A stretch of DNA of 50,951 nt from assembly GCA_016935355.1 (NCBI GenBank), contig JAFGRC010000051.1:1-50951 (forward strand), written 5' to 3'. This document shows, piece by piece, positions 1 to 50,951 of the stretch (positions within the stretch are counted from its first letter, which is position 1; the number at the start of each line of letters is the position of its first letter). The translations under genes and the position numbers were made by a program. The notes below the pieces were generated by a model, which was given only the letters and a program-made list of their open reading frames with translations, was not told where the DNA came from and did not search any database. The stretch is from Bacteroidales bacterium. Its GTDB lineage: Bacteria > Bacteroidota > Bacteroidia > Bacteroidales > UBA10428.

Positions 1-87
1 ACCAAAGCAAAACCTGAAACGGCAGCCAAAGCCGAAACCGGTCCTGTGACCAAAGCAAAACCTGAAACGGCAGCCAAAGCCGAAACC
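1..87 (+). repeat. 48-bp in-frame tandem repeat (16 aa unit TKAKPETAAKAETGPV), about 1.8 copies visible
   Basis: Bases 1-39 are identical to 49-87; unit length 48 bp. Confidence 0.9.
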
Positions 88-786
88 CGAACGGGATCCG
101 GATCCGGACCAAAAAAGGAATCTGAAGCCAGTCCGGAAACCAGGACTCACGGCAGATCAGGAATTGATCACAGGTCAGGGCAAAGGGATTATGCAGTATC
201 GTCATTATCTTCACAGAGTGCCAGGACTGCACTTCACACGGAAACGGCAAAGACCCCACCTTCACGTAAAAGCAGAAAAGTTGGCTATACCAATCAGTTG
301 CTGATCTGGATCGTGATCATACTGTTTGTGAACATTATCATACTTGCCTGGTTCTTATACCGTGATGATATCAGGCAAATTTTTAAGAAAGGACAGGAAA
401 CAGTCTTGGTATCGGATACTCTGGACATAGCCGAGCCTGTAAGTTCGGCTTTTGAAATGACGGAGGATGTTTCGGAACCTGTTGTTGAAGAGGTTCCCGC
501 AATAGAAGAAGCCGCTCCTATGGAAGTGCCTGTTACAGCAGACGCGCAGACACTGGCTGGTCAACCCAGATTTTATATCGTTGCGGGCTGTTTCAGTGAA
601 GAAGTCAATGCGGATGCACTGGTCAGATCTTTGCGAACAAAAGGTTTCAATGCTGAAAAGTTTGGCAGGATTGGAAACCTTCATGCAGTTTCTTACACTT
701 CGTTTAATAACAGGGCTGATGCCTTGAGGGAACTCGAAAGAATCCGCAAGGAAGAACAACCTGACGCCTGGATGACGAGGTTTTAA
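1..786 (+). CDS. SPOR-domain membrane protein (5' end outside window)
   Basis: Open frame continues to base 1 in the frame of ORF 46..786 (position 46 is only a GTG inside a repeat). TM segment LLIWIVIILFVNIIILAWFLY; C-terminal SPOR-like domain RFYIVAGCFSEEVNADALVRSLRTKGFNAEKFGRIGNLHAVSYTSFNNRADALREL. Confidence 0.85.
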   Translation, partial: TKAKPETAAKAETGPVTKAKPETAAKAETRTGSGSGPKKESEASPETRTHGRSGIDHRSGQRDYAVSSLSSQSARTALHTETAKTPPSRKSRKVGYTNQLLIWIVIILFVNIIILAWFLYRDDIRQIFKKGQETVLVSDTLDIAEPVSSAFEMTEDVSEPVVEEVPAIEEAAPMEVPVTADAQTLAGQPRFYIVAGCFSEEVNADALVRSLRTKGFNAEKFGRIGNLHAVSYTSFNNRADALRELERIRKEEQPDAWMTRF

Positions 787-804
787 CCATTAATGAATTG
801 GGAA

Positions 805-2217
805 TTAAGGGTGAGGGATGTGCGGTGTGTCAGGCATATCAAGTGTGCCAGGGGAGAGGAATTCCTTCAGTCCTTCAATCGGAAACTCCATTTGATCACC
901 GGTCAGCATGTTCCGTAATGTAACGATGGATCGACTCATCTCGTTTTCGCCCACCAGTGCTACGAACGGAATGTTTCTTGCGGCTGCATAGGCAAGTTGT
1001 TTTTTCAGTTTGGCAGGATCGGGATATAGTTCTGCCTCAATTTCTGCATCGCGAAGTATTTCGAGTAGACCCAGGCAATGCAAGGCCTCTTTTTCACCGA
1101 AATTTACAAAAAGGACTTTGGAAGACATCAGGGTATCCTGCGGGAAAAGATCCAGCTGATGCATAACATCATATATACGGTCGGCACCAAATGAAATACC
1201 CACACCCGACAGTTGCTTCAGTCCAAAGATACCGGTGAGATCATCATACCGTCCGCCGGCACAAATGCTGCCAATTTTAACATCTGCAGCCGCAACCTCT
1301 ATGATGGCACCGGTATAATAGTTCAATCCGCGCGCCAAAGTCAGATCAAAATCAATTGCAGAAGTTACCTGTATTTTACGGCAGTAATTTAAAAGGGTGG
1401 AAAGTTCTTCAATCCCTTTTATTCCGGCTTCTGTATCCTTAAGTATCGTTTTGAGCCACTGCAATTTCATGAGATCATTTTCTTCGTGAATGAACAGAAT
1501 TCGTTCCAGTTCCTGAATTGCTCCAGAATCTATACCTTTTTCTTTAAGTTCCTGATTTACGTTTTCCAGACCGGTTTTTTCGTACTTGTCAAGAGCGACC
1601 GTAATGTCGGTAATTCGATCGGGATAACCTATATATTCCGCAATACCTGCCAATATTTTGCGGTTGTTCAGCTTAATTTTCACCCTGATATGCAGCTTTT
1701 CAAATACTTCATCGGTTATTTTAATCAGGTCCAGTTCATTAAACAAAGAGTCGCTGCCGATAACATCTGCATCACACTGATAGAATTCCCGGTACCGGCC
1801 TTTCTGGGGCCTGTCGGCACGCCAAACGGGCTGGATCTGGTAACGTTTAAAGGGAAAGACGATATCATGCTGATGCTGAACAACATAACGTGCAAAAGGA
1901 ACAGTCAGGTCATAACGCAAACCTTTTTCTGAAATGTTAAGTGAGAATGAATTTGAATCATTGGCATGGAAGGCGTTTTGCCTCATCCCTGCAAGAAAAT
2001 CACCCGAGTTCAGTATTTTGAACAGTAGCTTGTCCCCTTCTTCACCATACTTGCCCAGCAGGGTATCCAGGTTTTCCATAGCCGGTGTCTCGATGCGGAC
2101 ATATCCGTATTTTTCAAAAACATTGCTTATGGTATTGAAAATGAGATTCCGCCTGGCGGTTTCAACAGGACCAAAATCACGTGTTCCTTTAGGTATACCT
2201 GGTTTTTGAATACTCAT
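805..2217 (-). CDS. hisS: Histidyl-tRNA synthetase
   Basis: Class II motifs: [68 protein letters not shown]. Confidence 0.97.
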
Positions 2218-2430
2218 GATGACAATGCTTAATATTAAGGTAAAAATATAAATAGATATCTGATTCTGTTATAAATGTGGTCAATTTGTTCGTTGACAAT
2301 TCTAAAAATGAATTTCCGGTAGTTACAATATGCTCATAAACGTACTCCAATGCATGATTATTAAAATACAGGTATTCTAAGGTTCACATAATTATCTTCG
2401 GAATTGAGATACCGGTGTTAATAATGAATT

Positions 2431-2461
2431 TTGGCTAATAATACGGAAATGTTTATATTCG
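2431..2461 (+). promoter_or_regulatory. Putative Bacteroidota promoter (-33 TTG, 20 bp spacer, -7 TATATTCG)
   Basis: TTG at 2431-2433 and TATATTCG at 2454-2461; one mismatch to the TAnnTTTG -7 consensus. Confidence 0.4.
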
Positions 2462-2631
2462 CGCCGAATCAAAGTTGTTGTTTTGGAATGCGTCGAATCC
2501 TGACATTACCGGAAGCGATGCTCCCGGTTTATATGGTCCGGTTTTATAAAAATGATCCGGAAATGTGGTTCATTATTTCTCATGAAACTACGAGGGATTA
2601 ACATTACCTATAAATTAAAAAAATCAAAAAC

Positions 2632-4161
2632 ATGAAAAAATTACTGATTCTGATCGTTGGTTTTGTATGCCTTACACCAATGGTATTTGGAGGTGGTATC
2701 GTTACCAACGCCAATCAAAGTGCAACCTATGTCAGAATGCTGGCAAGAGATGCTTCAACAAGTATTGATGCCGTGTATTATAATCCGGCAGGCCTGATCA
2801 GACTGGACAATGGCTTTCATTTTTCACTCAACAACCAGACAATCTTCCAGAATAAAGACGTTACGGATGATTATCAGTTTCTGGCATCCTCACCGAAGAA
2901 ATTTCTGGGCGATGTGAAAGCTCCTGTTTTTCCCGGTTTTTATGCAGTCTGGAAAACCGGAAAACTGGCCGTTTCATTCGGATTTAATCCCATTGGCGGA
3001 GGCGGCGGAGCGGAATTTAAAGAAGGCCTGCCTTCCTTTGAAAGCAGTCTGGCAGATCTTGTACCAATTTTAAAAGAACGGCTGACACTCATGGATCTTA
3101 TGTTATCCCAGGATGCGCCTGCAGGCTACGGATTTGATCCGGATTTGAACAACATCACCGCATATGATGCCGATATATATTTCAAAGGCACTTCCATCTT
3201 TTTCGGTTATCAGGGTGGCCTGTCCTATAAGATAAACGAATTTCTGGGCGTATATGCCGGTTTGCGCTTTGTCACAGCTAAGAATACATATACAGGCCAT
3301 ATTCAGGACGTCATGATCAGTGCAGATCCTGCTGACGCCGATCCTGTGTACAATCTGCCCGCTGCCGGGGATTATACGCCCGGTGATTATCTGAGAGCTG
3401 CCGCTCAAGTATATAGTCTTCCTGGCGTTTATGTTACTCTTTTGAATGCATCTGCCGCCGAACTGGATGTGCTGACTGCAGATACCGAGGCGGATGTGGA
3501 AGAAACAGCGACCGGTTATACACCCATTCTCGGAGCAAATATTTCCCTCGGTAACGTGATAAACATCGGACTTAAATATGAATTCAAGACCGCGCTCGAC
3601 CTCACGACAACCGTAAATGACGGCAAGGATGCTTACGGAATGTTTGTACAGGATTCAACCGTTCACAGCGATATGCCAGCCATGCTTTCTGCGGGTGTTG
3701 GTGTTAAGGTTCTGCCCAATCTGCTGGCCACTGCAGGGTTCCACTATTATTTTGACAAAGGTGCAAACTATGGTAAAACTCTTGATGCAACCGGAGAACA
3801 GGTTAAAAATGACAAGGTCATTGATAAGAACTATTTTGAGATAGCTCTGGGACTTGAATACGGAATTACCGGGAAACTGGTCGTCAGCGGAGGCTATCTG
3901 CGTGCGCAAACCGGGGTGTCGGAAGATTACCAGACGGATCTGAGCTTCAGTCTGTCATCCAACACATTCGGGGCTGGTGTGGGATACAGGATCCTACCAA
4001 ACCTTATGGTCAATCTCGGCGCATCCTATACCATGTATCAGGAAGGGGAAAAGAACTACACCCATATCCTGAATACAACGATTCCTGCTGAAATACCGGT
4101 TACACAGTCTTATTACAAAGATGCTCTGGTTATCGGAGTAGGACTGGACCTCAGTTTCTGA
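2632..4161 (+). CDS. OmpP1/FadL/TodX-family outer membrane transporter
   Basis: Signal peptide; GGGIVTNANQSATYVRMLARDASTSIDAVYYNPAGLIRLDNGFHFSLNNQ; C-terminal beta-barrel ending VGLDLSF. Confidence 0.88.
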   Translation: MKKLLILIVGFVCLTPMVFGGGIVTNANQSATYVRMLARDASTSIDAVYYNPAGLIRLDNGFHFSLNNQTIFQNKDVTDDYQFLASSPKKFLGDVKAPVFPGFYAVWKTGKLAVSFGFNPIGGGGGAEFKEGLPSFESSLADLVPILKERLTLMDLMLSQDAPAGYGFDPDLNNITAYDADIYFKGTSIFFGYQGGLSYKINEFLGVYAGLRFVTAKNTYTGHIQDVMISADPADADPVYNLPAAGDYTPGDYLRAAAQVYSLPGVYVTLLNASAAELDVLTADTEADVEETATGYTPILGANISLGNVINIGLKYEFKTALDLTTTVNDGKDAYGMFVQDSTVHSDMPAMLSAGVGVKVLPNLLATAGFHYYFDKGANYGKTLDATGEQVKNDKVIDKNYFEIALGLEYGITGKLVVSGGYLRAQTGVSEDYQTDLSFSLSSNTFGAGVGYRILPNLMVNLGASYTMYQEGEKNYTHILNTTIPAEIPVTQSYYKDALVIGVGLDLSF

Positions 4162-4187
4162 ATCCAGGGAGGGAAAGGTCTGTTAAA

Positions 4188-4229
4188 GGTTATCAAAGGC
4201 CGGATGAAGGCTTTTGATAACCTTTTTTT
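4188..4229 (+). terminator. Intrinsic terminator downstream of the FadL-like gene
   Basis: GGTTATCAAAGGCC / GGCTTTTGATAACC stem followed by TTTTTTT. Confidence 0.85.
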
Positions 4230-4250
4230 ATGATTCCGAAGGTTACGGTT

Positions 4251-4296
4251 AAATAAAAAACTCAATCCGTTATCAGATCATGATCTCAGATTGAGT
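4251..4296 (-). terminator. Intrinsic terminator downstream of the RRM gene
   Basis: On the minus strand ACTCAATC...GATTGAGT, with the T-run from AAAAAA at 4256-4260; inner AGATCATGATCT palindrome. Confidence 0.6.
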
Positions 4297-4407
4297 CTCA
4301 GCTACAGGAAACTGATTCGTATTTCTGACCAGTTTCAGTTCAGTTTAACCACTACCTAACCAGGCAAAAGCTTCAACAAAGCAACAGTCGAGTTTATTTC
4401 AAAGAAC

Positions 4408-4686
4408 TCAGGATCTGTATCTGTTGTTTCTTCCCGAGTTATTTTCTTTCTCTCTGGCTTGATTTACGTTCACCTTCCGGCCTTTGATGTCGGTTCCGTT
4501 AAGGTTCTCGATGGCTTCTCTGGCTTCATCATCATTCACCATTTCAACAAAGCCAAAGCCTCTGCTTCTTCCGGAGACTTTATCAGTGATGATTTTAACA
4601 GCACTGACCTCACCATATTCTTCAAAGGCTTTTTTTAATTCATCTTCATTCAGGTCAAAATGAAGATTGCCTACATAAATGTTCAT
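4408..4686 (-). CDS. RRM-domain RNA-binding protein
   Basis: RNP2 NIYVGNLHFDL and RNP1 RGFGFVEM motifs; 92 aa. Confidence 0.95.
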   Translation of the reverse strand: MNIYVGNLHFDLNEDELKKAFEEYGEVSAVKIITDKVSGRSRGFGFVEMVNDDEAREAIENLNGTDIKGRKVNVNQAREKENNSGRNNRYRS

Positions 4687-4723
4687 AAAACAAAAAAATA
4701 AAGAAATAAATTAGTTATCACAG

Positions 4724-4731
4724 CAAAAGTA
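4724..4731 (-). promoter_or_regulatory. Putative -7 element TACTTTTG upstream of the RRM gene
   Basis: Perfect TAnnTTTG on the minus strand about 38 bp upstream of the start codon; -33 weak. Confidence 0.4.
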
Positions 4732-4891
4732 AATTAATTTATGTGATGTTAAAACAATTTGTGGTTTTTTATGATGTCAAATAATAATTGGTGTGGTTCG
4801 ATACGGATTCAAAACGGATCTTGTTATTGTTATTATTGTCTGATAAGGCGGAAATTGTATGTAAATCTTGAGCCTGTTGACTTTTCACTCG

Positions 4892-6250
4892 TCAGAACAG
4901 AAAATCGAAACCGATATAGAGTCCTTTGATGCCATCATCAGGATCCAACGCCCGTGCATAATCTATAGCAACCACAAAGTTCTGGTTCATAACAAAATGA
5001 AATCCGGCACCTGCTCCCAAATGAATTTTTTCTTCCGCACCCTTGTTCAGGTAGTGAACCGCTTCCGGGATGGTTGTCTCCGGCAGTTTGTAATTAGAAG
5101 TGACCATTCCGCCATCCAGAAATCCGCTTAAAGCAAGATATATGTTCTGGTTAAACACGACAGTCTGCAGGAATTTCCAGCGCAATTCCAGATTCCCGAA
5201 TAAGAAACCGTCACCAACAACCCTGTTCAGCAAAACACCCCTGATCGTTTTGGCTCCGCCCAGTCCGTCCCGTGTTCGTTCAGGAGCCGTATTATAAACG
5301 AAAGGAAGCATGTAATAGGGCATGTTACCGGTAAGTTTGGTCTGGTAGCTCAAACGGTAGGCAAAGGAAAATACTTCCGGGACCAGCGTAAAATATTGAC
5401 GGTGGGTTAAGGCAACACGGATATAAGCGTTCTCATCGTTGCCCAGAAATGATGGTGCCAGCATAAACTGTACATCAGTCCATATACCTTTCATGGGATT
5501 GGCCTCAATATCACGGGTGTCATATACCAGACCGGCTTTAATCAGTGTGGCGGTACCTCCGTCAGCCTGGCCTTCTTCAATAAAGCCCCATTCTACATAA
5601 CGATCATACAACAGTGCCGTATCGGGCAACAATTCACTTTCATCCTTATCCTTGTTCAGTTTGGCGATATCAACCGTCCCCGTCCTGATGCGGTTGTATT
5701 CAAATCCTGCAATCCATTTTAATGTGGGGTCTGAAATTTTCCCCTGAAAATCGGCTTTGATCCGCGTCAACTTGCGTTCCTGCCGGTAATACATACGGGA
5801 GATATAATCATCTGCTTCATCATTCTCGTAATCCGGATTATAATATGCACCATAACCATTAAATCCATAAAAATCTATTGCTTTTTCAGTTAAAAGACTG
5901 GCTTCACCGGTAACCCTGATACCCGGGATCAGGTATTCCGAATCGTACAAAAACTGGTTGATACCGCTGCCTTTTGTAGTCCGCGACCACTCAAAACCCA
6001 TATAATGTCTGTATTTCGGGTATATGGATCCGTCACCGTAATAATATAATTTTAAAGCTGCTCCATATTTGAAACCGATATCGGAATCATAAGCAACGAC
6101 TGGTAAGGGACCAAGATTCCAGCCTGTTTTTATTTTCTCAGTTTTTTCATCAGCATCAGCAGATTCTGACTGCGTCTGTGCCATAAGTTGTGCGGTGACC
6201 ATGGCCATGATCAGGGGAACGGGTAATAATTTTATCATAAAAGGATTCAT
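4892..6250 (-). CDS. BamA/TamA (D15, Omp85-like) outer membrane protein
   Basis: Signal peptide, barrel repeats, RTRDGLGGAKTIRGVLLNRVVGDGFLFGNLELRWKF, LHLGAGAGFHFVMNQNFVVAIDYARA, terminal Phe. Confidence 0.75.
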   Translation of the reverse strand: MNPFMIKLLPVPLIMAMVTAQLMAQTQSESADADEKTEKIKTGWNLGPLPVVAYDSDIGFKYGAALKLYYYGDGSIYPKYRHYMGFEWSRTTKGSGINQFLYDSEYLIPGIRVTGEASLLTEKAIDFYGFNGYGAYYNPDYENDEADDYISRMYYRQERKLTRIKADFQGKISDPTLKWIAGFEYNRIRTGTVDIAKLNKDKDESELLPDTALLYDRYVEWGFIEEGQADGGTATLIKAGLVYDTRDIEANPMKGIWTDVQFMLAPSFLGNDENAYIRVALTHRQYFTLVPEVFSFAYRLSYQTKLTGNMPYYMLPFVYNTAPERTRDGLGGAKTIRGVLLNRVVGDGFLFGNLELRWKFLQTVVFNQNIYLALSGFLDGGMVTSNYKLPETTIPEAVHYLNKGAEEKIHLGAGAGFHFVMNQNFVVAIDYARALDPDDGIKGLYIGFDFLF

Positions 6251-6363
6251 TTTCAGTTTAATATCATGCTTCTAAATTAATCTTTTTACTTGTTTATGAT
6301 ACAGGAAGGGAAAAATATTTTATTTCAGGAACCGGATTCTTTTTTCCACGACCGGATATATCC

Positions 6364-8841
6364 TTAAAAATCCAGCTCAACGATTGTGATCCCTGAGCCG
6401 CCAAGTTCAACATGTTCATCAGCGCATGAACGAACAATATCAACCGAGTTAAGGTAATCCCGGACAAGCTGCTTCAGTATTCCGTTTCCTTTTCCGTGCA
6501 GGATCCGCAAATTGCTGACACCGACGACCGTTGCATCATCGATGAAGTGTTTCACAATTTCCAGCGCTTCACTGCCGCGTTTGCCGCGAATGTCAATTTC
6601 AGGTTTGAAATTCAGCTTTCGCTGGCTGAGGTTCCATGCCTGCTCATGACTTCTGGCAGCGTAAGCGGAAAGATACTGATCCCTGTCCGCGGGATCAATC
6701 AGTTCAACCGAAGATTTTGCAAGAGTGGAGATCATGCTTTCACCAAAAGCCACCAGCAGGTTATCGCCCTTTACATCAATGACTTCTCCTGCCGCATCTT
6801 TTCCTGTTGGCCTTACCATATCACCAATACGGATATCCCGTTCACCCCTTGCTTCCGTTTCACTTTTTTCACGGACCGTATCCTTGCTGTATTTACTGTT
6901 GAATTTCTGGATGGTCTGCAGTTTTTCTCTTATGATTTGATCGTCACCGGCATTTTCCGGCAATGATTGTTTCCGGAAATCCTCCAGATTCTTCCGGGCT
7001 TCTTTCGTTTTTTCCTTGTCCGCCTGCGATTCACGGATGACGCGAATGGTTTTTTCAATTTCCCTGTTTGTTGCAGCCAGCAATTCTTCAACCTCACTTT
7101 TAGTCCGCTGCATCACTTCCTTTTTCAGTTTCTTCGTCTGCAGCAGCTCTTCTTCATATTGTTGCAGAATGCCGGTGAGACGCTTTTCAGCAATTCTGAT
7201 TTTGCTACGCTTGTCTTGCCAGTAATGCTTATCACGAATGATCTCCCTCAGATGCCTGTCGTATTTGATATGATCCTCGCCTGCTTTACCGGATGCCGAA
7301 TCCAGGATCTCTTCGGGAAGACCGATTTGCCGGGCTATGTCAATGGCAAAAGAACTGCCAGGCTTTCCGGTTTCAAGTATGAAGAGGGGTTTGATCCTGC
7401 CTGTGTCAAACAGCATGGCACCGTTAATGATTCCCGTGGCTGATGATGCAAAGTATTTCAGATTTGCATAATGCGTTGTAATCACGCCATAGGTGCCTTT
7501 TTGATTCAATGATTCCAGAATGGCTTCAGCTATCGCGCCACCGATTAACGGTTCAGTTCCTGCCCCAAACTCATCGATCAGGATCAGGCTTTCCGGTGAG
7601 GCATGACGCAGGAAATATTTCATGTTCAAAAGGTGCGAACTGTATGTGCTGAGATCGTTCTCAATGGATTGCTCATCTCCGATATCAATCAGGATATCCT
7701 TAAATATCCCGGTTTCGGAACTTTCCTTCATGGGTACAGGCAAGCCGCACTGAAGCATATACTGGAGCAAACCGACCGTCTGGAGGCATACCGATTTTCC
7801 TCCGGCATTGGGACCGGAAATGAGAAGGATCCTGTTCACACGGTCAAGGGAAATATCAAGCGGCACAACTTCCTTATTTTCTTTACTATGATATATCAGC
7901 AGCAAAGGATGCACTGCCTGTTTCCACATAAATCCCTGATCCTTTAACAATGCCGGTCTGCCGGCATTGATCTTCATGGAAAACAACGCTTTGGCCCTGA
8001 TAAAATCTATGGTTCCCAGGAAATGATATGCACGGATCAATTCGTCAATGTAAGGCCTGACAGCAGTAGTAAATGCCATCAGGATTTTGATGATCTCATG
8101 ATGTTCTGCTATTTCCAGTTCGCGGATATCGTTGTTCAGTTCAACTACCTCGGAAGGTTCAATATATGCTGTGCGTCCGGTTGCCGATTCGTCGTGTATG
8201 ATTCCGCCGATTCTTCTTTTGTTTGAAGCCGGTACCGGAATGACCTGCCTTCCGTTCCGGATGGAAACTGTAGTTTCCTTTTCAACCAGGCCGTCCCTTA
8301 TAGCGCTTTTTAACAGATTTTGAAGCAATTTTCCTGCAGATGCATGTTTGCGGGCAATTTCTTCCCTTATTTGTTTCAACTCTTTTGAAGCATTGTCTTT
8401 AATTGTCTCCTGCCTGGAAAGAATGGCATTGATCCGCTCCTCAATGTACGGGAAATATTTTATATCGCTGACCAGTTTTTTTAGCGTTGTGTATTTGTCG
8501 TCAGGAGTTTTCCTGAAGAATCGCAATACCGCTTTCAGGGTGTCAAGTGACCGCTTGAGCATGACCAGCTCATCGAGCTCCATATAAGTCCCATCGACTT
8601 TTGATTTCCGCAGGGCCGGTGTCGGATCATAATAATGATCCTCAGGAAAGTCCTGCTCAAAAAGGCATATTTCTTTGAATTCGGCTGTCTGGTCAAGCTT
8701 TTCCCTGATGGTATCAAAATGATCCGTAAATGCCATTGCGTCAACCTGTTCTCTTCCCAGGTTAAACATACAGTGCTCCCTGACCAGGTTCCGGATCTGG
8801 TCAAAGCCGGTTTTTTGCTCAAACGTTGCCGGATAGATCAC
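6364..8841 (-). CDS. mutS2: Endonuclease MutS2
   Basis: Walker A SGPNAGGKSVCLQTVGL; LILIDEFGAGTEP; C-terminal Smr domain IDIRGKRGSEAL...LRILHGKGNGILKQLVRDYL. Confidence 0.96.
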   Translation of the reverse strand: MIYPATFEQKTGFDQIRNLVREHCMFNLGREQVDAMAFTDHFDTIREKLDQTAEFKEICLFEQDFPEDHYYDPTPALRKSKVDGTYMELDELVMLKRSLDTLKAVLRFFRKTPDDKYTTLKKLVSDIKYFPYIEERINAILSRQETIKDNASKELKQIREEIARKHASAGKLLQNLLKSAIRDGLVEKETTVSIRNGRQVIPVPASNKRRIGGIIHDESATGRTAYIEPSEVVELNNDIRELEIAEHHEIIKILMAFTTAVRPYIDELIRAYHFLGTIDFIRAKALFSMKINAGRPALLKDQGFMWKQAVHPLLLIYHSKENKEVVPLDISLDRVNRILLISGPNAGGKSVCLQTVGLLQYMLQCGLPVPMKESSETGIFKDILIDIGDEQSIENDLSTYSSHLLNMKYFLRHASPESLILIDEFGAGTEPLIGGAIAEAILESLNQKGTYGVITTHYANLKYFASSATGIINGAMLFDTGRIKPLFILETGKPGSSFAIDIARQIGLPEEILDSASGKAGEDHIKYDRHLREIIRDKHYWQDKRSKIRIAEKRLTGILQQYEEELLQTKKLKKEVMQRTKSEVEELLAATNREIEKTIRVIRESQADKEKTKEARKNLEDFRKQSLPENAGDDQIIREKLQTIQKFNSKYSKDTVREKSETEARGERDIRIGDMVRPTGKDAAGEVIDVKGDNLLVAFGESMISTLAKSSVELIDPADRDQYLSAYAARSHEQAWNLSQRKLNFKPEIDIRGKRGSEALEIVKHFIDDATVVGVSNLRILHGKGNGILKQLVRDYLNSVDIVRSCADEHVELGGSGITIVELDF

Positions 8842-8928
8842 TTTTAAAGGTTTTCACCGGCTAAATTAATACCAATATGCAAAACAAAGGGCAAAATCAC
8901 TGAAAAGAATCATTACGGAGAAATGATA

Positions 8929-8936
8929 TATCTTTG
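8929..8936 (+). promoter_or_regulatory. Putative -7 element TATCTTTG upstream of the miaB-like gene
   Basis: Perfect TAnnTTTG 33 bp upstream of ATG 8969; no clear -33. Confidence 0.4.
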
Positions 8937-8968
8937 CGCTTGAATTTTTTAAGTCCGACACATAACGC

Positions 8969-10432
8969 ATGCATTCGAAATACCATATAGTTGTGCTGGG
9001 ATGCCAGATGAACAAATCAGATGGAGAACGCGCAAGGACGGTTATTGAGGACATGGGCTACATCTGGACCTTTAATGAGGAGGAAGCAAACCTGCTGGGC
9101 ATACTTGCGTGCAGTGTCAGACAGAAATCGATCGACAAGGTATATTCAAGGATCCGGAAGTGGAATGAATGGAAGAACAACAAAAATCTGATTACATTTA
9201 TTTCTGGATGTGTTTTGCCTGCTGATCAGAAGAAGTTCCTGAAGTTGTTTGATCTGCTGTTTCCCATAACCGAGCTGCCACGGCTTCCCGATATGATACA
9301 CCAGTATGGAGTTGTGACACCCGCTGCACATAAGGCCATCAATCCATTAACGCTCCTGGATGGAAAGCAAAAAGATGATGAAGGATCAGAAGTGGTATCA
9401 GGACATGTGACCGGTTCATGGCCTTACATCTCAAAACCCGATATAAGGATCAGGGATTTCTGGATGCTGAAACCTTCCTATATTTCCAGCTTCGAAGCGT
9501 ATATACCCATTCAGAACGGATGTGATAAATTCTGCACATTTTGTGCCGTGCCTTATACAAGGGGACGGGAAATATCACGTCCTTCGGCTGAAATACTGGA
9601 TGAACTGAAACGGCTGGCAGAAGGCGGATACAAATTGATAACGCTGCTTGGACAAAATGTGAATTCATACGGACTCGACCGGAACGGTCGGGAAATCAGC
9701 TTTGCCTGTTTGCTGAAGATGATTGGCGAGTACGGAAAACAATCGGGCAGAAAGTTCTGGGTTTACTTTACATCCCCTCATCCGTGTGATATGAATGAGG
9801 AAGTCATTCATACCATCGCTTCATATGAATGCCTGGCAAAACAAATTCATCTTCCGTTGCAGTCGGGTGATGATCAGATACTGAAACGGATGAACCGCAG
9901 GCACAACCTGGCGGATTACCTGAGCATAACGGAAAGCCTCAGGAGACATTTACCGGCAGCAACACTGTTTACGGATATTATTGTCGGTTTTAGCGGAGAA
10001 ACACCGGAACAGTTTGAGAACACACGCAGGGCAATGGAAAGAATAAAATTCAACATGGCTTATATCGCTGTATATTCTCCGAGACCGGGTGCAGCAAGTG
10101 CTGCATGGGAGGATGATATTCCCGTGCATGAAAAAAAGCAAAGGCTGCACATTCTGACGGATGAACTGATGCGGCATTCCCATGAATATAACAAAAAGCT
10201 TATCGGACAAAAGGTACAGATCCTGGCAACAGGTCCCGACAGGAAAAAGGGCTATCTGTCAGGAATAACTGAAGGGCGCATTATCGTTCGCTTTCCATCG
10301 GATGGCCATGTCAGAACAGGGGATTTTGCGTGGCTAAGGATTACCGGTGCTTCAGCTTTATCCATTGAAGGTGAATTGACGGAGGAATATATACCGGCAG
10401 TTGTTTATGATGAGAAGGAGGATTGCATTTAA
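8969..10432 (+). CDS. miaB: MiaB-family tRNA methylthiotransferase (radical SAM, divergent N-terminal domain)
   Basis: Three N-terminal Cys (GCQMNKSD, ACSVRQ, SGCVLP); radical SAM motif GCDKFCTFCAVPYTRGREISRP; TRAM-like C-terminus. Confidence 0.85.
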   Translation: MHSKYHIVVLGCQMNKSDGERARTVIEDMGYIWTFNEEEANLLGILACSVRQKSIDKVYSRIRKWNEWKNNKNLITFISGCVLPADQKKFLKLFDLLFPITELPRLPDMIHQYGVVTPAAHKAINPLTLLDGKQKDDEGSEVVSGHVTGSWPYISKPDIRIRDFWMLKPSYISSFEAYIPIQNGCDKFCTFCAVPYTRGREISRPSAEILDELKRLAEGGYKLITLLGQNVNSYGLDRNGREISFACLLKMIGEYGKQSGRKFWVYFTSPHPCDMNEEVIHTIASYECLAKQIHLPLQSGDDQILKRMNRRHNLADYLSITESLRRHLPAATLFTDIIVGFSGETPEQFENTRRAMERIKFNMAYIAVYSPRPGAASAAWEDDIPVHEKKQRLHILTDELMRHSHEYNKKLIGQKVQILATGPDRKKGYLSGITEGRIIVRFPSDGHVRTGDFAWLRITGASALSIEGELTEEYIPAVVYDEKEDCI

Positions 10433-11705
10433 AACGTTGGGGTGCAGACTGAATCAGTTTGAGACCGATTCCGTGGCAACTGATTTTCATGCTGCCGGTT
10501 ATGAAATTGTCGGCTTCAATGAAAAAGCCGATATTTATGTCATCAATACCTGCACGGTGACCGGACAGGGGGATCATAAGTCTAAATCAGCAATAAATCA
10601 GGCATTGCGGAACAAACCAGGATCTTTGGTCGTGGTAACCGGTTGTATGGCGGAAAGCAGGAAGGATGAGCTTGAGGCTCTTGATGGAATTGATTTTCTT
10701 GTTGATAATAAAAGGAAGGGTGGCATTTTTGATCTGGTTCGTTCACATTTTAACGGGGAGGTCACCGGTGTTGAAGATCTTAAACAGGATGTTTTCGGAT
10801 TTTCTGCAGCTGTCAATGGGTTTCATACAAGGAGTATGGTCAAGATCCAGGACGGCTGCAACAACTTTTGTACGTTTTGTATCGTACCGTATGTCAGGGG
10901 CCGGGCCGTCAGCAGACCTTCAGGGGATATCCTCGGAAACATCACCCGGGTTCTCAATGCAGGCTATCAGGAAATAGTCCTGACAGGCATAAACATCAGC
11001 AGGTACCGGGACGCAGGTATCGGATTCGAAAGTCTGATTGAAAGGATACTGGAACTTGAAGGAATTTTCAGATTGAGAATATCTTCTGTGGAACCGGAGG
11101 GGTTCAGGAACCATTTTTATGATCTTTTTGCACATGAAAAACTATGCCCGCATCTCCACATATGCCTTCAGAGCGGATCCGACAGGATTTTATCCGCGAT
11201 GGGAAGGAATTACACGCTTTCTGCCTTTATGGGAATCATCAATGAATTAAAAAAGCGATATCCTTTGTTTAACCTCACCACAGATGTCATGGTTGGTTTC
11301 CCCGGCGAAACTGAGGAAGACTTCCGGAGCACATGCAATGTTATACGGGAAGTCGGTTTCAGCCATGTTCATACGTTTAAATATTCCGTCCGTCATGGCA
11401 CAAAGGCTGAGCGGATGCCTGGACAAATACCGGCCGTGATCCTGGCAGAGCGAAGCAGGATCATCAGGCAAATTTCCGATGCAAATAAAATGGAATACAG
11501 AAGAAGGCTGCTGGGTCAGAAACAGCTTGTACTTGTAGAAAAAACCAACCGGCAGGGATATGCCAAAGGATATGGGGAACATTATGTCCCCGTGGCATTC
11601 CGGACAAATAACACGGAAAAAAACTGCTTTGCACGGGTTTTGCTTCACGGAATCCGGACGGACTCAAGGGATCTGATCATGGAGGGAAGTTATGTTGGCG
11701 TATAA
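10407..11705 (+). CDS. mtaB: tRNA (N6-threonylcarbamoyladenosine-C2)-methylthiotransferase MtaB
   Basis: FKTLGCRLNQFETD, INTCTVTGQGDHKSK, VTGCMAES, CNNFCTFCIVPYVRGRAVSRP. ATG at 10407/10410 is more likely than the upstream TTG at 10401. Confidence 0.92.
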   Translation: MMRRRIAFKTLGCRLNQFETDSVATDFHAAGYEIVGFNEKADIYVINTCTVTGQGDHKSKSAINQALRNKPGSLVVVTGCMAESRKDELEALDGIDFLVDNKRKGGIFDLVRSHFNGEVTGVEDLKQDVFGFSAAVNGFHTRSMVKIQDGCNNFCTFCIVPYVRGRAVSRPSGDILGNITRVLNAGYQEIVLTGINISRYRDAGIGFESLIERILELEGIFRLRISSVEPEGFRNHFYDLFAHEKLCPHLHICLQSGSDRILSAMGRNYTLSAFMGIINELKKRYPLFNLTTDVMVGFPGETEEDFRSTCNVIREVGFSHVHTFKYSVRHGTKAERMPGQIPAVILAERSRIIRQISDANKMEYRRRLLGQKQLVLVEKTNRQGYAKGYGEHYVPVAFRTNNTEKNCFARVLLHGIRTDSRDLIMEGSYVGV

Positions 11706-11839
11706 TCCGGTGAAACAGGCTTGCCATACCCAACTTCAGATCAGAAACAACGGAACCGGATATATTATATTTTTATTCAGGATTTTTTGAAAACCCGCAT
11801 CCATTCATGTAATTTAGCAATTTTGCAATCGCACCCGGA

Positions 11840-13615
11840 ATGAAGAAAATGCCACTCCTGAACCATTTTATTAATGGACTGTCGCAAAAGTTGAACCACA
11901 AGCAGCTTATGTACCTGCTCAGCCTTATTGTAGGCATCATGAGCGGTCTGGCTGCTGTTATCCTGAAGAATACCACCCATATCACACATCAGTTTATCAG
12001 CGGTCAGCGTGGTGCTTCCGAGATCAATATTCTGTATCTGGCTTTTCCGCTCATCGGAATTATCCTGACCGTCTTGTTTGTCAGGTTTTTTATTAAAGAT
12101 GAAATGGGACACGGGATCACAAAAGTTTTATATTCCATTTCCAAGCTGGGAGGATTCATACGTCCGCACAACAGCTATTCTTCCATTATTGCAAGTACGC
12201 TGACAGTCGGTTTTGGAGGTTCGGTAGGTCTCGAGTCCCCAATAGTGGTTACAGGATCATCGATAGGTTCAAATCTCGGAAGACTGTTCGGAATGAATTA
12301 TAAGTCCGTTATGACATTAATAGGCTGTGGTGCTGCAGGTGCCATCGCCGGAATCTTTAAGGCTCCCATTGCTGCGGTAATCTTCAGTCTTGAAGTCCTG
12401 ATGCTCGATATCAGCATGTGGTCCATAATTCCATTGCTCATTTCTGCGGTCAGCGGAGCAGCGATTTCCTATTTTTTTCTGGGCCGGGAAGCCACCCTTC
12501 ATTATCCTTTGCAGGGTACGTTCGATCTGGGAAACATCCCTTATTACATCATACTGGGTATTCTTGCAGGTTTTGTTTCTTTGTACTTTACCAGGACCAC
12601 AATATATGTCGAGTCCCTGTATGGTAAAATAAAAAAGATCTGGGTCAGGGTTTTAACAGGAGGCGTTATTCTGGGTGTGCTGATCCTGGTATTTCCCCCT
12701 TTATACGGTGAAGGTTATGACATCATAAATAATTTTCTTTACGGCAATATATACGCTGTTACCCAGGGCAGTCTGGTATATGGTCATGAGTCAGGTTTTA
12801 TCATACTGATTGTATTTCTGCTGCTCATCTTGTTTTTCAAGCCCTTTGCAATGACCGCAACAACAGGAAGTGGTGGTGTGGGTGGTATTTTTGCCCCGAC
12901 CATGTTTATGGGGGGATTTACGGGATATGTGGTTGCAAAGATTGCGGGTTTGTTCAACTTTATAAGCATCCCGGATGTAAACCTGATTCTGGCAGGCATG
13001 GCTGGATTAATGGCAGGCGTTATGCATGCTCCGCTGACGGCAATATTTCTTATTGCGGAGGTTACGGGTGGTTATAGTCTGTTCATGCCCCTGATGATAA
13101 CCGCAACAATATCCTATATCACCATAAGATATTTTGAGCCCCATTCAATTTACACACACCGGCTGGCAAGACGGGGAGAACTGATAACGCACAACAAGGA
13201 TAAGGCAGTTTTGACTTTACTGGAAATGGACAGAGTCATCGAAAAGGATTTCCTGCCTGTTTCACCCGATGATTCACTTGGTAAGCTGACTAAAATCATT
13301 TCGAAATCAAACCGCAACCTGTTTCCGGTAATTAAGGGCAATAACATGCTGGTCGGGATTGTATTGCTGGATGACATCCGGCACATCATTTTCAATGCGG
13401 ATATGTACAACAGGGTATTTGTCCGCGACCTCATGCATCCGCCTCCCGCTCATATATCTCCCGGCGAATCGATGCATGAGGTCGTGAAAAAGTTTGAAGA
13501 TCATGAAGCATGGAATTTACCGGTAATCAACAATGGTGAATACATCGGATTCATGTCCAGATCAAAACTTTTTTCATATTACCGGAACTGGCTGATCGAG
13601 ATTTCGGACGAATAG
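11840..13615 (+). CDS. ClC-family chloride channel/antiporter with C-terminal CBS domains
   Basis: GSVGLESPIV, GAAGAIAGIFKAPIAAVIFSLEVL, GSGGVGGIFAPTMFMGG; C-terminal CBS pair. Confidence 0.94.
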   Translation: MKKMPLLNHFINGLSQKLNHKQLMYLLSLIVGIMSGLAAVILKNTTHITHQFISGQRGASEINILYLAFPLIGIILTVLFVRFFIKDEMGHGITKVLYSISKLGGFIRPHNSYSSIIASTLTVGFGGSVGLESPIVVTGSSIGSNLGRLFGMNYKSVMTLIGCGAAGAIAGIFKAPIAAVIFSLEVLMLDISMWSIIPLLISAVSGAAISYFFLGREATLHYPLQGTFDLGNIPYYIILGILAGFVSLYFTRTTIYVESLYGKIKKIWVRVLTGGVILGVLILVFPPLYGEGYDIINNFLYGNIYAVTQGSLVYGHESGFIILIVFLLLILFFKPFAMTATTGSGGVGGIFAPTMFMGGFTGYVVAKIAGLFNFISIPDVNLILAGMAGLMAGVMHAPLTAIFLIAEVTGGYSLFMPLMITATISYITIRYFEPHSIYTHRLARRGELITHNKDKAVLTLLEMDRVIEKDFLPVSPDDSLGKLTKIISKSNRNLFPVIKGNNMLVGIVLLDDIRHIIFNADMYNRVFVRDLMHPPPAHISPGESMHEVVKKFEDHEAWNLPVINNGEYIGFMSRSKLFSYYRNWLIEISDE

Positions 13616-13697
13616 TAGCGGTTACCCTTCATCCTTCTCATTGGTCCTGCTGATCACTTCAACCTTTTTTTTAATATTTAAAAAATATGGATAGAAC

Positions 13698-13847
13698 TCA
13701 TTTTAAATATTTCAGGTTTATCGCGCACAAAACAATAAAGAGTGCGGCAAATACAGTTCCCGAGGCGACCATGGAAAGGGAAATGATATTCAAACCCAAT
13801 ACCAGGAACGGTGTTAAGAGGATCAGGATCCTGAATACAGTATGCAC
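13698..13847 (-). CDS. Putative small two-helix membrane protein (49 aa, GTG start)
   Basis: Manual translation: MHTVFRILILLTPFLVLGLNIISLSMVASGTVFAALFIVLCAINLKYLK; two hydrophobic stretches; no overlap with neighbouring genes; not in supplied ORF track. Confidence 0.4.
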   Translation of the reverse strand: MHTVFRILILLTPFLVLGLNIISLSMVASGTVFAALFIVLCAINLKYLK

Positions 13848-13933
13848 ATGAAATTATAATAATCTGGAATTCAAATCATCATTTTTTATGATAAACAAAT
13901 ATTGATTTATTTTTTTACTCATATGCAAAACAT

Positions 13934-13941
13934 TATATTTG
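13934..13941 (+). promoter_or_regulatory. Putative -7 element TATATTTG upstream of glyA
   Basis: Perfect TAnnTTTG 78 bp before ATG 14019; it lies inside the 5' extension of the ORF track call, favouring the downstream start. Confidence 0.4.
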
Positions 13942-14018
13942 AGTGTCACATTCTGATCCGGTCACCAGATTGGTTTTGCAGAAACATACTTTTGAAAACG
14001 ATAAAAATTATTCAGTCC

Positions 14019-15299
14019 ATGGAAAGAGATTCACAGATATTTGAGATCATTAAAAAAGAAAAAGAACGGCAGATGCATGGCGTTGAACTTATAGCGTCCG
14101 AAAACTTCGTAAGTGATCAGGTACTTGAGGCAATGGGTTCCTGTCTCACAAACAAATATGCTGAAGGCTTGCCGGGTAAAAGATATTATGGTGGATGCCA
14201 GTTTGTTGATGAGGCGGAACAGCTGGCGATTGACAGAATCAAGGAACTGTTTCAGGCACAATGGGCGAACGTGCAGCCACATTCAGGGGCACAGGCAAAT
14301 GCAGCAGTAATGCTCGCAGTGCTGAATCCGGGCGACAAGTTTATGGGACTGGATCTTTCGCACGGGGGACATCTTTCACATGGCTCACCGGTGAATTTTT
14401 CCGGTATATTATACCAGCCGGTACCATACCGGCTCAATCCTGACACGGGACGTATCGATTATGATCAGATGGAGGAGATCGCCCTGCAGGAAAACCCCAA
14501 GCTTATCGTCGCGGGAGCATCGGCTTACTCGAGGGACTGGGATTATGCTCGCATGCGTTCCATTGCGGATGCTGCCGGAGCCATACTGATGGCTGATATC
14601 GCTCATCCTGCCGGACTGATAGCAAAAGGCTTGTTGAACCATCCGTTTCCACATTGCCATGTGGTAACCACTACAACACACAAGACATTGCGCGGGCCGC
14701 GGGGCGGACTGATCATGATGGGAGGGGATTTTGAGAATCCATGGGGTTATACAAATCCCAAGGGTGAGATCAAAATGATGTCGAATATTCTGGATATGGC
14801 CGTTTTTCCCGGATGTCAGGGTGGTCCCCTGGAACATGTCATTGCATCAAAAGCTGTTGCGTTCGGGGAAGCGCTGACAGATTCTTTCACTGAATATGTG
14901 AAGCTGGTAAAAAAGAATGCCGCAGTAATGGCTAAGGCTTTTATAGACAAAGGTTATAAAGTTGTTTCTAACGGGACCGATAATCATTCCATGTTGATTG
15001 ACCTTCGGACCAAAGTGCCTGATATTACAGGGAAAATGGTGGAAAACACACTTGTTAGAGCGGATATAACCCTCAACAAGAACATGGTCCCCTTTGATTC
15101 ACGGTCCCCCTTTACAACATCAGGAATAAGGATCGGGACTCCTGCGATTACCACACGGGGCATAAAAGGAGATGTCGTTGAAACAATAGTCGATCTGATC
15201 GATGAAGTCATCATGAACATTGAAACCGAAAGGATCATTAAAGGTGTAAAGGAAAAAGTCAATCAGATCATGAAGGATTACCCGCTTTTTGCATGGTAA
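14019..15299 (+). CDS. glyA: Serine hydroxymethyltransferase
   Basis: [52 protein letters not shown]-Lys motif [16 protein letters not shown]. The track start at 13902 gives an atypical 39 aa extension. Confidence 0.97.
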
Positions 15300-15327
15300 T
15301 TCAAAGTGTCTATAAGAATTATTATTT

Positions 15328-15371
15328 CCTCCCCTGACAGGGGAGGTGGCCGAAGGCCGGAGGAGTCAGGC
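15328..15371. repeat. REP-like intergenic palindromic element
   Basis: CCTCCCCTG-A-CAGGGGAGG perfect 9-bp inverted repeat, followed by GGCC-GAA-GGCC hairpin and GGAGGAGTCAGG. Confidence 0.7.
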
Positions 15372-15436
15372 TTGCCGGTTTTCTGCTACCGTCTATAGCC
15401 TGTTGCATAAAGCCTACAGCCTGTAGCTTTCTTTTC

Positions 15437-16234
15437 TTATTCCAGCCTGAAATGATAGGTTATGGTGCCGATTTGTCTTTCCGGAGCATCACTCCTGACG
15501 TTGAATTTGGATTCAAGGGCTGCTTTTCTGACGGCTGTATAAAGGGTGTTGTCAACCAGCGTTGATCCCTTGATCCCCGGAGTAGCATTGATCACGTTAC
15601 CGTTTCTGTCGACCGTGATTTCAACCACAATGATCCCTTCAGTATATACGCTGAATTCGGGTTTCTGCAAAAATACGGGATTTCTGCCACTCAGACTGAA
15701 GCCGATGGATGAGCCTGCCAGACCGGCGGTATAATCTTCCGATTCAGGCGTTCCCTGAGGATTGCCCATGTTGCCTGGTCCCTGGTATATTCCCTCTGAA
15801 GATCCTGATTCAGTGGTCGAGGCACCTCTGGTGGAATACAGTGCTCTGGGATTTACAACCGGTGTTTGTTCTGCAGGTTCCTGCTCTGCAGCCGGTTTTG
15901 TCTCTTCCGGTCTTGTTTCCGGCTGTTTCTCAGTGACGGTGGTACCCGGTTGTCTGTTTACGGCAGGTGCTTCTTCAAAATCCTGTGTCAGTATACCGTC
16001 TTCCTCGATCTCTGTCGACTGTTCACGTTGTGCAGCCGCAGTTTGACTGTAAGGCAAGTTGTTCAGCTCGGGTTCCAGAAGACCGCCTGCAGTTTCCGTT
16101 TCACCGAAATTGATGATAAGCGCTCCTTCAGAAGAAGTACGATCCGGCAATGCCAGAAATGAGAAAATCAATATCAGCAGGATGATATTGTGTATGACGA
16201 TGGTTCCCAATATGCCGTAACTTCTTTCTGACAT
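15437..16234 (-). CDS. TonB-family energy transducer
   Basis: N-terminal TM, Pro/Glu/Thr-rich linker, C-terminal IIVVEITVDRNGNVINATPGIKGSTLVDNTLYTAVRKAALESKF; operon with exbD/exbB. Confidence 0.85.
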   Translation of the reverse strand: MSERSYGILGTIVIHNIILLILIFSFLALPDRTSSEGALIINFGETETAGGLLEPELNNLPYSQTAAAQREQSTEIEEDGILTQDFEEAPAVNRQPGTTVTEKQPETRPEETKPAAEQEPAEQTPVVNPRALYSTRGASTTESGSSEGIYQGPGNMGNPQGTPESEDYTAGLAGSSIGFSLSGRNPVFLQKPEFSVYTEGIIVVEITVDRNGNVINATPGIKGSTLVDNTLYTAVRKAALESKFNVRSDAPERQIGTITYHFRLE

Positions 16235-16249
16235 GCGGAAGTGTTTTTA

Positions 16250-16642
16250 TTATTCCGGACTGGTGGCCATAATGACCTTGAAATTATTCCTATTGGCAAT
16301 ATTCAGGACGAATACAAGATGTTCCACCGGTACGTTCCGGTCAATATGGATCGCCAGAGTCGGATCTTCACGGTATCTCAGCCTGCTGATCAGCATTGTT
16401 TCCAGTTGAGAAGGATCAACCTGAGTTTTTTCGACATAAAACTGAATGTCCCTTGTGATGGAAACTGTTGTAAGTGGTTTTGCAGCTACCTGGCTGTTGC
16501 TCTGAGGAAGCTGAACTTTCAGAGCATTGGGGGCAATGAGTGTTGAAGTGAGCACAAAAAAGATCAGCAAAAGAAAGACAATATCTGTCATGCCAGCTAT
16601 GCTGTAACCCACTTCGATTTTATTTCTGGATTTTATGGCCAT
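16250..16642 (-). CDS. exbD: Biopolymer transport protein ExbD/TolR
   Basis: SIAGMTDIVFLLLIFFVLTSTLI; 130 aa; between exbB-like and tonB-like genes. Confidence 0.92.
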   Translation of the reverse strand: MAIKSRNKIEVGYSIAGMTDIVFLLLIFFVLTSTLIAPNALKVQLPQSNSQVAAKPLTTVSITRDIQFYVEKTQVDPSQLETMLISRLRYREDPTLAIHIDRNVPVEHLVFVLNIANRNNFKVIMATSPE

Positions 16643-16660
16643 AATTGCATGTTTTCTTAT

Positions 16661-17365
16661 TTATCTTTTTACCGGTTCATTGAGCAGGTCCATAAATTCC
16701 ATGGTATGTGCCTCAAGTTTGTTTACAAGTTCTTCAACCCTGGCGACCAGGTAATTATAAGCAAAAAAAGCCGGAATACCCACCAAAAGCCCGCCAACCG
16801 TTGTAATCAGGGCTATGTAGATTCCCTGAGACAGCAAACCCACATCCAGACTATTACCAACACTTGCAATATCCATGAAAGTCCTCACCATTCCCAGTAC
16901 CGTTCCGAAAAAGCCCAGCATGGGCGCACCTCCGGCACAGGAAGCCAGAATGGGCAGTCCCTTTTCAAGTTTGTAAATTTCGACCTGTCCTATATTCTCG
17001 ATGGCCGTGTTGATATCGTTTAAAGGCCGGCCGATCCTGCTCACACCTTTTTCAATCATCATGGCCAGCGGATTGTTTGTGGACTGGCAAAGGGCTGTTG
17101 CCGATTCAATTTTTCCGTCATGTATATAATCCTTGATCCGGTTCATGAAGTTCTGATCAATCTTTGATGCATTGCGGATTGCCACAAACCTTTCGATAAA
17201 TATATATACAGCCACGATTGATAAAAAGGCTATGGGAATCATCACCCATCCACCTTTAAAAGCCAGATCCAGGTATGATACTGCTGTTTCGGTGACACCG
17301 GGATCGAAGGCAGCACTATCTGCAGCACCGGGTGTTAAATTCTGCAATAATATATTCAACAACAT
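16661..17365 (-). CDS. exbB: MotA/TolQ/ExbB proton channel family protein
   Basis: GGAPMLGFFGTVLGMVRTF...GIYIALITTVGGLLVGIPAFFAYNYL. Confidence 0.94.
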   Translation of the reverse strand: MLLNILLQNLTPGAADSAAFDPGVTETAVSYLDLAFKGGWVMIPIAFLSIVAVYIFIERFVAIRNASKIDQNFMNRIKDYIHDGKIESATALCQSTNNPLAMMIEKGVSRIGRPLNDINTAIENIGQVEIYKLEKGLPILASCAGGAPMLGFFGTVLGMVRTFMDIASVGNSLDVGLLSQGIYIALITTVGGLLVGIPAFFAYNYLVARVEELVNKLEAHTMEFMDLLNEPVKR

Positions 17366-17457
17366 AGTAATGAATTTTAGTTTCGCTAAAATTATTAAAA
17401 CGTTATTTAATCCGAATTATTTTTTTGGGCTATTTATTAACCGTCATACACGCATAA

Positions 17458-20400
17458 TCATTTGTCAGAAGTGGGAGGTTCAAATTCCACATCATCTTCC
17501 TTACGGCCGAATATGCTTTGCAGGTAACGTTTCCAGAGTTCCTTCAGAGAATTGAATTCTTCCTTGTAGAATATTCCAAAACCTTGTGTATAAGTGCTTT
17601 CAGATACGATGTCATTGTTGATGTGATTGTAAGTCTTAAGCCTGAGTTTACCGTTACGAGTAAGTTTATAATCAATGTCAAACTCACCTACAATATTGTC
17701 GGATGCGTTTGCGGTTGCATTTGTCGAGACATCAACGCTCCCGTTGATGGTCAGGCGGTCGTTGAACAACTGGGTTTCAAGGGCTACCTGAACCTCGTCA
17801 CTTTTCAGCTCACGGTTTGTACGGTAATTGATACCGATATCCACATCACTGCTGATCTGTGAAAGCAAATGGCTCAATTGATTGGATAAGAATTCGCTGG
17901 CATTTACACCTGCTACATTGCTGTAAGGTGATGCGGACGTTCCGGTCAATGACTGTCCCCTGTGCTCACTTGAAAGTACAAAACGGTTTTGTATCAGAAG
18001 GGAAATAAACTGTTTCACAAGTTCCTCATTTGAGGATATTGCATTGCTGACTGTCAGCCGGTCACTTTCATCCGCAGTAGGAAGATAGATGTCGTATTTT
18101 ATATCTGGTGCCATCAGTCTGCCGGTCATGGTTAACCGGTCGTCCACTACGACCATGCGATCGTCCTCATTTCCGAGAAGATCATTCAGTGAGGCCTTGG
18201 TCCGGTAATAGGCCATCAAGTCGATTGTAGCATCCAGCGGATCTCCGTTCCATCTGATGCTGCCTCCCTCTTCAATGGTGAGTTTCTTGTTGATAAAATT
18301 CTGCAGGGTAAACAGGTATTCTCCTTCTTCAATAATATAATCACCATATATCACAAAATCTCCGCTTTTGTTGATTCTCATATCAAGATTGCCATTTCCT
18401 TTGGCACTCAGGATATCTCCCAGTTTCGGATCAAAAATTATCTGAATTTCTGCCTCGGGCGTAACTCCAAGATTGAAATTCAGCTGCAGACCTGATAAAT
18501 CGACCTGATATTCCGGTGCCTTTTCAACAGGCTCCTCATCCTCATCTTCTGTGATAATTGTGATGAAATTATATTCATTCAGTTCCCTTTCATTTGATAA
18601 GGGTATGTGGATGACCGTATTTTCAGCTGTTGAAGCCGATACATCAATGGTGATATTTTTTGGAGGACCTTTGATGGTTAACAACAGATCTTCTGCAAAG
18701 GCCGTACCATAGAAAGTACTGTTATCAGACTGGTTAGTGTTCAGACACATCAGTTTATCCGACCTGACCGTCAGATCCAGCGTAAAATCCTTCAGATAAT
18801 TGCTTTTGACCGTACCGGTAAGCGTAGCTGAATTGTTCCTGGCATCACGGACCAGTATGTTGTCCAGTAAAATTTCATTGTTTGCAATTTCGATTCTTTT
18901 TGTAAAACGATATCTGGTTTTAAGATAGTTGATTGCAAAAGCAGTATTCTGAAATTCTATGGCTCCGTTGAGGAGTGGCTGGCCGGTTGTTCCGGTAAGT
19001 TTAAGATGGCCGGTGGCACTGCCTTCCAGATCAGCGAATATCTTGTCCACGTATGGATCCAAAAGATCAAGCATGAACTGATCCACGTTAAAATCAAAGT
19101 CTAATCCGGCATTGTCGCCAAGTGTATAGTTACCCCTGATGGCAACCGTCTTATGGTTATTGTGCATGGTATATGCATCGATCAGGATGGAACGGTTTAC
19201 ATCATCCCAGGTGGAATTAATTTCCGAATTTCCCAGAAATTCATTATTGACGGCCAGGTCGTCAATAGTAAGGTTGCTCGTAAAGAGCGGATTGTGGTAT
19301 AAACTTGCAAAAGAGGCAGTTCCGTTCAGCATTCCGACAAGTTCATATCCGCGATTTGCTGTCAGTCCTTTCAGGTTTCCCAGATTAAACTGGTTAAAAA
19401 CCAATTCGAGCGTTTGTCCCGGATCATTTGATACCGTTCCTTTAATGCTGAAAAACTGATCGTTGTGGCTGACATTAATGTTTTCAAATTTCAGGTTGCT
19501 TGAATCGATGGTAATCTTTCCCTCTGATATGTACCATAGGGAGTCGTTAGCATAAAAACTTGCAGGCCTGATAAATACCTCAACATGTGGTTCAGGATTG
19601 TTAAATAATTTACTGATGTGAACAAATCCCTTTACATTGCCACGATACAACAAATCACGCCAGTTGTTCCATCTTGCTTCCAGATTCAGCGTATCACTGC
19701 CGGCACCGGAGTGTATTGTAAAATTCTCCAGACTGATCTGTTCTCCAAGCATCAGACTTGAACCACCGGCTTCAATATCAATAATGTTGTCGTCGCTTAT
19801 CACTGATATATTCAGGTCGTTCCACGCAATGTTCTTAAAACCAAATTCCGGAGTTTGAAAAAATAATCTTAGATTCTGATTGCCAGGAGTATAAGTGCAT
19901 TCAACCGATGTTTGTTCAGCCAGTTGAAAATCAGGCAGGAACATGTCGAAGATCGGTTGCATGTTCTTTATGTTTGCAGTCAGGTTAAACCTGTTCTCTA
20001 TCAGTGTATCGCTGAAGAAATCTGCATCAGCCAGTGAAGGAAGATATGAGTAAAAGAAATCATATACAGATTGTTTAACCTTACCAAGTTCATAATTACC
20101 GGTGATATCAACATCGATATAATCCGACCGAATGTGAAACTGGTTTGTATCAACAGTGTTACTGGCATGAACTGAGAAATCCTGTATCCTCAGTTCCTGG
20201 TCTTTTTTTCTGAAAAATGAGTTGAGAAGCGTGATCTCTCCGTTCAGGTCATTGATCGACTGACCAGTGGCATTTGCGATCATGTAAAAGGAAGTTGTAA
20301 AATCGGGTTCGGACCGGTCGATATTCAGTTCATAAAGGTTTGCATGTGAAACATTTGCCGTGAAATCATATGCCGGTATTGAATCAGAAAAATCAACGCC

Positions 20401-21930
20401 GCCGAGAAATTCAAGTTCGATATTCGGGTCGTTGATGTTGACGGATCCGTTGAACTCACGGTTGGTCAGATTTCCGTTGAGATCTATGTTTCTGTAATTA
20501 TATCCTTTTAATTCGAACTGATGAATGATCCCATTCATAACCGCACTGATCGGACTGGCTTCCGAAGTCGTTCCGTCAATATTGGCAAAGAGGCTTATCT
20601 TACCAACATTATCTGATGCTTCGACCATCTTTCCCAGATCAAATTCCTCTGCCGTAAACCGTCCGCTGAAATCCACATAATTCAGTGTATCAGGTCTGAA
20701 CAGCAAATCTGTACTGATCTTTCCCACTTCTGTCTGTAAATTGCCGAATGCGACAAAATCATTTATGAATCCTGTAAAGTTTCCGCTATAAGTCATAAGT
20801 CCCAGTGTTTGCATTTGTCCGGGAAGGGACAGGGATTTTTGTCCCGGGAGGGTCAGGGAATTCAGATCCGAAGCGGTTGTTTTGAACTCCTCAATATCAG
20901 CATAAATGAAAGTTTTATAGATTTCAGGCAATCCGTTGAGGTTAATTTGTCCCTGCAACAGGGAGGTATTCCCAAATCCGATGTTAAGATTTCTGCCTTT
21001 GATATTGTTAAGTGGACCTGTCATTCTGCCTGTCAGAGAAACACTTTGATACGTGTTGCTGAAGACAGGTGCATAATAGCCCAGATCGGCAAGGTTTAAG
21101 GATGAACCCTCAAGGTCTATATCGAAATTTACATCTCCGAAAAGCGAATCTTTTTTAAATTTGCTCCACCTGTCAAATGTAAGAGCGATTTCATCAGCGT
21201 TTATAACGGAAGTCCGCGTCTCAATTTTCAAATCACGGAACTTTAAAAAAGTCTTGCTCTGACTGAAACCGGCAGTAAGATTTTCAAGTTCAAAACCGGA
21301 AATTTCCCTGAATGCGAGTGCATTTATATAGAACGACAGGGAATCCGCAGATGGATTGAATTGTTTGATATCAGCATCTATTTCAGAGATTTTCAAATCA
21401 GTAAAATTTATACCATAATCCCGGTTTTTATGAAAATAATTGTACAAATAAAACCTGCTGTGATTGATTCTTATGTTATTAAATTCAATATTCCACTTAC
21501 CATCACTTTTCTTTTGGCTTCTGATCTGGTTTACAAAGTACTTAATATTGGCCGTCCGGGTTGAGTCGATATACAGTCTGATCAATGCCTCATTAAAATC
21601 AATGCTTCCCAGTGAAACTGAACTTTTAAGAGGATTCACATTCCGGATGCCCGCAATGATGCTTTGGGCGTATAACAGGGTATCCCCGTATACATCTTCA
21701 AGGTATACATCATTCAGCCTGACCCGGTACAGAAAAGAGATGTTGACTTTACCTATTGTGAGTTCAGTGTTGAAATTTTTTGAGATGGTTTTGGTAATGG
21801 CAGAGGCAACATAGGTTTGTATCCGGCTGCTTTGCAACAAAAGGTATGCAATTGCAGGCAGGGTAAAGACAATTAACAGCAGCACTCCTGTCAATTGTAT
21901 GATCTTTTTGATAATTTTGCGGCTAAGCAT
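17458..21930 (-). CDS. tamB: Translocation/assembly module TamB-like (DUF490) protein
   Basis: About 1490 aa, N-terminal TM, repetitive beta-rich body, C-terminal DUF490-type GDYIIEEGEYLFTLQNFINKKLTIEEGGSIRWNGDPLDATIDLMAYYRTKASL. Start MLSRKIIKK preferred over 21954. Confidence 0.9.
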   Translation of the reverse strand: MLSRKIIKKIIQLTGVLLLIVFTLPAIAYLLLQSSRIQTYVASAITKTISKNFNTELTIGKVNISFLYRVRLNDVYLEDVYGDTLLYAQSIIAGIRNVNPLKSSVSLGSIDFNEALIRLYIDSTRTANIKYFVNQIRSQKKSDGKWNIEFNNIRINHSRFYLYNYFHKNRDYGINFTDLKISEIDADIKQFNPSADSLSFYINALAFREISGFELENLTAGFSQSKTFLKFRDLKIETRTSVINADEIALTFDRWSKFKKDSLFGDVNFDIDLEGSSLNLADLGYYAPVFSNTYQSVSLTGRMTGPLNNIKGRNLNIGFGNTSLLQGQINLNGLPEIYKTFIYADIEEFKTTASDLNSLTLPGQKSLSLPGQMQTLGLMTYSGNFTGFINDFVAFGNLQTEVGKISTDLLFRPDTLNYVDFSGRFTAEEFDLGKMVEASDNVGKISLFANIDGTTSEASPISAVMNGIIHQFELKGYNYRNIDLNGNLTNREFNGSVNINDPNIELEFLGGVDFSDSIPAYDFTANVSHANLYELNIDRSEPDFTTSFYMIANATGQSINDLNGEITLLNSFFRKKDQELRIQDFSVHASNTVDTNQFHIRSDYIDVDITGNYELGKVKQSVYDFFYSYLPSLADADFFSDTLIENRFNLTANIKNMQPIFDMFLPDFQLAEQTSVECTYTPGNQNLRLFFQTPEFGFKNIAWNDLNISVISDDNIIDIEAGGSSLMLGEQISLENFTIHSGAGSDTLNLEARWNNWRDLLYRGNVKGFVHISKLFNNPEPHVEVFIRPASFYANDSLWYISEGKITIDSSNLKFENINVSHNDQFFSIKGTVSNDPGQTLELVFNQFNLGNLKGLTANRGYELVGMLNGTASFASLYHNPLFTSNLTIDDLAVNNEFLGNSEINSTWDDVNRSILIDAYTMHNNHKTVAIRGNYTLGDNAGLDFDFNVDQFMLDLLDPYVDKIFADLEGSATGHLKLTGTTGQPLLNGAIEFQNTAFAINYLKTRYRFTKRIEIANNEILLDNILVRDARNNSATLTGTVKSNYLKDFTLDLTVRSDKLMCLNTNQSDNSTFYGTAFAEDLLLTIKGPPKNITIDVSASTAENTVIHIPLSNERELNEYNFITIITEDEDEEPVEKAPEYQVDLSGLQLNFNLGVTPEAEIQIIFDPKLGDILSAKGNGNLDMRINKSGDFVIYGDYIIEEGEYLFTLQNFINKKLTIEEGGSIRWNGDPLDATIDLMAYYRTKASLNDLLGNEDDRMVVVDDRLTMTGRLMAPDIKYDIYLPTADESDRLTVSNAISSNEELVKQFISLLIQNRFVLSSEHRGQSLTGTSASPYSNVAGVNASEFLSNQLSHLLSQISSDVDIGINYRTNRELKSDEVQVALETQLFNDRLTINGSVDVSTNATANASDNIVGEFDIDYKLTRNGKLRLKTYNHINNDIVSESTYTQGFGIFYKEEFNSLKELWKRYLQSIFGRKEDDVEFEPPTSDK

Positions 21931-21989
21931 GGCTCCGTCATGCAAAAATTGCAAAAAAAGTTGAATCTGTTGCCATTTATAGCGGAATA

Positions 21990-23012
21990 ATGAATGTTAC
22001 CTTGCTGGGAATTGAGTCTTCCTGTGACGATACTTCTGCTGCAGTCATACAAAATGGGTATATTCTTTCGAATAAGATTGCAGATCAGCAGGTGCACAGG
22101 CAATACGGCGGTGTCGTACCCGAGCTTGCTTCCAGGGCACATCAGCAGAATATCGTGCCGGTGGTCAGTGCTGCTCTTAAAGAGGCAGGTATAAAGGTAG
22201 ATGACATTCAGGCAATATCCTACACCCGCGGTCCGGGACTGATGGGGGCCCTGCTGGTAGGATCCTCATTTGCCAAGGGAATGTCACTGGCGTTAAATGT
22301 ACCGTTAATCGAGGTAAATCATTTGCATGCACATATTTTATCCCTGTTTATTGCACGGCCGGGCGATCAAAAGGATTTCCCTTCATTTCCTTTTATTTGC
22401 CTGCTGGTTTCAGGTGGTCATACACAACTCGTGATTATGAAATCGCATCTTGAGCTGGAAATTATTGGCCAGACCATAGATGATGCTGCCGGAGAGGCTT
22501 TTGATAAATGTGCAAAGCTCATGGGACTGCCTTATCCGGGAGGCCCGATGATCGATAAATATGCACGTTCCGGGAATCCCATGGCATTCAGATTCAGCAG
22601 AGCCAGGGTAAACGGTCTTGATTTCAGCTTTAGCGGACTAAAAACGTCCTTTTTATACTTTTTACGTGACCGGATGCGATCAGATCCCGAATTTGTGACC
22701 GGCAACCGGAATGATTTATGCGCATCAATACAACATGCCATTGTTGAATCCCTTACGCGGAAACTGTCAGAAGCTTCACAAATGACAGGAATTAAACAAA
22801 TTGCTGTAGCCGGTGGTGTTTCTGCAAATTCCGGTTTACGGGAATCTGTTACAGATCTGGGAAGAGCACTGGGCTGGAATGTTTTTTTCCCTGAGGTCGA
22901 TTATACGACCGACAATGCTGCTATGATAGCAGTTACCGGGTATTATAAATTTATTAGCAGTTGGTTTTCAGACCATCATGTAGTTCCTGCAGCAAGATAT
23001 GACCGGTTATAA
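21990..23012 (+). CDS. tsaD: tRNA N6-adenosine threonylcarbamoyltransferase
   Basis: LGIESSCDDTSAAVI, VPELASRAHQQNI, HLHAHI, LVSGGHTQLV, AVAGGVSANSGLR. Confidence 0.97.
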   Translation: MNVTLLGIESSCDDTSAAVIQNGYILSNKIADQQVHRQYGGVVPELASRAHQQNIVPVVSAALKEAGIKVDDIQAISYTRGPGLMGALLVGSSFAKGMSLALNVPLIEVNHLHAHILSLFIARPGDQKDFPSFPFICLLVSGGHTQLVIMKSHLELEIIGQTIDDAAGEAFDKCAKLMGLPYPGGPMIDKYARSGNPMAFRFSRARVNGLDFSFSGLKTSFLYFLRDRMRSDPEFVTGNRNDLCASIQHAIVESLTRKLSEASQMTGIKQIAVAGGVSANSGLRESVTDLGRALGWNVFFPEVDYTTDNAAMIAVTGYYKFISSWFSDHHVVPAARYDRL

Positions 23013-23309
23013 CTGAATTGAAATGCAATCTTATTCGTCAACATAATGCTACTGTTGGTCAATTTATGCCGGGAGTATTTCGAAATGCTGTTTGATAAAT
23101 GCAAGGTATGTGTAACTTTATCAAAGAAACCATAAAAATACAGCCCTGTTTAATAATGATCTTTGTTTTTTCCCCTGTTTGAATTGGGTATAATGATTAA
23201 TTGATTTAAATTTATTATACTTGTTATATTTTTATAGTCATCGGGTAACATTTTAATTTTACCGGGCGTATAGGCTATATTTTGGAAAATCGTATTATTT
23301 TCTGTTGGT

Positions 23310-23684
23310 ATGGAGAATCTGCTGATAGAGAGCACAAAAAAGACACCTGAAGTTTCATTTAATGCGGAAGGTAAAATAAGGATTAGCGGACGTTCTATAC
23401 CTGAGGATGCCACCAAATTCTATGATGATCTGTTTGAATGGATCTATTACTTTTGTCAGGACCCCCCTGAATCAACCACTGTTGATATTGAACTTGAATA
23501 CTTCAACAGCGGATCATCCAAAGCGCTCCTTCATATACTCCGTGCCCTCAGGGAGGTGGTGAATAAGGGTAATAAGCTTACGATCAACTGGTATTACGAA
23601 GAAGGTGATGATGATATAATGGAACGCGGAGAATACTATGAATCCATTCTGGAAATCAAATTCAATTTCATTGAAACGGATTGA
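23310..23684 (+). CDS. SiaC family regulatory phosphoprotein (DUF1987)
   Basis: IESTKKTPEVSFNAEGKIRISGRSIPEDATKFYDDLFEWI...FNSGSSKALLHILRAL...INWYYEEGDDDIMERGEYYESI. Confidence 0.88.
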   Translation: MENLLIESTKKTPEVSFNAEGKIRISGRSIPEDATKFYDDLFEWIYYFCQDPPESTTVDIELEYFNSGSSKALLHILRALREVVNKGNKLTINWYYEEGDDDIMERGEYYESILEIKFNFIETD

Positions 23685-23722
23685 CGGTCACCTGAAAATA
23701 TACAATAGATAAGCGCAAAGAA

Positions 23723-24838
23723 TTAACCTGTTTCAATTTCCTTATTACCGGACTTTAGTTTATTCAGGAATTTTTTTATGTTTTCCATGGTCAGGGCATG
23801 TTTTCTTGTTCCATGTGTGCCCATGAGATAGGCATATGATTTCATCCAGGGTATCTGGTTAATAATGACATAAAACATCGCAAGAAAGGGGATCACAACG
23901 ATCATACCGGGTAAACCCCATACCATTGCTGCGGCAATCAATGATAAAATAATGATAAAAGGATTGATGCGCACATTATGACCGACAATATTGGGTGACA
24001 GAATATTATTCTCAATAAAATGCACGATATAAACAAAAATTACCACGCGCAGCGCCAAAATAGCATCATCTGCTGTGAGCAGGGTAAAAATAAAGGTTAT
24101 GGCACCACCGATAATTGTGCCAAAATAGGGTATGAAGCTGCATAATGCAGCGATAACACCCAGGAGGAGAAAGTATTTGATGCCAATGATCCAGTAACCG
24201 ACCGAGTTGATTATGGCCATAACGAATACTACGGTCGTCAGTCCAAGCAAATACCGGGCAACTACTTTTGAAATTTCTCTCAGAACGTTCACAGCGATCA
24301 TCCGGTTTTCATTTCCGACGAGCTTGAGGATAAAATATGCAAATTTCGTGCGGTAATACAAAAACAGAAAAATGAAAACGGGCTGCATCAGGATTGCGAA
24401 AATGGTATGGGTGGTGGCCGAAAAGAATTCCACGGATTTGGCGCTGATGTTGAAGATCTGTTCGAGCAAAAAGTTTTTCAGCCGTTCTGATGGTAGGCCA
24501 AAATTATTCTCAAGATATTGTTGCAACGCATTCAGGTGACTAATTGTTTTTTCCCTGATGGCAGGCAATTCCTCGACAAAGCGGTAGCTGTTTTTCAGAA
24601 TGATTGTAACTGCAAAGCCAAACAAAGCAGCAACCAGAATGATAAATATGAGAATTGCCAGTATTCTGGGAAATCCTTTCTTTTCAAGGTAGTTGACTCC
24701 CGGATACAACAAATATGAAAACAATATGCCGAATGCCAGCGGATACAGGAAATTCCGGGCTACGATCAACCCGTAAACCAATAGGATAATAGAAAGCAAG
24801 AAATAGGTTAACCGCATGCCTGAATACCGGATTCTCAT
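23723..24838 (-). CDS. AI-2E family (PerM-like) transporter
   Basis: Multi-TM; FGILFSYLLYPGVNYLEKKGFPR; FIPYFGTIIGGAITFIFTLL; ENNILSPNIVGHNVRINPFIIILSLIAAAMVWGLPGMIVVIPFLA. Confidence 0.92.
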   Translation of the reverse strand: MRIRYSGMRLTYFLLSIILLVYGLIVARNFLYPLAFGILFSYLLYPGVNYLEKKGFPRILAILIFIILVAALFGFAVTIILKNSYRFVEELPAIREKTISHLNALQQYLENNFGLPSERLKNFLLEQIFNISAKSVEFFSATTHTIFAILMQPVFIFLFLYYRTKFAYFILKLVGNENRMIAVNVLREISKVVARYLLGLTTVVFVMAIINSVGYWIIGIKYFLLLGVIAALCSFIPYFGTIIGGAITFIFTLLTADDAILALRVVIFVYIVHFIENNILSPNIVGHNVRINPFIIILSLIAAAMVWGLPGMIVVIPFLAMFYVIINQIPWMKSYAYLMGTHGTRKHALTMENIKKFLNKLKSGNKEIETG

Positions 24839-24964
24839 AAAGCAAAGGAATATTCACCATCTGTAAAGATAATAATTCCTGATTTAAAGTCATCCATGAG
24901 TCTGTTTTAATGCAGACACCCCGCATACCCGCACATAATACAACAATGCTGTGTGTCCCGGAAA

Positions 24965-26380
24965 TTATTCTGCATTTTCAACTATGAGGTTCTTAATGCG
25001 CTCAATTTGCATTTGTTTGTTTACGTCTCGCAGATTTCTGGCTGTTTCTGTAAAATACTGATGACCCGATATGAATTTTATCTGCATAGCGTTCCAGTCA
25101 TTCAATGAATCAACAATTCTCCTTTCCTTCATCTCAAAATATAAGGAGTTGGAAACAGGTATCATATCGCTTCGTCCGAGATAGTCAAGGTCTGCATCAC
25201 AGATGATGGCTTCAAGCTTGTTTGACGGTTTGGGAGGTAATTTGGTCGCCATGATCAGTTCGCAGACTTTTTCCGTTTGCGCTTGCGTATAATTGAATTC
25301 CCAAAGCATTTCCCTTGCAATTAAAGTACTGAAATATTCATGATTGTCATATGATATCACATGACCAATATCATGAAACAGGGCAGCGGTCTTCAATAAA
25401 AGCAATTCTTCATCGGATACGTTTTCTCCAAGCCCGATCAGCTCAACCTGAGTTACCACATCAACCGTATGTTTTACATTATGATAATACAGATCGGGTG
25501 GTAATTCTTTCTCCATCTTATCCAGAATCAGTTCCTGCAGATCCATGAACTGCATCAGACCAATACGTATGCTCATGCTTTTATTCGGTATGATTCCCTT
25601 GCCTTTCAGTGAAAATTCCGTTTTTATTCCATTTACCGAAAAAAGCTGCATGAAACCTTGATATTTTACAGGTATTTTGTTGCAATAATCACAACGGAAA
25701 AAGTCTTTTACCAGTTCATATGTGTTGCCGGAAATAATGATCTGGTTGTCCTGGCACACATGCCGGATACGTGCCGCCAGGTCCACGGTCGTTCCTTTAA
25801 CATCATAATGCTGGCTTTTGGTATTTCTGATATCTGCCGTTATGGTGCCGGTATGAACAGCAATCCTCAATTTCCATATGTCTCTGTTCTGGTCTGAACG
25901 GTATAAATCCTTTATCAGGTATTGCATCTCAATTGCTGCAAGGAGAACATGTACCGGATTGGCAAGGTTTTTCTTCGGAATGCCTCCTATGCAAATAAAA
26001 GAATCACCAACGGTCTTGATTTTCTTAATGTTATATCTGGCGATAACCTCCTGCAGTTTTATCAGTATCTCATCAAGTGAATCGACCAGGGCAATGTTAT
26101 CCGGATTGTCCGTGAAATTCTGAGATCCGCGGATTTCGGCATACAAGATGGTTGCTGTTTTATACCTGATTAAGGATCTTTCTTTTTCAGCCGTAGGTTT
26201 AAAGTCCTTCATTTCAAGTTTTTCCGCTTGCACATATGTTTTATGTCTGGCAATATCCTGCTGAAGCTTTTCGTTTTTTCTGGTGAGTTCTTCATTTTCA
26301 TCTTTCAGGGAATTGATCAGCCTCAGAAGATCTGCAACATATTTCAAAAGTGAGGTTATTTTTCGTTTTTTCGTTCGCAC
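24965..26380 (-). CDS. Class III nucleotidyl cyclase domain fused to C-terminal HD phosphohydrolase domain
   Basis: Cyclase core TATILYAEIRGSQNFT...KTVGDSFICIGG...HYDVKGTTVDLAARI; HD core YYHNVKHTVDVV...LFHDIGHVISYDNHEYFS...ICDADLDYLGRSD; N-terminal coiled coil. Confidence 0.88.
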   Translation of the reverse strand: MRTKKRKITSLLKYVADLLRLINSLKDENEELTRKNEKLQQDIARHKTYVQAEKLEMKDFKPTAEKERSLIRYKTATILYAEIRGSQNFTDNPDNIALVDSLDEILIKLQEVIARYNIKKIKTVGDSFICIGGIPKKNLANPVHVLLAAIEMQYLIKDLYRSDQNRDIWKLRIAVHTGTITADIRNTKSQHYDVKGTTVDLAARIRHVCQDNQIIISGNTYELVKDFFRCDYCNKIPVKYQGFMQLFSVNGIKTEFSLKGKGIIPNKSMSIRIGLMQFMDLQELILDKMEKELPPDLYYHNVKHTVDVVTQVELIGLGENVSDEELLLLKTAALFHDIGHVISYDNHEYFSTLIAREMLWEFNYTQAQTEKVCELIMATKLPPKPSNKLEAIICDADLDYLGRSDMIPVSNSLYFEMKERRIVDSLNDWNAMQIKFISGHQYFTETARNLRDVNKQMQIERIKNLIVENAE

Positions 26381-26541
26381 GGGATCTAAGGGGATTTATA
26401 ATTATCTAATAATATAAAAGCTTTTAATTTTCGTATAAATGACCCTGATAAATAAACTAAATTATACTTTTAATATACGTTGAGAAGACATAAAAAGGTT
26501 TATTATTTTTGACAGTTGGTTTGGAAATAACGGTACAGTTA

Positions 26542-28569
26542 ATGGAGTTCAGGATCAATTCAGCATATAAACCGACCGGTGACCAGCCGGAGGCAATCCG
26601 GGAGCTGGTCAGCGGATTGAAACGGAATATCATGTTTCAGACTTTGCTTGGGGTTACAGGCTCAGGAAAGACCTTCACAATGGCTAATGTCATAGAACAG
26701 GTACAAAAGCCCACACTCGTGCTGAGTCATAACAAGACATTGGCTGCTCAGCTTTTTGGAGAGTTCAGACAGTTTTTCCCGGATAATTCCGTGGAATATT
26801 TTGTTTCATATTATGATTATTATCAACCCGAAGCCTATTTGCCGGTTACAGATACATATATTGAAAAAGATCTGTCCATTAATGATGAAATTGAAAAATT
26901 GCGGTTGAGTGCCACCTCCTCCTTGCTTTCGGGCAGGAGGGATGTCATTGTGGTATCTTCCGTATCCTGTCTTTATGGAATCGGCAATCCGGAGGATTTT
27001 CACAGCAATACCGTTATGGTTGAGAAAGGCAGCATCATCCCGCGCAACACATTTCTCAGAAAACTTGTCGACAGCCTGTACTCAAGGTCCGGTGAAGATT
27101 TTAAAAGGGGAAATTTCCGGGTGACCGGCGATACGGTTGATGTATTTCTGGCCTATTCTGATTTTGCATACCGGATTGTTTTCTACGGAGACGAAATTGA
27201 ATATATATGTTCCTTTGATCCTGCAACGGGAAGAACAATAGAGAGACCGGAACGTGTCATCATTTATCCTGCGAATATTTTTATAACGACACGGCCACGA
27301 CTGGAAAACGCAATTCATGAAATACAAAGGGATCTTGAAAACCAGGTGACCTTTTTCAGGGATATCGGCAGGCATCAGGAGGCAAAACGTCTTAGGGACC
27401 GCGTTTTGTATGACATTGAAATGCTCCGGGAATTGGGTTACTGTTCCGGAGTTGAAAACTATTCCCGTTATTTTGACGGACGTCCGCCCGGTAAACGGCC
27501 GTTTTGTCTGCTGGACTATTTCCCCGATGACTTTCTGACAATCATTGATGAAAGCCATGTTACCATTCCCCAGATCAGAGGTATGTACGGAGGTGATCAC
27601 TCACGCAAGCAAACCCTTGTCGAATATGGCTTCAGATTACCTGCTGCACTTGATAACAGGCCTCTTCAGATCGATGAATTTCTCGGGATAATCGGGCAGA
27701 CGATCTTTGTCAGTGCAACACCTGCAGATTTTGAACTTGAGAAATGTGAAGGAGTTATTGTGGAACAACTGATACGTCCGACCGGTCTGCTTGATCCTCT
27801 GATAGAAGTGAAACCCAGCCGGAACCAGATCGATGATCTTTTGGCTGAGATCCGCAAGCGAACGGAGCATCATGACAGGGTTCTGATCACAACGCTGACC
27901 AAAAGAATGGCGGAGGAACTTTCGGATTATCTGTTAAAACTGAATATTAAGTGCCGCTATATACATTCAGATATTGATACGCTGGAAAGAATTGAAATCA
28001 TGGAAGGTTTAAGGAGCGGAGTTTTTGATGTTCTGGTTGGAGTAAACCTTCTCAGGGAAGGTCTGGACCTTCCGGAAGTGGCACTTGTGGCCATTCTGGA
28101 TGCGGACAAGGAAGGATTTCTCCGGTCAGAAAGATCCCTGACCCAGACAGCAGGCCGGGCTGCCAGAAACATCAACGGAAAAGTAATTATGTATGCCGAC
28201 ACAATAACACAGTCCATGCAGAAGACCATTGAGGAAACTGACCGGAGACGGGAAAAACAACTTGCATACAATGAGGCCAACGACATTACACCCAGCCAGA
28301 TCATCAAGGCTGCTTCCAGCATTATGAAAGATCTTAAGAAAAAAACAGGTTTTCGGGATGTTTATATTGAACCTGAAAAAATTGATATCGCAGCTGATCC
28401 TGTGGTGAAATATATGAACCGGGAGGCATTGGAAAAAGCCCGGCTCAATGCCAGGAAGGAAATGGAGAAAGCTGCCTCAGAGCTTAATTTTATTGAAGCT
28501 GCTCGCTACCGGGATGAAATGCTGGCTTATCAGGAATTGATCGAAAAGGATGCAAAAAAGAATAAATAA
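26542..28569 (+). CDS. uvrB: Excinuclease ABC subunit B
   Basis: YKPTGDQPEAIRELVSG, LGVTGSGKTFTMANVI, VEYFVSYYDYYQPEAY, LREGLDLPEVALVAILDADKEGFLRSERSLTQTAGRAARN; UVR motif at C-terminus. Confidence 0.98.
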   Translation: MEFRINSAYKPTGDQPEAIRELVSGLKRNIMFQTLLGVTGSGKTFTMANVIEQVQKPTLVLSHNKTLAAQLFGEFRQFFPDNSVEYFVSYYDYYQPEAYLPVTDTYIEKDLSINDEIEKLRLSATSSLLSGRRDVIVVSSVSCLYGIGNPEDFHSNTVMVEKGSIIPRNTFLRKLVDSLYSRSGEDFKRGNFRVTGDTVDVFLAYSDFAYRIVFYGDEIEYICSFDPATGRTIERPERVIIYPANIFITTRPRLENAIHEIQRDLENQVTFFRDIGRHQEAKRLRDRVLYDIEMLRELGYCSGVENYSRYFDGRPPGKRPFCLLDYFPDDFLTIIDESHVTIPQIRGMYGGDHSRKQTLVEYGFRLPAALDNRPLQIDEFLGIIGQTIFVSATPADFELEKCEGVIVEQLIRPTGLLDPLIEVKPSRNQIDDLLAEIRKRTEHHDRVLITTLTKRMAEELSDYLLKLNIKCRYIHSDIDTLERIEIMEGLRSGVFDVLVGVNLLREGLDLPEVALVAILDADKEGFLRSERSLTQTAGRAARNINGKVIMYADTITQSMQKTIEETDRRREKQLAYNEANDITPSQIIKAASSIMKDLKKKTGFRDVYIEPEKIDIAADPVVKYMNREALEKARLNARKEMEKAASELNFIEAARYRDEMLAYQELIEKDAKKNK

Positions 28570-28597
28570 ATCACTTATTTTGCACAAAATTTACACA

Positions 28598-29158
28598 ATG
28601 GATAAGATTTCCAATATTGCCAAAGGCAATTTTGTAAGGTATAACCAGGAACTTTGCATAATTTTAGAATATGAACACAGGACACCCGGGAACCTGAGGG
28701 CTTTTTACCAGGTTAGAATGCGTAATCTCAAGTCGGGCCGGCTCATTGAACAAAGATTTCGTCCGGATGACGAAATTGAAATTGTCAGGGTTCAATTCAA
28801 AGAACAGCAATTTCTGTATTTTGAGGGCAATCATGTGGTTTGCATGGATACAGAAACTTTCGAACAGATCCATTTGGCCAGGGAGACCATTGGAGACAGT
28901 CTGGTGTTCTTAAAAGAAGGCATGCTGATTAAAGTTTATTTTGACGGAGACGAACCAATTTTTGCGGAACTGCCGATAAGCGCCGAACTGGAGGTTTCCT
29001 ATACAGAGCCGGGCATTAAGGGAGATACGGCCACAAGGACATTAAAAGCAGCTACACTTGAAACCGGAGCAGAAGTAAAAGTCCCCCTGTTTATCAATAT
29101 CGGTGACAGAATAAAGATCGACACACGTACGGGGGATTATGTTGAACGGGCAAAATAG
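28598..29158 (+). CDS. efp: Elongation factor P
   Basis: NIAKGNFVRYNQELCIILEYEHRTPGNLRAFYQVRMRNLKSG...GIKGDTATRTLKAATLETGAEVKVPLFINIGDRIKIDTRTGDYVERAK. Confidence 0.97.
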   Translation: MDKISNIAKGNFVRYNQELCIILEYEHRTPGNLRAFYQVRMRNLKSGRLIEQRFRPDDEIEIVRVQFKEQQFLYFEGNHVVCMDTETFEQIHLARETIGDSLVFLKEGMLIKVYFDGDEPIFAELPISAELEVSYTEPGIKGDTATRTLKAATLETGAEVKVPLFINIGDRIKIDTRTGDYVERAK

Positions 29159-29174
29159 ATATTATCATTTGACC

Positions 29175-29235
29175 TTTCGGATTTCACGTTGCGCGTTTCG
29201 CTTTCAAAGTTGAAAGTTCAACGTTCAACGTTTCG
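29175..29235. repeat. Short-word degenerate intergenic repeat
   Basis: CTTTCAA-AG-TTGAAAG palindrome followed by GTTCAACGTTCAACG direct repeats, plus related CGTTGCGCGTTTCG / CGTTTCGG words. Confidence 0.5.
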
Positions 29236-29244
29236 GTTTTTGGG

Positions 29245-30075
29245 TTACGGACATTCCCTGAAGCTTTTATCATATTGTATCATGGCACGTTCACTCATTC
29301 CCATGCTGCTGAAACCGCCATCATGAAACAGGTTTTGCATGGTGACTTTTCTTGTCAGGTCTGAGAAAAGCGTGATGCAATAATCCGCGCAATCACTTGC
29401 TGACGCATTTCCCAAAGGAGACATGCGTTCGGTAAAATCGATCAGCGAGTCGATCCCGTATATACCGCTGCCGGCTGTTGTGAGGGTGGGAGACTGGGAA
29501 ATGGTATTGATCCGGATCCTTTTTTCACGTCCGTATATATAACCAAAACTGCGCGTGATGGATTCGAGCAGGGCTTTGGCATCAGCCATGTCGTTATAAC
29601 CGTATAATGTACGCTGGGCAGCTACGTATGACAGCGCTACGATTGATCCCCATTCATTTATTGCATCCAGCCTGTGACAGGTCTGAATGATTTTATGAAA
29701 AGACAGGGCAGAAATATCAAGTGTTTTGAGGTAGTTATCATAGTTGATTTCATCATACGGTATACCCTTTCTTACATTGGGGGACATACCTATGGAGTGC
29801 AGCATAAAATCAAATTTACCTCCGAAATGTTTCACAGCGCTTTTAATGAGATTTTCAATGTCAGATTCATTTGCAGCGTCAGCGGGTATCACGACTGATT
29901 CACATGCCTTTGCAAGTTCATCGACCTTTCCGAAGCGCATGGCTACAGGAGTGTTGGTAAGTATGATCCGGGCTCCTTCTTCAAAAGCTTTTTCCGCTAC
30001 TTTCCACGCAATGGAGCGTTCGTTCAGCGCACCGAAAATAATACCTTTTTTGCCTTTCAGGAGATTGTAGGACAT
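29245..30075 (-). CDS. fabI: Enoyl-[acyl-carrier-protein] reductase (NADH)
   Basis: GKKGIIFGALNERSIAWKVA; MLHSIGMSPN; RTLYGYNDMADAKALLESITRSFGYIYG; SPLGNASASDCADY. Confidence 0.95.
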   Translation of the reverse strand: MSYNLLKGKKGIIFGALNERSIAWKVAEKAFEEGARIILTNTPVAMRFGKVDELAKACESVVIPADAANESDIENLIKSAVKHFGGKFDFMLHSIGMSPNVRKGIPYDEINYDNYLKTLDISALSFHKIIQTCHRLDAINEWGSIVALSYVAAQRTLYGYNDMADAKALLESITRSFGYIYGREKRIRINTISQSPTLTTAGSGIYGIDSLIDFTERMSPLGNASASDCADYCITLFSDLTRKVTMQNLFHDGGFSSMGMSERAMIQYDKSFRECP

Positions 30076-30108
30076 AATACTTGATTTTAGAAAAGTACAA
30101 AGACAGAA

Positions 30109-31764
30109 CTAGTTTTTTAACAGTATGCGGGCGTTTTCCAGTGCAGCGCTTGTAACTTCCTCGCCGCTAAGCATTCTTGCTATCTCATAATGACGTTCAT
30201 TTTCTGAAAGAAGCTTGACACGGGTGATGGTCGAATCACCTTCATCCGTCTTGTAAACAAGATAATGCTCATTACCTTTACTGGCGATCTGTGGTAAATG
30301 TGTGATGTTGATAATTTGCATGCGTTCCGCCATCCTGAAAATGATATTACCAACCTTCTCGGCCACTTCGCCGGATACTCCGGTATCAATCTCATCAAAA
30401 ATAATAGTTGGAAGTCCGGTTGAATCAGACATCAATGATTTGATGCTCAGCATCAGCCGGGACAGCTCTCCACCGGACGCTACTTTTGAGATTTCCTGAA
30501 GTTGTGCGTTTTTATTCGCCGTAAACAAGAATTGTATTTTGTCTTTCCCCCATAAGTTAAATGTTTCAGTGTGGTCGAGAAGGATTTTAAAGGAAGCATT
30601 TGGCATGGCAAGTTCACGCAGCATTCCTGTTATCTGAACTTCAAGGGAATGTAAAGCTTTATTGCGCCGGGAGGATAACTGTGAGGCAATATCCTCCAGG
30701 ATACGGTGCATGGCATCTATCTCTTTTTGCAGATCCCCGAGGGTATGGTCAGATGTATTGATTTCTTCAATTTTTTCGTGCAGATCCTTTTTCAATGTGA
30801 TAAGCTCGGCAATACTGGAACGATGGTGCTTTTGCTGCAATGCATAGATCAGGTCAAGCCGTTCCCGGACCGAATTCAGCCGGTCGGGATCAACAAAGAC
30901 CTTCTGGTCTATTGAATCCAGTTCCTGTGCAACATCTTTCAACTCAATATAAGTGCTTTCGACACGTTGATACAGTTCGGCCATTTCTGGCAGAAACTTA
31001 TTGATGTGTGATAAGGCAGTCCGGCATTCTTTCAACTGCTGTAAGACAGAAGTTGTTTCATCCTGAAAAAGTCCAATGGAATAGGAAAGTCCGGCTTTTA
31101 TCTCTTCAGCATGGCTGAGTTTTTCGAGTTCATCCTCAAGTTCTTCCTGTTCTCCATCGGCCAGTTTTGCGTCTTCGAGCTGATTATACTGAAACAAAAG
31201 ATAATCCAGATCTGATCTTGAACGGTTTGCTTCTTCAGTCAGGCGGTCCAGTTTTTCCTGCAAATGCTGGAATGCATTAAAATTTGTCTGGTATTCGGAA
31301 AGGATTGTCTGGTTTCGGGCATAGTTGTCGATTACCTTCATCTGGAAATTGCTGTTTGCAAGGTTCAGTGTCTGGTACTGGGAATGGATATCAATGAGTT
31401 TGAGTCCAAGTTCCGTGATGGTTTCGAGGGTAACGGGACTGTCATTGATAAATGCTCTGGATTTTCCGGTTGAAGCTACCTCCCTTCGAAGAACTGTGAA
31501 ATCATCATAATCGATATGGTGTTCGTGAAAGAAGTCCTTAAGATTATAATTTCGGATATCATAGGTGCCTTCGACGATACATTTCTTTTTTTTATCATAA
31601 AGAACACCGGTATCAGCGCGTTTTCCAAGGACGAGGGAAAGTGCCCCAAGCAATATCGATTTTCCGGCTCCTGTCTCACCCGTTATTGTTGTCAGCCCGT
31701 TCCTGAAATCAATTTCAAGCTTGCTGATCAATGCATAATTTTCCACGCTCAGAGTGCAAAGCAT
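30109..31764 (-). CDS. recN: DNA repair protein RecN
   Basis: MLCTLSVENYALISKLEIDFRNGLTTITGETGAGKSILLGALSLVLG; ASGGELSRLMLSIK; IIFDEIDTGVSGEVAEKVG. Confidence 0.97.
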   Translation of the reverse strand: MLCTLSVENYALISKLEIDFRNGLTTITGETGAGKSILLGALSLVLGKRADTGVLYDKKKKCIVEGTYDIRNYNLKDFFHEHHIDYDDFTVLRREVASTGKSRAFINDSPVTLETITELGLKLIDIHSQYQTLNLANSNFQMKVIDNYARNQTILSEYQTNFNAFQHLQEKLDRLTEEANRSRSDLDYLLFQYNQLEDAKLADGEQEELEDELEKLSHAEEIKAGLSYSIGLFQDETTSVLQQLKECRTALSHINKFLPEMAELYQRVESTYIELKDVAQELDSIDQKVFVDPDRLNSVRERLDLIYALQQKHHRSSIAELITLKKDLHEKIEEINTSDHTLGDLQKEIDAMHRILEDIASQLSSRRNKALHSLEVQITGMLRELAMPNASFKILLDHTETFNLWGKDKIQFLFTANKNAQLQEISKVASGGELSRLMLSIKSLMSDSTGLPTIIFDEIDTGVSGEVAEKVGNIIFRMAERMQIINITHLPQIASKGNEHYLVYKTDEGDSTITRVKLLSENERHYEIARMLSGEEVTSAALENARILLKN

Positions 31765-31886
31765 AGGTTATCAATAACTTTGTAAAAGGATAAAATTAAT
31801 TAAATTACATCATAAATGCGGTGGACATGAGGCAATAAATATCAATAGCTTATTAACATGTTAGCACCTGCGTGATAACCCGTGAA

Positions 31887-32804
31887 TCAGGGTTCCGAAC
31901 TCAGAATATTCCTGTACTTTTCTCCCCGCGTGGGATCAATCTGATTGAGGATTGCCAGCAGACGTCTTTTTTCATCTTCCATTGATCCCTGGAAAAGATT
32001 AACAAATTCATCAGATTTTGCATCCAGTATTACCTGTAAAAAATACATAAATGGATCGGGACGTTCCAGATAGAAATCCCGGAGCAGGGTAAGACTTTCG
32101 GCACAATTGGTTCTCCCGTCGGCAAGCCGGTCATACATCAGATCCAGTCCCCGCCTGTGATAAATATAAACAAATTCACGAATAGGAGTATAATCATCGT
32201 TCAGAATATTGTTGATGAGCCAGTAGCGGTTTCTGCGGCTTGTACTTTCTCCTGCACGCCAGCCTCTTTGAGTTGCATTTTGGGCATTATTTACAATTTT
32301 CTCCGCTTTCAGGAAGAATTCATTACCCGATTCAAGCGCAAATGAATCGAAATCAAGTCCGAGAATTACATAAACATAAAATGCAAGGATGGATGTCAGG
32401 TTTGACAAATGAGATGTTTCACTGAATTCGAGTGGCTCAAACTCGGTGTAACGAAAATCAAGATCATTGTCGATATAATTCATCAGCACGGTATTGTACG
32501 ATGTATTGTATACGGGTCTCCTCACCTGAATCTGCAAAGTCCCCCTGAACTGGTCGTTCCCGATCATTTCCTGAATATTGAACAGCATGCTGCATTCGAT
32601 ACGCTCATTTGAAGCAAACCTGTAGCTGGTCCATGCCCTTGAATTGACAAATTCATTGACAGCTCCCTGCAGGGTTTGAAATACCTGTTTATTGGTCCCC
32701 TGGATCTGTTGTGTGGTGAATTGCACGTTACAGCGCAATTCCTGTGCATTTGCAGCGAAAGGAACAAACACCAGCAATGTTGATATAATGAATCTGATAA
32801 TCAT
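31887..32804 (-). CDS. DUF4835 family protein
   Basis: Signal peptide then QELRCNVQFTTQQIQGTNKQVFQTLQGAVNEFVNSRAWTSYRFASNERIECSM; typical position next to coaBC/recN in Bacteroidota. Confidence 0.88.
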   Translation of the reverse strand: MIIRFIISTLLVFVPFAANAQELRCNVQFTTQQIQGTNKQVFQTLQGAVNEFVNSRAWTSYRFASNERIECSMLFNIQEMIGNDQFRGTLQIQVRRPVYNTSYNTVLMNYIDNDLDFRYTEFEPLEFSETSHLSNLTSILAFYVYVILGLDFDSFALESGNEFFLKAEKIVNNAQNATQRGWRAGESTSRRNRYWLINNILNDDYTPIREFVYIYHRRGLDLMYDRLADGRTNCAESLTLLRDFYLERPDPFMYFLQVILDAKSDEFVNLFQGSMEDEKRRLLAILNQIDPTRGEKYRNILSSEP

Positions 32805-33391
32805 GATAGAAAGTCTGCTAAATAGGATACGATATCATGTGCTACTTCCTTTTTAGTTTTTAACTCAAATCGGATGATTTTATTATTCCTGTCAATAATT
32901 GTTATTTTATTGGTATCAACACCAAATCCTGCACCTTCGTCCTGAAGGGAGTTGAGCACAATGAAATCAAGATTTTTACGCTGCAGTTTTTGCGTGGCAT
33001 GATTTATGCCATTACTGGTCTCGAGTGCAAAACCTGCCAGAAATTGCCGGATTGTTTTAATTTTTCCAAGACCGGCAGCAATATCCTCTGTTGGTTCGAG
33101 TTCAAGGTTCAGGTTTGCAGATTTACGTTTTATTTTTTCACGTGAAGGGTTTTTTGGCCGGTAGTCTGCAACGGCAGCGGAAAGAATTGCCCCGTCCGCA
33201 ACGGTAAACAGTTCCATACAATAATTGTACATTTCCCGTGAGGTACGGACCCGGATCAGTTTTATTGCCGGATGAAGTGGTCGTTCTTCAACCGGTCCGC
33301 AAATCAATGTCACTTCTGCTCCACATTCCATCAATTCATTTGCAATGGCTATGCCCATTTTGCCTGTGGAATAATTACCGATGAAACGCAC
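32801..33391 (-). CDS. coaB: Phosphopantothenoylcysteine synthetase portion of CoaBC (N-terminal part in a different frame from the CoaC ORF)
   Basis: RFIGNYSTGKMGIAIANEL, VRTSREMY, ILSAAVADYRPK, FALETS, DFIVLNS. The same frame extends upstream of 33391 to the 10-A run at 33463-33472. Confidence 0.9.
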   Translation of the reverse strand: MRFIGNYSTGKMGIAIANELMECGAEVTLICGPVEERPLHPAIKLIRVRTSREMYNYCMELFTVADGAILSAAVADYRPKNPSREKIKRKSANLNLELEPTEDIAAGLGKIKTIRQFLAGFALETSNGINHATQKLQRKNLDFIVLNSLQDEGAGFGVDTNKITIIDRNNKIIRFELKTKKEVAHDIVSYLADFLS

Positions 33392-33456
33392 GGCATCAAC
33401 GGATTCGTACGTTGGTCCCGCAGTTACAATTATCTTTTTACCGGAAAGTGTGTTAT

Positions 33457-34017
33457 TCAGGCTTTTTTTTTTCGGTTGCTGAAGAATTCTGAAAGTGCAG
33501 CTAAAATGACTTCCGGTTCAACCATTCGTCCCTTTCCGGTAAGTCCGCTGGCGAGTTCACCTGTTGCCGGTTCCAGGATAATATTCCCGTATGAACGCAA
33601 AATATCCAAGTTCTTCCTGGTGGTGTCATGGTTTAACATGTCAACATCCATTGCAGGTGCTATGAATACGGGACATCTTGCTGACAGATAGGTCGTGAGC
33701 AGGAGGTTGTCAGCAATACCGCAGGCCATTTTTGCCATTGTATTTGCAGTCGCAGGAGCGATTACATAGGCATCAGCCCATAATCCAAGATCCACGTGAC
33801 TGTTCCATTGGCCGTTCTCAGGATTAAAGAAGTCTGTCAGCACGGCATTTCTGCTTAGTGAAGCCAGGGTAAGGGGGGTGATAAATTCCCGGGCCAGAGG
33901 TGTCATCAGGACTTTCACCTCTGCACCTTCTTTCATAAGCAATCTGATCAGGACTGCAGCTTTGAATGCAGCGATACTGCCCGTGACGCCCATCAGTATT
34001 TTCCTGCCACGAATCAT
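33457..34017 (-). CDS. coaC: Phosphopantothenoylcysteine decarboxylase portion of CoaBC
   Basis: MIRGRKILMGVTGSIAAFKAAVLIRLLMKEGAEVKVLMTPLA; HVDLGLWADAYVIAPATANTMAKMACGIADNLL; VFIAPAMDVDMLNH; terminates just past a poly-A run. Confidence 0.93.
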   Translation of the reverse strand: MIRGRKILMGVTGSIAAFKAAVLIRLLMKEGAEVKVLMTPLAREFITPLTLASLSRNAVLTDFFNPENGQWNSHVDLGLWADAYVIAPATANTMAKMACGIADNLLLTTYLSARCPVFIAPAMDVDMLNHDTTRKNLDILRSYGNIILEPATGELASGLTGKGRMVEPEVILAALSEFFSNRKKKA

Positions 34018-34029
34018 TAAATCACTTGT

Positions 34030-34347
34030 TTAATTTTCGGTTCTGCGGACATATATCTGATCGTTCTCGAATTCTTCCAGAGCAATGAGCGTATGTTTGG
34101 GAAGCCGCTCGTAGAATTTGGATATTTCGATCTGCTCCCGGTTTTCGAACACTTCTTCCAGATTATCGGTGTAATTTGCAAATTCCTCCAGCTTGCGGTT
34201 CAATTCTTCTTTTATTTCAACTGAGATCTGGTTAGCCCTTTTCGAACAGATCATCACTGTTTCGTAAATATTACCGGTTTTGGCTTCCATGCTGTCAAGG
34301 TCTCTTGTGACTGTTGTTATCTGTGCTCTTGATTTCTTATAATCCAT
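34030..34347 (-). CDS. rpoZ: DNA-directed RNA polymerase omega (Rpb6-like)
   Basis: MEAKTGNIYETVMICSKRANQISVEIKEELNRKLEEFA; located between bamD and coaBC. Confidence 0.88.
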   Translation of the reverse strand: MDYKKSRAQITTVTRDLDSMEAKTGNIYETVMICSKRANQISVEIKEELNRKLEEFANYTDNLEEVFENREQIEISKFYERLPKHTLIALEEFENDQIYVRRTEN

Positions 34348-34355
34348 TTTTATAA

Positions 34356-35180
34356 TTATTTAAGAATTAACATTTCATCGGTCTCGTCGACATTATTTGA
34401 AGCATTTTTATAAATATTTTCTGCTTCTTTTCTGTCCTTGCTTTCAGGAAACTCTGCAATGAAAGAATAATATTCATCGATCGTTTCCTGATACCGCTCA
34501 GGTCTTCTTTCAGGAACGCTGTTAAAGGCATACAGATATCTCGATTTCAACAGCATAAACAAAATATCTTCACGGTATTTTGTGTCGGGGAATTCAGCGA
34601 GACAATTGTTCAACGCTGTTATGGATGCCTTATAATTACCAAGGTTATAGTAAAGTTCAGCAGCAAGAAATGACTTTTCCATCAGTTTTTCCCTGAGCTC
34701 GAGAATAATTCTTTGACATTCAGGTATTTTAGGACTGTCAGGATACCGGATCATAAAAAGCTGGACTGCTTCGATTGCCTTATTGGTTTCAGTCTGGTCC
34801 AGCTCAGGTCTGGGAGAGGTCATATAATAACTGTAAGCTTCCATAAACGCAGCATCTTCAGCAAAGATGCTGTTTCCGTATATTTGAACAAAACCGTTAA
34901 ACTGAGTTGCTGCAACATAATAATCATACTGATGAAAACTTGTCATGGCCTGATAGAAAAAAACTGAATCAGCTCTTTGGGTACCCCGTACAATGGTGGA
35001 AAGCTGCTCAAACAGCAAAGCGGCTTTTGTGTAATCTTCGTTATTATAATAATAAAAAGCCATGCTCGCTTTCAGGTTAACGTCATCACTTTTCAATACT
35101 TTGGTGTATTGTGAACATGAAAATGCCACAATTGTTAAAAACAAAAAGATTATGCCAGTATGTCGTCTGCTTTTGAACAT
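34356..35180 (-). CDS. bamD: Outer membrane protein assembly factor BamD
   Basis: Lipoprotein signal FLTIVAFSCSQ; TPR-like repeats YNNEDYTKAALLFEQLSTIV...FADAAFMEAYSYY-type pattern. Confidence 0.9.
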   Translation of the reverse strand: MFKSRRHTGIIFLFLTIVAFSCSQYTKVLKSDDVNLKASMAFYYYNNEDYTKAALLFEQLSTIVRGTQRADSVFFYQAMTSFHQYDYYVAATQFNGFVQIYGNSIFAEDAAFMEAYSYYMTSPRPELDQTETNKAIEAVQLFMIRYPDSPKIPECQRIILELREKLMEKSFLAAELYYNLGNYKASITALNNCLAEFPDTKYREDILFMLLKSRYLYAFNSVPERRPERYQETIDEYYSFIAEFPESKDRKEAENIYKNASNNVDETDEMLILK

Positions 35181-35184
35181 CGCG

Positions 35185-35192
35185 CAAAGTTA
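35185..35192 (-). promoter_or_regulatory. Putative -7 element TAACTTTG immediately upstream of bamD
   Basis: Perfect TAnnTTTG on minus strand, 4 bp from the bamD ATG. Confidence 0.4.
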
Positions 35193-35263
35193 AAACTTTT
35201 TAAATAATTCACATGGCAATCAATTCAATTTAAATTTCTGCCTTCAAAACTGATGTGCGATCC

Positions 35264-35293
35264 TTGCGGATAATACAAAAAAAACTACTTTTG
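35264..35293 (+). promoter_or_regulatory. Putative Bacteroidota promoter TTG-N19-TACTTTTG
   Basis: TTG 35264-35266, 19 bp spacer, perfect TAnnTTTG at 35286-35293, 32 bp before the GTG start at 35326. Confidence 0.6.
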
Positions 35294-35325
35294 CAGCGAT
35301 TTAATAACATAACTATTTAACCAAA

Positions 35326-36573
35326 GTGGACATATTCGATAAAATTACCAAAAACAGAGGTCCTCTCGGACAGTATCAGCAAATTGGACACGGGTATTTT
35401 TTATTTCCCAAACTTGAAGGGCAGATACATCCAAGAATGCAATTCCGGGGCAAGGAAGTACTGAATTGGAGCCTGAATAATTACCTGGGTCTGGCCAATC
35501 ATCCCGAAGTGAGAAAAGTTGATGCAGAAGCAGCTGCTGAATACGGTCTGGGTTACCCCATGGGTGCCCGGATGATGTCGGGTCAGACCAGCAAGCATGA
35601 GGAACTTGAAAATCAGCTGGCCGATTTTGCAGGTAAGAAGGATGCTTTTTTACTCAATTACGGTTATCAGGGAATGGTTTCAATCATTGATGCACTGGTC
35701 AACAGAAATGATGTGATTGTATATGACTCTGAATCTCATGCCTGCATCCTTGACGGTGTAAGATTGCATATGGGAAAACGCTTTGTATACCCTCATAACA
35801 ATATAAAGAATCTTGAAAAAGGACTCGAAAGGGCTGCCAATATTGTCGCCGAGACAAAGGGCGGTATACTTGTGATCACGGAAGGTGTTTTTGGTATGGC
35901 CGGCGATCTGGGAAAGCTTAAAAATATTATTGCATTAAAGGACAGATTCAGTTTCCGTTTGTTGGTTGATGATGCACATGGTTTTGGTACGATGGGTAAG
36001 AATGGTGCGGGAACGGGTGAACATTACGACGTACAAAATGGCGTTGACTTGTATTTCGCTACTTTTGCCAAAGCAATGGCGGGTATTGGCGCTTTTATTG
36101 CTGCTGACGAGAATGTAGTGAATTATCTCAGGTACAACATGCGGTCGCAGACATTTGCCAAAGCACTGCCAATGCCAATGGTCATTGGTGCTTTAAAACG
36201 ACTGGAACTGTTGCGGACACAACCGGAACTGCGGACCAGATTGTGGACCATAGTAAAAGCTTTACAGGAAGGCTTCCGTTCCAAAGGTTTGAACATGGGC
36301 AATACCGAATCGCCTGTAACGCCGGTATTCCTCTCCGGATCTGTCAATGAAGCCACCAACGTTGTAATTGACCTTCGTGAAAACCACCACATCTTCTGCT
36401 CAATGGTTGTTTATCCTGTTGTTCCGAAAGATGTGATCATGTTGCGCATCATACCGACCTCTGTCCATACGCTTGATGATGTGGCTTATACAGTTAATGC
36501 TTTTGCCGAGGTTCAGGAAAAGCTCAAGGCAGGCAAATACGCTTCTGATAAGATCGCATCCCTTTTAGGGTGA
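35326..36573 (+). CDS. PLP-dependent alpha-oxoamine-synthase-like enzyme (Kbl/serine palmitoyltransferase family)
   Basis: NWSLNNYLGLANHPEV; GMRMMSG-type GARMMSGQTSKHEELENQLADF; LLVDDAHGFGTMGKNGAGTGEH; YFATFAKAMAGIGAFIA (PLP Lys). GTG start. Confidence 0.88.
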   Translation: MDIFDKITKNRGPLGQYQQIGHGYFLFPKLEGQIHPRMQFRGKEVLNWSLNNYLGLANHPEVRKVDAEAAAEYGLGYPMGARMMSGQTSKHEELENQLADFAGKKDAFLLNYGYQGMVSIIDALVNRNDVIVYDSESHACILDGVRLHMGKRFVYPHNNIKNLEKGLERAANIVAETKGGILVITEGVFGMAGDLGKLKNIIALKDRFSFRLLVDDAHGFGTMGKNGAGTGEHYDVQNGVDLYFATFAKAMAGIGAFIAADENVVNYLRYNMRSQTFAKALPMPMVIGALKRLELLRTQPELRTRLWTIVKALQEGFRSKGLNMGNTESPVTPVFLSGSVNEATNVVIDLRENHHIFCSMVVYPVVPKDVIMLRIIPTSVHTLDDVAYTVNAFAEVQEKLKAGKYASDKIASLLG

Positions 36574-36640
36574 TTATTACAATTATACCGGTTCACCGGT
36601 AAATCAATTCACAGGGTGATTGAGCCGCTGGCTGAATGAT

Positions 36641-37255
36641 TCACAGTTGGTTTGAATCTGAATGATTCCGGGCTTTTATACCCAGATATCCTCCATGATG
36701 GCGTTTAGCATAATCGGCAGCTGTAAATCCGATTTTTTGCATCATGAGTGAGACCAGCGCATCACCAATTACGGTCATGACGGTTGTTGACGTTGTTGGG
36801 GTAAGACCAAGGGGACAAACTTCAACCGGATTACCTGTGGCTATCGTAACATCAGCAAGTTTTCCAAGCTCATTGCCGGGATTGCCGGTCATAACAATTA
36901 CATGCAACTGATACCCGAGCATTTTCACAAGATCGTACAATTCAAGAATCTCCCTTGTTTTTCCTGAATTTGATACCAGGAACAGGATATCATTGGGCTG
37001 AATAATTCCAAGATCACCGTGCTGGGCATCACTGGGATGGAGAAATACAGCAGGTGTTCCGGTGGATGAGAATGTTGTTGCAATGCTGTGCGCTATTTGT
37101 CCTGCTTTTCCCATACCGCTTGTAATGACCTTTCCTTTCTTTTGGTGAACAGCTTCATGGATCAGGTCACATGCCCTGTGAAAGTTTTCCGTGACAGGAA
37201 TGTTCAGGATTGCCTGCGCTTCTGCGTCAAAGATTTTCTTTATAGGGTCCTTCAT
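36641..37255 (-). CDS. KpsF/GutQ-type SIS-domain sugar-phosphate isomerase, no CBS domains
   Basis: KVITSGMGKAGQIAHSIATTFSSTGTPAVFLHPSDAQHGDLGII...VSNSGKTREI...LGLTPTTSTTVMTVIGDAL. Confidence 0.88.
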   Translation of the reverse strand: MKDPIKKIFDAEAQAILNIPVTENFHRACDLIHEAVHQKKGKVITSGMGKAGQIAHSIATTFSSTGTPAVFLHPSDAQHGDLGIIQPNDILFLVSNSGKTREILELYDLVKMLGYQLHVIVMTGNPGNELGKLADVTIATGNPVEVCPLGLTPTTSTTVMTVIGDALVSLMMQKIGFTAADYAKRHHGGYLGIKARNHSDSNQL

Positions 37256-37538
37256 GCTGGTTTGTTGAGAATACTATGCGTAAATATACTAAAATCTTTA
37301 TAAGCAAAGGTGTGTGAGCGGACCTGTTAAAAACATTTAATGAGCGTCCAATTAAATTAATAAAAATAAGGGGTATTTTTATAAAAAATGCATAAAAAGT
37401 ATATTTTATATAAATAAATATAGGGTATGTAAATGATAAAAGTCAATAATTAATAAATATACAGTAAAATATATGGGGTAATGATAAAAATAAAGCTATA
37501 TTTACTCGATAATTTTTTCATTATCTAAATTTTTGTCC

Positions 37539-38213
37539 ATGAAAAGGAAAATATTATTGTCTGCTTCGTGCTTTGTTTTGCTGATCTTGTCTGTAACCAC
37601 CAATGCACAAAATGATCCTGAAAGTTCAGGATTCAGTGCAGGAGCTGATTTTTACAGCAGCTATGTCTGGCGTGGAACAAAATTGGGCAGAGGGCCTGCT
37701 TTTCAACCCCGGGTGGATTTTTCTTCCGGAGGATTAACTGCCGGTGTATGGGGTTCATTTGATGCACTGGGTTATACTGAAGCCGATCCGTATATATCTT
37801 ATGCATTTCCGTTCGGCCTGATCTTTGGTGTTACAGATTATTATTATCCTGATCTTCCTGTTTTTGAAATTTCCGATTCAACAGGAAGTCATGCTGTCGA
37901 AATGAATTTTGGTTTTGGTATCGGGGGAATAAGTCTGAGTGCGAATGTCATACTGAATGAGGCAGGCGGGACCGGATCTTCAGGTGGTGATATGTATTTC
38001 GAGGCCCGTTATGATTTTTCCGGTGTAAGTCTTTTTATCGGGGCAGGAGATGGCTGGCATACTTCAGATGGCAATTTTGCCGTGTGCAATATAGGTGTTG
38101 GAATTTTCAGGGAGATCATATTGTCTGACAATTTCTCACTGCCGGTTAATGGTCAGGTGATACTCAATCCTGAGCAGGAACATTTTTATGTGGTGGTTGG
38201 ATTCTCTTTATAA
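37539..38213 (+). CDS. TorF-like putative porin / exported beta-barrel protein
   Basis: Signal peptide; GADFYSSYVWRGTKLGRGPAFQPRVDFSSGGLTAGVWGSFDALGYTEADPYISY; terminal VVGFSL. Confidence 0.6.
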   Translation: MKRKILLSASCFVLLILSVTTNAQNDPESSGFSAGADFYSSYVWRGTKLGRGPAFQPRVDFSSGGLTAGVWGSFDALGYTEADPYISYAFPFGLIFGVTDYYYPDLPVFEISDSTGSHAVEMNFGFGIGGISLSANVILNEAGGTGSSGGDMYFEARYDFSGVSLFIGAGDGWHTSDGNFAVCNIGVGIFREIILSDNFSLPVNGQVILNPEQEHFYVVVGFSL

Positions 38214-38309
38214 AATTATTGGTGCAAATAAGCAAAAGAGGCTGACGCTCAATCTGAAAATCATCCTCCTTTTTTGCCAATCTGCAACGTCAGCCTTCCG
38301 TTATATCAA

Positions 38310-39707
38310 CTAATCTGGAATATTAGCATAGGTATCTGCCGGTTTGGGATATCCTTCAAGTTCTTTCAGATATTTGAAAAGCTCCTCATCCGGCAATTCA
38401 TGTTTGACCAGTTTACCTGTATTGAATTTTTCATACCCGGTAAGATCCATCAGTCCGTGTCCGCTGAAGTTGAACAAGATCACTTTTTCTTTACCTTCTT
38501 CCTTCGCTTTTATTGCTTCCCTGATCGTTGCTGCAATGGCATGACTTGTTTCAGGGGCGGGTATGATACCTTCTGTTTTGGCGAACAATGTACCGGCTTC
38601 ATAACATTCAACCTGGTCAAGTGCCATTGGCTTGATTAACTTGTCATTTATGGCCCCTGAGATTAATGGTCCGATCCCATGATACCGAAGACCTCCTGCG
38701 TGGATGGGCTCGGGTATGAAGTTGTGACCGAGTGTGTGCATGGGAAGCAAGGGTGTCAATTTTGCCGTATCTCCGTGGTCATAAAGAAAAGGTCCGCGTG
38801 TCAGCGTGGGACAGGAAGTGGGCTCAACCGGTATGATGTCAATTTCCGCGCCGTGAATTTTATCATATACGAAAGGAAATGACAGACCTGCAAAATTGCT
38901 TCCGCCACCTGCACATGCAATCACAACGTCAGGCTTTTTCTCACCGAATTTCGCAAGCTGTTTCTTGGCCTCGAGACCGATAATTGTCTGGTGTGTGAGT
39001 ACGTGATTCAGAACGCTTCCCAGACTGTAGCGAGTTTGTCCCGTGGGATCGGTCACGGCAGCTTCAATAGCTTCACTTATTGCAATGCCGAGACTTCCGG
39101 GGGTGTCCGGATCTTGTGCCAGGATATTCCTGCCGGCCTGCGTTTCGTCACTGGGACTGGCTATACAGGTTGCACCCCAGGTATTCATGAGCAGTTTTCG
39201 GAAGGGTTTCTGGTCAAAGCTGATCCTGACCATAAATACCTTGCACTCAAGTCCCAGAAGTGCACAGGCAAATGCCAGGGCACTTCCCCATTGTCCTGCA
39301 CCTGTTTCGGTTGTGATCCGTTTGATCCCGAATTCTTTGTTATACCATGCCTGTGCAACAGCTGTATTGGGTTTATGACTTCCGGCGGGTGAAAGGCTTT
39401 CATTCTTGTAATAGATCCTGGCCGGAGTTTTCAGTGCAGCTTCCAGGGCATATGCCCTTACAAGAGGCGATGGCCGCCAGATGGTCAACATTTCAAGGAT
39501 CCCCTCGGGAATATCGATCCACCGTTCCGTACTTACTTCCTGCTCAATCAGGTTCATCGGGAAAACCGGAGCGAGCATATCCGGTGTGATCGGTTTGCCA
39601 TCAGGTCCCAAAAGAGGTTGCAGGGGCGTTGGTAAATCAGGTGCCAGATTGTACCATTGCTTTGGCATCTCTGATTCGTCGAGATATACTTTCTTAATTT
39701 TTGCCAT
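38310..39707 (-). CDS. Tryptophan synthase beta-like (TrpB2 type)
   Basis: TRPSPLV-like [50 protein letters not shown]...[41 protein letters not shown]. Confidence 0.93.
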
Positions 39708-40000
39708 ACATCCAATCAGTTAATTATTAATTATATATATCAAATCTTTACAAAAGATAAAGGGCACTAAGATATAAAAAATTCATAAAATTACAGGGAA
39801 ACTTTATATTTTTTCCGTCAGACAGAAAATTACAATATATAAGAGATAACGTTAAATCTGATAACAAACCTAAAGATATTTCAATTCTCCCTCACGGTTC
39901 AGGCTTCATTCAAGATATATTCAGGACCGGGCGATATTTATGAAATATCATTACCTTTATAACAACGGGAAAACAATTCATTAAATTAACATCTTTTAAT

Positions 40001-41197
40001 ATGGCAACATTTTCAAAATCGGTCAGCAATCTTCGCTCTTCAGAGATACGTGACTTAATGGGTCTCGCCAACAAACAGGGAATAATATTGTTTTCGGGTG
40101 GAATGCCTGATAATGATCTGTTTCCCCTGAAAGAGCTGGATATTATTTATCATAATCTGAGCAATAAAGAAAAACAGATTGCCATGCAATATTGTCCTAC
40201 CAATGGTTTGCCACAACTGTTGGATTCTTTGTCCACATTCCTCAGGAAGAAAGGATTGCCCGTTGATGCCAACAGGCTCCTGATCACAACAGGTTCGATC
40301 CAGGCCATCAATATCCTGGTAAAAACATTTGTTGAACCGGGCGATCCGGTAATTGTTGAGAATCCCTGTTTTATCGGAGCCATGACAGTCTTTAAATCGT
40401 ACCAGGCTGATTTGATTCCCGTTCCGCTTACACCTGAAGGCATTTCCATGGAGGGGCTGAAGACCCAGATTGAACGGACTGACATAAAGCCCAGAATGAT
40501 TTATATTACACCCAATTTCCACAATCCTTCCGGTATACTTTATACACAGGATAACAAAAAAGCTTTGATTGATATTTTAACAAACCGGAACATCCCACTT
40601 GTTGAAGACGATGTTTACAGCGATCTGTATTTTTATGAGGAAGACAGACAACATCTGAAATCCATCAAGGAAATCAATCCTGAGGGAATCGATGTTTGCT
40701 ACACCGGATCCTTTTCAAAGATACTGGGACCTGGTCTCAGACTTGGCTGGATGCTTGTTCCCGAAGAAATTTATACGAAGTGCGAATTGATCAAGCAAAC
40801 CCTGGATGCCTGTTCGCCCAGCTATACGCAAATGCTTGCACATAAATTTTTGGAATCCGGGATGGTATATGATTATGTCAAAAAGGTCAGGGGTGAATAT
40901 AAAAAAAGGGCAGCAGTAATGGTCGAAGTATTAAAGGCACATATGCCTGAAAGTGTTACCTTCAATGTTCCGAGAGGCGGATTTTATATATGGCTTCAGT
41001 TGCCTGAGGGTTCCGATGCAACGGATGTTTTGAATAAGGCCATTGAAAAAGGTGCTGTCGGTGTTTCAGGGAAAACGTTTGATCCCCATGAAACTGTCAA
41101 TGATAAGATAAGACTGTCGTTTTGCAATACTTCTGAAGATAAGATCCGGAAAGGTATCCCTCTGATTGCCGAAGCAATCAGGGAAGTCCTGATGTGA
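40001..41197 (+). CDS. PLP-dependent aminotransferase (fold type I, MocR/2-aminoadipate aminotransferase-like)
   Basis: IILFSGGMPDNDLFPLKEL; YCPTNGLPQLLDSL; ITTGSIQAINILVKTFVEPGDPVIVENPCFIGAM; YTGSFSKILGPGLRLGWMLVP. Confidence 0.9.
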   Translation: MATFSKSVSNLRSSEIRDLMGLANKQGIILFSGGMPDNDLFPLKELDIIYHNLSNKEKQIAMQYCPTNGLPQLLDSLSTFLRKKGLPVDANRLLITTGSIQAINILVKTFVEPGDPVIVENPCFIGAMTVFKSYQADLIPVPLTPEGISMEGLKTQIERTDIKPRMIYITPNFHNPSGILYTQDNKKALIDILTNRNIPLVEDDVYSDLYFYEEDRQHLKSIKEINPEGIDVCYTGSFSKILGPGLRLGWMLVPEEIYTKCELIKQTLDACSPSYTQMLAHKFLESGMVYDYVKKVRGEYKKRAAVMVEVLKAHMPESVTFNVPRGGFYIWLQLPEGSDATDVLNKAIEKGAVGVSGKTFDPHETVNDKIRLSFCNTSEDKIRKGIPLIAEAIREVLM

Positions 41198-41295
41198 CCC
41201 GGGATAACGCATATTAATAGAGGATGGGCCAGGTTGTATTTGATAAAAAATGGAGGTGCATATCTCCATATCAGGGAATTGGCATATGCTGTTGT

Positions 41296-43074
41296 TCAGT
41301 AAATTCTTTTTACAGGTTCATGTACGTCAGAATACCTTCTTTCTCCGATTTGCTGGCGCCACATGGCGAAATATAAACCTTTTTGTGACAGCAACGTTTC
41401 GTGCGAACCCGTCTCAGTAATTTTTCCTTTTTCCAGGACGTAGATCACATCTGCGTGCATGATGGTCGATAACCGGTGTGCAATCAACACGGTGATCCGC
41501 TCCCTGCTTCCGGAAAAATTCCTGATCGTACAGGTAATATCTTCTTCCGTTAAGGAGTCAAGAGAAGAAGTCGCTTCATCAAAGATCAGCAACCGGGGGT
41601 GCCGTAAAAGCGCTCTTGCAATAGCAATGCGTTGTTTCTCGCCACCCGATAACTTCATGCCTCCTTCTCCGATGACTGTATTGATTCCATCGGATGAACC
41701 TGCCAGTAAAGAATTACAGGAAGCTTTGGACAAAGCATCCAGCATCTCACCGTCGGTAGCATCTGGCTTTACAAATATCAGGTTATCTTTAATGGTTCCT
41801 GCAAACAACTGGGTATCCTGTGTGACAAATCCGATCTGCCTGCGCAATTCATTGTACCGGATCACAGCAGAAGAATGTTCGTTAAAATAAATCTCACCGC
41901 TGACGGGTTTATACAATCCGACCAACAATTTTACCAGTGTGGATTTACCTGATCCTGATGGTCCGACAAAAGCTATTGTGTCCCCAATCCGCACATGGAA
42001 CGATATTTTGTCAATGGCGTTGGAAGTCGCTGTTTTATGATTAAAAACAACATTGTTGAAACGGATGCTGTGCAATTCGCCAATCTCAACAGGATTTTCA
42101 GGTCTTCGTTCCACCGGCCTGCTCATCAGCTGGTCAAAATTGCTTACGGAAGCTTCCACCTCCCGGTAACTGAGAATGATACTGCCAAGATTCTGCAAAG
42201 GTCCGAATATTGAGGTGGAAATGAATTGCATGGCGATAAGTTCCCCGGTTGTTAAAACATTCCTGAAGATGAGCCAGAGCAGTATGAACAGAATGGACTG
42301 CTTCAGGATGCTCAGCATGGTACCTTGCAGAAAGGTCAGCGTCCGCACCTTTCTTACTTTACTCATTTCCAGTTCAAAGATTTTTAAAGTATGTTCCCGT
42401 AAACGTTTGATTTCAGGAAAAGTAAGGCCCAGACTTTTGACAAGCTCAATGTTTCTGAGGGATTCGGTAATAACACCCGACATTTTGTTGGTTTCACGGT
42501 TGATGGACCGCTGTGTGATCTTGATCTTTTTGCTGAGCAGACCGGTCATTGATCCCAGCATAACGATGCCAATGACAAAAACAGGGAAAAGCATCCAGTT
42601 TTTTGTAACCGCGTACCAGATCAGGAATCCGATTCCCACGACTGACGAAAATAGAATGTTGATGAAGGAATAAATGAACTGCTGTGTGTCAGTTCTCACT
42701 TTTTGCAGTATTGATAATGTTTCTCCACTGCGTTGATCTTCAAACTCTTGGAAAGATAAACGAAGCGTTTGCCTCAATCCGTCATTGAAAATTTGCATGC
42801 CAAATTTCTGGACCGTCAGCCGTGTGAAATATTCCTGGAAAGATTTGGCAATACGCGCCAGTAAAGCAATGGCAATAGCCACTCCCAGCCAGAAAAGCAC
42901 TCCTTTTACCAGTTCATTCTCTGAACGGTTACCGGGTTGAGTGGTATATTCATCAATGATTCTGCCAAAAATCAGCGGATCAACAAGACTCAGCAGCTGG
43001 CTGATGCCGGCCAGTGACAGCGAAAGGATGATGAGCCACTGCTGCGGTTTCAGATATTTCCAAAGGATTTTCAT
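41296..43074 (-). CDS. ABC transporter, fused permease/ATPase (exporter type)
   Basis: TM domain; Walker A FVGPSGSGKSTLVKLL; signature KLSGGEKQRIAIARALLRHPRLLIFDEATSSLD. Confidence 0.94.
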   Translation of the reverse strand: MKILWKYLKPQQWLIILSLSLAGISQLLSLVDPLIFGRIIDEYTTQPGNRSENELVKGVLFWLGVAIAIALLARIAKSFQEYFTRLTVQKFGMQIFNDGLRQTLRLSFQEFEDQRSGETLSILQKVRTDTQQFIYSFINILFSSVVGIGFLIWYAVTKNWMLFPVFVIGIVMLGSMTGLLSKKIKITQRSINRETNKMSGVITESLRNIELVKSLGLTFPEIKRLREHTLKIFELEMSKVRKVRTLTFLQGTMLSILKQSILFILLWLIFRNVLTTGELIAMQFISTSIFGPLQNLGSIILSYREVEASVSNFDQLMSRPVERRPENPVEIGELHSIRFNNVVFNHKTATSNAIDKISFHVRIGDTIAFVGPSGSGKSTLVKLLVGLYKPVSGEIYFNEHSSAVIRYNELRRQIGFVTQDTQLFAGTIKDNLIFVKPDATDGEMLDALSKASCNSLLAGSSDGINTVIGEGGMKLSGGEKQRIAIARALLRHPRLLIFDEATSSLDSLTEEDITCTIRNFSGSRERITVLIAHRLSTIMHADVIYVLEKGKITETGSHETLLSQKGLYFAMWRQQIGERRYSDVHEPVKRIY

Positions 43075-43216
43075 AATGTTTCAGTCAGCCAAAAGTAAGG
43101 TTTTATTGAGGATAATTCATGTTACTTGGACAGGAATCGACCCGGGAACGATCAGCCTGAGCATTATAATTCAGGTAATACCCGTGGTCGCCTGATGAAG
43201 GGAAAAGATGAAGGCG

Positions 43217-43900
43217 CTATAGTTTCAGAAAATTCATAATATCCTTATTCTTTCCCATAACAATCAAACGCATTTCCTTTTCAAGCATCATATCGGTTTG
43301 AGGATAGTTCATTTCAATTGCCAGCCATTTATCAAGCAATGGAGTCGATTGTTTCCTGTCAGGGTACTTTACAGCCAGTATATGCAAATCCTCCAATTGA
43401 TTCACATCAATCTGAGAAAGGTTCTTTCCGATATATTCTTCAGGTATGCTGATTTCAGCAATTTTAACATCGTCAGAGACGCTATAAATGCTCCAGACAC
43501 CAGGCATGATAAGCTTTTCAGCAAAAGCCACTGCGGTATCATATTCAGGATTTATGGTATCCGAAACCCCAATTGCATTTAATACAGTTTTATGCACCAA
43601 AGCGCTTTCGCGACCATATATCCTTTGAACCCCAAGCTTTTTGAGCAGGGCTGATGTCATTACCGAAGAGCCGAAATCGTGGCCAATACAAACTACAACC
43701 ATATCACAATCCTTTAAGGGCAGGGTTTTCAAAGCATGTATATCCGTAATATCCATACTTACGGTGTTTGTGATCTTGTCCTTAAAAAATTCGACTTTCT
43801 CCATGTCTTTATCCACGCCAATTACATCATGTCCTAAAGCGGTCAGTTTTTTTGCCAGTGATGCACCAAAATTTCCCAGTCCGATTATAATAAAGTTCAT
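43217..43900 (-). CDS. TrkA/KtrA-type potassium channel regulatory subunit
   Basis: NFIIIGLGNFGASLAKKLTALGHDVIGVDKDMEKVEFFKD; RCK-C domain; paired with the TrkH/KtrB gene. Confidence 0.93.
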   Translation of the reverse strand: MNFIIIGLGNFGASLAKKLTALGHDVIGVDKDMEKVEFFKDKITNTVSMDITDIHALKTLPLKDCDMVVVCIGHDFGSSVMTSALLKKLGVQRIYGRESALVHKTVLNAIGVSDTINPEYDTAVAFAEKLIMPGVWSIYSVSDDVKIAEISIPEEYIGKNLSQIDVNQLEDLHILAVKYPDRKQSTPLLDKWLAIEMNYPQTDMMLEKEMRLIVMGKNKDIMNFLKL

Positions 43901-43912
43901 TATACTGTTATT

Positions 43913-45712
43913 TTAGGTTATTACAATGTTTTCCTTGGGATACCTGTAAACCAAGGTTTTACTGCTTCTGAACAGGGCAAAAAGCAGGGTCAGTATACCC
44001 ATTCGTCCCATAAACATCAGTATGATAAGCAGAATCTTGGACGGATCAGCCAGTAGTGGTGTAATGCCCAGGGATAATCCGACCGTGCTGAAGGCTGAAA
44101 CACATTCAAAAAGTATGCTGAGCGGACCTTTGTCCGGTTCCATAAGATACATGACCACTGAAAAACATCCCAATATTACCAGAGAGAGTGTGATGATTGC
44201 AAAAGCTCTGTCAACCGAACGTTCATGGAACTCCCTTTTGTGGAATTCAATATGGTTTTTCACACGGGCTATCCTGAAAGCATTTAATATCGCAATTGCA
44301 AATGTACTGGTTTTGATACCGCCGCCGGCTGAAACAGGAGAAGCTCCGATCCACATCAGGAAAATGGTCAGCGCAATTGCAGCAATGGATAATTGTTCCG
44401 TCGTCACAGCATTAAATCCGGCCGTACGCGGTGTTACACTGCCAAAAAAGGAATGGGCAATTTTACCGGACAGATCCATACCCTCAAGTGTATTGTTGCT
44501 TTCAAATGTGAAAAAAAAGAATGTTCCGGCCGTAAGTAAGAATAATGTTGTGTAAATAACCAGCCGTGAATTAATACTGATCATCATGGGGATAAAGTCC
44601 TTCTTTCTGCCAAACCTCAGGACCGATAATAAATTAAGAAATTTATATTTAACAAATGTATACAGGTTTAAAAGGATTGGAAACCCGATCCCGCCAAGAA
44701 TAACAAGGAAACTTACCACATATAGAACAGGATAGGTGCCACGGACCCTGAGATCATTCATTCCATCGGTCAAAGTTGAAAAGCCAGCATTACAAAAAGC
44801 CGAAACGGAGTGAAATACCGAAAACCTGATCCTTTCACCCATACCGGTAAAATATCCTTTGTCCAGAGTAAGGTAAAGAAAGATTGCCCCGATCATTTCA
44901 AACAGCAAGGTGATAAATATCACTTTAGCCAGTGTTTTTCTTATTTCAGAAATATTATCCTCACTAAAGAATTCGCTCAATACAAATCTTTCAGAGAATG
45001 ATGTTGAACCTCCCCTGAAAAAGAAGCCGAAAAAGCTTGTGAAGGTCATGATACCTATGCCACCGGTCTGAATCAGTATTAATATGATACTCTTGCCAAG
45101 TACCGTAAACTGTGTGGCTGTATCCACCACAATTAGTCCTGTCACACATATCGCGCTGGTAGATGTAAAGAGTGCGTCAACCAAAGTTATTGGGGAGGTG
45201 GTGGCATTTGGGAGTTTTAAGAGAGCTGCCCCAATAACAATCAGAAACCCGAAGCTGAGCATAAAAAGCTGGGCCGGATTCAATACCAGTGTTGCACCCC
45301 TTATATCGAACCGCGAAAGCTCGAAAACAAACAATCCCAGTATCAAAAGAGCATATGAATAATGATTATTCAGCCATGCGACATTGCTGTCGATATCCAA
45401 AGTAAAGAGAAAAAATATGAACAGTCCTGTTGCTGAAAAGATAAAAAAGTCAGTTGAAAAACTTTTATAACCTGCAGATATTATCGAACGCAACAGGTAA
45501 GCAAGGCCGATTGAAGTGAACAGCCACTGGTAATATTTGATCTCAGAACGCTCAGGTACTTGTGGATCCTGCTCAAAACCAATTACAATAATAACTTTTA
45601 CCAACATTAAAAGAAGTACCAGGAGCAAAAAGTAATCAATAACCGGCCGGATGGTTTTATTGATCAGTTTTGATCGGCTCCTCGAACCAAAAAAAGGCCT
45701 GTTGGAATACAT
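43913..45712 (-). CDS. TrkH/KtrB-type potassium transporter
   Basis: LFTSTSAICVTGLIVVDTATQFTVLGKSIILILIQTGGIGIMTFTS; FHSVSAFCNAGFS; GSVTPRTAGFN; ASPVSAGGGIKTSTFAI; ECVSAFSTVGLSLG. Confidence 0.95.
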   Translation of the reverse strand: MYSNRPFFGSRSRSKLINKTIRPVIDYFLLLVLLLMLVKVIIVIGFEQDPQVPERSEIKYYQWLFTSIGLAYLLRSIISAGYKSFSTDFFIFSATGLFIFFLFTLDIDSNVAWLNNHYSYALLILGLFVFELSRFDIRGATLVLNPAQLFMLSFGFLIVIGAALLKLPNATTSPITLVDALFTSTSAICVTGLIVVDTATQFTVLGKSIILILIQTGGIGIMTFTSFFGFFFRGGSTSFSERFVLSEFFSEDNISEIRKTLAKVIFITLLFEMIGAIFLYLTLDKGYFTGMGERIRFSVFHSVSAFCNAGFSTLTDGMNDLRVRGTYPVLYVVSFLVILGGIGFPILLNLYTFVKYKFLNLLSVLRFGRKKDFIPMMISINSRLVIYTTLFLLTAGTFFFFTFESNNTLEGMDLSGKIAHSFFGSVTPRTAGFNAVTTEQLSIAAIALTIFLMWIGASPVSAGGGIKTSTFAIAILNAFRIARVKNHIEFHKREFHERSVDRAFAIITLSLVILGCFSVVMYLMEPDKGPLSILFECVSAFSTVGLSLGITPLLADPSKILLIILMFMGRMGILTLLFALFRSSKTLVYRYPKENIVIT

Positions 45713-45933
45713 GAATATCGCTTCTACAAAAACCGGCCAAAATTACACCGAATATCAGAATTAACAAATTGTTCTCAATAAATATTCGATATCAGTAATT
45801 GAACGGTCATGTTCCATTATAATAGAACAGTAAAATAGCTTTCCGCTTAATAAACTGGCGGAAGGTTCATAAATGGCAGTCCTGTTGTTTGGTCTGTCAT
45901 CCGGTAATGTTATGTTCCGGAATACAACTTTTC

Positions 45934-46710
45934 TTAATCCGGCTGCATTGCAGGCTCCGGTTCTTCCACATCCAGTCCTTGCTCTCTGATGGCTCTGGCT
46001 TCGCAACGATCGCAAAGATCGGTGATGTTCTTAAGTTCTCTTGCCTGTGCGACAGTACCTTCAAAAATCTCATCGGTCCTGTCAGTATTGATATATGAGC
46101 AATCCAGATACAGGTGATAGCTGGTGCCATATCGCGTCCAGTAAACATGATTCACACCATTCATGAGCGACTCGACCTCCTGCGTCTGCTCAAGGTACTG
46201 TTCCTGCGACGGAGGATTGAGATCAACACCTACCACACCAGCAAGTAACAATGCTATAACAGCAATTGAACCGACAAAGCCTTTTTGCTTGCCCGTCATG
46301 TTTTTGTTTGTGAATATGAGAATAACAAGGGGCAGGAAGGCAATGATGCTGATAATGGCTCCCAACTGGTTCTGGATGAAAAATTTAACCTTGTCTTTTT
46401 CCGATGCGGGATCAAGCCGGTTTGACCTTTTCCACAGGACCGAACCGATTAATGCAAAAATTAAAGCTGCCACAATCAGGATGATAAGCCTGGCGGTATT
46501 GACGGGCGCTTTTCTCAGCAGAAGAATTGCTCCGATTTCAAAACCTATAGCCACAACAAAGGAAATAATCGCTATGATGCGCAGGGTTCTGGACTTAGCC
46601 TTGCTTTCATCATCCGGAACAAAAGATTTTGTCTCATTTGTCGCAGAGGTGGATGGAGTTTCTCCGCCTTCCACCCTGGTTACCTTTTTTGATGTTTTTT
46701 TGTCTGTCAT
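45934..46710 (-). CDS. Membrane protein with 4 predicted TM helices and C-terminal YHxxxxC/CxxC motif, function unknown
   Basis: Four hydrophobic segments; C-terminus VYWTRYGTSYHLYLDCSYINT...ARELKNITDLCDRCEARAIREQ. Confidence 0.75.
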   Translation of the reverse strand: MTDKKTSKKVTRVEGGETPSTSATNETKSFVPDDESKAKSRTLRIIAIISFVVAIGFEIGAILLLRKAPVNTARLIILIVAALIFALIGSVLWKRSNRLDPASEKDKVKFFIQNQLGAIISIIAFLPLVILIFTNKNMTGKQKGFVGSIAVIALLLAGVVGVDLNPPSQEQYLEQTQEVESLMNGVNHVYWTRYGTSYHLYLDCSYINTDRTDEIFEGTVAQARELKNITDLCDRCEARAIREQGLDVEEPEPAMQPD

Positions 46711-46797
46711 TTTTTTCTCCTGGTTTTAAATATTTAATCTGTCTGTTTAGCAAATATAAAGAAATATTTGATTGTCAGGAACTGCTCAAATGAACTG

Positions 46798-46974
46798 TCA
46801 GCCAATATTTCCATTCCGGTAATATACCAGTCTCGTGGGAGTACCAATAAAATAACCTCCTTTTTTAAATGCTGTGTAAATACCCCATGACAATATGGCA
46901 ATACCAATTAGCACAAAGATGCCGATTATAATTGCCGGGACAAGTATCTTTCTGCATCGATTGCTGCCTGGCAT
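46798..46974 (-). CDS. Putative small single-TM protein (58 aa) overlapping the trxB 3' end
   Basis: Manual translation: MPGSNRCRKILVPAIIIGIFVLIGIAILSWGIYTAFKKGGYFIGTPTRLVYYRNGNIG; below the length threshold of the ORF track. Confidence 0.45.
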   Translation of the reverse strand: MPGSNRCRKILVPAIIIGIFVLIGIAILSWGIYTAFKKGGYFIGTPTRLVYYRNGNIG

Positions 46975-47930
46975 CCCGATCCGGCTGCCGTGACGGCCTG
47001 CCGGTATACTTTGTCCTGAACATCACCACAGGCAAATATGCCGGGTATTTTGGTTTTCGTTGTTCCGGGTGTGGTTTTGATATACCCTATATCATCGGTT
47101 TCAAGATACTTTTTGAAAATATCGGAATTCGGTATGTGTCCGATTGCAAGAAAAAAGCCCTCTATTTTAATCACTTCCTCACTTTCGTCCGGTTGTCCCA
47201 TTCTTTTAACAAGTACCGCTTCTTCGAGAACTTTATCGCCACGGAGTTCCTTTGTGTTTCTTTCAAACAGGATTTCAATATTGGGAGTTTCAGAAACCCT
47301 TTTTTGCAGGATGCTGGATGCACGCAGGTGATCTTTCCTGACGATCATATATACTTTACGACACATACCGGCAAGGTAAAGCGCTTCCTCACATGCAGAG
47401 TCTCCTCCGCCGACAACTGCAACATCCTTGCCCCGGTAAAAGAAACCGTCACAGGTAGCACAGGCTGAAACTCCGGAGCCCTTGAATTTCTCCTCGCTTT
47501 CCAGTCCCAAATAACGTGCTGTTGCACCGGTAGCTATGATAACTGAATCCGATTCAAGGGTACGTTCGTCGTCAGCAATCACTATAAAGGGGCGTTTTGA
47601 AAAATCGACATCGGTAACGATACCCCAGCGTACCTCGGTGCCGAAGCGTTCAGCTTGTTTTTCAAGGTCTTCCATCATTTTTGGGCCGCTCACACCTTCG
47701 GTGTATCCCGGAAAGTTCTCCACTTCCGTTGTCGTTGTAAGCTGTCCCCCGGGTTGTATACCTTTGTACAGGACAGGTTTCAGATTAGCCCTTGCAGCGT
47801 AAATTGCAGCCGTGTATCCTGCCGGTCCGGATCCGATAATTATGCATTTAACATGTTCGGATGGCGACTGGTTGCCGGTGTTTTCCTTTTTGGGTTCAGA
47901 CTGAATATCCATGGATCTAAAAAGGTTCAT
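46926..47930 (-). CDS. trxB: Thioredoxin-disulfide reductase
   Basis: IIGSGPAGYTAAIYAARANLKP; SACATCDGFFYRGKDVAVVGGGDSACEEALYL; GIFACGDVQDKVYRQAVTAAGSGCQAAIDAERYL. Confidence 0.97.
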   Translation of the reverse strand: MNLFRSMDIQSEPKKENTGNQSPSEHVKCIIIGSGPAGYTAAIYAARANLKPVLYKGIQPGGQLTTTTEVENFPGYTEGVSGPKMMEDLEKQAERFGTEVRWGIVTDVDFSKRPFIVIADDERTLESDSVIIATGATARYLGLESEEKFKGSGVSACATCDGFFYRGKDVAVVGGGDSACEEALYLAGMCRKVYMIVRKDHLRASSILQKRVSETPNIEILFERNTKELRGDKVLEEAVLVKRMGQPDESEEVIKIEGFFLAIGHIPNSDIFKKYLETDDIGYIKTTPGTTKTKIPGIFACGDVQDKVYRQAVTAAGSGCQAAIDAERYLSRQL

Positions 47931-48181
47931 ACTAACATCATATTAAAGTTTGAAAAGAAATGACCTGTCAATAAATATACCAAAATAAATTACCGGTACC
48001 ATACCTATGTTGTAATTAATTAAAGTTCATGAAATTGAATTCCTGATATTCAAGACCGGGAACTTCCCGCCAAACTGACAATTCAGCAGATCAGGCATAG
48101 CGAAAATGCCGTCTTCTTATACAATTATCAAAGAAAATTAATTACCTTCGGTAGTGCATGTCATATGTGATACTTTTGAAT

Positions 48182-49108
48182 ATGAGGAAGATATATACAA
48201 TAGGTGAGACGGTGCTCGACATTCTGTTCAAAAACAATATGCCGGTAACTGCAAAGGCAGGTGGTGCATGTTTAAACAGTGCAGTCACGCTGGGACGTCT
48301 TAACCTGCCTGTTTACTTTTTAGGGGAATATGGGATGGATGAGGTTGGTAATTACATCAGTACTTTTCTGAAGGAAAACAATGTGTCAACTGAATATGTG
48401 TACCGATATTATGATGGAAAGTCATCACTTGCACTGGCATTCTTAAACCAGAATAACGATGCCTCTTATGATTTCTATAAGATTTATCCTGAAAAACGGC
48501 TTGCCGTCAATTTCCCCGAAATACATGAAAATGATATTGTCCTGTTTGGTTCCATTTATGCAGTGACCTTTGAAGTGCGGGACAAATTGCTGGAATTCAT
48601 CAAACAGGCAAAACGGAAAAAAGCCATCGTAATGTATGATCCGAATTTCAGGAAGCAACATTTGCACAGTTTACCGGCATTAAGGCCTCTGATCTTTGAG
48701 AATTTTTCATATGCGGACATCGTAAGGGGATCCAATGAGGATTTTTCATTTATTTTGGGCGCTGACCATGCAGATGATGTTTATAGCGAAATAAGTGACA
48801 AATGCCAGAATTTACTATATACTGCAAACAAACAGGGAATATTTGTCAGGTCACCGCATGTGCAGGAAATGTTTCCCGTAAAGACCATTGATCCTGTGAG
48901 CACAATAGGTGCGGGAGATAATTTTAATGCCGGGATCGTATATTCATTGTTTAAATATGACATTGGTCATAAGGAGCTGCCGCAACTTGACCGTGAAATG
49001 TGGAACACCATCGTGGGCAATGCTGTGGAATTTGCCACACATGTATGCCTGAACTACGACAATTATATTTCCCATGAATTTGCAGAGGGTTATCGTCTAA
49101 ATCAGTGA
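48182..49108 (+). CDS. PfkB-family carbohydrate kinase
   Basis: GGACLNSAVTLGRLNLPVYFLGEYGMDEVGNYI; DPVSTIGAGDNFNAGIVYSL. Confidence 0.9.
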   Translation: MRKIYTIGETVLDILFKNNMPVTAKAGGACLNSAVTLGRLNLPVYFLGEYGMDEVGNYISTFLKENNVSTEYVYRYYDGKSSLALAFLNQNNDASYDFYKIYPEKRLAVNFPEIHENDIVLFGSIYAVTFEVRDKLLEFIKQAKRKKAIVMYDPNFRKQHLHSLPALRPLIFENFSYADIVRGSNEDFSFILGADHADDVYSEISDKCQNLLYTANKQGIFVRSPHVQEMFPVKTIDPVSTIGAGDNFNAGIVYSLFKYDIGHKELPQLDREMWNTIVGNAVEFATHVCLNYDNYISHEFAEGYRLNQ

Positions 49109-49130
49109 GTTTAAAAGGTAAACGACGAAA

Positions 49131-49230
49131 GTCAGTATTGTTCCATGTTTCATGATACATAGTTCAATACTGTTCAGCATGTTATATTGTAATTGAACAT
49201 GGAAAACGGAAGACGGAACGCTGAATATGC
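49131..49230. repeat. Intergenic short-word/inverted repeat region
   Basis: TTCCATGTT (49141-49149) / AACATGGAA (49196-49204) inverted repeat; several GTTCAAT/ATTGAAC words; GGAAAACGGAAGACGGAACG. Confidence 0.4.
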
Positions 49231-49237
49231 AACTAAT

Positions 49238-49885
49238 TTATACATATTTTGACAGCAACCGGTCAATTTCCCGGATCTGGTCTTTGCTTAAGGGACAGGA
49301 ATCATTTAACAGCATTGTGATGATGGTCATTTTTGCAGCGGCTTCAAGTACTTCCATTCTGCTATACGCCGTAAGCAGGTTCTCTCCCAGGCATACCACA
49401 CCATGATTTTTTAACAGGATCACATTCGCATTCCGTGCTGCATCGGCAACTACAGCTGCAAGCTCTTTGCTTCCCATAGGTGCATAATCTGCAATTACCG
49501 GTGAACCCAGGACAGCCCTTGATTCTGCAATCAGATTACAATTAATTTTACTGTTCATAGCCGTAAAAGCTGATGCAAGGGGAGGGTGGGCATGCACAAC
49601 AGCATTGATATCGGGTCTGATCTTGTACAGTTCCAGATGCATATAACTTTCAATAGTAGGTTTAAAGGCAGAAAGAGCTTTCATACCATCTGTGTCAAAG
49701 GAGAGAAATCCGATTTGCGACTTTCTGACGAGGCCTTTATCAGTGGATGAAGGCGTGATTAAGATACCATGTTCAAGTTTTGCACTTATATTTCCTCCGA
49801 GAGCAGTGGTGAGCCCTTTTTTATAAAGTCTGCGCATATAAAAAGCCACTTCATTTCTGATCCTATCGATTTCTTCTCTTAACAT
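49238..49885 (-). CDS. Class II aldolase/adducin family protein (fuculose-phosphate aldolase-like)
   Basis: GLTTALGGNISAKLEHGILITPSSTDKG; AVVHAHPPLASAFT; ILLKNHGVVCLGENLLTAYSRMEVLEAAAKM. Confidence 0.92.
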   Translation of the reverse strand: MLREEIDRIRNEVAFYMRRLYKKGLTTALGGNISAKLEHGILITPSSTDKGLVRKSQIGFLSFDTDGMKALSAFKPTIESYMHLELYKIRPDINAVVHAHPPLASAFTAMNSKINCNLIAESRAVLGSPVIADYAPMGSKELAAVVADAARNANVILLKNHGVVCLGENLLTAYSRMEVLEAAAKMTIITMLLNDSCPLSKDQIREIDRLLSKYV

Positions 49886-49887
49886 CG

Positions 49888-50679
49888 CTATGATTTTGTA
49901 ACAAGATCCGCCACTCCGTTCAGAATATATGTTGGTCTGTAAGGGAACTGGTTAACAATCGACCGTGATGTAATACCGCTCAGCACGAGACACGTATCTA
50001 TCTCTGATTCAATTCCTGCAATGATATCGGTATCCATCCGGTCGCCAATGATGACAGTCTCTTCCCGGCTGCATTTGATTTTTTTCAAGGCATTTCGCAT
50101 CATGAGCGGATTGGGTTTTCCGACAAAATAGGCTTGTCTGCCGGTTGCCATTTCTACCGGGGAGATCAGGGATTTTGTAGCCGGGACAATTCCGTGTTCT
50201 CCCGGACCTGTAAGATCGGGATTGGTGCCAATGAGTCGGGCCCCCTGCATTACGAGGTTGATCGCTTTTTCAATCATTTCATACGAGTAACTGCGCGTTT
50301 CTCCAATAACAACATAATCAGGATCTACATTATTCATGGTATATCCGACATTGTACAAAGCGTTGATTAAGCCTGCATCTCCGACTATGTAGGCGCTGCC
50401 CCTTGGTTTCTGGGCATTCAGGAACATGGCTGTAGCCAGGGCGCTTGTATAAAATGAATCTGTTGCAACATCAATACCCATCCGTTGAAGTTTTTCTTTC
50501 AGTTCACGAGGTGTACGTTCACTTGAATTGGTCAGAAAGAGAAATTTCTTCTCGGATGAAACCAGCCATTCCACAAATTCCTTCACTCCGGGTAACAATT
50601 TATTACCATGATACAGCACGCCATCCATATCGATGATAAAACCTTTCTTTTGCAGAATCAGATTGATGTATTTGTTCAT
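49888..50679 (-). CDS. HAD-IIA family hydrolase (NagD-like)
   Basis: GFIIDMDGVLYHGNKLLPGVKEFVEWL; LFLTNSSERTPRELKEKL; FVGKPNPLMMRNAL; VIIGDRMDTDIIAGIESEIDTCLVLSGITS. ATG 50679 preferred over TTG 50700. Confidence 0.93.
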   Translation of the reverse strand: MNKYINLILQKKGFIIDMDGVLYHGNKLLPGVKEFVEWLVSSEKKFLFLTNSSERTPRELKEKLQRMGIDVATDSFYTSALATAMFLNAQKPRGSAYIVGDAGLINALYNVGYTMNNVDPDYVVIGETRSYSYEMIEKAINLVMQGARLIGTNPDLTGPGEHGIVPATKSLISPVEMATGRQAYFVGKPNPLMMRNALKKIKCSREETVIIGDRMDTDIIAGIESEIDTCLVLSGITSRSIVNQFPYRPTYILNGVADLVTKS

Positions 50680-50783
50680 TATGGGAATAATTTCAGTCAA
50701 TTGGCAAAAATATCTAAAAATCCCTAATTATCTTGTGCAACATTTGTAAGGTTTGGTCGTCTTTTTAAAAAATATCAACCGTC

Positions 50784-50951
50784 ATGTTAAGGAATTATAT
50801 CAAGGCAGCCCTTCGAAATATATTCCGGCATAAGTCATACGTGCTGATTAATATTTTCGGTTTGGCCGTGGGTTTTGCATGCAGCATCCTTATTTTTTCT
50901 TTTGTGTTTTATGAGTTGAATTACGACCGGTTTAATGAAAAATACGACCGG
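50784..50951 (+). CDS. ABC transporter permease, FtsX/MacB type (3' truncated by window)
   Basis: MLRNYIKAALRNIFRHKSYVLINIFGLAVGFACSILIFSFVFYELNYDRFNEKYDR to the window end. Confidence 0.85.
   Translation, partial: MLRNYIKAALRNIFRHKSYVLINIFGLAVGFACSILIFSFVFYELNYDRFNEKYDR

Follow-up and report, generated by a model that had tools for sequence, protein, structure and literature searches.

A ten-A run at the coaC/coaB joint of Bacteroidia as a candidate site of programmed RNA polymerase slippage

How does a cell make CoaB when the gene that encodes it breaks off directly behind a run of ten A? We met this question in the window, a stretch of 50,951 nucleotides from a Bacteroidales bacterium, in which the CoaC and CoaB domains lie in order at one locus and a joined product would require recoding. 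The bifunctional CoaBC (Dfp, PMC7794376) has the same domains in the same order; ordinary CoaBC is one open frame, whereas the window locus predicts CoaC alone as a second product. The first-pass annotation of this DNA had left two alternatives, slippage that yields CoaC and CoaBC or a one-nucleotide assembly error. Our results strongly favor slippage, with the two products deduced from the reading frames, and we give a probability of roughly three in four to the reading that one coaBC gene is read through a programmed RNA polymerase slippage site and yields both CoaC and CoaBC. If this is true, polymerase slippage would give rise to two forms of an essential enzyme of CoA synthesis, itself a drug target, across much of Bacteroidia. 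It would also matter for annotation: automatic pipelines split coaBC in two, and an essential step can then appear lost.

The coaBC locus of the window

On the minus strand, the joint reads AGC AAC CGA AAA AAA AAA GCC TGA, with the stop codon right behind A10 (Table 1). The first-pass annotation had described the CoaC ORF as halting immediately after ten A (33463-33472), which is borne out by the TGA at 33459-33457, and the -1 frame as leading directly into CoaB, which also holds: the frame continues SLNNTLSGKKIIVTAGPTYESVDAVRFIGN... to 32801, and its CoaB reading after A10, SLNNTLSGKKIIVTAGPTYESVDAVRF..., is open to the stop at that position. The CoaB ORF as it was originally called does begin at an internal GTG (33391) and lacks the VTAGPT strand. 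Starting CoaB there deletes the invariant T-x-G-P-T-x-E strand, and we consider this GTG implausible as a start because it removes VTAGPTYE. A scan of the CoaB frame in the window, from the last upstream stop to the VTAGPT strand, confirmed that it contains no ATG, GTG or TTG.

The CoaC and CoaB pieces match complementary parts of the bifunctional model TIGR00521 (2-183 and 182-391 of 392 positions), and the nearest solved structures to the products of the locus are CoaB and CoaBC proteins. The neighboring genes are, in order, a bamD-like gene (YfiO), an RNA polymerase omega-type gene, coaBC, a DUF4835 gene and a recN-like gene. A profile search with PF04127 (CoaB) found one copy in the 2.83-Mb genome and no intact second coaB. 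Between the window and its sister species (G002), CoaB has a dN of 0.125 and a dS of 0.72; therefore, the out-of-frame CoaB has been kept by purifying selection while split. Genome-wide run statistics, based on an A10 pattern search, show that runs of A10 or longer are scarce, with only eight in the window genome, and the A10 at the coaBC joint exceeds chance.

Table 1. Coordinates of the coaBC features in the window and of two further A10 runs in the same genome
Feature	Position	Strand	Remarks
coaC ORF (phosphopantothenoylcysteine decarboxylase, 186 aa)	33457..34017	-	ends KKKA-stop; Pfam PF02441 1.2e-32; TIGR00521 positions 2-183
Putative slippery A10 (T10 on +) in CoaC/CoaB linker	33463..33472	-	A10-A13 in 10/10 genus members; modal length 10 across Bacteroidia
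CoaC stop TGA	33457..33459	-	read from sequence
coaB (phosphopantothenate--cysteine ligase), -1 frame, entered at last A of run	32801..33463	-	SLNNTLSGKKIIVTAGPTYE...; PF04127 5.5e-65, whole model; TIGR00521 182-391
First ATG/GTG/TTG of CoaB frame (GTG)	33389..33391	-	inside conserved domain; implausible start
dnaX A10, codon 364, gamma/tau boundary	G000:C55:57626-57635 (L325)		window genome
priA A10, codon 46 (GKKKIY)	G000:C61:6411-6420 (L326)		window genome

Conservation and length of the A-run

The first-pass annotation had suggested looking among close relatives for the run and the offset, and had regarded in-frame relatives devoid of a run as evidence against slippage. All ten species of the window's genus carry A10 to A13 at the joint; the gene is split in seven, always at -1 (one A short), and fused in the other three, which retain the run. 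Run lengths among the split members are 10, 11 and 13, and the sister species, whose CoaB is 79% identical, shares the A10, the GCC TGA and the offset. Within the genus and the family, the in-frame relatives retain A10, so the condition set against slippage does not apply there. In the wider family, runs of at least nine A occur at 20 of 21 joints. A second family of the order (f8) has A≥9 within the scanned interval at 25 of 26 analyzed joints, split or fused, and the exception (L308) has its A10 just upstream of that interval. In f8, the joint reads GAA AAA AAA AAG TCC TGA where the gene is split, and TCA AAA AAA AAA CTT CTG where it is fused. Two members of f8 are unusual: the split linker of L308 contains about 50 extra nucleotides with a hairpin-like repeat (CCCGAACTTCTGTCGGGG) between A10 and CoaB, and L318 (G921) is the sole A-run split at +1, with an A12 that would need one A lost or two gained.

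We surveyed 296 coaBC joints, sampled at each rank from the window's genus up to its phylum, with 80 named genomes in addition. Among culturable species, Marinilabilia salmonicolor and Mucilaginibacter limnophilus have A10 in a fused coaBC. The loci came from score-ranked match lists, and a number of splits were picked deliberately; these were excluded from the first set of the codon simulation described below. The surveyed rows are related to one another, which means that raw p-values overstate significance, and many of the genomes are metagenome assemblies, including all three named split cases (L171, L213 and L217). A run of at least nine A was present at 117 joints (88 fused, 28 split at -1 and one split at +1, with A12). 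The remaining 179 joints had A<9, and 174 of them were fused and five split (L055, L058, L061, L062 and L210). Roughly two in three coaBC genes of Bacteroidia have no run; therefore, the run is not essential to CoaBC generally. A class-wide pattern search, in which run and motif could be no more than 30 nt apart, undercounts such joints and misses the window itself.

Run lengths at the joints are concentrated at ten. At distances of up to 66 nt from the CoaB core, we counted nine A8, 21 A9, 57 A10, 12 A11, two A12 and one A13. The 57 A10 runs fall in 18 kb of joints, compared with a single A10 in the 264 kb of remaining coaBC sequence (A-run-selected loci included), which also holds six A9. 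We then asked what codon usage alone would produce in fused genes, in sets not selected for runs, by holding the protein fixed and redrawing codons from each gene's own usage. The simulation predicted 7.4 A10 and 1.7 A11 runs, whereas 28 and five, respectively, were observed; A9 (9 observed, 9.3 expected) and shorter runs were at expectation. In the two best-sampled families, A10 was observed 24 times against 2.4 expected. All three codon phases are represented among the A10 runs, which lie about 14, 28, 33 or 41 nt upstream of the CoaB core. A protein-level need for KKK as the cause of the run is ruled out by the codon simulation together with the three codon phases; the A-run is conserved at the nucleotide level, to an extent that the protein does not call for. 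Two points go beyond the first-pass annotation: the exact run length is under selection across Bacteroidia, and the independence of the run from codon phase points to transcriptional rather than ribosomal slippage.

On a 271-row tree of CoaC plus CoaB, the split state changes at least 13 times and the A≥9 state 34 times; therefore, the arrangement has been repeatedly gained, lost and switched. A phylum-wide sample of 141 CoaB-bearing genomes contained, besides the window, one other main CoaB match with a short open frame (G466, of the same class) and one further weak CoaB match (G884, E=2e-4). We also examined how soon a slipped reading would terminate. In the two slipped frames, fused A-run genes reach a stop after a median of 5 and 3 codons, compared with 16 and 9 in position-matched controls. 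On phylogenetically independent pairs, early stops persist in the +1 frame, with a median p of about 0.02, and find no support in the -1 frame. Because the strong raw counts are only partly upheld on independent pairs, we dropped early slipped-frame stops as proof of selection.

Some genomes depart from this picture in their CoaB content. Within the order, a PF04127 match is missing in 29 of 392 genomes, several of them 99-100% complete, and in one family of the phylum (f196) CoaB matches are weak (E about 1e-28 to 1e-34) or absent in many members. Genomes poor in PF04127 possibly have a non-orthologous CoaB or depend on a host. One contig (G146:C29; L321 and L322) carries a second, apparently decayed CoaB copy with an internal stop, and an intact coaBC lies elsewhere in that genome.

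Explanations for the split frame

If the polymerase slips and adds As, three things are expected: a run length near ten, no dependence on codon phase, and rescue of DNA lacking a single A. Each of them is seen, and the -1 bias of the splits is expected as well. The RNA-DNA hybrid of RNA polymerase is 9-10 bp long, and the mRNAs made by polymerase slippage in Thermus dnaX have gained at least one A (both PMC5009743). The direction of the splits fits programmed -1 ribosomal frameshifting on A_AAA_AAA/G/C as well, of the kind found in E. coli dnaX and IS elements, with the long run merely boosting efficiency: 28 of the 29 A-run splits are at -1, which is also the way that ribosomes slip on A-rich heptamers. 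An A_AAA_AAA heptamer is present in phase at the window joint (CGA AAA AAA AAA GCC), A10 holds such an in-phase heptamer whatever the phase, and A_AAA_AAG or A_AAA_AAC occurs at many joints. However, seven A in one phase suffice for a ribosomal heptamer, yet A7 to A9 are unenriched and exactly A10 is enriched, in all phases. The E. coli dnaX and IS sites share with coaBC an A-rich slippery sequence and the -1 direction, but they depend on one 7-nt motif (A_AAA_AAG) in a single phase, accompanied by a stem-loop and a Shine-Dalgarno-like element, whereas the coaBC site is ten long and phase-free. No Shine-Dalgarno-like stimulator was found in 27 of the 29 splits (two have one), and the 60 nt downstream are unstructured (mean folding z -0.22). 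Both UUU and CUU anticodons are represented among the tRNA-Lys of the window genome, a condition discussed for polymerase-slipping Thermus (PMC5009743), and dnaX splits in the same family are at both -1 and +1; both observations count against the ribosome. An A10 always includes the ribosomal -1 heptamer, and sequence alone cannot separate ribosomal from polymerase slippage; on the evidence of length and phase, we consider the ribosomal explanation unlikely.

A more prosaic account needs no program at all: A-runs in a tolerant linker would gain and lose bases, and the indels would persist through chance rescue by slippage or through phase variation at replication, as in Blochmannia and Buchnera. 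Close relatives do alternate between split and fused genes, and polymerase rescue of homopolymer frameshifts is seen in insect endosymbionts (PMC5009743; PMC4389277). Yet the genomes here are multi-megabase and not those of endosymbionts, and fused genes hold or regain exactly A10 (28 against 7.4 expected) though one synonymous AAG would end the hazard. Comparable runs are nearly missing from the rest of coaBC, and within the window genome the A10 of priA is unconserved while the dnaX and coaBC runs are conserved. We therefore regard tolerated noise as quite improbable. Translation of CoaB as a separate gene, from an unusual start or by re-initiation past the CoaC stop, is very improbable. True coaC/coaB pairs occur within the order, in some of its families (L055, L058, L061 and L062), and CTG, ATT or ATA codons are available in the window linker, but in each of these pairs coaB has its own ATG, 6-9 codons upstream of the core, and A≥9 is absent. 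Of the A-run splits first examined, 15 of 19 have no ATG, GTG or TTG before the CoaB core, and separate genes leave selection on A10 in fused genes unexplained. We rejected an independent CoaB start, as no standard start codon precedes the conserved strand in the CoaB frame of the window. Least credible is the first-pass annotation's other alternative, a one-base homopolymer error in the assembly of an ordinary in-frame coaBC. An A10 is error-prone, the assembly has 173 contigs and the -1 state corresponds to one lost A; against this, the same -1 offset appears in seven of ten independent assemblies of the genus, including the sister species with its same A10 and five more members with lengths of 10, 11 and 13. 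The -1 state extends to 28 genomes of many families, one of which has its split coaBC on a 4.47-Mb single contig (L054, G353), and the conserved A10 stands even if the window were erroneous. We rejected assembly error, as run and offset recur in independent assemblies.

Two of the splits with A<9 deserve separate mention. In L058, coaC and coaB overlap by ATGA, and this is a genuine two-gene pair. The isolate Pontibacter mucosus DSM 100162 (L210) has a +1 coaC/coaB split with no A-run, which may reflect a sequencing error or else another solution.

A proposed mechanism and its parallels

Under transcriptional slippage, RNA polymerase would slip at A10 (T10 in the template) and produce a mixed pool of mRNAs. 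Those with ten A would give CoaC alone, stopping after KKKA, and those with one extra A (or 1+3n) would give full-length CoaBC, which would contain a trans-frame peptide spanning KKKSLNNTLSGK. In the in-frame relatives, the roles would be reversed: unslipped mRNA would give CoaBC and slipped mRNA CoaC alone. With either arrangement, the cell would make both forms. Cassettes of A11, A9 and A7 give 63, 40 and 10% frameshifting (PMC3711429). We infer from the sequences that it is the polymerase, not the ribosome, that slips, that both proteins are made and that their ratio has a role; the likely purpose is control of the CoaC:CoaB ratio or assembly of particles that mix CoaC with CoaBC.

The structure of Mycobacterium CoaBC suggests how such particles might look. 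That enzyme is a dodecamer with a CoaC core, CoaB dimers at the edges and a joining loop of about ten residues (PMC7794376). The coaBC A-run falls in the loop between CoaC and CoaB; CoaC alone could enter the core, and the product ratio may set the number of CoaB dimers per particle. More tentatively, at somewhat less than even odds, we propose that many Bacteroidia use an A10 polymerase-slippage program in two or more core genes, dnaX and coaBC among them. In coaBC, it would set the CoaC:CoaBC ratio and lead to mixed dodecamers with fewer CoaB dimers; gains, losses, shifts of position within the linker and switches between split and fused would all have happened many times, with the ratio and not the frame under selection. 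Sister species that differ in being split or fused would provide repeated natural experiments on programmed slippage, and make the function of CoaC without CoaB testable. The run length of ten is a possible signature for finding more slippage genes in this group.

A close parallel is dnaX. Two-ORF dnaX genes with A10 are known from GeneTack and have been attributed to transcriptional realignment (PMC3711429). Like coaBC, Thermus thermophilus dnaX (A9, tau and gamma) has 9-10 A in coding sequence at a domain boundary; it is a single gene with a long and a short product, as predicted for coaBC, and its slipped mRNAs gain As. In dnaX of the Thermus or GeneTack type, as in coaBC, both split and in-frame DNA arrangements exist. 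The genes differ in that dnaX encodes a clamp-loader subunit and coaBC two enzymes of CoA synthesis, and, unlike dnaX, coaBC is nearly always split at -1, and the position and codon phase of its run vary between families. Citrobacter rodentium tssM1 and Yersinia tssM3 (A11, PMC4256274) resemble the predicted coaBC case in that slippage gives the longer product in the split species and the shorter one in the fused species. The A11 of Citrobacter tssM1 leads to about 20% long product, the Yersinia homologue is arranged oppositely, and both forms are needed (PMC4256274). The tssM product is a Type VI secretion protein, and polymerase slippage was proven there by mass spectrometry of the mRNA, whereas the coaBC case is known from sequence. 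We found no earlier report of slippage or frameshifting in coaBC in the open-access papers searched (supplements aside), and coaBC goes unmentioned in both surveys that we searched for it.

Among the eight places with A10 or longer in the window genome, three lie in the sense direction within long frames: coaBC, dnaX and priA. The second of these, dnaX, is a known slippage gene of the same type; its A10 at the gamma/tau boundary is predicted to slip and would be the same device as in coaBC, a point that the first-pass annotation had not raised. In the family, dnaX has A9 to A11 at the gamma/tau codon position in all 20 genomes with a readable boundary (L336-L393); this count leaves out G015, where the contig ends before the boundary, and G006 and G022, which have no dnaX match over the cut-off. 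Family dnaX alternates between one frame and two, with splits at both -1 and +1. Outside the home family, dnaX has A≥9 in nine of 13 genomes with a coaBC A≥9, compared with three of 13 others (p=0.047, nominal, in a hand-picked set). The priA run is mostly interrupted by AAG or AGG in relatives, and we treat it as a chance run.
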